From positions 65,853,601 to 65,917,600 of the forward strand of contig NC_088102.1 in NCBI RefSeq assembly GCF_036370855.1: a stretch of DNA of 64,000 nucleotides. The letters run 5' to 3'. The notes beneath the pieces were generated by a model. The model saw only the letters and a list, made by a program, of their open reading frames with translations, was not told where the DNA came from and searched no databases. Positions 1 through 64,000 of the stretch are shown piece after piece; position 1 is the stretch's first letter; the number at the start of each line of letters is the position of its first letter. This stretch comes from Dromaius novaehollandiae. Lineage: Eukaryota > Chordata > Aves > Casuariiformes > Dromaiidae. The translations under genes and the position numbers were made by a program.

Positions 1-80
1 TGTGAGTTTTGAGAGAGACAAGAATCAATAATGCTGGTGTTTAAATAAAATGTAAATATTTGTATTTTCCCATTTGAAAG

Positions 81-3000
81 GTGACCTGAGTATCTCAACT
101 GATCGCTTGAATGAGAAGCATTCTCCAAATGATTTTGCTTTGTGGAAATCCTCCAAGCCAGGAGAGCCTTCATGGGACTCTCCATGGGGAAAGGTAAGGA
201 CATTGTAATCGGGATTTAGTTCCTCTACAGCTTATTAAGTACCATGTTTTATAACACACAAATATGGTGTCTCATATTAATGATGTCTAGATCATGGGGG
301 TCTTGTAATCAATTGTACGTTCCATTGCTGTGTTCATTAAATGATTTAGAATGCCACTATTAATGATTTAGAATCTAGCTAGATATTTCTTGAACAGAAT
401 TTTGTTCGCAGGCTTATGATGACTGCTATTATTATATTATCTCCTACTTATCTACAGTCTTTATTTGCAGAGATTTATCTATCCTGTTTCCCTTTGTGAT
501 CAAAAATACTGATTGTGTTCTGTATAATCTGTATAATCAAGCTGTCATAGATTTATATGCAGGACTGGATCTTGAAGTCCAAAAGCATCCTTTTATGAAG
601 CTGAGACTATGAATCTTTTTTTCCAGATAACTCTGTATCTGATTTCTTTACAGGTATAACTGTTTAGGGGCATACAAATGAGGAAATGGTACGCAGGCAG
701 GAGAGGAGAAAAATTGATTAATAGTGAAATAATGTCTTTGTCTAAACAGGGCCGTCCAGGTTGGCACATTGAATGTTCTGCAATGGCTGGATCCATTCTA
801 GGAGAGTCGATGGATATTCATGGAGGAGGGTTTGATCTCCGTTTTCCACACCATGACAATGAACTTGCACAGTCTGAGGTGAATGAAGTGTCAATGGCCT
901 TCAGTCTCCAGTGAGAAAGCTACGTGCTTAGCTTTGACTGCAACTTATGCAGATCCATCAGTTAATTTTTAAGATACTACCTGTCTTTTGTATAAGCGTA
1001 ACTTTTTTTTTCTCACTATTTATTTATACTTATATTATCCTGTTTTGTGATATATATTTATACAGTGTTGGGTCTTCCGTGTTCTTTTGTTTTTGCTGCA
1101 GGCATACTTTGAAAATGATCACTGGGTTCGATATTTTCTACATACTGGCCACTTAACAATTGCTGGCTGTAAAATGTCCAAATCTTTAAAAAATTTTATT
1201 ACCATAAAAGATGCACTGAAAAAGCATACAGGTAAAAATAACTTCGGAATTTGAATGCTTTTGATGTAGTTTGAGTGATGACTGTGTTAATTTTGTTATT
1301 TAGGCACAAAATGAAGTTTGTGGAAGTGACTAATTCCAGGTGTCTTTTTCCATCACTAAATAGCGTAAATAACTGTAGAACAGCTTCCCTGTTCTTCATC
1401 TGTAAAACGTGGATGATAGTGTCTCCCCTTTTTGGTAGATGTATTGAGAGTAACAATATTAAAGATTGTCATGTTCTTAGCAATTACAGTATCGGAAGCC
1501 ATTTAAATACTTCAGGTTATGATTATTTTCCTTGTTTATTTTAAAACTGATAGCACGGCAGTTACGGTTGGCTTTCCTCATGCACTCTTGGAAGGATACA
1601 CTGGACTATTCGAATAATACCATGGAGTCAGCTATTCAGTATGAGAAGTTTATGAATGTAAGTAAGCTTTCCATTCTTCCTTCATCTCTATACACTTTGT
1701 GCTGTCATACATGCTTCAGGCAATACAACCCAAAGATAAGTGGGTCATATCCCCAGAAGGAGTTGCCTTCTGAATTCATCAGATAGAATCCCCCAATATT
1801 TGTTTAGCTACTGCTGACCACTGAGTCACCTAAATTCCATAGACGGCTACGTTTTTCTGCACTGGGTGCTCTCTCAGGCTCTCTGAGTTTTGACATCTGT
1901 GAGCAGCTTGGCAATTGTAAGCAAGATTATTTTCTCAGCTTAGCTTGCTTTTAAAACTCAGTCCAACGTGCACTCTCAAAATATGCCTATCAGATCAAAC
2001 TTCAGACAAATACAGCCAAGAGAGGAGGAGTAGTGTCATTCCTATCTTATCTCCTCACCACATACATAAAGCATTTGTCTTTATGTCTTGCGGCTGGGAT
2101 GTGAGGGGTCAGACACTGTTCTCTGCGTAGTTTGGAGCAGTGATTTAAAACCACATTTCCCACAAGAAGACTGTACAGCATTATCAGATCATTGATCTTG
2201 GTCTTTCCAGCTGAAGCTGTTATGCTTTTTATGTAAAACATTTGCTTTGGGCCATGGAATAAGTGAAAATGACTTCTCACCAAGCAGGATGCCCACCTGA
2301 AAGAGCCCCTTGCTACACAGCCGTTTTTATTTTTCAGCTTATAGTGCTAGCAAAACACTTAAAAACCTCCCTTAAGAACTCTCATCTAAACAGAGCATAA
2401 CTTTTTAAAATGGATTTGTATTTGAGCAGCTTAATGTTAGAGTACCGTATTGTATTATGCAGTGGCAGAGCCAAGACATGGAACTGAATTACAGTACTAC
2501 TGTGGTTTACAGAGTTATGCAAAATATGTGGGTTTCCCTGTTTTGACAGACGTTCAATAATCCTGGCTGAAATAGTGTTGAAACCATCAACTTTAGAAGG
2601 CTAAGTAAGAAATAGACCTTTTCATAGTAAATATTGGTTGTGTGTAATTTAACCTGATTTTGAGCTATATTCTTCTTTTATAGGAATTCTTTTTAAATGT
2701 GAAGGATATTCTTCGAGCTCCCACTGATGTGACAGGCCAGTTTCAGAAATGGGAAAACCAGGAAGCAGAACTGAACAAAAAGTGAGTGGAACATTCTTAC
2801 TTCTCTGTGAATAGCCATTGTGTAGATGCATGTTTTGTTTCTTCCCCCGCCCCTTGCAAAATGCCTTACTAGTGATACTTAGACTTCTGTAGCACTTCCA
2901 GTGAGGATCTCAAAGTCCTGTACAAGCTACTGAATTTAACCTGGCAACAGCTTTATCAGGTATAGATAAAACTCGTAACTTCACTTTTGTTAAGTGTATT

Positions 3001-6000
3001 TGTATACCTCACCGCTCTATTTCTGTTGGGAAAGAGAACTACTTTGTTATATAGCTGTCACTTTCTTCATTACTTGAAATTCTGTTCTCCCATCAGAGGA
3101 ATGACTGATAATTCTGATACAGTCTTTAGAACTCTAAAAACAATATTTTACACATTTCAAAGTGCAGTGAGTAAACTGAGACAAACTGAAGTTAAATGAC
3201 GTGACTAAGCACAAAAGAAAAGATCAGAGTGCCAATGTTTGAAAAGCTAGTGTGTTGCTGAATTGAGAGAATATTAATATTGCAGTGTTTCACTTTTATA
3301 ATGAGACTATTGTTACTGTGTGCAATATGAACAGCTTTTTGTGTGGTTTTTATTATTTGTGAAATTTAAAATTGATTTATCTTGCTTATTTGGAAGTACT
3401 AAATTGCTCCTAGGGCAGCTTATTGTTGTTAAGAGAGATGGCTACTGTTGGATGTCCAAAGTGCAGATGCTTCAGTTTAGTGATGTACTTTGAAAATTTC
3501 ATTTTCAATTCATGGCTGGTGGAGATGACTATTTTTTAAAAAATGGAGAAAAAATAGTAAGTAACAGAGAGGTGGAAAGATGAGGACAAAGGATTGGGAG
3601 GAACGGAAGATAAGCTCTGTGGATGTTTGCTTTTGCCTCCTTTTTCTACCTCTTCTCATTCTTTTTTCTCTGGAAAAAGAACGTCATTTGAACCAGTAGC
3701 GGCCCTTTGTGTACCGTTTTACTTGTTATGCCTATTTATGAACCTTGCAAACACTTGCATGAAATTTTTGCTCGTATCTGCTTGTAACAGCTTTTTAGCA
3801 TCTCAATTTGTGGTAATTTAGCTTCCAAATTGGTGTTCCTCTTTGGAAAGGTAGTAAACAGAAAACTCAGCTGAAACACAGGGAAAAGAGAGCAATACTG
3901 TAAGAATATAGTAAATACAGGAAGATACTAAATAACCAAATTGTTCTGCTTGTAAAAACTGGTATTAAAAAGTCAGTTCCTGGGGGGAAAAAACCATTTA
4001 TTTATGTATTTATTTATATTTTTTGGACAGTTGTTGCCAGTTAGATTATCCTGCCTGCCTTTGTTCATAGAAGCAAAACAGCAGTCGTGATGATGCTTTT
4101 CTCTTGCTCATCTGTTTTTCTTCAAATATGAACTGTGATCAACAAAAGATTATCTCACTTTTAGGTCCCCTTTACTCTTTTAATAGTAGTTCTTCTGAGT
4201 AGATTGGAGACATTCTTCAGAGTACATTGCAGATACTTTTGACATAAATAGTAAAAAAAATATTTTTTTTCTTCTTAGTTTTTACGACAAGAAGGCAGCA
4301 ATTCATGAAGCACTGTGCGACAATATTGATACTCGCTCTGTCTTAGAAGAAATGCGTTCATTAGTCAGTCAGAGCAACTCCTATATTGCTGCAAAGAAAT
4401 CTTCCAGACAAATGCCAAACAGACTTCTTTTAGAAAACATCAGTTCCTATCTCACTCAAATGCTAAAGGTATGTCATAGCAAGTACTGAAGTTGCTATTG
4501 CACTGTGCAATTACTACTGTTGTATTTTTGAAGTGTGTAGGGATCTGTACGGTCTTTGTTTAAATCTTGCAGGAATCTAGAGACCTTCTCTTCCCCTGCC
4601 CCACCCCCCAAAACCCACAAATTCCAGTGCTTGTTGCAGCAGGAACAATTTGGAGCCCTTTATGTTATATTTTAACTTTATTTAATGTTTTGTTGAATAT
4701 TATGAAGCCCCTAATACATACAAGGAAAATTAGATAGTAGAAAAAACTATGAAGTCAGATTATCAAATCTTACAGCATTAAAGCTGGACTTGAAAGTCAA
4801 TGATTGGTATGCTGTATCAATTGAAAAAAAACAGAACATCTCTTACTAGAGCAATGAATTGTGGGTTAAATCAACTGGGTGTCTTCGAACCTCTAGTACC
4901 TAATGATTTTGCTTAGTTTTCACATACCTGTTACTTAATGTATACAACTTTTTTTCCCCTTGACCAGATATTTGGTGCCATAGACCATGATGATGCAATT
5001 GGGTTTCCTGTTGGTGGAAATAGTCAACACATAAATGTAAGTGAAGGACAAAGCACACTGCACAAAATTACTCTGTGTCCTTTTGTAGCCCTTTGAAAGC
5101 TTACATTAGATAAAGTGATTACATTACCAACATGTTGCTGAATTCTGTTCTCACAGCTTATAACATTTGAATCTGAAGCAATTAATTGGTTTAGGAGGCA
5201 GATTTTTTTCTTTTACAACAGTTGTTTGTTTTTTGTTTTGTTTAATGACGGACAAATTGTACAGCAACCAGAAAAAGAATTATCTTGTCTTCTGAATGAT
5301 GAGTGGTTAAGAAAACCACATGTTGACTACAGACAGTACATACTAGAGTCTAAAGACTCATTACAAGTATTTGAATGTTAAGTAGTCTCAAAAATATAAT
5401 TATACTGATTAAAGATCCTTGTGGTACACCAAAAAACAGCCTGGAGGCAGCTGGAGTTTCATTCTCATTTCGGTCTCTTTTCCTGATCTCATTTGTAACC
5501 ACAGAATTTATCTGGCGTTTGAAGGCTGTTCTGTTTTGGGCACCCAGCAGTACCACTGTGGTGCAGAATTTTCCTGGGAATACTTGGGAGAAGCCTAATG
5601 AAAGTGCTCATGGACCCTGTAGTAATAGTGACATTTCATGGGGCATGTATGAGAAACAACTCCATGTGAAAAGCTGTCAACTTTGTGCTGTGTTCATGAT
5701 GAAATTTTGACTTGAAAAATGGCAGTGATCTGTCCAAGTGTTTTTCTTTACGTGCAGCATCTGATATCTAGTAGCTTCTAATGCCATTCTCATACAGTCT
5801 TGCATTCAAAGATGTGTTAAGTGCACCATGCGTTTTCCTGTGCCTCCACAAAAATAAATAGTTGAAACATTTGGGGTGTAATAAAAAAACCCTTATAATC
5901 ACCAAAGAAAGAAAAAATCACTTGTGATTGAAGAAGGTAAATGAACATCCACCTGATATTTGCCTGGGCAAGTACTTATGTTGCTGTGCTGTGGAAATCT

Positions 6001-9000
6001 TCAGTAATGATATAACAAGGATGATAAGAAAGTTGCTAAGCTTTCCATTCAAAAAGCCATCAATAGTGAATTTTAATTTAGCTCAGAATTATTTTGAATT
6101 TCAGAAGAAAAGCAGCACCTTGACACTTATTTTTTTTAGGGAAAATGAAAATCAAATCCACATTTATCACTCCAGGCAGTGTTTACAACAGACATGCTTT
6201 ACAGAGGGATTGGCAATGCCTTGGAACACAAAGCTAAGGCTTTCATTTTTTTAAAGTAGCACTGCCAAGGTTAGCAGGATCAAGAGAATGTGGTGCAGAA
6301 GAGGGATTTTGACACCTGTTAGTAAAATCCATGTAACTTTTGTAGTTTTTGTTTTTGTGTACAATGTCAATTGAAAGAATACCAGCAGCTAAGTATCCCT
6401 AAGTAGCTGTTTTTGCTTTTCACAGGAGGAAACCTACATTTTTACCCCCTAAGAAATTACTGATTTTAAGCATTATGATATTAAGATGTTTATTCTCAAA
6501 AATGTTTTGGCTTTGCCTTTAAATATACCCTCTTTCAGTCTTTCACACAGATACTTCTTAGCAAAAATTACTAGGTGAACATTCAAGGTTGGAAAACTTC
6601 TCATTAATTACAGAAGGCTGTGGATCAGGCCCATTGTTTCTTTGTCCAAATGAGATGAAGGAATCAATAGAACTGAAGGTTCTCCAAAAATCTCCAAAAA
6701 AGGCACAATCCTCTTTAAAAGCCCTGAAAAAATGATGAGTGTAATTATTATGGTTCAGTAATTTACTTGAAAGCAGAGCAGAAGAGACTTGAAGCAGGAA
6801 AACCTCAGATTCCAGAGTCTCAGTTTTCAAGGTTATAAGGTTAATTGTTCTGGAAATCAAAATCTTTCATCTTTAGATGTCGGACACGTAACGAAGTAGC
6901 AACAAGACGTGCTTTCGTGATGCCACTTCATTTGCATACCTCAAGCTAGTTTCACTAGAGAGTGCAGTGGAGAAGTGACTTTTGCTCAGTTTTCAGTCTG
7001 TTCTTTCTGCTGAACCTGTCAGCACAGGTTCCAATTGTCAAGCTGGTTTTATAGCATGAATTTTTATTTATGAACAGTTTTTACTGAGCCCCTCAGTTTG
7101 TTTCATATGGGTATTTTTAGAGCATAACAGACTATCGGATCTGTTGATTGCACGGGAATTTGTCACAGAGATTTAACAGATGGGTAAAGACGTGGAAACT
7201 GCAGAGGAAACAAAAGTGTAAATGTTTTTGTCTTTCCCTCTCCTACCCTTCAAAGAAATGAGACTTTTAATGTAACAAGTCCTATTGGTACCCAGCTTCT
7301 CGTCTGGGGTTTCCAGAGAAGTGTTGGCAGGCAATGTTGTTCTGTAGTTATTTTTGTAGTCGTTCATTACTGTTCACTAATTGCTCGCTGTTGCTATTCA
7401 CTGTCATTGAGAGCAGGATTTTCAAGATGTTCCTGTGAGCTTTCATGTTTTTTACATCTGAAATAATCCAACACAAGTTTTCCACCACTTTTTTTTTGGT
7501 GGGGGGTGGAATAGGAACAAATGCACAATTGGGATAACTGAACTTCCGAGGAATAGATTTGTATTCTCATGCAAATATGTCTTAACCTGAGTTGCACCTG
7601 GTATTATTTCTGACAAGCAGTTTGACCTACATAAGGTATCTTCAGAACATGAAGGGGCAAATTCATCTGGATATAGTTCTCCAGTATAGCCTTGGCAGCT
7701 GTTCTTATCCTTGTACTGCGTTTTAATTATCCAGCCTATAGCATAGCCCTCAAAGTGATGTATCTGCACACCTGAAAGGAGAAGAAGAAGGAATAGGGAG
7801 AGTGGAAGTTCTCAAGCTGGTTTCATCTGCTCAAAAGCAAAATTATGAACTAACGCAAGTCATTGTCTTGCCCTTGACATCAATAGAGCAAGGACAATTT
7901 TTACTGATACAAATCTGCCTTGAGGGTCGACTTCCACCCAAAAGCACATAAGTATGAAGTAGATGAAGATGTGATTTAAATCTAAATTCTGAATAGCTAA
8001 TTGTAGAAATAATTGTTCCAGATTGAATCTACAGTGATGCCATACCTACAAGTCCTTTCTGAGTTCAGAGAAGGAGTGCGACGAATTGCCAGAGAGAAGA
8101 AAGGTGAGAGTTTGCTTTTTCCAGTATTGTTGCACCTGAAACTGAGACGTGGTAGGAATTAACCTTGGGAGGGGGGGATCCAACTGATACAATCTCTTTT
8201 TGCTTAGAGAGTAAAAGTAACACATGTCTTCATGTGTGTACAAAATTAAACCAGAATGGCTTTGAATATGTACATCTCTGCTACGTGTCTCTCCAATTTG
8301 GGAAATACTTTCACAAGTTGCTAAACTTGTTTTCTTTTAACTTCTTAATGAATCCAAACGTTCAGGAGTGAAGAGGCTTTTTTTTTGAGACCAGGGCACT
8401 CCATGCTTTCCAGGTATGAGAGTAGAAATGTTCTCTCCTCCAGGGATCTTGCATTCTTGAAGAAGTGTAGATTGCTACACAATGATACTGTCTGTGTTTA
8501 AACAGCCAGAGATGTTTCTTCCTATTTGTTAACACAGCTGGAATTGTAGCTCCCCAGATGGTAATTCAGTGCTCTCTTTAGAGAATTCATCTGAGTGTTT
8601 GCTGGAGGTTGTTTGGACTTTTTTTTCTTTTTTTTTCCCCCCCTTTGAAAAGCTTTGATCATGCTGTGTGTTGGCCGCAGGACTATATAGTGTTACAAAT
8701 GCTGTTCCATTAAGCCCTCTTTGATTTTATGGGTCGATTACTTCCTAACTGAGTTATTATTTTCTGCTATTCCCTGTGTATTTTTATGCATCTTCAACTT
8801 GTATTTGATCCTCATTTTCTAAAAATTAATTTTTACACTGTAGTTTATACTTGAAGGCAGAATAGGGAGCGATATATAAATGTATATGTTTATAATAGAT
8901 ATATTTAACTTATAAAAATAGAGTGACTTGGAGTATGTTGTGGATGACCTATGCAGCTGGCAAAGAATCTGAACCCTAGTTCTGCTACTGTTTTGAATTC

Positions 9001-12000
9001 TTCTAGTTTTAAGGTAAACTTCTAAAGTTTACCTTAAAAGCACAAAGCTGTATTTGCTAATGTGACTATTTAGCTATTATTGTCAAACTCCTATAGGCCT
9101 AATTGATGCTGAGAAACAGGCTTATCAGTTCCAAAAGCAACTATTTTATGTAACTTTAATAAATTCAGGAAGCTTGTGTGTATATTCTCAGCCTAAATTG
9201 TAACCTTTGGTCTCCTACTATTTAACATAAATACTTGTTTTGTATGAGGCTTTTTTCCTTGCTCTCTGGTGGTTGAGCTAAGCTGATTCTCATTTTTAAC
9301 AGTTTTAATGTTTGAATGTCATGAGGCTGCTTGTAGGGTGTTTTTAGGAGAAAGTACTTAGTGCTGGACCACTTACTGCACTCGAGTTTCTCATTTGGAA
9401 GGTGGTATTATTATTATTACTTTTTGCCTGAAATAAATTGGGGAATAGGAATAGAGCTATCCAGCTGGGGTACAGAGGGGCTGCACAACTTCGCAATTTG
9501 ACCAGAGGGCACCTCTGACCAAACTGTTTGATATACAGAAGCTGGGCGGTGGCTGAGGGGACCTGCACAGACATGCTACTGATTTGCTTCCCCATATCCA
9601 TTAAATTCTTGCCTGCAGAGAATGTATCATTACTGTAAGAGTTGTTCTGATTAATGGCTGGGGATATTGCCCCTGTGTGGCCGTGAGTGAAGAGAGTTTT
9701 CCCTCCTAGCCAGATCCTGGCAGAGTGAAGTTAAATATGAATTAGAATGTTTTGTATTGCTCTAAATACTCGTAACAGTTGGATAACAGGTATGTCTCTT
9801 CTGTAAAACCTGCACAGTAAAAAACAGTTGTCCCCATCCCTATATATAAAATAAAAGCATTCACAGCACAGCCATTTATAAAACTTTACAGAAATTTTAT
9901 CCTCCTCCAGAATGGCTAACATTCAAATATATTCATAAAATAAATTCTCTCTTTTATAAGCTTATTAGTTTATAAATAGGAGACTGATCATTTGCAGCTG
10001 AATCTTGACTGGTGAATATACCATCTAGCAATGGTGATAAATGGAAAAAGGGAAATACTGTGTTATCTGTACAAGGGAAAGAAATGCAGAAAACTTTTGC
10101 AAAAGACCTCGATGACTGGTTGTGCAGAGCTTCACTACATTGTGCATCCTTAAATTTTACTCGAGTACTTGCCAGCTGCAAAGACCCCCATATATTTGTG
10201 TCTGCAGGGACGCACATTGCTGTTCTAGTGCAGCCCCTGATGCTGCTTAGGAAGAATTTCCATTAGAAGTGAATCAGTATTCAGATGTTCAAAAAGGAGC
10301 AACTCTCTGTAGTTGTTGGTTACTTAACCTCAGGACATCTGCTTAAATTGACCACCCGGTAGTAAAGGTGTCTACTACTGAACTCTGCCTGCCCCTTCAT
10401 TTCTTACCAGCGATTCTGTTGCCAGGAGTTACAAATGCTGGGTCTTGCTCCAGGCTACTTCCAGGATGCAGTGGGAAATCCTCTGCCCTCCTCCTAATAT
10501 ATTCCATTGACAAGAAGGGAGACAAGACTTGCCTGCTCTTGTCTTTGCTGCTGGCCTTAACATCTAGCATTCTCAAGAGGCTTTTTAAACTCCTCCTTTT
10601 CCTTCCCACCACAGTGGAGAGGAAACAGCACATCAGCTGCTTTACATCCAAGGCTCTGTGCCTTGAAATGCACAGAAAACGTGAAAATAGGGCTGGGAAA
10701 TAATCACAGGCTCATAGACTGCCTAGGTTCCAGTTCATTCTTAGCTGATTGTCTTCATTGGCATTGGTGATGGAGCATCTCCTGCTATTCTCCCTGTCAC
10801 AGTCCTCAGTGAGGATAACGGCTTATGGCTTGGGGCAGCCCATAAACAACCCTCCGCCAATCCTTAAACATCCCTCTGGAGGTAACACGCGCAAAGAGTA
10901 GGCACGTTGCAGCCCTAAGAACTACTGCGTTGACTCCCCCGGGTAGCAGAGGATTGCCTCGAAGGATTTCTTTTTCTTATACTTTAAATTATTCATAGTT
11001 TCAGTTAAGTAAATATTTATAACTGAACAGACACTGTTTTATTATATAAGTAGTAGGTTTATCTGATACATTCTTGACATGACATGCTTAATTCCCTCAC
11101 CTAGGCTAGAGTCAACACCTTTTAGTATTAACAGCTAATGAGGTAAACTTATCCCTGCCTTATCTTAACTGGCTTCTTCAGAGTTGCATCAAACATGAGT
11201 GTGGTTCACTGTGCATACCTGCTCTGGATAAAGAAAAATAAATACTTAGTTGACGACAGACAGAACCGCTCCTATAAAATGCAATGCTTTCATGTACAAA
11301 GACAGAGTCACTCTGCTGATTCTCTAGCAAAGAGCACTACTCCACAGTGTGATAGGAGGGTAATCCATTCCTTTTCATGGTAGTGGGGTAATCAGTGCTT
11401 TGTCTGCTGTTAAACGCTCCCAAGGGTCTCAGAATTCTGGAACAAATTAAGACCTGGGAATGGTACTTGTATCTATTGGTATGTGCAGCATTTGCATATA
11501 AAGAGTCTGGATTAGTAGCTGCTGTTGCCTGGATCATTACCTTTGAGACCCTTATTACTACTAATGTTTAACCAACTGAGAGGGCTGCTAAAAGGGAGAA
11601 TCCTTATCAAAAGCACGTGGTATGAACTAGCCTAAGTGTTTATCTTGTCACCTTGGTAAGTGTTTTCTCTTAAATATAAGACTGTATATTAAAAAAAAAT
11701 GCTAGTGAATTAAGTTCATAACAGCAACATATGGGGTCTTCTCGATTCATTTAATTCCTCTTGATTTCTGAACTGCTCTGCCACCTCTCAGCTGATGCAG
11801 CTTTTCTCATCCAAGCAAATACGCTACTATATGATGATTTATTTTCCTCTTAAGGCTTAACAGCATCTATTTCAGCTAAATCTCAAGTTCTTAATCACTT
11901 GTTGTCTTTAAATAAGACCCTTTAATAAGATTGCAAGAAAAAAAGAAAAGGTTAGTCGTGGTGTTCCAATCACCTTCCAGAAAGCTAAATGAAAACTCTC

Positions 12001-15000
12001 TGTTCTGCTGCAACTGGTGTGCTTGAAAAAGGCTTGGTCAAAATAGGTGATGAATAGTTATCTTTTCTGTTGCTTTTCTATCTATATAGAACCAGAGGAT
12101 GTTTGCATTAGCATTCCACTGACAAATGTCAAAACAATAAAATAATAGCCCTTCAAAGGCATGTCTAGTTAATGAGCTTTTTAAAAAATGTCTAGAGGAA
12201 GCTTTCTTCAGGGTAGAAAAGCATGTATTGCAATGTCATACAGTAAATCTATCTGTTAGCAATGAAGGGCTTTTGGCCTTCTACATGATTATGTTACTGA
12301 ACTGAACTCTCATAACAATTTTCAGGAGCAATGAGGATATCTTGGAAGAAATTTATGAATTCTGAGTCTCTGCAAATAAATATGCTTCTTTTCTCTGTAG
12401 TTGAAAGATGGCAGAACTTACTTAAAATGTTGGTCACTTTAAAACAAAACAGAAGTCCTTTCTTTGATCAATGTAAGAGAGTGTCAGTTTCTTAACTGCA
12501 CTTAAATAAAAATGTAGCAGAATAAAAGTATATTTTCACAAAATCTTGCTTCTCTAAATGTATTTTTTTCCATGCACTCTAGTAACTGAAGTGCTACAGT
12601 TGAGTGATGCTCTTCGAGATGATGTCCTTCCTGAACTGGGTGTTCGATTTGAAGATCATGAAGGTATACAATTATATGCCTGGCAACTTTGTAGGTAGTT
12701 GTTTTTGTCGTCATGTTATTTTCTTAAGCTATGGGAGAACACCAAGATGTCAAAGACTAATCTGGAATAATCCAACAAACTTGAAGACTGCAAAAACTTT
12801 AGCATATCTTGTTTCTGATGTATAAATGTATACTGTATAAATTTATATTGGAACATATAGACAGTAAAGGGTACAGTGGAATCTTCTTCTGTAGTAGTAT
12901 CTAATTGCTTAGCCACTTTTGAGTAGTCATTCAGTTGCATTTGCAGAAGAAAAGTTGTTATAGGGTATATAAATATATCTTTGAATATTCAGATATTGGA
13001 AAACTCATTCATCTGTTTTTGCTTTTTCAGGGCTGCCAACTGTGGTCAAATTAGTGGATAAGGACACATTATTGAAAGAAAGAGAAGAAAAGAAAAAGGT
13101 TACTATTTTAAGCATTTAACATTTTTCCACATGTAAAGTAAGGTGTAAGCTATGGATGCTTTACAAATCATCAAGGAAATGTTTAAAAAAAAAAATCTTA
13201 ACACATTAGCAATGCGTAAAATAACATACCAGAACTGACATTAAAACTCTAGTGGTATTCAGGAAAAGGATTTTTGAAACAATAGTTGCTTGAAAATTTT
13301 CTGTGGGATTTAATGAATGCTTCTAAGGTTTTTTAAACAAATCCTTCATATAGTGAGGGTATTTTGAGTGTTGTGTACATATTGCCTTATCTCTCTGGAA
13401 GACTGATTCCAATGAGAAATTGATTCTGACTTCTTTCATCTGTGCAAATGAAGCTGACATTTTCCATAAAACTAGACTGTATTTATTTTTGTGTCTGAGA
13501 ACAAAATGCCATGGCTAAATCTTAACTAATGTAGCATTGATGAGTGAAATATTCAGGGTGTGAGGACAAGAATTCTCATGTTGCTATGTAATTAAAGATT
13601 GTGAATCCTAATTCTTATGCACAAGGGCTGTACAGCAACCCTTTCTAGTACTTCCTAGCATTAATGTTTGACTTTGCAACATTTTAAAGTAACATTTTAT
13701 ATGTCTGTCCTCAGTTCTAAGAAATAATAAAATTCCATTGTGACTAGAGATGTTTGGAGGACTTTCCAAGATTTTTCTTTCCTTAAGCACTTTTTTTTTT
13801 TTGTAAGGGAAAAATAAAATTTGTTTTCAGCCAACATTTTGGATGTTTTCATCAAAAACGCTTGAGGGCAGTTTGTATATATGCGCTGGGTGGAGCCTGC
13901 AGCTAAAATACATTTTCCCTGGCAACTATATTATGTTCAATACTGACAGAACCCTTGGAGAACTAACAGGTCTCTCCTGAGCAGGTGTGGAATGACATTT
14001 TTCAGAGGCTTATAACTTAGTTAAATTTGGATAGTTGATTCCCTAGGAACGTCAAGGGATACAACTGCTCCTTGTGAAATTCCAGTGTCTCCAAGGGTTT
14101 TGGGCAAGAGCTTTAAATACCAGGGAAAATTGGTATTTTTAAAAAATGTTCGCAATGCATTTTCCCCATGAAATTGCAGGACCGTTTCTTTTGCAGGTAT
14201 TTTTTCATAGCTATGTGCTTAGGATGTAAAATGTATTGGGGACAGATAAAAGTGGTTTAGCTGTAAATAAAAGCAAATGAAAATAAAATCTTACAGTGGG
14301 AAATATCAGACAATCCTAATTATAAGGCTTACTATTTTTACTGTAGGCCATGCTACCAGTTCTGTCCAAAATTAGATATCCAGGGGAGCTAGTGACTCAG
14401 ATTTATAAAGACAACCAACTGAAGTAGCTACCTTTTACTTATTATTACAACCTTTCATAGCTTGAAGAAGAGAAAAAAAGGAAGAAAGAAGAAGCAGTCA
14501 GGAAAAAACAAGAGCAGGAGGTAAGCATTCAGATCACTTTAATCCAGTTTTGAAGAAAAGTGTTAGTAGCAATAGTCACATGCAGGAAGGATTACATTAG
14601 AGCTCAAGCTTTCTGCTTAGCCTCAACTGGACCTCCATCTTTTTTGTCTACAATTTTTTGTTCAGAATGATTTTCGCCTGAAATTTAGATTTGATCCGTG
14701 ATAGCACCTATTAAAAAGCAGCTATCTTTGAGACCAAGAGTAAAGGTACTACTTCTTTAATTACCAAAGCAGTACCTAACATTCCCATTAGAGGGAATTT
14801 TGCTTGTGTCACTTATTTTCTTTGCTCTCTGGTATCATAGGTACATATAAACACAGATCTTTTTTAAGAGTCCACCTGTTCCCTGTGCTTAAACTCTGGA
14901 ATAGAGTGCTTTTTAAAAACACATATCAGCTCCATAGTTAGAGAATTGTGATAGCTCCAAGACTTTAAGCTTTAGGTGAGGAGTAGGCAGCTAGAGCAGA

Positions 15001-17123
15001 TGAACTCATAAAGGGAAAAGATTGTTTGCTGATGAGTCTAACAATACAGGAAATAAGTTTCTGGGTAAACAGAGGAAGTAAACTTTGAGAGAGTACATTT
15101 ACAGAGAGAAAAGTAGATAAATAGCATTTATCTTTCATGGATGGCAGCTATCTCTTTACAAAAAGGTGATTTCTTTGCATTAAGCATAAATTACTTGGAA
15201 AGGGTTCTGAGATGTGCTTGTTCAAAAATAAGTAAAAGTTCAGTTAGTTTTCAATGCAATTACTTGCATCCTGATCCTGCTGTGACCTCCATAGAGCCCT
15301 GTTCTCATCAACAGGACAGTGTTGATAAAGATGGTTCCCTTTGCAGTGAGCTCATTGCTCAATATCCTTTGCTCATGGCAACTAATTCACTTTGTGCTTA
15401 CACCTAGAAAACTAAGGAAGCAAGTTTAGCAAAACATAAATGTAGTTTTTGGAGAGTATAAGCTGATTATTTTGAGTTCCTGCAATACTTTTTTTTTAAG
15501 TGGTTCTCTGCAAATTTAAAACATCAATTTATTTGTATTTTCCTGGACAAACACAACCAGGATTTATTGAATTGTTCCTCACTGAAAGTTCCTTTTCATG
15601 TATTAAACAATTGTGACTCAGATGCTCCTTAATCTGTAAATTATGGTCTACTTTTCCCTTTGCGCACATTCGGGGGATAGTTTTTTAAAAAGACAGGCTG
15701 TCAGTAATTCACTGTGATGCTAATGCAGTTAACGCATGTTTTACATTGCAGGCAGCAAAACTGGCAAAGATGAAGATTCCACCACACGAAATGTTTAAAT
15801 TGGAACATGACAAATATTCCGTGTTTGATGAAAACGTAAGAATCGGAGACTTTTTTAGATGGGGAGGGCTTTTCCTTCTGCAGTTGTACATATTCACTTG
15901 TATGTGTACATAGCTGATCCTGATCCAAACCTCTAGAGCAGTGCTATTAACATGGGGGAAGGAGGGAAGGAGAGAAAGAGAAGATATTTTCTTGCATTAG
16001 GGAGCAAAGTTATCTAACTGTTAGCCATCATTTCAGGGATACTTTCATTTTACGTTGGTCTCCTTTGGCCATCCTAGTACAGAGCAAGAATTCCCTTCAG
16101 GTATTGTGGGTAGGAACCTGCATGATATTCTTCACAGATTTATTAAAATAGCTTGTTGCAGGGCAAAGAATGCAGATGTACAAACTTCCCGACTCTGCCA
16201 GAAGTGATGGAAACAGCCATGTTTTTCAGAGATACTCTGTGCTTCTGTTTTAGGTCTACCCTTTGTTTTACTCTCCCCTGGCAAAGGCTCTCTGAGGGAG
16301 CTGTACTGATAACTTTGCTCAGATTGCTCCCCTTTAGAATTAAAGGTGTTACTTGGAAAACATAAAGCACTGTTTCTTCAGGGCTTGATTGGGGACATTG
16401 CTCCTATTTCTTCCTGTCTTCTTCAGCTGTGCAAATTCAGGCCCTAGGTACAAGTAAGAATGGTGTGATACAGAGAATGTAAATATTGGAAAAAAAAGCA
16501 TACGAGCAAGGAGAAGATCCACAAAAATCTGTCATAATAGTTTCTCCATTCAGAATACAAGCCTCTTACTGCTTTTGCTTAAAGCCTTGGATTTAATGTT
16601 AGTGTGATTAAAAGTGGTCTTTTAAGCATGTATTTAGGGGTTAAGTATTAGTCAGAATCTCTCTTAACTATAACTATATAGGAGTTAGTTGTGTAAGCCT
16701 CCTCTCTTCAGTAGAGATAGCCAGGACAGAAATAAATGCACACTTTGCCCCTTCATTAATTAGGGAGGGAGCATAGACAAGTAGTCAAAGGTAGTTGTCT
16801 CACTTCTAGGTGGCTAGAATTAGCAAAGATGCATCCCACCTTGATAGTTTGTCATTAATTATGATATTATTCCCCTGTCTTATTAAAACATGATTCACTT
16901 GGAAAGAACACAATTCCATGAGGAGCAAAAGCAGTCAAAGTATCTGGAAGCCCATTTATCTTAAATACTCTTATTTTTAATTTTCCAGGGATTTCCTACC
17001 CATGATACAGAAGGCAAAGAACTCAGCAAAGGACAAATTAAGAAGCTGAAGAAACTTTATGAAACCCAAGAAAAGCTATACAAGGAGTATCTACAAATGG
17101 TTCAGAATGGAAGTGCAAATTGA
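81..17123 (+). CDS. CARS1: Cysteinyl-tRNA synthetase, cytosolic (3' part of gene, 13 coding exons)
   Basis: Class I aminoacyl-tRNA synthetase that charges tRNA-Cys in the cytosol. Coding exons read from GT-AG borders: 81-193, 750-878, 1102-1231, 1554-1657, 2684-2781, 4279-4468, 4968-5036, 8022-8103, 12583-12663, 13031-13098, 14461-14520, 15752-15835 and 16989-17123. They join in one frame to 446 codons plus a split Gly codon at the left edge. The N-terminal half, including the HIGH motif, lies left of the window. Visible landmarks are GWHIECSAM and [11 protein letters not shown], which carry the Cys, His and Glu zinc ligands known from E. coli CysRS; KMSKS at 1171-1185; the anticodon-binding helical region (from about 1554); and a lysine/glutamate-rich eukaryotic C-terminal extension (13031-14520) ending in [11 protein letters not shown]. 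The order and sequence match vertebrate CARS1 closely (human is about 748 residues). No frameshift or premature stop is seen. Confidence 0.97.
750..878 (+). CDS. CARS1: CARS1 exon with zinc-binding motifs
   Basis: This 129-base, phase-0 exon runs from GRPGWHIEC to NELAQSE. The Cys in HIECSAM and the His and Glu in [10 protein letters not shown] correspond to three of the four zinc ligands of bacterial CysRS, where zinc selects cysteine through its thiol. The acceptor is AAACAG and the donor is GTGAAT. All the ligands are intact. Confidence 0.95.
1102..1231 (+). CDS. CARS1: CARS1 exon with the KMSKS catalytic loop
   Basis: The exon reads [20 protein letters not shown], then [12 protein letters not shown] and [16 protein letters not shown] is the second class I signature and stabilises the adenylation transition state. 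The acceptor follows a pyrimidine-rich stretch ending TGCAG and the donor is GTAAAA. The exon ends in phase 1. Confidence 0.95.
5037..8021 (+). other. CARS1 intron, 3 kb, with an antisense open frame
   Basis: The intron runs between the exon ending SQHIN and the exon starting [10 protein letters not shown]. An earlier apparent acceptor-like TACAG at 8030-8034 is inside the coding exon; using it would break the frame, so the acceptor TTCCAG ending at 8021 is chosen. The intron has a 105-codon open frame on the minus strand at 7452-7769, discussed in the findings. Confidence 0.6.
8104..12582 (+). other. CARS1 intron, 4.5 kb, no gene recognised
   Basis: This is the largest CARS1 intron in the window. 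It is AT-rich and non-coding apart from chance open frames. It contains a perfect 15-bp inverted repeat at 9007-9039, listed separately. I saw no clear transposon ends, tRNA or snoRNA. Confidence 0.6.
9007..9039. repeat. Perfect 15-bp inverted repeat with 3-base loop
   Basis: The left arm at 9007-9021 (TTTTAAGGTAAACTT) is the exact reverse complement of the right arm at 9025-9039. Only CTA separates them. The next flanking bases (G and G) do not pair, so the symmetry ends sharply. It lies within a CARS1 intron. Confidence 0.85.
16989..17123 (+). CDS. CARS1: CARS1 terminal coding exon
   Basis: This exon begins [16 protein letters not shown] and ends [11 protein letters not shown] followed by TGA at 17121-17123. 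It encodes the lysine-rich eukaryote-specific tail, which in human ends in a very similar way. The acceptor TTTTCCAG lies at 16981-16988. Confidence 0.95.
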
Positions 17124-17300
17124 CAACAACAGGACTTTTTTTTAAAAGGCGAGTGCTGGGTCACCATAGTGAAAGAGAGCATGTACTGATGCTCATCTCT
17201 CTGTTTACACTTTCTATTATGTGCAAAGTAAAAATCCTGTTTACATGGATTAGTAATGTCATCTGGAAAGTAAATAAAAATCCATTCTTAAAAAAAAGCC
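17124..17300 (+). other. CARS1: CARS1 3'UTR with poly(A) signal
   Basis: Sequence after the TGA carries a canonical AATAAA at 17273-17278, which predicts cleavage near 17290-17300 and a short 3'UTR of about 170 bases. The end coordinate is an estimate. A further AATAAA-like site near 18080 could give a longer form. Confidence 0.7.
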
Positions 17301-20300
17301 AACCTCTAATAAGTTTCTTTGCAACAACAGTGGCAGATTGAATGGTTGCCAGTTCTATTTGGGAAGATGCTGCTCAGTCAGCAAATCCACACAAGGTTTC
17401 TTGTTGAGTATAACTATCCAGGCTTCGGTTAATTTGTCCTGCATACCGATCTCTATCTATCTAATACCCAATGTAGCTTGCGCTCTGGAATATGTCACAG
17501 TAAGCAAAACTTACTACTAAATGGAAGCTGAATAATTTGTCCCACAGTAAGACTAGTAAGTATTTTCCAGATGATTTTAATATCGTTATGTAAGCAGGAA
17601 AAAATGAGTAGTTCCACTATGATACTCTAGCTGCTGTTGTTAAAAACTCTCGTGTATAACCAGGACATGCTACATAATAGAAGGAAACAGTCCCTTCCAT
17701 AGGTCTAGACTACAGAAGTCCAGACTTACTTGCAGAAGGGGACAGATCATCATCATCTTGCTCAACTTACAGTTGCAGTCAAGCGGGTAGCTACAAGGAA
17801 GATGTACCTGCGTTGAACAAACAGGTGGGGAAAACATGAGGAGCTATGGGCAGAGGATGCGTTCTTGGAGCTGTTGCCTCAGGGAGTAAAAGCACTGCCC
17901 AAAGACAGAGGACAGTACCCAATTATCTATTCAGATGCAAGGGGAAGTAACAGAGGGTTGCTAACTGAGATACAGTTTGTAGATTGGCTTGCAACTAGGA
18001 AGTATGACCATATGTCACTCATTAGTCGAGACTGATTTTGACATGACAGTTTAACCAAGGACAGCTCTGTGTTGCTTAATAATAAATTTCACTGGCAGTA
18101 CCTACTACCCTTTAGTTATGAAATCGTACAAAATATCTCACCCACTTCACAACTGCGTAACAGCTAAGTACCCAACATGCAAAATGATATTCATCGCATA
18201 TTCTTAAGCCTCAAGATGACTCACAAAAGGTCAAATGGTGAGTCATTGTAAGAACTGTGGTACCTCTGTTCTCACAACTCTTAGGTTCATGCTTATAACC
18301 ATTAGGCTATGTTCCTTTCCCTAATTAAGAATTATAAACATTTTTGCTTTCAGTTTATCTTAATATATGTCGTCTTAAGTATCAAGATGTACAGATTTGG
18401 AGAAACAGAAAGGCCTAATAATTTTTTGTCTAGTTTCCTAGAATTTGCCTTTGAAAATATGTAATGGTGAGGTCAGAAAAGCACATGCATCTTGTACACT
18501 GAATATAAAATCTGCAGTAAAGTGTAAGTGCATGTGACCTTTGAGTAGTAGAAAGAAAACAGAGCTTATTTCACAACCATCTTTGTAAAGTGTATTTTAC
18601 AGAACTTTTCTTCTTGCCATTACTAAAATGATCAAAAACATTTAATTTTTGCATTCAATATTTGATGTATTCTGCTGATTTCTGATTAATTGTATAAGCA
18701 CTTCTTTAAACAGTACAATGGTAGTTAAAAAGCCAGCCACAACTAAGTGGGCAACTTCTCCATCCATTTGGTCTATGAACCTAAGAGGATTAGTTGCATT
18801 TGTGCACCATTCTGGATTCTAACTCCTTGCATATTATCAGCTCATTGCTTGTGAACGTTCTCTGTATTTGTTATAGGTAACGTGTTGGTCTCTGCACTGC
18901 CCTGTATTCTTTTTTATTTCATGCCTAACATTTAATCTCTCCTCAAGCACAGATCCTATGTTGTTTCCCCAAGATGCACGTGCACTCAGGATATCCATGA
19001 AGGTATGGGATGTGCCTAGGCAGATCTAGTTACAGGATGCTGCTTCTCGGCCAGATGAGTTATCCCACTGGAGACTCCCTGCTGTCCTAGCTAGATTCCA
19101 GAGCTGGTTCTGCAAACTAGGACAGTAGGAGTGCTAAACCTGAATCATCTCTATCCTCAGCATAGACTTCACTGAGGTTAACTACCTTCCTGAACATGAA
19201 CTACTTTTGAAATTGCTACTTAACTTGAAGTAGTGACAGTAATTTCCTTACAGAAATTCCTTTTCGGTGAGCTGAGTTAGCACCTGCTTACCAAAAATGC
19301 AGCTGAACCTAGTTAGCACATAACTATGAGGAAGATGACCCTGTTAATCCATTGGTCTCCTGGATTCTAATTTCCTTACAACATCTCTCTGATATTGTCT
19401 TGTGGTATGTCTTTTTCTCCTCCTGCTATGTTCCTCGGGGAACCTCACCCACCCAGTGGTTTATCTACTACATCAGTTTAGAGGAATTTGAAAAAATGTC
19501 TTTTTTTTTTTCCCTTCCCAACTGCTTCCTTTTGTTTCTGGGATAACTTTCCTTGCATATGTCTTATGAGCATTTCAAACTCGCAGTCTCCACAGCTTAT
19601 CCTGTGGTCTTTGCTTCTGTATGCTTCCTAAAGACACACTGCTTTCTTCCTTGATACCTGTAACTCCACAGTTAGTCATGTCCCCCAAGCTCAGATAAAG
19701 TCTCTGTCATATTTACTCTCCCATTAAGGTCATATTCTACCTGCAGTATTATTTAGCTCAGGCTTTCCTTCTGTGTGTTTCATAGGCTCACAGTTTGATT
19801 GTTTTGAACTAAGATGATTTGAAAGAATCCTTATCTGACACATCAGTGCCACTAAAGTCATCTCTCTGTTCTGCTACAGTACACACTGTATTTCCCTGTC
19901 TTCGAATTGTTTTTGCACACAATCATGTTTCTTGAATTCACTGGGATTCTCTTCATAGATTTCGAAAGGATTAGAGCCTTTGAAATCCTCTCCTTTTCAG
20001 ACCTATCTTCAGTGTTGTGTGATCTCTGTTCCTCCACATTGCTACTTACTCTCCTCTGCTTTTTAGTGTTTTGCCATTCTGTTCTCTCCTTTTTGAAGTT
20101 GCCTCCTTCAAGAAAGCTTCTCACTTGACTCCTTCAGCAATAAAGCTCTCACAGCTGCCCATACTTGAACTGTTCTTTCCATACTTGAATGTTCTGCTAT
20201 TTATGAATTTCTCTTCCTCCATGTCTGTTGTCCTTGGAAGACAGCATTAGGAGCAAGGAAAATGTCTGCTTCATGAAGCATCTGTGAGTCAACAGGCCTA

Positions 20301-20948
20301 AGCATTGTCTACTAAAAAATTTAAGTGCACGCAAATTGCTCACTCCAGTAAAGGGGCTGCTAAAATGGCTCACCTTGATACATAGACAAACAGGAAATTA
20401 CTTCATTCTCCCCAAACAAAATGAGACTTTTGCCCAAGTATGGAGTTCCTTTTTCCAAAAGCAGCAAGTGAATCAGAAAACAATGACCTTGGCAAAGAAT
20501 CAGAAAAACAGATTATGTCTCGTGGAGTTTGTATCAAAACACAAGCTCCAGAACTACTTCAGATCAGTTATTATGATTCTCTCAGCAGCCACGGTTTAGC
20601 AGAAAATAGCACGCACAATGTCCTGGCAAAGGAAAGCTTGTTAGCAAGCAAAAGAATATTGCAAACAGTTTAGATGCACACTGTTTAAGCAAACTTTCTG
20701 GAAGTAGGTGCGTCAACTGATCTATGCAATCATTGAAATGCACAGCACAGTGCCTCCTTCCTGGCAATCCATCAAGGTGTCACTTAAGTGAATTCCACTG
20801 CACTGGCTTAGTGAGAGTGACTTGGCAGCCAGAAAAACAAAGTGCAACAGCAGCAGTCTGCATTCAGTGTCTTAGTCCACTGTCTCAGCAAAGAAAAGGG
20901 AAAGGACAGGCTCTACTGTATTCTAAAATTTTTGATTAGATAGTTAAT

Positions 20949-20949
20949 A

Positions 20950-20991
<42 letters not shown>

Positions 20992-21002
20992 CACACACAC
21001 AT
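20949..21002. repeat. Compound (TG)n(TA)n(CA)n microsatellite
   Basis: A run of GT dinucleotides passes into AT dinucleotides and then AC dinucleotides. The whole block is therefore a near-perfect inverted repeat able to form a hairpin, and alternating purine-pyrimidine throughout. It lies in the intergenic DNA between CARS1 and NAP1L4. Confidence 0.9.
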
Positions 21003-21229
21003 ACTGAAGGAATTGTGTGTGGAATATGATTTTTTTAAGCTTTAAGAAAATAATAATCCCACAGCAGTGAAGTCTTGGAATTTTTTTAATGTTTTCTGGA
21101 ACATACATGCACAGCTTGTTTTGGTCTGTACAAAGTGAAGCTTTCTATTTTCCCCACACAGTTTTCTGGTTCTCTCTAAGATTCTTTTCATGATTACTGT
21201 AATTTTTCTCACTAATAATTAAATAGCCA

Positions 21230-21282
21230 CTTTTTTTTCTTTCTTTCTTTCTTTCTTTCTTTTCTTTTTTTTTTTTTTTTTG
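21230..21282. repeat. TTTC microsatellite and T tract
   Basis: A stretch of T is followed by about six TTTC units and then a long T run. It is a simple-sequence polypyrimidine tract; the lysine-rich open frame on the opposite strand is its by-product. Confidence 0.85.
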
Positions 21283-24200
21283 AGCTGATAAACCATCTTT
21301 TTTTAAGCTGCCATCTTTTGAGATGTGCAAATATTACCATCCTTTCCCGGGTGATTTCTGTCATTCAGCTGGGCATCAACAACTGATTTTGAGTGCTCAA
21401 CTCAAAGTCCTGTTAAATAAATCTGATCTCCGGATAGGGAAGAAACTTCCATGTTTTATGATCATGCAGATATAAACTTACATGTCCCAACACTGAGGCC
21501 TCCTCAGCCTAATAGGTCACTTCTGGAAAGGTATCTTGCCTTAACCTCTAAAAACAATCAATGTTTGTGACAAGTGAGCCTATGATAATAAACAGCTTGA
21601 ATTAAGGGGAAGTTGCAAAGCTGGTATCTCAAACAATCTCTCCTCTCCCCCTCCCCAAAACTCCTGCCTGCTTTATCCAGATCTTAAATGTATTTTACAG
21701 TTACTGATTTTTTTTTTGGAGGGGGGGTAGGGCGAGGAGAGGGAGTGATACTAATGTTTGACTAGAGGACTGCAACCTCAGTATTCTTTGAAGTTACTTT
21801 GAAGTTATTATTAATGTTACTTAGTTAACTGGAAGTGGGAACAATCATGGTTTTTCCATGAGTCATTTTGTAAGAATAATTTTTTAAAAAGTTTCTCATG
21901 GCTGTGCATTAAAAGCATATAGTACCTTCCTCCTCAATATATATTTAGTAATACTTACCAGTATCTCCATGTTGTGATTATGTACCTACACTGGAATAAG
22001 CTTAAGGTAACACAGTGCTTTATTTGACACCTGTTTTCCATATCAGAAACTAATTAACACAGCTGTGTATGTTCTCTCTCTGAAGTCCAGAAAACCAAAC
22101 CTCTCTTTGGGCTTCTTTTGTTGATGCTGGAAGTCTATTAAAAAATCAAATGCATTATTGCTGAGGGCATCAGTGTTTTGTAGGTAAACATTTATTTTAT
22201 GGTGGTACCAGTGACCTGCTGATTATAGATTGCTACATCATCATCAGCCTAAACCTTTCAACAAGATACAAATGTAAAAATTGTTGCTGCAATAACCAAA
22301 TTTTGCTGCCGTATTTAATATTGCTCAGACAGAAGTCAGACACCAATAGTGCAGAACTGCGTATTGTCAAGATAATTTGAAACATTATCCCACAAGGATC
22401 TTTCCTGTCCTCCTCAAAAACTGCTTCCTACCAGTATAGTGTATAGGAACAAAGTAATCTCAAATATGTATGCACTAACACTACCATGCACCTCTGAACG
22501 CTGAGGATTGTGCAAATCTGGGTTTTGTCAGGAGGAAGTACTTGGCTAACTTAGTAAACCTGTCAGGGCTTACCTTGTTTGTAACCTTGAGGGGACAGAT
22601 ACTGGATAGAAGTTAACATATGAAGAAAGACTGACTATCAGAGAATTCATTCAGACGCAGCAAGGCAAGGTAAAATGTGTGGTGTTTCTGATTTTAATTG
22701 CATCCTTTCTGTGAAGTGCTGAAGGCCAAACTTGGAAGCAGCAAATATTATTTCTGTGTTTTGCTCTGCATGCCTTTTAGCTTTTCGAGAGCTGTGAATA
22801 CTGCTGCACCATGAGAACAAGTTCCTCCATCAAGCTTCCAAACACACTACTCTATCACTCAGTATGTTTGGATACTGGTAGAAAAATCTGTGAATATCTG
22901 ATCCGGTCTTACTACCACCAGTCTTCATTCTTTACAGAGACATTTAAACCAAGTCCCTAATTACATTTAAGATATTCTCTTTGATCTCTTTTTCCTAATG
23001 TTTATATTTGCTTCCCAGCTTTCTGGGAACACACAGATGCATTTTAAATGTGCCAACCAGCAAATCTCTGCCACGTATAATACATACCTTTGGCTTCTTT
23101 CTCTGCATTTTAAGCTATGCTTAAACACTTTAAGGTGGTGGTGCTTGTTCAAACAACTTTAGCTTCCTCTTTAATTACACAATTTCTGCCACACAGATGT
23201 GGAAAGGAACTTTTATTCCTCCTGGTGATTTCACAGAGCACTTCCTATACAGGACACTACCACATACATATTACTTAACATATCTCCTGACATTGAACAA
23301 ATTAGTTAAGAAGTACAGAAGCTATTTAGTACGAAGACTCCAGTTAGCAATGATCAAAGCACTTCTTGTCCAAAAAGAGTCACAGACAAATTAAATCTTA
23401 TCTCTCAGAATGGGTTGTGAATGTCTGGCATCTCATTCAGTGAAACCGGTTTCCATTAATGCCCACCTAAGGGCAGAACACCCAGCTGTTTTAATGCCAG
23501 TTACAGATCTCAGCCTCAGCTTTCTCTCTAAAAACAGGTGTGTCTAGTATATCTGTTCTGCAGCTCTGCCATAATCCCTTCTGTTTCTGTTTTGGTTCCC
23601 CAAGCTCTCCTGTATACTAGCCTGGATGTTTAAATCAAGCCAGGGTGATTCAGCAAATATCTTTTTGCAGCTCTCTGCAGGGTAGGAGCACCTGACAGCA
23701 AGATGACTCCACAGATTGTGCCTCAGTCACAGTCCTAAAGTCTAGTATGGTCCTGCAGGAGGTTAGACAAGAGTCAGCAAAAATCCCTCATTGATCACGG
23801 AGGATTTATGTCTTTGGAGAAGGGCACTAAAAATCCCGTGGATTCGAAGTAGTTTAAATGTATTTTACTTCAACATGTATCAATGAATGAAGAGAAAAAA
23901 TACTTCCAGCACTCTGGCCTGTTTCAAGGCTTGATAGTTGGTCCAGAAGAAAGCAAATCTATTTCTACAAGATCATCTGAAATATAACTTATTTCAGGGT
24001 TTGCAGCATTTACGAGAATAACTGCATTAACAAGCACTAGCACAGAGGCTGCAGTATTGCAACTAATAATCTGAACAGGACTGCAGTGTGTTCCTGCACT
24101 AGCAGGAATGAGCAGCTACATCACATACTCAAGCAAAGCTTCCTAAATCTTCATACAGAACAGTATCTGACTCCAAGCTTCTTTTAGGGAGTAAGGCAGA

Positions 24201-25129
24201 AAGAGCTTTTAACAAATAGAGATTAGCAAACAAACAAAACCAACCCTAAAAGAATACTTGACAGCTATGAATCAGCAGCAAGAACAAAAACTTCAAGTAT
24301 GAATACCTTCGGATAAATCTTCCTTTCAGAGTTCATTATAGTCTTTTATGGAAGAATGAGAATTAACCATAACTTAACCACCATGAATGGATTTGTGCCA
24401 AAATAAAGGTAATGAAAGTAAGAAGAGGCTGTTAACTTCTTGATGTTAGAAAAAGGATTGGTTTGGATAGGCAAGGAAAAAGAGGTGGGAGCAAATGTTA
24501 GACCTGCCACTGAGCATGTCCTTGAGCTGGCCAAATCTGCTTGTTTGTGCTACTGACTCCAAAATTCCTGCAATTCTTTAGCTGTTTGGGTGTTATTTCA
24601 TAATTACTTTTTTCTTTAATTATAGTATTGGTACCTACTTTTAAATGATGATGAATAAATTATTCCTATTAAATTCCTGCAATAACAGAATTAATCCAAT
24701 GTTAATGTAGTGATTAGTTGTTAATTATCAGTCCCATATTTTCAATGTTTTATCAGTGAAACAATTGTGACACTAAACCCGGGAAATTAATTACCGAAAT
24801 CCATGACTATATTAGCAGACCTGTAGAATTTTTTTTTTTAGAATAAGGAATCTACTGATACAATAAAGAGTTAATGTTTTCCTATCGAGTGAAGGGATTA
24901 TTCATATAAACTTCAAGTGGTCCAAATGCTAAAATTGCAGTGTCCCTAATACCATATTACACGGCATCTGTTGCTCACAGATCCCCATGCAAACACAACC
25001 CTTTTTTTTTTCTCCTCTCTTTCTCAGAAGAGGGAATTACACCCATACGTAGACCAGGAAACAAGGCCGGAAAAATTAACGTTTTTAAACGGGTGCCCAA
25101 TCCGAAGCCCCAGAAAGGGCCTGTTTTTC

Positions 25130-25574
25130 TCACAGGAAACGCCGCGGCCGTTACGAAACGCCACCCTCCCTCCCACCGCCATTTTGCCCCGCCCCCGCTC
25201 CCCCCTCCGCAGTCTCTGTCCCTTTAAGGACACGAGCCACCCTGTTCCGCCCCCCCGCGTGTCACGCGCTCTCCCCGCGCGCCACCAGCCCCGCGCGCAC
25301 ATCCCCCCCAGCGCGCTCCCGCGGCGCGCGGCCGCGCTCGCCCTCTGATTGGCTGAGAACCCCGCCGTCGGATAGTCAACATGGCCCGCGTGCGGTGCAG
25401 CGGCCATGGCTGCGCCAGAGCCAATCAGCGGCGCCTTTGCTGAGAGAGGCGGCCGCGCTGCGGCCAATGAGAGGGCGCTTTCTTGGCGGCGGCGCAGCCC
25501 GAGTGCGCCTGAGAGGAGCCTGGAGGCTGGCGCTGCTGCCTCTGCGGGCGTGAGGGGACGCGAGGCGCGGGCAG
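25130..25574 (+). promoter_or_regulatory. NAP1L4: NAP1L4 CpG-island promoter
   Basis: An abrupt CpG-rich block begins near 25130 and continues to about 26000. It contains an inverted CCAAT box (ATTGG at 25348-25352) and direct CCAAT boxes at 25421-25425 and 25464-25468, plus two ATGGC-centred YY1-like sites near 25379-25410. No TATA box is evident. CCAAT spacing suggests initiation around 25490-25550. This is a typical housekeeping promoter. Divergent transcription toward CARS1 is possible but not shown by the sequence. Confidence 0.75.
25500..25574 (+). other. NAP1L4: NAP1L4 non-coding exon 1 (5' end approximate)
   Basis: A strong donor (GCAG before GTGAGG) ends the exon at 25574. It is the only good donor immediately downstream of the CCAAT boxes, and the first ATG of the protein lies about 4 kb further on. 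The start is inferred from promoter elements and could differ by tens of bases. Confidence 0.55.
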
Positions 25575-28500
25575 GTGAGGCGCGGCGGGGCTGCGGCGCC
25601 GCGCTCCGGGTCCCCGGGCGGGCGGAGGCCGGCGGGGCCCGCGGAGGAGCCGCGCTGGCCGCCGTGACCGCAGCGTGGGGCCGGGGCGCGCGTGCGGCGG
25701 CCGTTGGGGCCTGGTCGGGGTGGGGCCCGGCCGGCGGAGGGGCCGCCTGGAGCCGCCTGGCGGAGAGGGGCGGGCCCGGCCCGGCCCAGCCAGGCACCAT
25801 TTTAAGGCTGGCTGGGGAAGTTTGGGCCGGGGGAAGGGGGAGTCCTGCCCCCTCTGAGCCTGGCGGCGGGAGAGGGAACGGGTCCGGCCGCATGTATGGC
25901 TGCCCTCGCCCTCCCCGGGGAGCCCGGCAGCGCGCCCTCCCTTCCCCCGCCCTCCCGAGGGAAGTGGGGGAGGAAGGGGGTGGGAGGGCTGTTGTTTGTG
26001 GTGAGCTCTGTTTCTCTGTCTCTCTCACCGCGCAGTGCTCGGGTTGAGTTAAACCCTTAGCTGCTCAGGTCGGGTGCGATCCTTTCGTTTGACCTTACCG
26101 ATGATCTTGTGTATCCTCAGCTTGCTGCGGTGTGTCTGGAGTTCAGTTTTTCGTTTCGATGTCCCACTCCCTTCACCCAAAGTGAGGGTCTTTTTTTAAA
26201 AAAGTTTTTCCCTGCTGCTACTGTCGTTTTCTGCGCATGATAGGAGCATGTATAGGATCAGCCCGAGTTGGTTCTTGTAACATCTGCTTACAAGACCTCA
26301 ATGTTGAAAGGTACAGGAACAAGCAAACAAGTTATAGCTGGAAGCAGAAGCCGTAGACAAACTTGTATAAAGTCATTTTTTTACTAAAATAGTGTTTTCT
26401 CAAGAAACCTAAGATGAGCTTAAGTAATGCTAATGTTCAGGCCTTGTGGAACAGGTTAATGAGTTTCTTTCTTTAGACTATTTTTTATTGTTATTATGGC
26501 TTCTAATTTTCCATACAAAAAGTATGAGACTTTGTGGCTTCCCACAGAGTTACATCTCAACAGCTCTAAAACAGAAGTCAAAACTTTCTTCTCTGATTTG
26601 TTGTAGTTACGGAAAGCAGTAACAGTTATGGCTGAAAGTCTTCCTGTGCCTTTAGAAGTCCATTACTGACTTGCTTTATCATCTGGTTCTATTTGGAAGA
26701 TCTATGCAGCAAGAAATAGGCTTTTCTAGCACAGGAAGGTTTTTTTTTTTTTTTTTTGTGAATGTCTCTTGCTGTTAATTGTACAGGCCTTTTTTTTAAA
26801 GCTGTGTTTTTCAGGATTTTACTTGTCCTTTTAATGATGTTTTGATGTCTTGGGCTGCTGGGAGCGTGCAGCATTCCAGGTTTCCATTTTTCTTTCCTTT
26901 TAGGTGACTGGTGCTGTATGACATTTGTGTCAGATAAATTTCAATTGCAGTAGCCTGCTTTGTGGAACAAGTGGTTGGTGTAGTCCCCTCCTCCCACTAA
27001 GCTTCACATCTGTAATACTTATTTGAAAACTGTGAACTGTCCAGAGAAAATGATATGAATTTGGTTTCTTGGTGGTGGTGGTGGCGGCAGTGAAAATAAC
27101 AATACCTTACACTATTCTTTTGAATTTTTGATTTTTTTTTAAATGTCTTTATTGCCTACAAACTGAGCTCACTTATGTGAAAGTTAACTAAGGCAGTAAA
27201 TATGAAGGCTTGGTACTCTGCTTCTGTACAGTTTCAAGTATATGTGCATTTAAATTTGTCTCCCTGAAATCACCTTCCCTCCCCTCCCCCCCAGCTCACC
27301 CTGGCTTTTATAGAACAGTTTTAATAGCAAGTCTGTAGCAGCTAAGTAGTTGGAAGATACCTCTGTAATGCTGCTGGGGTTCACAGTGTGAGTGGGGTGG
27401 TGGGTTTTTTTGAATAAAAGTTACAAGAAAGTTTCCTTAATATAACTCTCTTCACTTTCAGTTACTGAGGGAACAAATTTGAGGAGACAAACAAGACACA
27501 AAGTACATAGTTGCAGCAGGGAATGATGTCTTACCAACTTTTCATTCGCAATGCTTAGGTGCATGGCCTGTGTCAGAACATGCCAATTTCGTGTCTATTC
27601 CAGTGGTGTTGAATTAAACTACCACTTAATAATTATTCAAGTTATGGCAACTTTATTCCATGTTTTCTTAACATGAGTGAAAATTTTGTCTTCCTCAGCA
27701 AGGTTGAGAAATAGTTCCCTGCAGGAAATGTAGTACAAATCTTCTGTTCAGTTATTTGTATGGGGAGTGGAATTTTTCCATTAGCTTTGTTTCTGGGTCT
27801 GGTTTGGAAGACACGAGGCTTCCATGCTAATTTTTAAGTAATGCATGTCTGCATTTTTTAGTTGCTTACTACTGCTTCCTCTAATAGTGACTAGGATCAT
27901 ATAACTTGTTGGCTGAACTCGGGTATTGGGTCAGTTTGCTATCTCTTACCTTTTTAATCATAACTTTTTTTTCTGCTTTTGGTCAGCTATGGAAGGAAAA
28001 ACTGATGTGTATGCTCCTTTATTTCTTCAGCTGTAAGATAGTAAAGTTCTTTCCTTTTGCTTTGGAAAGCGATTGCTTGCATTGTCACTTTCTCTTGTTA
28101 TACTTAAAGCAAGAATAACTGTTTGCAAAGAAATACGCTTGAGTTGTTGGAACACACCTAGTTTACATGAAGCCTCTTGTTTGTTCCTGGACTTAATCTA
28201 TAGGATGGATATGGTGGACTCATAGGCTTTTTGGCAGGTGTCAGGCTGCTTCCCTTCCTGTAGAAAAGTCTAAAATATACTCCCAATACTGCTGTAAATG
28301 AGCAAAGTGTTTCAGCCCTGTATAAGTGGCTATAAAAAATGTTGATTTTTGTAGCCTAGAACAAGAACTAGTGTTGTGCAGCTGACAGAGTGCATGCATT
28401 CTCTGACCCTCTGTTCTGACTGCCACTCAGGATGTCATTGGGGCTTACATTCTTCTGTGGTGGCTGTCTGTTAGAAGCTAAGCTAAAGATCAGCCTGTTT

Positions 28501-29614
28501 TGCCTTTATAGACTCTAAGAAATTGGACCTGTTTACTCATATGAATGATGAAAGGTTCTCTTTATTCTTAAATATGGCTTGCAGAGTGACATCTGCTTTC
28601 TTGAGAGCTTGACAGTGATAATTAATATCACCTATACTTCTGTACAGTATGTAGAGATTATTTGGATTTATCATCAACTGTGTCTAGAATGCAAAAAAGT
28701 ATTGTAATACTGGAATAGATCTATGAGCTTCTCTATTTTACCACCGATATAACTAAAGAAATAACAGCAAAATAAATTAGGCATTTGACTCTTGTTTTCT
28801 CAGGAGAGCTAATTTAAATCTTGGGGTGGGGTAGGATAGCTGGATTAAACTTGATTCCAACCATTGCTATTACCAAGGCTTTAACTTTCGTGTTTCCTGT
28901 TTGTTTTCTCACTCCCAGTAAGTTCAAGCCAAGTCTTTATGTAGAGAGCTCTTCCTTCTTAGCTGCTGCCAAAACCACTCTTCTTGGTAAAGACTGTGCA
29001 GAACACCAATAGCTGCAGAAGCAGCTACTCACAAAAATAAGCCCAATTAGATGGCAAGTAAGGCATATTTTTCTGCTTAGGTGACATAGTTTTTCTGAAG
29101 TTGAAGCAATTCACTTGAACTTTCATTGTTTCCAGATTAGGCATATTAATATAGTATGTACAGATGAAAAATTCAGTGTTTGCTTTGATAGTGTCTAGGA
29201 GTAAGGGAATAGAATATTTTTCTTCCTCTTTGGGTTGCTGTTTCTTAAGGGGAACACAGAACCAGTCTAGGAAACTCTGAGACTTGCTTTAGTGTAGGCT
29301 GAAGATTTGTTTTATGATCTGGTAGAAATAGATTACAGGCTGGATTACTTAACAGATAAAATAAATTTAAAAGGGGATAGATGACAGCTCCTAGCAGACT
29401 GTTTTAAAAACTGTCAGCAGGTTCCCATTTGGATGGGATATATGGGAACTATTCACTTTACTGCAAGAGATCATGCATAATGACTTTTTTCAGCAAAACC
29501 AGCAGCTCTTAATTTATCTTAAGTTTTTAAACAGTGACATATTTTACTTTTGCCTTCTACAGAGGTAAACAGATTACTGTTAAGGTTTTTTAAACACTAT
29601 ATTTTGACTTGCAG
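25575..29614 (+). other. NAP1L4 intron 1
   Basis: About 4 kb. The first 450 bases continue the CpG island, and the rest is AT-rich with no gene seen. It includes a short GGT/GGC repeat near 27070 and a T run near 26742. Long first introns at CpG-island promoters often hold enhancers, but none is recognisable here. Confidence 0.6.
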
Positions 29615-29646
29615 GTGGATACAGGCATACAGATGGCAGATAACAG
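29615..29646 (+). CDS. NAP1L4: NAP1L4 exon 2 with the start codon
   Basis: This 32-base exon follows the acceptor CTTGCAG. It has 18 bases of 5'UTR and then ATG GCA GAT AAC AG, ending in phase 2 before GTATGT. Such a small exon holding the initiation codon matches the family's N-terminus (MAD). No in-frame upstream ATG lies within the exon. Confidence 0.85.
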
Positions 29647-32600
29647 GTATGTTGGACTATTTTATTGAAATTAAATTTATGCAGTATGTATTTGCTAGTA
29701 TTTATTAACAAGTAATATTTACTACCAGGTGAAGGAAATAATACCAAGCAAGCTAAAGGCATGGTTTTATTTTCTAGTTTTTATAGCTTTTCTAGAGCAA
29801 ATCATAGTATTTTTTAACTTGGTGTCTGTTTAACTTGCTATCTGTGGTGCTGCAGTAGACTCTTTCAAGGCTTGTACTGCACCAGCGTAAGCGGGATAAC
29901 TTAGTCTGGTAACTAATAATGTCCATTTGCATATGTGATAATTGTTTCTCCTTTTGTGTCTGAGTTAATATTCCTTTCAGCAATTTCCAACCTATATTCT
30001 GTGACCTGTAAACCATCTGGAAATATGGGAATACTTACTGACTGCTGACTCTTCTTGGGCCCTTTCTTACTCCAGCAGAGGAAATACAATGGAAGATATT
30101 GTGGGGGGAGGGAGCATCTCTTCCTAGAGCAAAGTGAACGTTTTTACTATTAATCAAAACAATTTGGTGTGGAAATTGCAATCAAAGAGCTTTGAGCACT
30201 TGTTGATCTTACTTTTTTACCTCTGTTCTTTCTAATGTGTTTCTTTATCACTTACAGAAAAAGCATGTCTTGTGTTTTTGCATGTGGGGTAATAACATTC
30301 TCCTTTACAGGGTGACCTAGTGCAGAGCAAAGGCCAGCCAGTCATGTAATGAGATGACTTTCTATGTCTGAAGTTTTCTGCCTTGCCTTTGCTTTCTGCT
30401 CATCGTAGGAGAACTAGTGTCTTACCTAACTTTTGTTGTCAGTTTTGAGGAGTTTGACACCAAAAAAATGTCTTTTAGTGATACGCGTGTTTATAAATCT
30501 TGCCCTGTAGTAAACTGAAAATTCAGGATTTTTTTATGCTTAAATATTAACACTTCTACGAAATGATTCCTTTTAATATGTTAAATTTCTAATTCTCTTA
30601 GTAAAGCAGAAGATACTGCTTCAGATTCTGTGGAGGCTGCTAAAAATGCAAGTGACAAAAAAGGTAAGAAATAAGTAGTAGTAGTGCAACAGTGCAAAGG
30701 TGGGGTAAACCCGTTACCTTGTGTATTGAAGCTCTTTTATCTACAATTCCAATACCTTGACACTCAAGATTAGATAACGTTTGTTATTAAAAGCAAAGCA
30801 GTGTTTTTTAGGCTAATTGTTCACTTTCTGTTAAGATACTTCCTCTTTTAAGCTGATGTTTTATGTGCTTAGAGCAGCCCGGAGAAAAATAAAGGGTTTA
30901 TATCTGTAATAGTGAAAATACTTTATGTATAATGTATATATGTGTGTGTGTGTGTATATATACACATACTGTCTAGCATCCATCACTATTGAATGAAATA
31001 AACTAAAGCCTTTCAGTGAGGCCTGTCTAGACTAGCTTTTAATAATATGCAACTTTCAAAGTTATTATTAAAGTGAGGAGTCCTGCATGTGTGCTGGTTC
31101 TTTATGATCTCATTTGTAGGAAAATGCATCTTTATAAGAATGTCTTTTCAAAGCTTCTGTTCTTTATTTCAAAGGTCTGCAGATAACTATGCTAAATGAT
31201 GCTTAAACTTTAAAATTAATATTTGTGCATGCAAAAAAGCTGCAGTTCTATTGTTATTAACTTGAATACTTGAATTTGTTATGTATAAAACATTGGTATA
31301 TTTTGCTATGCAGTTACTGGATTTTTTTTAAGAAAGTGTTAATGACCTGCAATTGGAAATAACATCAGTTGGTATATACCAATGACTAATTCAGATTAAG
31401 GAGAAAAAGAACAATAGAAAAGTTTCAAGTTAACGTGTGATGTGCAGTTTAATGATTTTAATGGCTGGAGGGAAGAGCAGGGGGAAAGAAAAAAGATTTG
31501 AAAAGCAAATGTGGTCTTCCTGTTGTGATCACTTGTGCAGTTAGTAGTGAGGATTTTTAACCCTTAAAGCATTTTAGATCTGAACTCCCTTGAAATCACC
31601 TTCTGCAGCGGTGGTGCTTGGACTATTTGAGATGTTCTAGAAATTATTAGTGATCAAGTAAATGGTTGTAGTGCCAGTATGCTTTTTTTTCCCTACAGTA
31701 CACAAAGGTTTTTTCGGGGGAGGAGGGGTTGATCAGTCTTTCAAGAGTAAGACTAAGTAGAAGAAAATTCATGTGTCTTGAAAGTATAATTTGGTAGTTC
31801 TTCTCCAGCAAATTTATGGGTGGCTCGTAAACTGGAGCTAGTATATAGGGAGGATCAAGAAACTCTGATTTCCACCTTCTTACATACCAGGGAAGACAGG
31901 AAATCTGCTCATATCATCTGTGTGCTGTTTACTTCGAGCAGCAGAGTTTTGGTACTTTTCCAAAGAGAAGGATGCGTTGTTATCCAGCTTTGTCTATAAG
32001 AAATCTGAATCTGAAGTAATTTTGCTTCTCTTGTTAATGTACTGTATTGGTGATATTTGAGAACTAGAAAATAGCTAGTACTTTACTGTGACTGCTGTAA
32101 AACAGATGTAACATGACAGGACCTCTATGGATATATTCAGATTTGTTTTAAGAGTGGCTTTCTGTCTTCGTAGAAAAGCTAGCAGACCAAGTGATGCAAA
32201 ATCCACAGGTCCTGGCAGCTCTACAGGAACGGCTTGACAATACAGCGCTCACCCCTTCAAGTTATATTGAAACGTAAGTACAGTGTCTAGTACAAGTCTT
32301 GAAAGACTGAAAGCATAGTAGAATATCATTACTGCATAACGAAGGTAAGAATTTGGAACAAATAATTACGAAAAATGGTTGACTTACAGCATGATTCAGT
32401 GACCTGTTTTTAGAAGAATGACGCAAATTCTAATTTACTTGCATGAAACTGAAAACAAGATTTTGTCCAGTGTGGTATTTCCTTTGGCTGTTATGGTTTC
32501 GGTTCGAAATAACTTAGGTTAGCTTTTCCCTCCCTCCCCATGCTTTTGTGACTGTTTAGCCTGTTAGGGCATGTGCTGCGTTGATGGCAGATTTCTATAA

Positions 32601-35600
32601 AATTGTTATCAGATTTGTACTAGAAAATTTCAGGATCTGCAAAGCTATTTTTTTATCCCTCAGTTTAAATCTTGGCTTATATTAACTGTAGAGTAGACCT
32701 GCTATGAGCCACACTTTTGAATTTTACCTTAAGTAGAGGTTAGTGTTTTTATTTCTTGACTAGGGTTAGCTTTTTTTTTTAAGAGCTCCTTATTATTACA
32801 AATGCTAGAAAAAAAGTCCTTTTTATCTGACTGTATAAGCTCGTAATAATATCAAGTACAGATGGGCAGTGTGTATGTTTCTGAATATGACCCATGACTC
32901 CAAGCTTTTCCCTGCAACATACACAATTCTTTTTCATGGATGGTTTAGCACAGCTCTAGTTGCATAAGTTTAGGTGTAAACAACTTTATTCATTTCAGAT
33001 ATCTGAAATAAATGGGGAGGGTAGTGACACAGGGAATGGAACACCTTTTGAGGACAACCTGGGTAGGAGAAGGGTTGCCCCTTGCCCCCGCCCCCCCCCC
33101 CCCAAAAAAAAAATGATAATAAGCTTTGAAAAAATATGTATGTTTGACTTACACTGCTTATGGCTAAGTCCATTTTTAAATAAAGGGTTTATTTCACTTT
33201 ATGTTAAATAATAGTGAGACAACTAATTTCCTAAGCTTATAGATTTGTTTGTTTTTTAGCTTACCAAAAGCAGTGAAAAGAAGAATTGATGCCTTGAAAC
33301 AGCTCCAGGTGAAGTGTGCCCATATAGAAGCTAAATTCTATGAAGAAGTACATGATCTAGAGAGAAAGTACGCAGCGCTCTATCAACCCCTTTTTGATAA
33401 GGTAGGAAGACCATATATATCTTTACAGAACTGTTTTTCTCCTTATAGCTGAGTCAGTTTGTAATAAATATATTTAACTGTGCTTATGTCAGTAGCTCAG
33501 CTAGAGAAAATGTTAATCTTCACTTATATTTTTAACTTTTCTTGGACAGAGAAGAGAGTTTATTAATGGGGAAGCCGAACCTACAGATGCAGAGTCAGAG
33601 TGGCACAGTGAAAATGAGGAGGAAGAAAAACTAGCTGTGAGTAGAAGTTGGGCAATGAACTACACAGTTCACTGTTGTGACAGCTGTAACAGATTTTTCA
33701 GAATTAATTGCTGTACAGCATTTCCCATTGAAGAATTCATCTTTTTGTAGAAAAAGGTTTTATCAGTAATGTGTTACTCCAATGAACTTTGTCCGGTGAA
33801 AGCATTTAAACATGTAATTTAGCTTCTGTTTAAGCTCATAACTTAAGCAAATTGAAGTGTCGCCTTTTGCACTGTTCGTAACCTGTTAACAGTATCTTCC
33901 TGATAATGGGTTCCATTCCAGTGCTACATCATTCCCCAAGATAATAGAAGGCTGGCTGTTTTTCTGCCTGTCCCCTTTATTTTGGGGGACATAATTAGCT
34001 TTAATTTCCATTAAACACAGATTTGACACACAGATGTCTCCTAGTCACAAAATGGAATTGATCTAGTAGCATGTGTGCTGACTACTGACTTCATACTCCT
34101 CTATTGAGGAGAAGATATCTAGGTTTAGGAAAGATGCTGTGATAAGTAGGCTGCTTGTTACTTTCCTATAGTTGTTTTAGCGCATACTTGCAGCTTGAAC
34201 CTTTGCCTAAGAGAAGCGACCTACTTACGATGCCACGTTTGCTATTCTCTCAGGTTTACTTTGCATCTTTTCATTGTCCTGTCTCCCTTCAGTTTCCTTT
34301 GGAGACTTCTGTTTACAAACTGAATTAATCTCTCTGTATTTTTTACTGGTCTCCTGAGACTTAGCATGAGACAGTATTCCACATGCATAAGCAAGATTAT
34401 TTGTTAGGCTTTGTGTATATATAGCATTGACTGGCAACATTCCACGCAATTGTAAGAACGGAAACAGGTCTAGATGACAAGTAAACTGCTGATTCACTCT
34501 CTTGACTAGTCATATCCCAGATGGCTGCTATTTAAAAAAAAAAGTGTCTGTTTGCTGCTATCTAGTGGTGTAAAAGGAAAAGTGCAATACAACTAATTCA
34601 GATTGCAAATTTCCTGTTTTGTGGAATGGGGAAGTGAGTCAAGCCATTCATTTTTGTTAACATTTGAACTCACTTTTGTGAGGGAACCCTGCATCATAAA
34701 AGGTTAACCATTCAAGACAGCATAACAATGAAAAATAATCACTTGATAGTGGCAAACTCTGCCAGATGTTCTGCAGAATTTTTGGGAAGACAAGAGTGTT
34801 TCTGAGGACAGAGGCTAATTTTAAATTTTAGATAGAACACTAAATGATGCATGAGACTACAGGGAAGAGATGAATTACAAATACAAATGTATTTTTATTT
34901 TTTCATTTGTGGAAAAGCAGAAATGCTTTTTTTTTTTTCTATTTAAGTTACTGCAACTGTCATTAAATCTATTTACTATTTGCAGACAAGAATTGCAAAA
35001 GAACTGAAAACGAGTTTGAATTCATTGTGTATACTCCAAGGTGTATGAGTAAACCTCTCATGTCTCTGAGCTTCACTTACAGGGAAAGACAGTTGCTTAC
35101 ATTTAAAAAGCTCTTTGAACAAAATTTCAGGGATGGCTAATGTACTGAACATCTGCTTATTAAACATATTGAAAAGTCATGGTTTCATTTCTTAAATGTT
35201 TCTTTATTTGTTTCACAGGGAGACCTGAAAAATGTAGTGGTAATAGAAGAAAAGGCAGAAGCAGAAGAGACAAATCTCAAAGGAATTCCAGATTTCTGGT
35301 TTACAATCTTTAGAAATGTAGATATGCTAAGTGAATTAGTACAAGTAAGTGGTGTGTTTTGGGGTTTTTTTCCCCCCTCTGAAAAGGATAACTTCTGTCA
35401 TGTGTTAAACTGATGCTCCTTTTTTTTTCCCAACTACTAGTGTTTATATGTTGAATGGGTAAAAGACGAAAGCTTATGGTTCTTCAGAATCCTTAATATT
35501 ATTCCTTAAGATGCTTGGGAGGCTAGCAATGGACAAGCAGAACAGCTGACCCACATTTCTAAACAAGTTTTTGATCATTTTAGAGATGATCTTGTAACAA

Positions 35601-38600
35601 CTTCTGTAGACAGTAAAATGCAGGTTTAGACGCTGCTCACAACAGATGTTCCCCTGTTGTTTTCTTAACTTAGTCCAGGATTATTATTTTTGCAAGGATA
35701 ATTTTTTTAAGTGTACCTATGGATTGGTTGAATTAATGTTAAACATTTTTCTTGTTTTCCCCTCAGTTATGTTAACTGCTTTTAATGCTCTTAAGCAATA
35801 ATACCCTGAAGCCTGTGCTCATCAGCAGTAGAAGTCATGAATGAAATATTTCATTTTTGGTAGTGTTCATGCAGCCTAACAAGGTAGTACTTCTGGCTAC
35901 TGAAGACAAGGCTTAATGGTTGAGAATTTGGCACATGATAGTTGTACCAAACCAGTCATGCAGAATTGGCATCAATATCTGAACTTCAGTTGAAATCTTT
36001 GAATAAGTACAAGGTCCAGTTATGTTACAAGAGCAGGTGAAGCAAGTTAATTAGGTTAGATTAAAATGTTGCTCTTCTAAATACTGCCTGCTCAATAAGC
36101 ATTTTTCTCTATAGGAATATGATGAACCAATCTTGAAACACCTGCAGGATATTAAAGTTAAGTTTTCTGAACCTGGACAGCCTATGGTAAGTTGTTTTTT
36201 TTTTTTTTTTTTTTTTTTTTTTTCCTAGTGTTTCTCATGAAGGCTGTAGGAATTATGTGAGCAGCAGTTCAAAATGTTTTCATTCCATTCTGTTTTGCTG
36301 GAGTGTATGGGAGGTGCTTTCCAGGATAGTGTATCCATGCTTTGGCTTTAAAAATTTCTCTCCAACTTTCCTGACCCTTTTCTGTCTTATCCTTAGCCTT
36401 ATCTCTATCATTGTTACAGTTTCTAAATTCTGGTTCTGCTCAGTCTACGCTAGTTTTCACTTTCATTCTTTTTCTTTTAAATTCCAAATAAGCCATTATT
36501 AGCAAAGTGAAATGGCTACTTTTGGGTCAAAAATTAATCTGTTGTGGAGAAAATTGTGTGCTACAGAATACATCATCAAAATAAGAAATGAAATATATGT
36601 GACAGTTATTTTAATCAGAAACAATGATGATGAATACAGTGCCTCTGCAAAAGTATAGAAAACAAATTAGGTAGCCTTTAAAAGTGTACCTAATGAGTAA
36701 TTTTAAACTTCAGGTTTGACTTTTTTCAGAAGTTATTTGTCTACAAGTTCAGCACACAGTGTTTATCTTGCAGATAACTGTGTAAAAAACAAATTTTTCT
36801 GTTGTCATGCAGTTAATTCATGCAGGCTATACTTATTCCTTAAACCTTTCTTAAGGAGGAGGCAGAGAGAAGAATGGGATTCAAGCCTACGCATTCTCTC
36901 TTTAAACTTCATCTTTGTGGCTTCTTCCTCACATATGTATTTTTATTTTGCTGAGTTTTATGGAGTTGTAGTCATCTGATAAACAGTCTAAAATAAGCAG
37001 AAGAGATGTTTCATTGCAGAATCAAGAAAAAGATTGATAGACATTCTCCAAATATAAAGCAAAGTTTTTGGTCCACGTTGTTTCTCCTGCTAGTACCAAA
37101 AACTTGAGTTGATAATATGCAGGGGGAGTGGTAGGGATAGAGACAGACTGGGAATTTTTAAATTCTAAAATATTACCGTGCCTGAGGGAGTGGGCATGAG
37201 TTTAATGAAGAACTATTTAAGCATGAAGTATTCTAGAAATACCTTGAAGCATACCTATTCAGTGGCATTCAGATAATCTGAAGAATAGTTGTTTTGAAAT
37301 ACGACGCTTTTATTTGTTCTTATTCAGTTTCTTTTACAGTACCTTAAGTTGAAGATCTTCTGCTCTTAGGACACCAGTGGATTTATTGTCTTGCACTGTT
37401 CGTAACCTCTTGACAGTATATACCTGTGAATAGGTTCCATTCCAGTGCTACATGAAATCCAATAATGGAAGGCTGACAAATTCTGTGTCTCTTCTGTATT
37501 TGGAGACAAATGGATGCATTCCTAACCTCTTGAATGAAACCTGCTCTCCAGTCTTGTATGAATGTATTTTCTGATTATTAAAAATTGCTGCATTGTGTAT
37601 TGCGATTGCTAGTTTTGCAGAAAGCTTGCATTTCTGGCGTGTAACAAAACCACTAACTCTACTGGGGATTAAGTTGAAACCAGAAGAAATACATAATTGT
37701 CAGGAATTTCTGATTTGCCTTGACTGTGAGGGATCAACTGTAGTTATTGTCCTTCAAAAGCAGATTTGTCTCATTACACTAATACATGGGTGCTTCATGT
37801 AATTTCTGTTCACTGTAGCCTATATCTGAGCTTTTAACTAAAGCTTAAATGGTTCCCTTTGTTTACTTTGTCATGTATATACGTGTGTATATATATGCAT
37901 ATATTTGTGCAAATATGCATAAAAATAGAAGTCGGGCACAATAAGGGCTCCATGTATTTTCCTGTATTTCACATTAAAGCTAAATTTGTTTTGAGATTGA
38001 TCTTGGATGTCAGGATGCTTAGCTAGCATAATGAAACCTTGACGACCAATCTGGGTACATGACTTAACTAGCTTAAAATAAGGAAGATTTTTGAACTTAG
38101 AACACTTTCTCATACTTTAGGAAGAATGTAGAAATACATGTGGTTAACCCAAATATGATCAGAAATGCTTTCTTCAGGCTCTAAGTGGTTAAGATACATA
38201 TAGCCTTAGTTAGACTTTGTAAAGTCAGTATCTTTTTGCAGGGTATTCTACTCTCAGATGAAAAAACAAAACTAGTTTATGGTAGAGAGCACTGTTTAAC
38301 TACACTGACTCCTGCAATATAAACTTTTAAATTAAAAAGTTTGTTTCAGTCTTGTAAGACTACTCAAACACTCAACATTCCCCCCTCCCCTCCCAAACCC
38401 CCCTGCCCCGTTCTTCTAAAGTGGTTTCAACCAGGCTTTCATTGAATAAGAAACCAAGACTTTTCCTGAAGTACTTATTTTTAAGGTTGCTTTTAAGATA
38501 GCAGTAAGATATGTGAAGGTGAAGGAAATGTAGTAGGTTACCTGATTATAATGTGAATGTTAATGCTAACCAAGGCTGTTCTCATTTTTGTACTTTAGAA

Positions 38601-41600
38601 TTGGTTCACATTCTTCATTTTCTGCTTTTGTTAGAGTGAAAGACATATTTGCTATCAAGTTCTTAATTTTTCTGTGTTCAGAGTTTGATGGTATTTCTGA
38701 TGATTCACTCTTCCAAAGATGAAAATAAGTGGTAACTATAATTGAACTTTCTTCTAGTCTTTCTCATTAGAGTTCCACTTTGGGCCCAATGACTACTTTT
38801 CTAATTCAGTCCTGACAAAAACCTACAAGATGAAGTCAGAGCCAGACAAGACAGATCCTTTTTCATTTGAAGGACCTGAAATAGTTGATTGTGAGGGGTA
38901 AGGAAAACTTGAACTTAAAAGATGTTTTGAATTTCTAGTGAATATTTTCCAGGTGCTGTTTTCTTTTAATATGGTAGTGATTAATGACAATAAAACTTTT
39001 GCTGATTTATTGTAGCTGGACACTACCTTGTACTGAGAGAACATGATGTGTTGTTTTTTTACTGGTCTTGCTGTTTGAAGAATCATTCTCAATTGCTGAG
39101 ATTTTCTGGAACAGCTGTAATCATTTCCTCAGTCTCAAAACTCAAATGGTTGGGTCAAAGAGGTAGTAAAGTACCTGAGTGGGGGGGAGGAGGGGGGTGT
39201 CTGTTCTCTATTTCCCCTACAGTGATTACTCTGATATGACAAACTATGTAGCTCTTTTGTTTCGGGAAATATTTGGTATGTCCAACATGTATATAGCCTC
39301 TAGCACTGCAGTGCATCTTAAACATCTTGTCAGGTACATTTAAGTTGTCAGTGTGTCTAAAATTAGCTTTATCTAGAGAATGAGAAACCATCCTTGCCTT
39401 GATGTCTGTCACTCTCTGCTTAGTTCCTCATCTCCTTTGATGTCTTATATTAAAACGCTATCTCCCATATGTTGTCTTTAGGTGTACTATTGACTGGAAG
39501 AAAGGAAAAAATGTTACGGTTAAAACGATCAAGAAAAAACAAAAACACAAGGGCCGAGGCACGGTTCGGACGATTACTAAACAAGTACCTAATGATTCTT
39601 TTTTTAACTTCTTCAACCCAATAAAGGGTAAGTAAGAGTGGGTATTTGGGATTCTTAAAATATGCAGTGTTTGTATTTAAACCAGCTTAAATGTACAAAC
39701 TGTATCTTTGCTGCTGCACTGTGTACTTACTTCTTACTGGAGGAAGGTAGCAGACTACAGTTCACTAGCTCATTTTGTTCTTGGCAAAATTCTGCAGGAA
39801 CAACTGGCGTGTAGTGTAAGCAGGATTCCTGATTTGGAGGGAGGCTCTTGTAGAATCTTCTTGAAGTTGCCCTGTTTTACCGTGGGATGGCTCCATACAT
39901 CAGTTTGAGGTTTTTAATATGAGAAGAACTTGCTTTCAGTTCTGGTCTGGTGCCAGCATATTGGTTTCACTTAAACCTTTGTGTTAAGTGAAGGAACCCT
40001 CTGTGGTTTCCTCTGGTTAAATTAATGATGCCTGATGCTTCATATACCTTCGTAATGTTACTAGTCACCTAGTGTTAGATGTGTACTCGTGTATTTTAAC
40101 AGTTTAGATGTATTCCAAAAACACTATCTTTTTGATTATCATCTCCTGTTGAACTGCTTCTTTTAGCTGTGTTTGAAAAACAGTATATTTTGGACATCAG
40201 AGACTCATTAAACAAAACTGTTAGTTCTTAAACAGTCATGATTTTTTTTTTCTTTTATGAACTACCTGCCCTTTCTAAATGCCATTACAAATTCATCTTT
40301 ATACAGGAATGAAGCAACTGATAAGTATTTCCAAAGTTGGAGTTTTTAGTACAGAAATGTCCTTTAATTTAAAAGGGGAAAAAGCCTTTTTTGCCTATAG
40401 AACATATGTAGAGACTGATTTCAGAAAGTTATATGATCTGTTTGCCTCAGGTGGTTTTTATATTGACTTCTTTAAGTACTTGAAGGACAGTCAGTCATAG
40501 TCCGGAGGTAGCTGTATAAGACTGACATCTGTTGGTATTTGATACTTGCTTTTTGAATTTGCAAACAGATTGAGTTCTCACTTTTTTGCACGGTAGGATC
40601 ACAGTTGCAGCATCTGAGTAGAGGAGGGAAACCTCATTTTCTTTTTGTTGGGGTTATGTTTAAACAACGCAAAACCAAAACAAAAATCCCTGTTCCTTAA
40701 TTCAGTCCTGCACAGAAAATTTTTAACCATGTTTTGGTTAAGTCTGTGTTGATTACAGTACCAGGCCTTTTCTCAGCAATAACATTTTGTCATGAGTTTG
40801 CAATGTACCTGGTAGCAGCTATGTTTGTAGTGCTGTAGCAAAGTAAATTACCGCATTACTGCAGATAAAAGATTCACTGTTGATTGAGAGAGTGTCTGGT
40901 CTGTATGTATTAGGAATCCATCTCGTAGGAAGAATATTTCCTGTGTAAACACTTCTGTCGTCAGAATGGTAGCTTTGGTGTTCTTACTGCAAGACTTAAT
41001 TCTTGCAAGTATGATGTGTTGACTTGAAAGTTCAATTCCTTTGAGTTAGACTTGAGATGAATCCAAATGGTATTTAAAACTCTAATAGTTAGCCCTTGAA
41101 GGCTGTGTAATCCCAGTGTTTTCTGGTGTGAGAAGGTCTTTATACTGTACTTTGCAATCTTGAATAAGTGAGCTAGACTGTATAAACTGTTGTTGAATTT
41201 ACTCTCTTTTCTCTTTGTAGTCTCTGGTGATGGAGAGTCATTGGTGAGTTTACACTTACAAAATTCCATGATTGCTTTGCTGTATTTTTTTGCTAAACGT
41301 CCCTGTACTGACTCTATTCAAATTCTTTTATCAAGAGACTGTATTTTTTATGATTGTTTTTGCTTTTGTGAGAATTGAGGTTAATCTTGATAAAACAAAA
41401 GGTACTGACTTCTCTTGGTAATCTTGTGATATTTTGCTATTATGCATCTTGCTAACGCAATACATCATCTCTATAATAATCGCTGTTGGGAAAAAATCGT
41501 TATTTTCCCTAGCATTCAGCTCTCCTGTATGGCTGGTAACAGACTTCCTGCAAAGCAATCTAAAGCTAATGTCAGGAGTAAAAACAAGCCAAATCTATAT

Positions 41601-44600
41601 GACCCTTTTTAATAGAATGTGTTTCAGTAGCCTGTATGTGAACAGTTGAAAACTCTTAACCTATCTAAATTTCCACAGCTGGGATTTAGACTTCCAGCAT
41701 TTCTTTTAAATTGTTATAAAGTTAAGTATGCTGTAAAGCATAAGTGATCTAAAAGTAGATGTTGATGACAGTGTGACATTTCTCAAACCTATAACTTTGA
41801 AATACTTCTGTTTGTTCCTCTGTAGCACATTACATATGTAGTGGTAAAATCAAACTGACTTGCTTTACAGGATGAAGATTCAGAGTTTACCTTAGCAGCA
41901 GATTTTGAAATTGGTCACTTCTTCCGTGAGAGGATAGTCCCTCGTGCTGTGCTTTATTTCACTGGGGAAGCTATAGAAGATGATGATAACGTATGTATGC
42001 TATCAGCATTTTTTATAAAACATCCTGTACATAGAAACATTCTCTTACTTTTCTGATTAGACTAGTATATAATAATATTTCCTTGAGAATAATGAAAAAC
42101 CCAAAGAGATTCATAGTTGCATATCTCTTTCCCATTCCTAAGTAATTAAGTTGTTAATCTCTGCTTCTGGAAGTGGCTTAGTTTCAGCTACTATGCTTGA
42201 ATGTGCTAGATCTATTATAACAGAAGATTTTATGCAAATACTAGTGAAGCTAAAATTTTGTTTTTGCTTTTTAGTTTGAAGAAGGTGAAGAAGGTGAAGA
42301 GGAGGTGAGACACATACTATATCTCTTATAGATGGCTAGTTACTAACAGTATTCAAGTTCCTGAAATACTTCTGTGTGCAGCAGAATACAGTTGTTTGTA
42401 TACAGTTCTGTGTATGATATGACATTCATGAGTTATAAAACCATTTTGTTTTCCCTCTTGATATAACTACTTTCTATAGGAGTATTTATTCAGTTTTCTA
42501 GTATTTCAAAAGCTACTTTTTGACCTGAGTCAAAATTAATTAAAAACAAACTCTTCTCTTGAATGCTGCATGAGAAGATCCTCTAATCTTATTGTAGTAG
42601 TGGAATTAAGCTCTTAGCTTTTAACTGTCATAAGCTTGAAGCGTGGTCCTTGCTAAAGGTAAACTAAAAAGGAGAAGGGGAGCAACTGCTTATGTTAGGG
42701 CTTAATTTAGGCTGAAAGTTTGAGTATAGCAAGAACTCTGGTCTGCTTACTGCAGTGCTGCATGAACGCAAGTGTAGCATGAAATTCCTTGTACAAAACT
42801 TCTAAATGATATCACACCTGAAGATAATATCCATGACAGGTAATTGCATTTTTATATTGCTTCTTTTGGTCTATTCTTTCTAGTCAGTTAAAGGTACATA
42901 CCTGACTCTAGTCAAAGTCACAAGAGTGGAGTGCATCAGAGGTTACTGAGCTGGTGTGTTTTGTGAGCTGGTAGCCTCTGTACTGTCTCTTTTCTCTCTT
43001 TGCAAGCTGCAATATGAAATTCTGGGCTTAGAGCAGTTAAGTGGCTAAACTTCTTTTAAGCTGGATCTTGACCGAAACATACATGTAACTTTAAATCTGT
43101 CTCCAGTGGCAGATATTAGTACTTGCATACAGGCATGTGTGTACAAAAGTGCAGAAATACCACGAAAACCCTGTGCAGGAATACATAGCCTGTCCATAGA
43201 AATCCAAATAGAGTCTTTGGAAGGAGGTCAAAACAAAGAAGAAAATTAGGCAAGTATACTTACTACCAGAACTGCAAAATTTCAAGTGATACTACAGAGA
43301 GAGAACTTTAAAAGTTGCTAGGAGACTGCAGCAATTTATATAGGAGGATTGCCTTAAACCTCACCAAATGTTTTAAATCTGCATTTCAAAATTTCTTTTA
43401 AAGATCTTGCTTTAAGATTTTAAAGATGCTGAGTTCTTTTAATCCAGCCTGAGTAGTTTTAATGTTGACAGCTGAAAAGCATTGAAATGCAGTGGTAATA
43501 CCATTAGATATTTTGTTGTTTTTTTTCTCTGTTACAAAAAGCTGCATTTTAACTTGTTTTAATTTCTGTTAGTTTATCTCTATTTTGTCATAGGAGCTGG
43601 AGGGGGAAGAGGAGGGAGAGGAAGAGGAAGATGCAGAGAGTGATCCTAAGGTAAGGATTTTCTTCTTTGCTTAGGCATATTTATTATATACTAGCATAAT
43701 ACAGGTTATAATCATGAGATTCATAATTCAGTTTTTAATAGTTTGTAAAAAGATTAATAAAACATAAAGGGTGCAAACTCCTGACCACAGCAATTTTTTT
43801 TTTTTTGCATCTTCCTCAGTACTCAGATTGCTCTTAAAAGAAAAGTTAATGTTTAGAGAAATGTTTGTCTCCCAGCACTAAAGAAAAAAAAATCCGAGCT
43901 GTGCCTTTACTTCATGATGGTATCTCCATGTATTTTTTTTGTTTGGGGTGTTTTGTTTCTTTTTTTTTTCTTTTTAGAAATATTGTTCTGTGGCCAGACT
44001 TCAACTTAAAATTAGTCTGACAAGCCTTAAGTAGGCCATTTATTTTTTTAATTAAAATTGTTCTTAGTTGTCTTAATGGCAGCAGGTTAGACCTTACTTG
44101 TCTATGGTCAGGTAGAAGTCAAAAAGCTAGTCCACAACTTTGAACTTTAAACCTCACAAGATCTGTTTTAAAATTCAGTCTTGATATGGGTTTGTGTTCC
44201 TTCTGGTAGGTATTTTTCAATTGTTCAGTCAGCATAAAATTCATACTTACATTAAGTAAAGCTAGAACAGTGATGGCAGACTTGTGTTCTTCTAGTTCTT
44301 AAGACATCACCTTTTAATTCGTCTAATGGCACAGATGAAAAAAAGAAAGGTGTGTGTAACTGCTTGATTTTTGGATGAATGTCAGTGACATTAAGCTAGT
44401 TTAAGAGTAATGGTGGGTTTATATAAATCATATCGCTAGTAAATGCTTTTCTGTCACCATGTCAAGGATTGAGCCTGTGTTTTCTAATGGGAAATACTGT
44501 ATACTCAAAGAAGTCTGTCTTGTGGAAAGACCAATCAAATAGGATTAGAGCAGCAGAAGCAATATTCCAACTGTTCTAAAGGATCAGAATGTGAAGGGAA

Positions 44601-47600
44601 ATGTAAAGGGAAGAGGTGGGACAGCTGAGAAAAGATGCTAGTTCTGAGTCAGTGCATTTCTGCTAAATATCAAAGATCCTCTTAAAGGAGGAAGTATGAA
44701 AACTAGTATTCTATAGATAAAATCTTAAGGTATCTTGGAAGGTTGTGGTTGTTGCCTCCTGTATTATTTTGTACATTTCACTTTTCATTCATGCTGACAG
44801 TTCCTTTCAATTTTTTCCCATTTAGGTGTAATTTAAGTCTGTTTATCATTCATACATTTCTAGGTAAGGTGGAATTCCATTCATACCTAACTTCCAAGAT
44901 TCCCATTTGCAGCCATGCAGTGTATTTTTGTTTTCTAGTTTTCTCTTGTTATGGGGAACAGAAATGGGGGAGTGGGGACTTCAGGGTTTAGGTTTTATTA
45001 GTAGCTCAGAAATACAAAGAAATATAATAGAGAGATGAATGCCTTTAAATTGTATAATTAGAATAGATTTTTATCAGAATGACCTCTTTGCCTTCCTGGC
45101 ACAACTTCTGCTTTTTCTTAGTAGCAGTCAAACTGCTTTTTATACAGATGATAAAGGATACTGAGACTTGTCAGACTTTTCTTTTTCTTCTTGTTCCTGA
45201 TTTGATGTTGCACCTCTTAACTGTTTCCGCTATACCTGTAAGTTAAGTGCCTCCTTCATTCCTCTTACAACCCTTGCAAGTCATTGACGTATTTGGTGTG
45301 TCTTTTCCCACATTCTCTTTATTTATGCTGCCTGACAAAGGCAGGCAGTCACTCTGAGAGGTCCTCACTTGAGCACTCATGATTCTGAACAGGTTTTGCT
45401 CACCTGCTCATCTATCTCCTTTATTTAATCTTTTTTAAAAAAGTTACTTCTGTTGTATCCTGTCTTCTTTCCCCTTCCTTTCTTCCCATGCATCATAGAG
45501 AATGCTCTCTGCCTGTAACAGACTTTCTTCCTGCTGTATCTTAGGTTTGTATCTTTGTTTCTTTGGCTATTTATGAGAAGCTGTACTCCTTTCAACTCTT
45601 TACCTCTCCCCATAGACAATGCCCTTCTTTGCATTTCTTCAACTCAAAATTGAGCAGTGTTTTTATTTCCAATCTGATATGCTTTGAAAGGCCAGCCACC
45701 CTGCCTCAGCATACATGTATTGTTTATTCACCTGGAATAGTGGAACATCCATTTGTCAGGACAGCTTATATATCATCCTGCTGCAATCAGTTGCACAGCT
45801 GTCTTTCCTTCTTACAATTGTAAATTGTCAGCCACCAACTTTTTTTTTAAGGAAACTTAGAATTTTGGTTTTGCTGTATAGAGCTTGTGCCCCTAAACTC
45901 ATCTTTCATTGCTTCTATTGTTCACTCCTGTCCTTTAGCCCTATTCCTCCCCCTCTCTTCTCACCCCCTGCTTTCCTTATAGCTAGAATAGCTTTTCTTT
46001 ACATGTGCACCAAAAATAATTGTTCTTTAGTCCATTTTTTTCTAAATCCAATTTTGCCATTTCAGTTGTTTCCATGTTACCTGCTTTTTTTATTACTGCA
46101 CTTCATTCACTACGTAAATGTCAACACTTGCGGGTTTCTGGTTTTTGGTTTTTTTGCTTTGAAAACTTTTCCTCCTTCCTTCCTTGCACTCAAGTATACT
46201 TCAAACTCACAAGAGTTGTTAAATGAGAACCAAGTCAGTATCATCTGTACAAAGGACTTAAGCTGTGCTACCTAAAAGTTGTGGCTTTGGAAGGCTAAGC
46301 AGTCAGATGATATAAAAAAGCTTCAGAAGACGCCAAGAAAATGTAGCTTGTTTTGTCCGGTATACTTTTCTATGTGCTTGAATGCCCTGTTAGTTTAACT
46401 GCCTTTACTTCACAATTGCCAATGCTGTGCTCAGATAGAGAAATAGTTGCATGAATACTGTAGAACAGTATTTTGAATTTTGAACTAAAAATCTGTGCTG
46501 TAGGGAGAGACTACTCATGCTTCAAAGTGCCTGGTGTGTCTTCTAAGTAGTAGTGATGGAAGGGTCTGTTAGCAAATTCATTTTCAGAACCTTTGCAGCA
46601 CTCTGTCCATTTGTAGATGTAGTTCACACACTTGCTTACTAGCTCTGCTTAGCTTCAAATTTACTTCCCACGCGTATATTTGATATCCTTGCTTTCTCTT
46701 GAGAATATAGATTAGGAAATGAACAGAGATACTGTGTAGCTTTGATACTCCTATTTTGACTATTTCATGGAAAGGTTTCAAATAACTGAAAGGCTTTCTT
46801 CCTTTTCTGCTTGACTGGACATCAGCTTTAATGCCTGCTGTTTGCATTGATCCCACTGTTGTTGGCAACCAGGTCTGCTTGGGAATCAAATGTACAGTCC
46901 CAAAGAGAACTTGATGGGCTGCCTGTGCCTGCAAGGCTGCTTACACAGATGGGATTTTTGTGTAACAGAAGCTTCACGAAAAGAGGCTTGAAAAAGCAAG
47001 GAGGTGAAGGCTGTATTGTTCTTTGAAATAGCTAGGAATATATCCTGCCTAAACTGCTTAAAGATTGAAGAAGAACAGAAAGTCATTGTCTTTTTTCAAC
47101 TCTAACTTGGTGGAAAAAGGATCTAGTTTGACAGGTTTAAGTTGCTATGATAAATGTCATGGGTGTTTTGGGCTTGAGCCCACATCCTATAGGACACCAG
47201 ATTAATCAAATGGGTGGGAGCTGTGGGCTCTCTGTTTAAACCATAGAAGTAATTTGTGTAGAGAAATAAATAAAACTCCCAATCTGCTTTTCTCCTCCAT
47301 TTAGCCCTATGTTCTTGCAAATTTTACATGAAACTTTTTCTCATTGAATTTTGTGCATGTGTTCTGGGTCCACAAACAGTTGCTGGGTCCACAAACAGTT
47401 GATGCAGTTGAGCTGATATGAAGGGTGATCTCTGAGCAAGCTGGTCTTGTGTGTAAGCTAGCTAGCTCCAGTTTCTCTCTTGTGCTGTTCTTCTGGGTAA
47501 TCGAATGCCAGGAAAAAAAATGTTCAGGTCCATAGTAGCCAATAACTTTTTTTAATCCTGAGCAAGTGATAAAATGAGTAAGATGGTGTGGCAAAAAAGC

Positions 47601-50600
47601 TCTACACTGATGCTTGCTATCAAAAGGAAAAAAAAAAGTTGTTTCGCAATAGGTTTGAGTCTCACTTCTTTAGTTTGTGTTCTCTTTGGAACAGCTTCTC
47701 AAACCAGAATCAAAGGTCCAGAATGGTTTAAACTTTGTGCACAGAATAAATAAATGTTATAGAATCCTTGCTTTAAAGACTTAAGAATCCTGCCACTGTT
47801 TTATGTGAAGCCATTGCTCATAACCAGTGTGGAGGATCTCCTTAGGACAAAAAGGATTCTTACTTGTAGCAAACATCAGTATGTGTTTGATGCTAAACTT
47901 ATTTAAGATATGATTCCTCATCTTTGAGTTTGAGGTGTCTCCCCCCCATCTTTCATCCCTGGCTGACACACTTCACCACCATTTCTAGGATATCCTGGGA
48001 AGTTAGTTTAGCAGAATACAGCATAATGAGAAATCTAGAATTGGGAGAATCTAGAATGGCAGACTAAATACCGGAGGGTCTCTCTGAGGCCAGTAAATCT
48101 GACCACTACAGTAACGGTCGTTGACCAAATGTCAACCTACAGGCCCTTGGGAAGAGCAAGCTCAAACTAACTGCTTTGCATGATGGAGTACGGATGTAAT
48201 CTCTGTCGTGCAGTTTGGAGCCTGCTGCTTTGACCCTGCAGGAGGTATTGTAGGCCAAAGATAATTTCCAGCTTACATGTGCCTAATAGGGCAGTTGCCA
48301 CTTGAAGCAAATCGTGTGTGTTCATTTACCTGTGCTGCTGTTATCTCTGGATTAGGCTAGGATGCTCTATGTGGGGCTGACAGGTAACTGAAGGCAATTT
48401 AGAGCTCAAGGGCTGTCTTGCTCGTAATAGCCCTAGTTTTGAAGCGTAATACTAGTGCTGTGTTTCCAAAATGGTAGATTATTGATTATGCTGGAACGCA
48501 GGTCTGAGGTATTGCCTTGTTACTTATGCCCACTTAAACAGGTGGTATATATGGTCAAGATAGGCCCTCAGCTGTAAGCTAAAAATAAGTATGAATTACC
48601 ACTATTTTTCTCATATCTGAGGGTCTCTTAAAGTAGGCATTTGTCTGAGAGTAGTCACTCACACCGAAAGATCCTTAGGAAGGAACTTCATAATCTCTGT
48701 GACTCAGTTTTTGCAGGATAAAGATCTATATGCAATAAAAAGATTTAAATGTTTACAGAACTAACGACAAGTATAAACAATAGACAATGAAGTTTATTAG
48801 AAAATACAGTAAGGGTTTTGGTTGATTAGTAAAAACATTGACCAAAGCAGTTGCAGTGGCCAACCTAAACATAACAGGTGAATAGGAAGGAAGCAGATGG
48901 AAAGGTTTTTTTTGTTTGTTTTGGGTTTTTTTTGTTTTTTTTTTTTTAACAATTTGTAGACAGTTGGCTTTCTATTTGATTATGGCTTTTCTTACCCAGA
49001 ATATGTGTGGGGGAAGAAATGCTGAGTACTTGTGTTGCTGTGTTCAAATACAAAACAATAGTAAGAAAAATGCTTGTTTCTGGAAAAACATTTTGAGAGA
49101 AATGTTGGGGTTTTTTGCCTGCATCTAAACAAAATGACTAGCATACAGCTCTGAGCAGTGGCAGTCAGATCTCTTTTTCCTTTTTAGAGAGAATAATCTT
49201 GTTTTGTGTAAACACATCCCTCTATTCAAGAGGGAATTCCTGCTCTATTGAGGCCCAAATCAGTGAAAATTGGTTCATTTCAGTGTTATTTGGAAACCCA
49301 AGCAGATGAGAAATTACAAAGTCAGAGTTAGCAAGATGTGCTGGGGGAGGAAAACCATAAGGAAGAATTCTGGAAAGCCTTTGGCATATCTATGCAAAGG
49401 AGAATTTGCCTGTAAAGCCAGACTTCTAATGAGAATGACAGTGACCACTGTAACCCTAAAGCAGTGTAGGTGAGGAAGGGAAAAATAAACTTGAAATATT
49501 TAAACATAGTTTGGACTTAGCACAGGTAGCCAAGGGCAAATTTTGTGATAAGGAAGCTTAGTTAGACCGGTTCTGCTTCACTGTACATGAAATGCTAGCT
49601 TTGTTTTAGCTCTTGGTCACTTGATGCATAGTGAACACTTAAATGCTTGCTTCTTTTACAATTCTATAGCTCTTTAGGGTAGTTACCAAAAAATACTTTG
49701 TTTTGTGGTCAGTGACATTCAGGGTGCCATGTTTTGTAGCAGTGTTTTTCTTTTACTAGAATTGAGTGGCTTTCTGTGATTGATATTTGGTTTATAATAA
49801 ACTGTAATAATTAGGGTAGAGGGAGAAGCAAATGGGGGAAAAACACTGAATAAATTCTTCTGCTTTCCAAGAATCCTATTTTACAACAGAAGAGGTGCAG
49901 TGTAAACCTTGAAGTTGTTAGCTGTTTGAGTAGTTGTTCTCTTTTCCAAATGCACTTCTTTTTGCCAAAGGGGAGGTTGTTTTGCTTTGTAGTAAAGGTC
50001 TTTTTACTTTTGCATACTCGGATTAGCATAGGGACTTCTTGCCCAGTGTTTAACTGTTGAATAGTTACCTGCTAGTGATGCAGAACCTAGAAGAAACCAA
50101 CCCATTAATTACACCTTTATCACCTTCAGTAAGAAGGGCAAGGCTCCTGAGTAAAAACTGAGTAAAAATTTGCTGTAAAATAAGCATCCTGACCTCCTAG
50201 CCTTTCTCCCTTGCTCAAAGTTGAAGAGGTGGTGACAGTTTATTGCAGAGGTGTTTATTAGGAACTGAAAGTTGAACTGAGCTTTTAGTTGAAGGGAGTA
50301 GAAGATGGTTCACTCTCGTTTATTTTGAACCTTGGCCTATTTGATAGAATTTAGAGAATGTATGTGTAGATGATTAAAAATCTATGAAGTATTAAGCAGT
50401 TGGAGAAAACATGACTGCAGTTCAGACCTTTGTGATTTAGCCTGAGTATACATGTAGCTTTTTTTGTCTCCTTGAATGTATTAATCATATCTCTGGCTAG
50501 TTAAAAACTGCACAGTTAAGTTCTCTTGTTTATTGAATCACTTTGTTTGCCAGTTTGATTCTTAACCAGCGGGTTTTTTTTTTGTCTCCTCTTTTTCCTT

Positions 50601-50647
50601 TCAAACAGAAAGATTCCAGCCAACCTGCTGAATGCAAACAACAGTAA
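29633..50647 (+). CDS. NAP1L4: Nucleosome assembly protein 1-like 4 (14 coding exons)
   Basis: Histone chaperone of the NAP family that binds H2A-H2B and shuttles between cytoplasm and nucleus. Coding exons: 29633-29646, 30602-30663, 32174-32273, 33260-33401, 33550-33636, 35219-35344, 36115-36186, 38758-38897, 39482-39627, 41221-41243, 41871-41990, 42275-42304, 43594-43650 and 50609-50647. They sum to 1158 bases, giving 385 residues and a stop in one frame; human NAP1L4 is about 375. The protein starts MADNSKAED. The NAP core runs from LADQVMQNPQVLAAL through HIEAKFYEEVHDLERKYAAL (dimerisation helix), IPDFWFTIFRNVDMLSE, FHFGPNDYF and DWKKGKNVTVK to EIGHFFRERIVPRAVLYF. An acidic Glu-rich tail follows. 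The last four residues are CKQQ, a CAAX-type prenylation box also known in NAP1L1. A KKKQKHKGRG basic stretch lies in the 39482 exon. The ATG has C at -3 and G at +4, a moderate context, but it matches the family start. Confidence 0.97.
30938..30968. repeat. Compound TG/TA/CA microsatellite in a NAP1L4 intron
   Basis: TG dinucleotides pass into TA and then CA, the same symmetric design as the block near 20950 but shorter. It lies between exons 30602-30663 and 32174-32273. Confidence 0.8.
33865..33994 (+). ncRNA. SNORA54: H/ACA-box snoRNA, SNORA54-like (copy 1)
   Basis: It lies in the NAP1L4 intron 33637-35218 on the sense strand. Human SNORA54 is hosted by NAP1L4, so the family assignment rests on host gene and structure, not on an alignment. 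The 5' hairpin has a basal stem GCACTG (33869-33874) with CAGTGC (33919-33924) and an inner AACC/GGTT stem. An H-box-like ACATCA (ANANNA) follows at 33926-33931. The 3' hairpin has a basal stem CCCCAA (33934-33939) with TTGGGG (33982-33987), and an ACA box at 33989-33991 sits three bases from the predicted end. At about 130 bases the length is normal for the class. The likely role is to guide pseudouridylation of rRNA after debranching of the intron; the target was not derived here. Confidence 0.83.
36195..36223. repeat. Poly(T) tract of 29 bases just after a splice donor
   Basis: An uninterrupted T run starts eight bases after the exon ending at 36186 (donor GTAAGT). It is simple sequence. 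In the pre-mRNA it would be a long U tract next to the 5' splice site. Confidence 0.9.
37389..37511 (+). ncRNA. SNORA54: H/ACA-box snoRNA, SNORA54-like (copy 2)
   Basis: A second copy lies in another NAP1L4 intron (36187-38757), also sense. It shares long blocks with copy 1, including GCACTGTTCGTAACCT and GGTTCCATTCCAGTGCTACA. Basal 5' stem: GCACTG (37393-37398) with CAGTGC (37443-37448). H-box-like ACATGA is at 37450-37455. The 3' basal stem is TCCAA (37458-37462) with TTGGA (37500-37504), and the ACA box is at 37506-37508. The 3' basal stem differs from copy 1 yet still pairs, which suggests selection on structure. Which copy is the orthologue of the mammalian gene is unclear. Confidence 0.8.
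43651..50608 (+). other. NAP1L4 last intron, 7 kb
   Basis: This is the largest intron of the gene and separates the acidic-tail exon from the 39-base terminal exon. It is AT-rich, with a pyrimidine-rich stretch at about 45100-46200 that keeps a 186-codon frame open without resembling a protein. A 19-base perfect tandem duplication is present at 47364-47401. No gene is recognised. Confidence 0.6.
47364..47401. repeat. 19-base perfect tandem duplication
   Basis: CTGGGTCCACAAACAGTTG occurs twice back to back at 47364-47382 and 47383-47401 in the last NAP1L4 intron. The identity suggests a recent slippage or repair event. Confidence 0.9.
50609..50647 (+). CDS. NAP1L4: NAP1L4 terminal coding exon (CAAX-type C-terminus)
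   Basis: The exon encodes KDSSQPAECKQQ and a TAA stop at 50645-50647. The acceptor TTTCAAACAG follows a strong pyrimidine tract. CKQQ fits a farnesylation box, as reported for NAP family members; whether it is used here is not known. Confidence 0.93.
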   Translation, partial: KDSSQPAECKQQ

Positions 50648-51890
50648 TAAGGAAATACCACTTCAAAGTGATATTTGAACAACTTGTAACAAATATTTGG
50701 ATACCTGGCCTGCAGTTCAGGATATTCCATCGCTGCAGCACAATCTTATTAACAATGCTTAAAATTAATTTGTTTTAAAATGCATGATTTTCACTAACTC
50801 TTCTCTTTTGCTTAACATGTACAGTGGCAACTTCAATGCATTTGGGAAATATGAGGTTTAAATAAAGCACACTCTACAGCCGTTGATACACTGTAGCTAA
50901 GTATGTCAGTTGGCCTTTAGAGCCTTGTGCCCTATGTGTAGGGGAAATAGTCCAGACTACCAAGTGAAGATTATCCATTTTCTTGTTAAACATTGAAAAT
51001 TGTGGAATAGCACATGTGCTGAGAAGCTAAAGTAAATGGATTACATGTATGGTAGCTGAAACAGATAGAGCAATATGACTTTTTTGCTAGTTCCCCTTCC
51101 CCCCTTTTTTAATGTTTCTTGCAACCTACAAATTGAACTAGTGCTTGAGCAGCTTTAAATGTCATATTTATTATCTCAGTAAAACCAATTGAATTGAAGT
51201 AATTTTACTTCATTGAAGGGGGTGTCATATTTGAGACTTAGTTGTTCATCTATTTATTTATTCATGTTTGTAAGTACTTTGACAGAATTAGTGCTTTTTA
51301 ATAGTTTTTAATATACTTGAAAATATTCTTCCTGTTTTGCATAAAATATGGGTACTTGTAAAACAAAAATTTGACTTGGTCTCAATGTAGTAGTCTAGAC
51401 AGAAGAAATGAACTTGCATCAAAATGACAACTCTTCTGGATGAAGATCAAAATATAAAGGCCAAACTGTTGCTGTTGATGGAAGTGGGTTGCAGCCAAAG
51501 AACCAGAAAATTTCCAGTAGTCTTATTGCTTAGTGTCCAGCATGGAAGGACCTTTCACTATGAACACAAATTTAACGAAATTCAGCTCAATAAATCTGAA
51601 GTTTTGGTGTCTTATTTGCAACACTGAAATTATTCCATTCCACCATTTGTTTTATTTAAAGCTCTGAAGTATTCAAAACTACCTTTTTGTCATTGTGCAG
51701 CACTTCAGGTACACATTTCTAGTTTCAGCATCCATTGCCAGCCTCTGGCAGCAGTTGAATAGCAGCTGTATCAACACTGTGACCAGGCATGTAGAGTGCT
51801 CCAGCCTTACCTTACACATTTGTAACTTAATACAGTGTTTTCAATTTGTACAGAATAGATAGAATATTCTATTAAAGTTGTGAAACATGA
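50648..51890 (+). other. NAP1L4: NAP1L4 3'UTR with several poly(A) signals
   Basis: Candidate signals are AATAAA at 50861-50866, AATAAA at 51589-51594 and ATTAAA at 51871-51876, so tandem 3'UTR lengths of roughly 0.2 to 1.25 kb are predicted. The end is an estimate from the most distal signal. The stretch is AT-rich, with several ATTTATT-like and ATTTA motifs near 51245-51310 typical of regulated 3'UTRs. Confidence 0.65.
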
Positions 51891-53416
51891 ATGGTGGTGG
51901 CTGTCTGGTCCATAATGCTTTCTAGGATAAGCAAATATCCACTTCTCCTAGTTAACTGTGCAGTTTGTAACAAGAGGCCTGCCACATGTGTCACTTAATA
52001 ATCATGCAGCTCTTTTGTGAGCATGCTGTTAGTTTCCTTCATTGTCAAAATGCAGAGAAAAGTAGCCCTTGTAAAAGTTGCATTGTGGAGTTCTTTAATG
52101 TAAATCAGAACAAACTTGCTTGATTTGCAAGTAAACAGTCGTCTTAACTTCTAGGTGCCTGGCACACCTTGTAGGACTCTTGGGGGTTTTAAGGCAACAT
52201 TACTCAAGACTGCAGAGGTTTGATAGTTCCTCACACTCTATGCTCTTCTATCACAGACTAAGCAAAGGGGCTTGTACCATCTCCACATCCCTACCTTGCT
52301 CTTAGAACATGTTTGTGGCTCAGCTCAAAAATTCCAGTGGGAGAGGAGGAGGGTACAGATAGGTGGTGTACTACACCTAAGAAGCTTTTGTAGCCAGGCA
52401 TTGGACTACGCTCAGTAAGTGTGAGAGCTGTGGAGGACCTGGGAGGCTGGCATGGGGGGGAGGCAGGGTGTTCATGGTCAAAATAGTGTTTATCCTGGGG
52501 GCAGGGGAAAGCAGCAGCTACAGCATGTACCCATAGCAGTGTAAACATATAGCTGACAAGGGTAAGGATCAGGAGTTTGCACACATGCTGGTATAATGAC
52601 AGAAACGCCCAGTGGTGGTAGGCACATTGAATAGAGGTATTTTGACCAGTTGCTTCTGTATCAGAAGAAATTGAATGCTATACTTCCCACATCATCGTGA
52701 AGTTCTTTCTACTACATGGTTAAATAGGAGTGCTATTACATCGAGATAAACATCTGCAAATTAGCACACAGAAGTAATTTATGTGCATGAATCCCAAACG
52801 GCTAACTTTAGTTTTGAGAAAACGGGAAATTCCGGAACAGGGAGAGCTTAATGTGCCAGGATTCAGCAAGAGCAAACACGATGCCAGGGTGATTAGGCTG
52901 ATGAGCTAGACGTTCATCCCGGGGAAAGTAGTGGGAAAGCTGAGCTGGGCTTCAGTTAGAGTTAATGCCAGTCCACACAGCCTCATAGAAAATAGATCTT
53001 GTCGAAACCTAGCCTTTCCCTTGCGCTTATAGATCTAGCTGATAATGGCAAAGACGAACATTCAAGACTCTTCTCTGTTTTCAGGTGGCTATTTATAGAC
53101 TCTGTAAGCTTATGAGAAAAGAAAGCAGCAGGTACTTGGGCTAGTCTAGCAGCTGAGCGGATCAAGAACCTGTTGTCTGTTAGAAGGTCAAAGCCAGGCG
53201 TGTGCAGGCTGGATGGTGAATGCAGGAGCATGTGTGTGAAAAACGAAGTAAGGGTGATCAGCTTGGAACGAATTACAGTGGAAAAGGATCACATCTCCAT
53301 CTTGGTGTTTTCCAGAGACCGTGCCCTAAGCCAAATAAACTAGTGGGCTCTAGGAAGAGTTAAAGCAGGAAGTTTTACAAGTGATGAGGGGATACACCAA
53401 AAAAAGGTTAATCTGC

Positions 53417-53442
53417 ATATATATATATATATATATATATAT
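53417..53442. repeat. (AT)13 microsatellite
   Basis: Thirteen AT units are uninterrupted in the intergenic DNA downstream of NAP1L4. Confidence 0.9.
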
Positions 53443-55887
53443 GAGTGGTTACCCTTACAGCAACCTAGTAGAGGAAACTAAAGTTGATCTGTGGGGGCAC
53501 GCTATTTTGGTGTGATCTGCATTTTTGTAGCCTCTAATTCTCCAAAGAAAAAACTGCCCCAGTTCTGGGTCTGAAGGTTGAACCATCTGGAAGCTTTCCA
53601 AGTGAGATTAATTTGGGAAGTCATGTATTTGGGCTGCGATGTGATTAATCGCTTCAGTTGTCCAGGCAGAAAGCCTTGAAGGAGCCACGCTGGTGCACTC
53701 GCTGATACAGAAATGGCAAACATCGTGCAGGCAGCTGACGGTCAGGCGGTGGGACTGGACACTGGGGAAGTCTTTTGCAAGGGCACTGGCTAGTCCTGAG
53801 GCGTGATCAGGGTACCTTCGTGGGACTCCGGCTAAGATGTTTCGGGTAACCGTGACAGCTGCAGCCTTTCAGCCTGATTTCCTTCAGTTCAATTGCTTGG
53901 GATTTTTGCTATGACCCAGTTAAAATTTATATTAGCTAGAACAAATTAAATGGTCTGCCAGTTTCCGTTCTCCTTATTAAACAAGCTTTTCCTGTTTGAA
54001 GATAAAGGCGAGTCTTAATAAATTCATTCTCAGTTAAATGTTTCCTTTATGGGATGGGAGCTCCTCAAATGAATGAGGTCTTTTGAAGTCTTGAAGCGAA
54101 GCCTAGAAGAGGCTTAAGCCTGAGAAGGGCATTTAAGAAGAGGTCAGACTAATCATGGTGCAGGGGAGTCACCGTTTCCTTGCAAACTTGGTGATTCAGA
54201 AGCTGAGCTTCAGACGTAAGAGCAGCTCCGACTGCCGGAAGCTGCGCTGAGTTGGCGCATAACCTTATGAACTTGCACTTGGAAGTGTCACTTTTTTTTT
54301 TCCCTGAGGCAGCTTAGCTCGATCCTGGTTGGAGGCTGTACAGGTGGGACAGAAGTGGCCTTTCTAATTGAGCCTCTGAGCATTTCCAGTGCGTTACGCA
54401 AGCTGTATGTCCCACTGGAGCCAGAGCACAGTCCTCCTAAACCAAGGCTCTGTGTGCTTGGAGAAGAGGGGGCAAAGCCTAGTCCTGGCCTGGCACAGCC
54501 GGGGGGGGGGCTGCCGTCTTGCTGCTGGTGCTTCCCCAGGGCCTCGCTTCAGCTGTGGGAGACTGTGAAGTTGACCTATGAGGCCTGCAAATCCTCTGCT
54601 AATAAACCCATTATAAGTGGCAATGTCTTCTGTAATAATTAAAAAAAAAAAAAACAAAAAACAAAGGGGGGGGGGGTGCTGTATTCATGCTGCTTCATTC
54701 TCTGCCTCGTCCTGTGGGTAAATATCTGTGTTAGATCCCAAACAAAGTCTGGGAGGCGGTTACTTCATGTCCATACAGTACTTGATCAGTGACCTGGGTC
54801 GGACAGAAACGTCACCTTACCTTTCCCAGACAGTTTATAGTCACAACACCAGTGGCAGACAGAGCTGGGGGGGTTCCCCGCCTCCCCCCCCCCCACATGC
54901 CACGTTGCTGTCCTGAGCACCTCCAGTCTCCTGGGGGCCAGCGATGGGAAGCCCAAAGAACACAGGTTGCACATCGCCCAGGTCTGAGAAGCAGCCAAAA
55001 AAAGAAAGACCCCCCCCCCAAAAAAAAAGGAAAAAAAAAAAAAAAGAACCCCCTGGCTCTCTGCTGTTGATGGAGGGTTACGTGAAGCCCAAGCTGCTGC
55101 CGGCCCCCAGCCCTGTCCCTAGGCCACTGTCCCCCTGCGCGCAAGTGGCAAGTTCAGCACAGCTGCCTGGCGAGCCGTCCCGGCTGGCCACGTTGGGAAG
55201 CGGTCAGCTGGGCTGACGGGAGAGCGGATTTGGCCCAAAACGGGTATCAGAGCCACTGACAAAGACCCCAGCTAAGGCCGGAGCTGGGCCGTGACGTGTT
55301 GGCAGTCCGAGCTCGCTCACTGCGGAGGGCAGGCGGTGCTCAGGGGCGCGAGCCAACAGGTCGAGGCATTTTGAGGCAGAGAAAAACCAGCTAAGGTGTA
55401 AGTGCTGCTGACAGCCCCCTAAGCTTTTTTCATCGCTCGCCGCTTCAAAAAGCAGGGGAAAACAAATTACGCGCGTTCAAGCTGAGATTTACACAGGGTG
55501 CACGGCTGCCTAGCCTGCGAGGCCATCAAAAAGGCACGCTTTGGAGCAAGAGCACCTGCAGAGAGCACCGGACTGTTATTACACCGAAACAACAACAACA
55601 AAAAGGATTTTAATAAGCACAGGTCAGGTCAAAACATAGGGAAGTGCAGCAACACATCCGCGTATGGTGCTTGCTCAGGCGTTTCCAAGGCCGGCGCGAG
55701 GCGGGTGAAGCCCTGCCCGGCTCTGCAGCAGCCGTGTTGCAGCAGTCCCAGCACGCGCCGCGCTGCCTTGCCGGCCTCCGCAAAGCTGAGCTGCCTGGAG
55801 GGTCCTGTGGTTACGCAGCTGGCTTGGCATTTGGCGGGATCTCCTACCCAAGGCAACCGGAGGGGCCTGCTGCAGGACGCGCTCGGG

Positions 55888-56197
55888 TCGCGCTGAGACC
55901 TGGCACGTTCAGCGCAGCGTCCTGGGAACTGGGGGGGGTCGCGCTGAGACCTGGCGCGTTCGGCGCAGTGTCCTGGGAATTGGGGGTCACGCTGAGACCT
56001 GGCGCGTTCGGCGCAGCGTCCTGGGAATTGGGGGGGGGTCGCACTGAGACCTGGCGCGTTCGGCGCAGCGTCTTGGGAATTGGGGGGGGGGGGGGGGGGG
56101 GGGGGGTCGCGCTGAGACCTGGCGCGTTCGGCGCAGCGTCCTGGGAATTGGGGTCGCGCTGAGACCTGGCGCGTTCGGCGCAGCGTCCTGGGAATTG
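55888..56197. repeat. GC-rich minisatellite, six copies, G-tract spacers
   Basis: Six tandem units share a core of about 40 bases beginning CGCTGAGACCTGGCGCGTTC and ending in a GTCCTGGGAATT-like block. The GCTGAG/ACTGAG starts are at 55892, 55943, 55991, 56043, 56111 and 56158, giving spacings of 51, 48, 52, 68 and 47 bases. Most of the spacing variation comes from the G run that ends each unit; the fourth unit ends in 25 consecutive G (56082-56106). Cores are nearly identical, so the array is young or homogenised. Confidence 0.92.
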
Positions 56198-56459
56198 CCC
56201 CCTGCAGCAAGCGCCGGCAAGGCAAAACCCCTCTCCTTGCCAAAAGCAGCTGCTCCTCCAGCTGTCGGCCAGGAGGGAGCAGGTTGCAAAGCCGGGTGCC
56301 AGCCCACATCGCTCAGGGTGAGCTTAAATAAAAGAAAAAGCGACCAGAAATTAGTTTCTGCGCTAATGACAAAACCCAGCGGCAATGACGGCACTTTGCC
56401 CTCTCCCGGGCCCTGCCGCCTTGCTTGAAGGAAAGAAAAGGGCCAGCCTGGGCCCTGGC

Positions 56460-56492
56460 CGGGAGGAGGAGGAGGAGGAGGAGGAGGGGGAG
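56460..56492. repeat. (GGA)n repeat
   Basis: About eight GGA units followed by GGGGGAGG form a purine tract in the GC-rich intergenic domain. The proline-rich open frame on the opposite strand is its by-product. Confidence 0.85.
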
Positions 56493-56650
56493 GCAGGCTG
56501 CCCGGCCAAGCGGGCGGCTCATTTCCAGGCCAAGGACGGATGAAGCTGCTGGATGGAGGCAGAAGGGAGCAGCCGCCGTAACTGCGCGGCACCGCGCGCT
56601 CTCATCGCCTCGGCAGCTTGCGAAACGCGCCACCCCCTCCCTTGCCAGCC

Positions 56651-56707
56651 GGGCTTTAATTGGGTTTAATGAAGAGGCAATTACCCCGTTTCAATTTTTA
56701 ATTAAAG
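56651..56707. promoter_or_regulatory. AT-rich, homeodomain-type motif cluster in GC-rich DNA
   Basis: A short AT-rich island contains TTTAATTGG, TTTAATGA, CAATTA and TTAATTAAA within 57 bases, flanked on both sides by GC-rich sequence. TAAT/ATTA cores are the standard homeodomain contact. The compact, non-repetitive composition looks more like a conserved enhancer than simple sequence, but conservation cannot be seen from one genome. Confidence 0.35.
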
Positions 56708-57014
56708 GCGGTGTTGGAGGCAGCGGACCAGCCCCTTCCCGCGCGCTGCAGCCCGGCAGGGAGGGCTCAGCCTTCCCACGGCGCCCGCGGACGAACCGGC
56801 CGCGCCGGTGCTGCGGGACGTCCCGCCGGCAGTGCCGCCGGCCCCGCGGGGAGAGAGTGAACGGCTTAAATAAATAAAATAAAATATAAAAAATATATTT
56901 TTTATATATATAAAAAAAAGAATAATGATGAAACAACAGCCCTCCGAAGCCGAAACTGTGGCCTGAAGGATGCGCAGGGTGGTGGTGGAGGGCGCTGCTG
57001 ACCTATCCCCTGGG

Positions 57015-57112
57015 GAAAAAAAGAAGGGGGGGGAAAAAAAAAGGAAAAAAAGAAAAAAAGAAGAAAAGAAAAAAGGAAAAAAAAAGGAGAGAAAAGAAAA
57101 GAAAAAAAAAGC
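57015..57112. repeat. A/G-rich purine tract
   Basis: About 100 bases are almost purely A and G with long A runs. This low-complexity sequence lies upstream of PHLDA2. Confidence 0.85.
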
Positions 57113-57340
57113 ATTAACCACACATCGCTGCGTGAGGCCGCTCCAGGCCGCAGCGTTATTGCTCCGCACGCGGCCGCCAGCCAGGGACTTTGGCCTCTAA
57201 TTGCTCCCGTGCGCTGGGTTGGGTTTTTTCCCCTCCCTGCGCGTCGATGCGGTGCGTAATCGCTTTACGACTTCCTCCGGCCGGGAGGGATCGAGAAACC
57301 CTCCTCTGGGGGCCGCGGCCCCCTCCCACGGCAGCCCGGG

Positions 57341-57366
57341 GGGGGTGGTGGTGGTGGTGGTGGTGG
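57341..57366. repeat. (GGT)n microsatellite
   Basis: A G run leads into about seven GGT/GTG units before GTTATG. Simple sequence in the intergenic GC-rich domain. Confidence 0.85.
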
Positions 57367-57879
57367 TTATGTGCGGATGTATCGGCCCGGGAAGCGACAA
57401 GCAGCCGTAGGGCTGAAGGGGGGGAGGAAAAAAATTAATAATATTATTAAAAAAAAAAAAAGAAAAAAAAAAAGAAGCGAAGTCCAAGGCCTTTCTGTGA
57501 AGTGCCCGGCCTGCCCTACCGCGGGCTTTGCCCTGTCACCTTTTTTCCCTTTCCGTTCCACTTTCCATCTCGAGGTGCCGCCGGGCACTGCTGCCGCGGG
57601 TGAACGTGGCTGTGGCTTTTTTTTTAAAAAAAAACAAAACCCCCCCCAAAAAAACCTGAAGTCCCTTTTCGTTAGGGAGTGAAAAGAAAAAAAAAAGAAA
57701 AGAAGAAAGAAAAAAAAAAGAAAAAGAAAAGTCGCATCCTCAGCTTTGTATGACTTAACAGTTCCCCTTTCCCACCTTATGAGTCAGCTAAAGGCCGTGG
57801 GGCCTGTGAGAAAGGGAATAACTTCATCATCGATGAGCACCCTTTTTTTTTTTTTCCTTTTTTTTCCTCCCCCCCCCCC

Positions 57880-58500
57880 TTAATGGCAGCCCGTGACCCC
57901 GCGAGGGCTGCGCCAGGCCTGCCCGGGCCGGGGGGGTGGCGGGGAGAGGGCTGCGACGGCAGGGCCAGCACCGGGGCTGAAGCTGCTCCGGGAGGGGTTT
58001 CCTCGCAGCCGTGTCCCTGCGTGGGGGTGCAAACTGGAGCAGCTGGTTACAAGCCACTTGGCCGATACCCGCCGCTTTGGAAAGGGCCGGGGCTCTCCGC
58101 TTCGGCACGCCGTGGGCAGCACCGGCCCGAAGCGCCCGGCGTCCTGCGGAGCCCGGTTTAGGTGGGGTGCGTGTCCTGAGTTGGCTGCATCCCGAGCGCG
58201 GCGACGGTTCCCGGCAGTGACGGCCTGCCGCGGCCCCCGTGCACGCCTGAGTCAGGCCGCGCCGGACCGGGGGCCCCGCCGACGAAGAGCGGTGAATTGA
58301 GCAACGGGGGCTGCGTGGCAGCGCTGAGTAACGCGCGCCGCTGTTTGTTTGCATTGCCCCCAAAGCCGGCCAAAAACGCGGCGGTCTGCGCAACCGCCGA
58401 GCGAGCGAGCGAGCGCCCTCGGGGGCCTCCGGCTCCCTGGCCGAGCCCTTCGGAGGCAGCTGCCCCCCCCCCCCGGCAGCGGCAGGCCAAAACCCCTCGG
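57880..58500. promoter_or_regulatory. CpG island upstream of PHLDA2
   Basis: This stretch is dense in CG dinucleotides, has a GAGC repeat near 58398-58416 and contains the palindromic AP-1-type site CCTGAGTCAGG at 58246-58256. It lies about 2-2.5 kb upstream of PHLDA2 exon 1, separate from the CpG island at the gene start. It may be a distal promoter or regulatory island; no exon can be supported. Confidence 0.5.
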
Positions 58501-59931
58501 ATACCCCCGGGAGCAGTGCACTTAAGGAAAAAAAAAGCATCTTTAGGGAAGAGGGAGCAAAAACTGCCCCCTCACAAATGCTCTGCCACAGCACCCAGTT
58601 TACAGCTATTTAGCTTTTTTTTTTTGGACTGTAGATTTCCTCGGGGAGCAGCTGGGGTAGCTGGCGGCTGCTATGCGTAGCTACACCCATCGGCAGCCGC
58701 GTGCGCCGCTGTACTCGGCCACGCCGGCCCAGGCAGCAGGTCGGGGTGCAGGCGCGTGTGCATCGCCCTCACCAAGGCCTTCAGCTGGCAGGATTTCGGT
58801 TTCGGTCCTGCAAGCAGGGTTCCCCCTCTGCAGAGGTCACGTTGAAATAAAAGGGGCCCGTTATAGCAAAAGAAGTACCAGTAGCGGCCACCCAGCAAGG
58901 CCGACGGCAGGCCCCAGCCCGGGCTGCTTATTTGTTGGCAAGCCCTCGGCACTGGTTTCCCCGGCCAAACTGGTGCCCGCGCATGCAAACCCCGCTGAGG
59001 CTTCCTGCTGCCTTCGGCCGTGCCCCATGGTCAAGCTTGCGCTGCCCGGCCACGGGCCAGGCAGGCACCGGCGCTCCCCGTCCTACTGATGGTAGGTGTG
59101 CTTTAAAAACCCTCTTTTATGGAAAACCGTGGTGCGTACAGGAGGGCGAGGGCCTCTCACGGCCGTGCCGCGGAAGCCGGGGCCCCGGCTGCAGGCCCCT
59201 GCCTGCTCCTGCCCCGTCAGCCGTCGCCCCGCGGGAGCCAGTCCCGGCCCCGCTTGCCAAAAGCAGCCCTGACCACATCTTTTTTCCTAATAAAGCAATT
59301 TTTTGCCAATAGTTTTCTAACGTGGAGCCGAGGGGGAGTGCGCTGCGAGCTGGGCGAGGCACTGAATTTTTTTAAAATGATGGATACATGAGTAAGAAAA
59401 TTGTTCAGCTATAGATAAAGCAAGAGCGAAAGCCAAACCCCAGCGCGTGTCCTGACCCCGCACCCGCAGATGCCCATTGCACAGAAAAGCAAACATGGGT
59501 TTTTTTTTTTTTTAACGGTCCTTTTGCAGCAAGGTGTGCGCTAACGTGCCAAGTCCCGCAGCGCTTGCGCGCGAGCCGCTTCCCGCCAGATGTTCCCGCT
59601 GCCGCTCCCGACCTGCTGCCTTTTCCTTTCCTTTTTTCGCCAGGTTGCTCTTTCTGCAGCAGCGTCCCGTTGCTCTTTCCCGGAGCAGCCGCACGTGTCC
59701 CTGAAGCCCTGCACGCGCAGCCCGGCCGGGGGGCTTAGCTGACAGCCCCGTGTGCCCCTTGCTGCGGGGGGGGGGGGGGGGGATACCCGCCAGCCCCCAG
59801 CGTGGCTTTTTTTCCCGGCTAAACCAGAGAGCAGAGCTAATGCTAAGAAGGCGGCAGCTGTTAGGTGCTATTATATAGGGATATTGTATACTGTGTTAGG
59901 CTACATTATATAGCCTCTCTCTTTTCTTCTT

Positions 59932-59965
59932 CTTCTTCTTCTTCTTCTTCTTCTTCTTCTTCTTC
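59932..59965. repeat. (TTC)n microsatellite
   Basis: About 11 TTC units (GAA on the minus strand) lie roughly 430 bases upstream of the PHLDA2 start codon. Confidence 0.9.
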
Positions 59966-60189
59966 GTCTTGTTGGGCTGCATCGGTGCCGGAGGAAGCGG
60001 CGGTGCCCTCCCTGGGGGCAGGGAGCGGGCCGGGGGGGCGGGGAAAGGGGGGAAACGGGGTGATTTCGGGGAGCACGGAGGAGGTAAAGGCGGGGGGGGG
60101 GGGGGTCGGAGTGCGGGGCGCCGAGCGGGCGGCGGGGGCGGCGGGTTCCCACGGGCGGGAGCGCGGCGGGCCGGGCGCCCATCGGCGCG

Positions 60190-60319
60190 GCCTCGGGGCG
60201 GCGCGGGGCGGGGCGGGGCGCGGGGGCGGCGGCTGCCGGGGGAGGGCACCGGAAGGCGCCGGGCGCTGATTCATTGCAATAAAGCGGCGGCGGAGCGGCG
60301 CGGCGGGGCCATCGCCGCC

Positions 60320-60357
<38 letters not shown>

Positions 60358-60396
60358 GCCGGGAGCCGCCGCCGGAGCCGGGGCCGCCCGGGGAGG
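60190..60396 (+). promoter_or_regulatory. PHLDA2: PHLDA2 promoter and 5'UTR region
   Basis: Overlapping Sp1-type GC boxes (GGGGCGGGGCGGGGCG at 60205-60220) are followed by an AT-rich TGCAATAAAG near 60285-60294, which could act as a weak TATA element. A GAGCAG repeat (six units, about 60321-60356) probably lies in the 5'UTR. The CpG island extends through the coding exon. The transcription start is not resolved. Confidence 0.6.
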
Positions 60397-60801
60397 ATGA
60401 AGATGCAGGCCGAGGTGATCCGCGAGGGCGAGCTGGAGAAGCGCAGCGACAGCCTCTTCCAGCTGTGGAAGAAGAAGCTGGTGGTGCTCACCGAGGACAG
60501 CCTGAGCCTCTTCCCCGACGGGCACAGGCGGGCCAAGGGCAAGGAGCTGGGCTTCGGCTCCATCCTCAAGGTGGACTGCGTGGAGCGCACGGGCAAGTAC
60601 ATCTACTTCACCATCGTCACCACGGACCGCAAGGAGATGGACTTTCGCTGCGCCGACCAGAGCTGCTGGAACGCCTCCATCACCATGGCGCTCATCGCCT
60701 TCCAGAACCGCCGCGCCATCCAGCACTTCCGCAGCCGCCAGCCGCCGCCGCCGCCGCCGCCGCCCGGCGCCCCGGAGCGGCGCCTGCCGCGGGCGCCCTG
60801 A
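60397..60801 (+). CDS. PHLDA2: Pleckstrin homology-like domain family A member 2
   Basis: Small cytoplasmic protein that is almost entirely a PH domain able to bind phosphoinositides. In mammals it is an imprinted, maternally expressed restrainer of placental growth. The single coding exon gives 134 residues against 152 in human. The PH fold spans about residues 7-110: [48 protein letters not shown], and the C-terminal helix with the conserved Trp in [19 protein letters not shown]. The tail differs from mammals: FRSRQ is followed by eight prolines encoded by a CCG run (60742-60765). The ATG at 60397 has G at -3 and A at +4, and an in-frame second Met follows at codon 3. The stop TGA is at 60799-60801, seven bases before the exon end at 60808 (donor GTGAGC). 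Confidence 0.96.
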
Positions 60802-60850
60802 CCGCCCGGTGAGCGCCCCGGCCCGGCCCCCCCGCCTTCTGAGTTCCCCC

Positions 60851-61430
60851 CTCTCTTTTCCCCCCCTTCTTCTTTCTTTCCCCCCTTCTTCTTTCTTTCC
60901 CCCCTTCTTCTTTCTTTCCCCCCCCTTCTTCTTTCTTTCCCCCCCCTTCTTCTTTCTTTTCCCCCCCTTCTTCTTTCTTTTTCCCCCCCTTCTTCTTTCT
61001 TTTTCCCCCCTTCTTCTTTCTTTTTCCCCCCCTTTTCTTCTTTTTCCCCCTTCTTTCTTTTTCCCCCCCTTCTTCTTTCTTTCCCCCCTTCTTCTTTCTT
61101 TCCCCCCCTTCTTCTTTCTTTCCCCCCCTTCTTCTTTCTTTCCCCCCCTTCTTCTTTCTTTCCCCCCTTTTCTTCTTTTTTCCCCCTTCTTCTTTCTTTT
61201 TCCCCCCCTTCTTCTTTCTTTTTCCCCCCCTTCTTCTTTCTTTTTCCCCCCCTTCTTCTTTCTTTTTCCCCCCCTTCTTCTTTCTTTTTCCCCCCCTTTT
61301 CTTCTTTTTCCCCCTTCTTTCTTTTTCCCCCCCTTCTTCTTTCTTTTTCCCCCCCTTTTCTTCTTTTTCCCCCTTCTTCTTTCTTTTTCCCCCTTTTCTT
61401 CTTTTTTTCCCCCTCTTTTATTTCATTTTA
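60851..61430 (+). repeat. Polypyrimidine minisatellite, about 20-base unit
   Basis: Tandem units of the type CCCCCCTTCTTCTTTCTTTT, with C runs and T runs of variable length, fill about 580 bases (roughly 28 copies). The plus strand is pure C and T throughout. A 303-codon open frame rich in Ser, Phe, Pro and Leu crosses it and is a by-product. Confidence 0.92.
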
Positions 61431-61506
61431 TTTCCCCTCCTCTTTTTATTATTATTTCCCCTCCTCTTTTTATTATTATTTCCCCTCTTCTTTTTATTAT
61501 TAATTT
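61431..61506 (+). repeat. Second array, 24-base unit, three copies
   Basis: CCCCTCCTCTTTTTATTATT units start at 61434, 61458 and 61482, a 24-base period. The array directly follows the polypyrimidine minisatellite and probably arose from its edge. Confidence 0.88.
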
Positions 61507-61703
61507 CTCCTCTTTTTCCCCTTTTTTCCTTTTTTTTCCCGCCCCCCCGGTGTCGTCCTGCGTGGGGTTGGGGGGGACGGGGGGGGGGGGTGACACGCAC
61601 CCAGCAGCGCTCGCTGTGACCGAGCTGCGGCCCCGCAAAGGGTCCCGCCACCCCGCTCCTTCAACTAACCCCCTTTTTTCCCCCCCATTTTCGCCGCCTC
61701 CAG

Positions 61704-62155
61704 ACCGCACCGCTGGCTGATACCCAGAGCGAGCGCCTCGGCCTGCGAGGGGACAGGGTGCCCATGAAGGAGAGCGAAGACGAAAGCTGGGAGCAGCTCA
61801 GTTCTCTCCGAGCCCGGGGAGGCTGCCGAGCCAAGAGCCCCGGGCTTCGCCCGAGATACACTTAAAAAAAAGGAGGAAAAAAAAAAAAAAAAAAAAAAGA
61901 AACCAAAGACTTCCGCACGGACTTCTAGCGAAGCGCCCACGTGCTGCGAGTGGCGCGGCTTTGCCAGCCGCTCTCCTATTTATGAGACGCGAGGAAGATG
62001 CAACACTGACTGGTGGTGTTGGAAAGGGTTTAAATTATTTGTCGTATCTATATTTGTATTTATTTTGATGAATGTCTTTCAGCTGTTATTAGTCTTAATA
62101 TTGCTTTTACGTTAATATGTCCATTCCAAATAAATTACTTGAAGTGTTCACTTTT
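61704..62155 (+). other. PHLDA2: PHLDA2 exon 2 (3'UTR) with poly(A) signal
   Basis: Begins after the acceptor CCTCCAG and carries AATAAA at 62129-62134, so the end near 62150 is inferred. It contains an A tract (about 61864-61899) and an AT-rich region typical of a 3'UTR. No coding content. Confidence 0.75.
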
Positions 62156-63195
62156 TATTACTACAGCCCGTGGCGCAGTCACTTCTGTGGATGGGTAGTG
62201 GTGGGGCGGGCAGCGGCGCGGTGCTGGGAGAAGAGGCTAAGCCCACCCTCCTTCCAGCACCCCTTGCCCTCCGGCAGCCTGCCTCTTCTCCCCCCGAGCT
62301 TAGCATGACGCTAAGGCAGGGAACCGGCTTATTCATTTTAGACTAAGGCGGGCCGAGGCCGAAGGGGGCACCTCTGCTTTCAGCGCGGAAGCTAAATCCC
62401 TGGCTTTATCGTCTTCCCGCGCCTCCACGGCTTCGGGCTCTGGTTAAGCTGCTACGCGGTAACTGGGAAAAACTGAGATGGGCTTTTTGCTATAGCACCG
62501 TGACCGAGCGGCTCGGAGAAACAGCTAAATCTTCGGGGAAAATCATCAGTTTTATCTCGCGGGGCTCAGTTATCGCTAACCCATCTGCGCTTCCTTGAGA
62601 GCGACGCCGCAGCTCCGGCGCCCGCCGCCCCCACGCAGGGATGGGGGGACCGAGCAGGCCGTGGGGCGAGAAGGGAAACGACCGCGGGGTTATCAGGCGA
62701 AGCGCTTACCCTTGACAGTAACTTCAACTTGACACTGTCCAACTGGTAATGTTTTTATTTCCCCCCCCATATCAGTGAAATTCTTGCAGGAGGCTGCACG
62801 GTGTTAGAGGAAACTGCAAATTTGTATAATGACAAGCAGACGTTTGGAGGCTTTTTAGCCCCGATTCCACAAGAGCAAAAAAAAAAACGCCAGGGGCATG
62901 TTTAACATGGTACCCATGCGATGCTCAAACGCGGCCGCGCTCCCCCCGATTTTCTTCGGTCCTGGTGGAAAAAGAAAGGCCCCGAGCAGGGCCGAGGCGC
63001 GGGCTGCTCATCCCCCTGGCTTCGGCGCACGCAGCTGGGAATGCCGCCTCCCGGCAACTGGGGGGAGCCGGGAGCGCCGCGCGCCCGGGGGAACCCGATA
63101 GCCCCCGGCTGCAGCCGCCGCCGGCGCTTTTGCAAACCATTTTTTCCCCCCATCTGTTAACCGGCCTCTAGACACAGATGTTGAAGAAATGCAAA
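62155..63195. other. Gap between convergent PHLDA2 and SLC22A18
   Basis: About 1 kb of GC-rich sequence separates the predicted transcript ends. Several short open frames occur but none is recognised. Read-through from either side could overlap here. Confidence 0.6.
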
Positions 63196-63315
63196 GCAGC
63201 ATTTAAAACGTTTTATTCCAGGTGCGCAGAAGCAAAAGGAAATCGCAAACATTGCATTTTTGTTCATTTCCGTGGAAAAAGTAAGGGGTGACGTCCTCGC
63301 CGCCGAGCTACAGGC
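63195..63315 (-). other. SLC22A18: SLC22A18 3'UTR with poly(A) signal
   Basis: On the minus strand, AATAAA (TTTATT on the plus strand, 63212-63217) lies about 100 bases after the stop codon. The 3'UTR is therefore short, and its end is an estimate. Confidence 0.7.
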
Positions 63316-63500
63316 CTATAGGCCTCTCTCCTTCAGCGGGATGTTACTCTTTAAGAGGTAAACGAACAAACCGACGTTGACAACTAGCTGCAAGCACCCG
63401 AAGGAGGAGACGCCGAACTGCTTGTACAGGAGGCCGCCGACGGTCGGCCCCACGGTCCGGGTGAGGGGCTGGACCGAGGCGCAGATGCCCAGCATGGTGC
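63316..63500 (-). CDS. SLC22A18: Organic cation transporter-like SLC22A18, terminal exon only
   Basis: Major facilitator superfamily transporter with 12 membrane segments. Only the last exon is inside the window. It reads GTMLGICASVQPLTRTVGPT, then VGGLLYKQFG, a hydrophobic final helix LQLVVNVGLFVYLL, and ends NIPLKERGL with TAG at 63316-63318. The acceptor TCTCTGCAG on the minus strand ends at 63501, and the exon begins in phase 1 (the first Gly codon is split). The TVGPTVGGLLY block is typical of the family's C-terminal half and matches vertebrate SLC22A18. Its position next to PHLDA2 in convergent orientation matches mammals. Upstream exons lie beyond the right edge. Confidence 0.9.
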
Positions 63501-64000
63501 CTGCAGAGACACCGCGCGTCAGCCCGCCGCGGCCCCCTTCGCCCCCGGCCCCTAATAGATAAACCTGCAGACGGGGACGAAACGCGGCGCGCGGGGAGGG
63601 CGCTCGCCCCGGGGGGGGGGGCCGCGGCCGGACCCTCGGCCCAGGCGAACGAGCCCGCGGCCGCCTGACTCTCCGGGCAGGTTTCGCAGTTACCTCCTTC
63701 CCTCCCGGGAGCTGAATTAGCCTAATTGCTAGGTACAACCGCCAAGCTGGCTCTTACGTCTGAGGAGGAGCTTCTTTTTTTGGCCCTTTTTTTATTTCGG
63801 CGCAGAAACCCCTTCTCCCCGCAGGCCGGGTTCTCCCTTCGCACCGCCGCAGCGACCGCGGTGCTGAGAAAGAGCAGCTCTGCGCACGGGGCTTCAGGTA
63901 GAGCCCTCAGACCGGTGCCCTAGAGATGTAAATCTCAGCTTTAAGTGAACCTGCAGGTTTTTGACAGGGTGACAGCGAGGGTTTTGCACCACGGCAGACG
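63501..64000 (-). other. SLC22A18: SLC22A18 intron (partial), GC-rich
   Basis: Sequence beyond the acceptor is GC-rich with a G run near 63610. I do not see the penultimate exon before the window edge. The open frame continuing upstream of the acceptor on the minus strand is intronic. Confidence 0.6.

Follow-up and report, generated by a model that had tools for sequence, protein, structure and literature searches.

Two SNORA54 (ACA54) H/ACA snoRNA genes are located in separate introns of NAP1L4 within a 64,000-nt stretch of the emu genome (Dromaius novaehollandiae, contig NC_088102.1, positions 65,853,601 to 65,917,600 of the forward strand), hereafter called the window. Very probably, they form a redundant paralogous pair that guides one conserved 28S pseudouridine and that arose by old copying within the host gene. 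The arrangement is an ordinary one that is already known, since the chicken ACA54 homologue GGgACA39 was listed in 2009 with two isoforms, in introns 7 and 9 of NAP1L4 (Shao et al. 2009, PMC2653536, Table 2).

Assignment of both copies to the family is based on the Rfam SNORA54 covariance model RF00430, which has a gathering score of 60 bits. Copy 1 (33867-33994) and copy 2 (37391-37511), both on the plus strand and 3524 nt apart from start to start, match this model end to end (positions 1-129) with scores of 95.2 and 91.9 bits, respectively. Box H/ACA snoRNAs are defined by the order hairpin, H box (ANANNA), hairpin, and ACA box 3 nt from the 3' end, and the folds and box positions place this architecture in both copies. 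The H box reads ACATCA in copy 1 (33926-33931) and ACATGA in copy 2 (37450-37455), the ACA boxes occupy positions 33989-33991 and 37506-37508, each 3 nt from the 3' end, and a GCACTG/CAGTGC stem is common to the two. When folded whole, neither copy was equalled in stability by any of 200 dinucleotide shuffles (z-scores of -5.09 for copy 1 and -3.28 for copy 2). The original prediction had described two SNORA54 copies with shared sequence blocks, this stem, an H box and an ACA box, and had named a covariance-model search as a check; both the description and the family assignment are confirmed by the RF00430 scores and the boxes. With the same model, no third SNORA54 within the window reached the gathering score, and no further member was detected in the 1.47 Gb genome besides the two NAP1L4 copies among the best 57 of 39098 candidates scored.

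Several other Rfam matches between positions 30001 and 41000 fell below their gathering scores and were rejected as cross-family similarity or chance. They comprise a SNORA46 match over copy 1 (43.3 bits, gathering score 80), two mir-297 matches (30.4 and 26.8 bits, gathering score 90), and a snoTBR17 match on the minus strand (19.7 bits, gathering score 40).

The host gene was assigned by tblastn with the human NAP1L4 protein sequence, and splice sites were placed by eye. Copy 1 is located 230 nt from the 5' end of a GT..AG intron (33637-35218) that follows the coding exon at 33550-33636, while copy 2 is located 1204 nt from the 5' end of another GT..AG intron (36187-38757) that precedes the coding exon at 38758-38898. 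Two further coding exons lie between the copies, at 35219-35344 and 36115-36186, the latter matching at 95.8% of 24 residues; the host introns are thus two apart, and all these exons and both snoRNAs are on the plus strand, the sense strand of NAP1L4. The Pfam NAP domain matches three joined exons, and it also matches four of the five NAP1L4 exons tested singly, including those at 35219-35344 and 38758-38898; the exon at 36115-36186, with only 24 residues, has no Pfam match alone. Accordingly, the location of the pair in separate introns of NAP1L4, as originally proposed, is borne out by the flanking exons and the NAP domain.

Elsewhere in the window, an open frame on the plus strand (60283-60801) encodes a PH domain at residues 45-126 (Pfam PF00169, 27.9 bits), and we take this frame to be PHLDA2. 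The position of NAP1L4 upstream of it is reminiscent of the arrangement that we assume for the imprinted 11p15.5 domain of mammals. An open frame on the minus strand (63316-63753) has no Pfam match, and its C-terminal part presumably resembles SLC22A18. Just past the PH-domain frame there is a polypyrimidine minisatellite (60854-61429, period 22, about 28 copies), and positions 55885-56197 hold GC-rich tandem arrays whose units measure about 47-51 nt and were alternatively assigned a period of 100.

The two copies have diverged unevenly along their length. Their first 63 nt, comprising the 5' hairpin and most of the H box, align without gaps and show seven differences (89% identity), all of which fall in columns 19-42, a block of 24 apical columns of stem and loop; the probability of such clustering by chance is about 6e-4, with the block picked after seeing the data. 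The 5' basal stem, both strands of the 5' pocket, and the first four H-box bases are identical. On the fold of copy 1, the 5' hairpin contains 19 pairs, of which 16 are the same in both copies, one alternates between U-G and U-A, and two, in the upper stem, are broken in copy 2, whose own fold gains one other pair in this hairpin. The 3' hairpins can be aligned only loosely (local score 23, reached by 1 of 500 shuffles), and the 300-nt flanks of the copies do not align (observed scores reached by 403/500 and 130/500 shuffles). Because the 5' pocket is unchanged while the 3' hairpins align loosely and the flanks not at all, the duplication looks old, with the pocket kept.

The original prediction had argued for the function of both copies from matched, compensatory changes in their 3' basal stems. 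The stems indeed differ, and each pairs with itself: copy 1 has a continuous 13-pair helix that reaches into the ACA box and pairs its first A, and copy 2 has TCCAA/TTGGA. To speak of matched stem changes is, however, too strong for one pair changed on both sides (C-G in copy 1 versus U-A in copy 2, judged by eye with the ACA box as the starting point) together with a longer stem in copy 1. A 13-pair helix was reached by 2 of 1000 mononucleotide shuffles, and the longest 3' helix of copy 2, at 8 pairs, is no better than chance (272 of 1000 shuffles). Folded alone, the 3' hairpins gave weaker signals than the whole copies, with z-scores of -3.07 for copy 1 (1 of 200 shuffles as stable) and -2.47 for copy 2 (4 of 200). 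The pairing of the 3' strands was calculated at -15.1 kcal/mol for copy 1 and -4.7 kcal/mol for copy 2, and swapping the strands between the copies gave -4.2 and -4.1 kcal/mol, so that the exchange costs about 11 kcal/mol for copy 1 and only about 0.5 for copy 2. The changes are therefore compatible with maintained stems, yet as proof of function they are thin, with two pairs of copy 2 broken in the 5' hairpin, and compensatory change was rejected as the decisive argument on the pair comparison and the near-zero swap cost for copy 2. The pocket, basal stem, and boxes, which are unchanged, make the better case for function.

The same comparison bears on whether only one copy is functional and the other is a pseudogene of similar sequence. 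The broken upper-stem pairs, the weaker whole fold, and the shorter 3' basal stem of copy 2, with its helix length within chance, are what such a loss would leave. Nevertheless, we regard it as very unlikely, since copy 2 scores well above gathering over the full length of the family model and retains intact both strands of its pocket, the basal stem of its 5' hairpin, and its boxes despite flanks that have diverged beyond alignment. Moreover, the Table 2 entry for chicken indicates that two copies have been kept there too (PMC2653536).

If both copies are functional paralogues, their common 5' pocket would set the target. The candidate left guide strand is TCGT (33876-33879 in copy 1 and 37400-37403 in copy 2), and the candidate right strand is TCCATTC (33912-33918 and 37436-37442), both on the plus strand. 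With an assumed 28S sequence, these strands would presumably pair over 4+7 nt with the stretch around human U3801. This placement leaves three target bases between the guide duplexes, two being the usual number for H/ACA guides, and it requires that pairs 12-48 and 14-46 be opened in the minimum-energy hairpin. The 4+7 split agrees with the guide given for chicken GGgACA39, which is listed as directing modification of 28S-3311 from a 5' pocket of 4+7 nt, with isoform a alone shown in the table (Shao et al. 2009, PMC2653536). Human 28S Psi-3801 appears alongside SNORA54 in a published table (PMC9941101), and a report on mouse Snora54 attributes to it, by CMC mapping, pseudouridylation at 28S positions 3478 and 4221 (PMC12101510). 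Because two target sites are thus reported in mouse, a second pocket may exist.

The suggestion that the two emu copies may carry different guide pockets is not supported by these data. For the 5' hairpin it is rejected because the pocket strands are identical, and no clear 3' pocket was seen by eye in the minimum-energy fold of either copy. A related possibility is that the pair has divided its duties, the common 5' guide being retained in both and the diverged 3' hairpin giving one copy another target or protein partner. The strong divergence of the 3' hairpins would fit such a division, as would their different forms, a continuous helix in copy 1 versus short stems with small loops in copy 2, and mouse Snora54 is described as having a Lyar-mediated role that is independent of pseudouridylation (PMC12101510). 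We consider this very unlikely, given that neither 3' fold presents a clear pocket, that Table 2 of the chicken study lists only a 5' guide for GGgACA39, and that only for isoform a (PMC2653536), and that drift accounts equally well for the 3' difference.

As to the origin of the pair, it had been proposed that the duplication was peculiar to this lineage. This is not supported, because chicken likewise carries a pair in NAP1L4 introns two apart, according to the table of Shao et al. (PMC2653536). The emu genes resemble chicken GGgACA39, compared by table entry and not by sequence, in family, host gene, the number and spacing of copies, and the use of a 5' pocket guide. They also resemble mammalian SNORA54/ACA54 in family, in the NAP1L4 host, and probably in the 28S target. 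For mouse, one intronic site is described, between exons 8 and 9 in an exon numbering that varies by source (PMC12101510), versus two sites here; for rhesus, a table row for SNORA54 contains the number 2, of uncertain meaning. In chicken, 6 of 62 H/ACA snoRNAs were reported as duplicated, and Shao et al. considered that new snoRNAs in chicken probably stem mainly from intragenic duplication (PMC2653536). Their RT-PCR section covers nine guide H/ACA snoRNAs and does not name GGgACA39 in its text (PMC2653536).

The snoRNA may have reached its second intron by retroposition and not by local DNA duplication, which would be compatible with the pair as we interpret it. The homology ends at the snoRNA boundaries, as expected of a retroposed copy, but no A-rich tail was seen by eye, and a search for a target-site duplication found nothing beyond chance, the longest words shared by the flanks, of 5 and 7 nt, being reached at 783/1000 and 133/1000 random places. 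In addition, Shao et al. mention, as data not shown, that no evident snoRNA-retroposon-like counterparts were seen in chicken (PMC2653536). These missing marks are not decisive because an old event would have erased both the tail and the target-site duplication, and we regard retroposition as unlikely, a minor alternative to local duplication.

In the scenario that we favor, an old copying event inside NAP1L4 would have produced two paralogous intronic SNORA54 genes. Both copies are probably expressed and processed, each being freed from its spliced NAP1L4 intron and then bound by dyskerin, NOP10, NHP2, and GAR1, the complex that binds H/ACA snoRNAs. Through the pocket of the common 5' hairpin, both copies would direct pseudouridylation to a single 28S uridine (28S-3801 in human and 28S-3311 in chicken), while the 3' hairpin would serve mainly as a scaffold and has presumably drifted. 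The two copies would most likely be redundant and add dosage. The pair represents no new kind of system; it provides a clean example of a snoRNA duplicate retained in one host gene, with the guide pocket frozen and the second hairpin drifting, and it helps to date snoRNA duplications.
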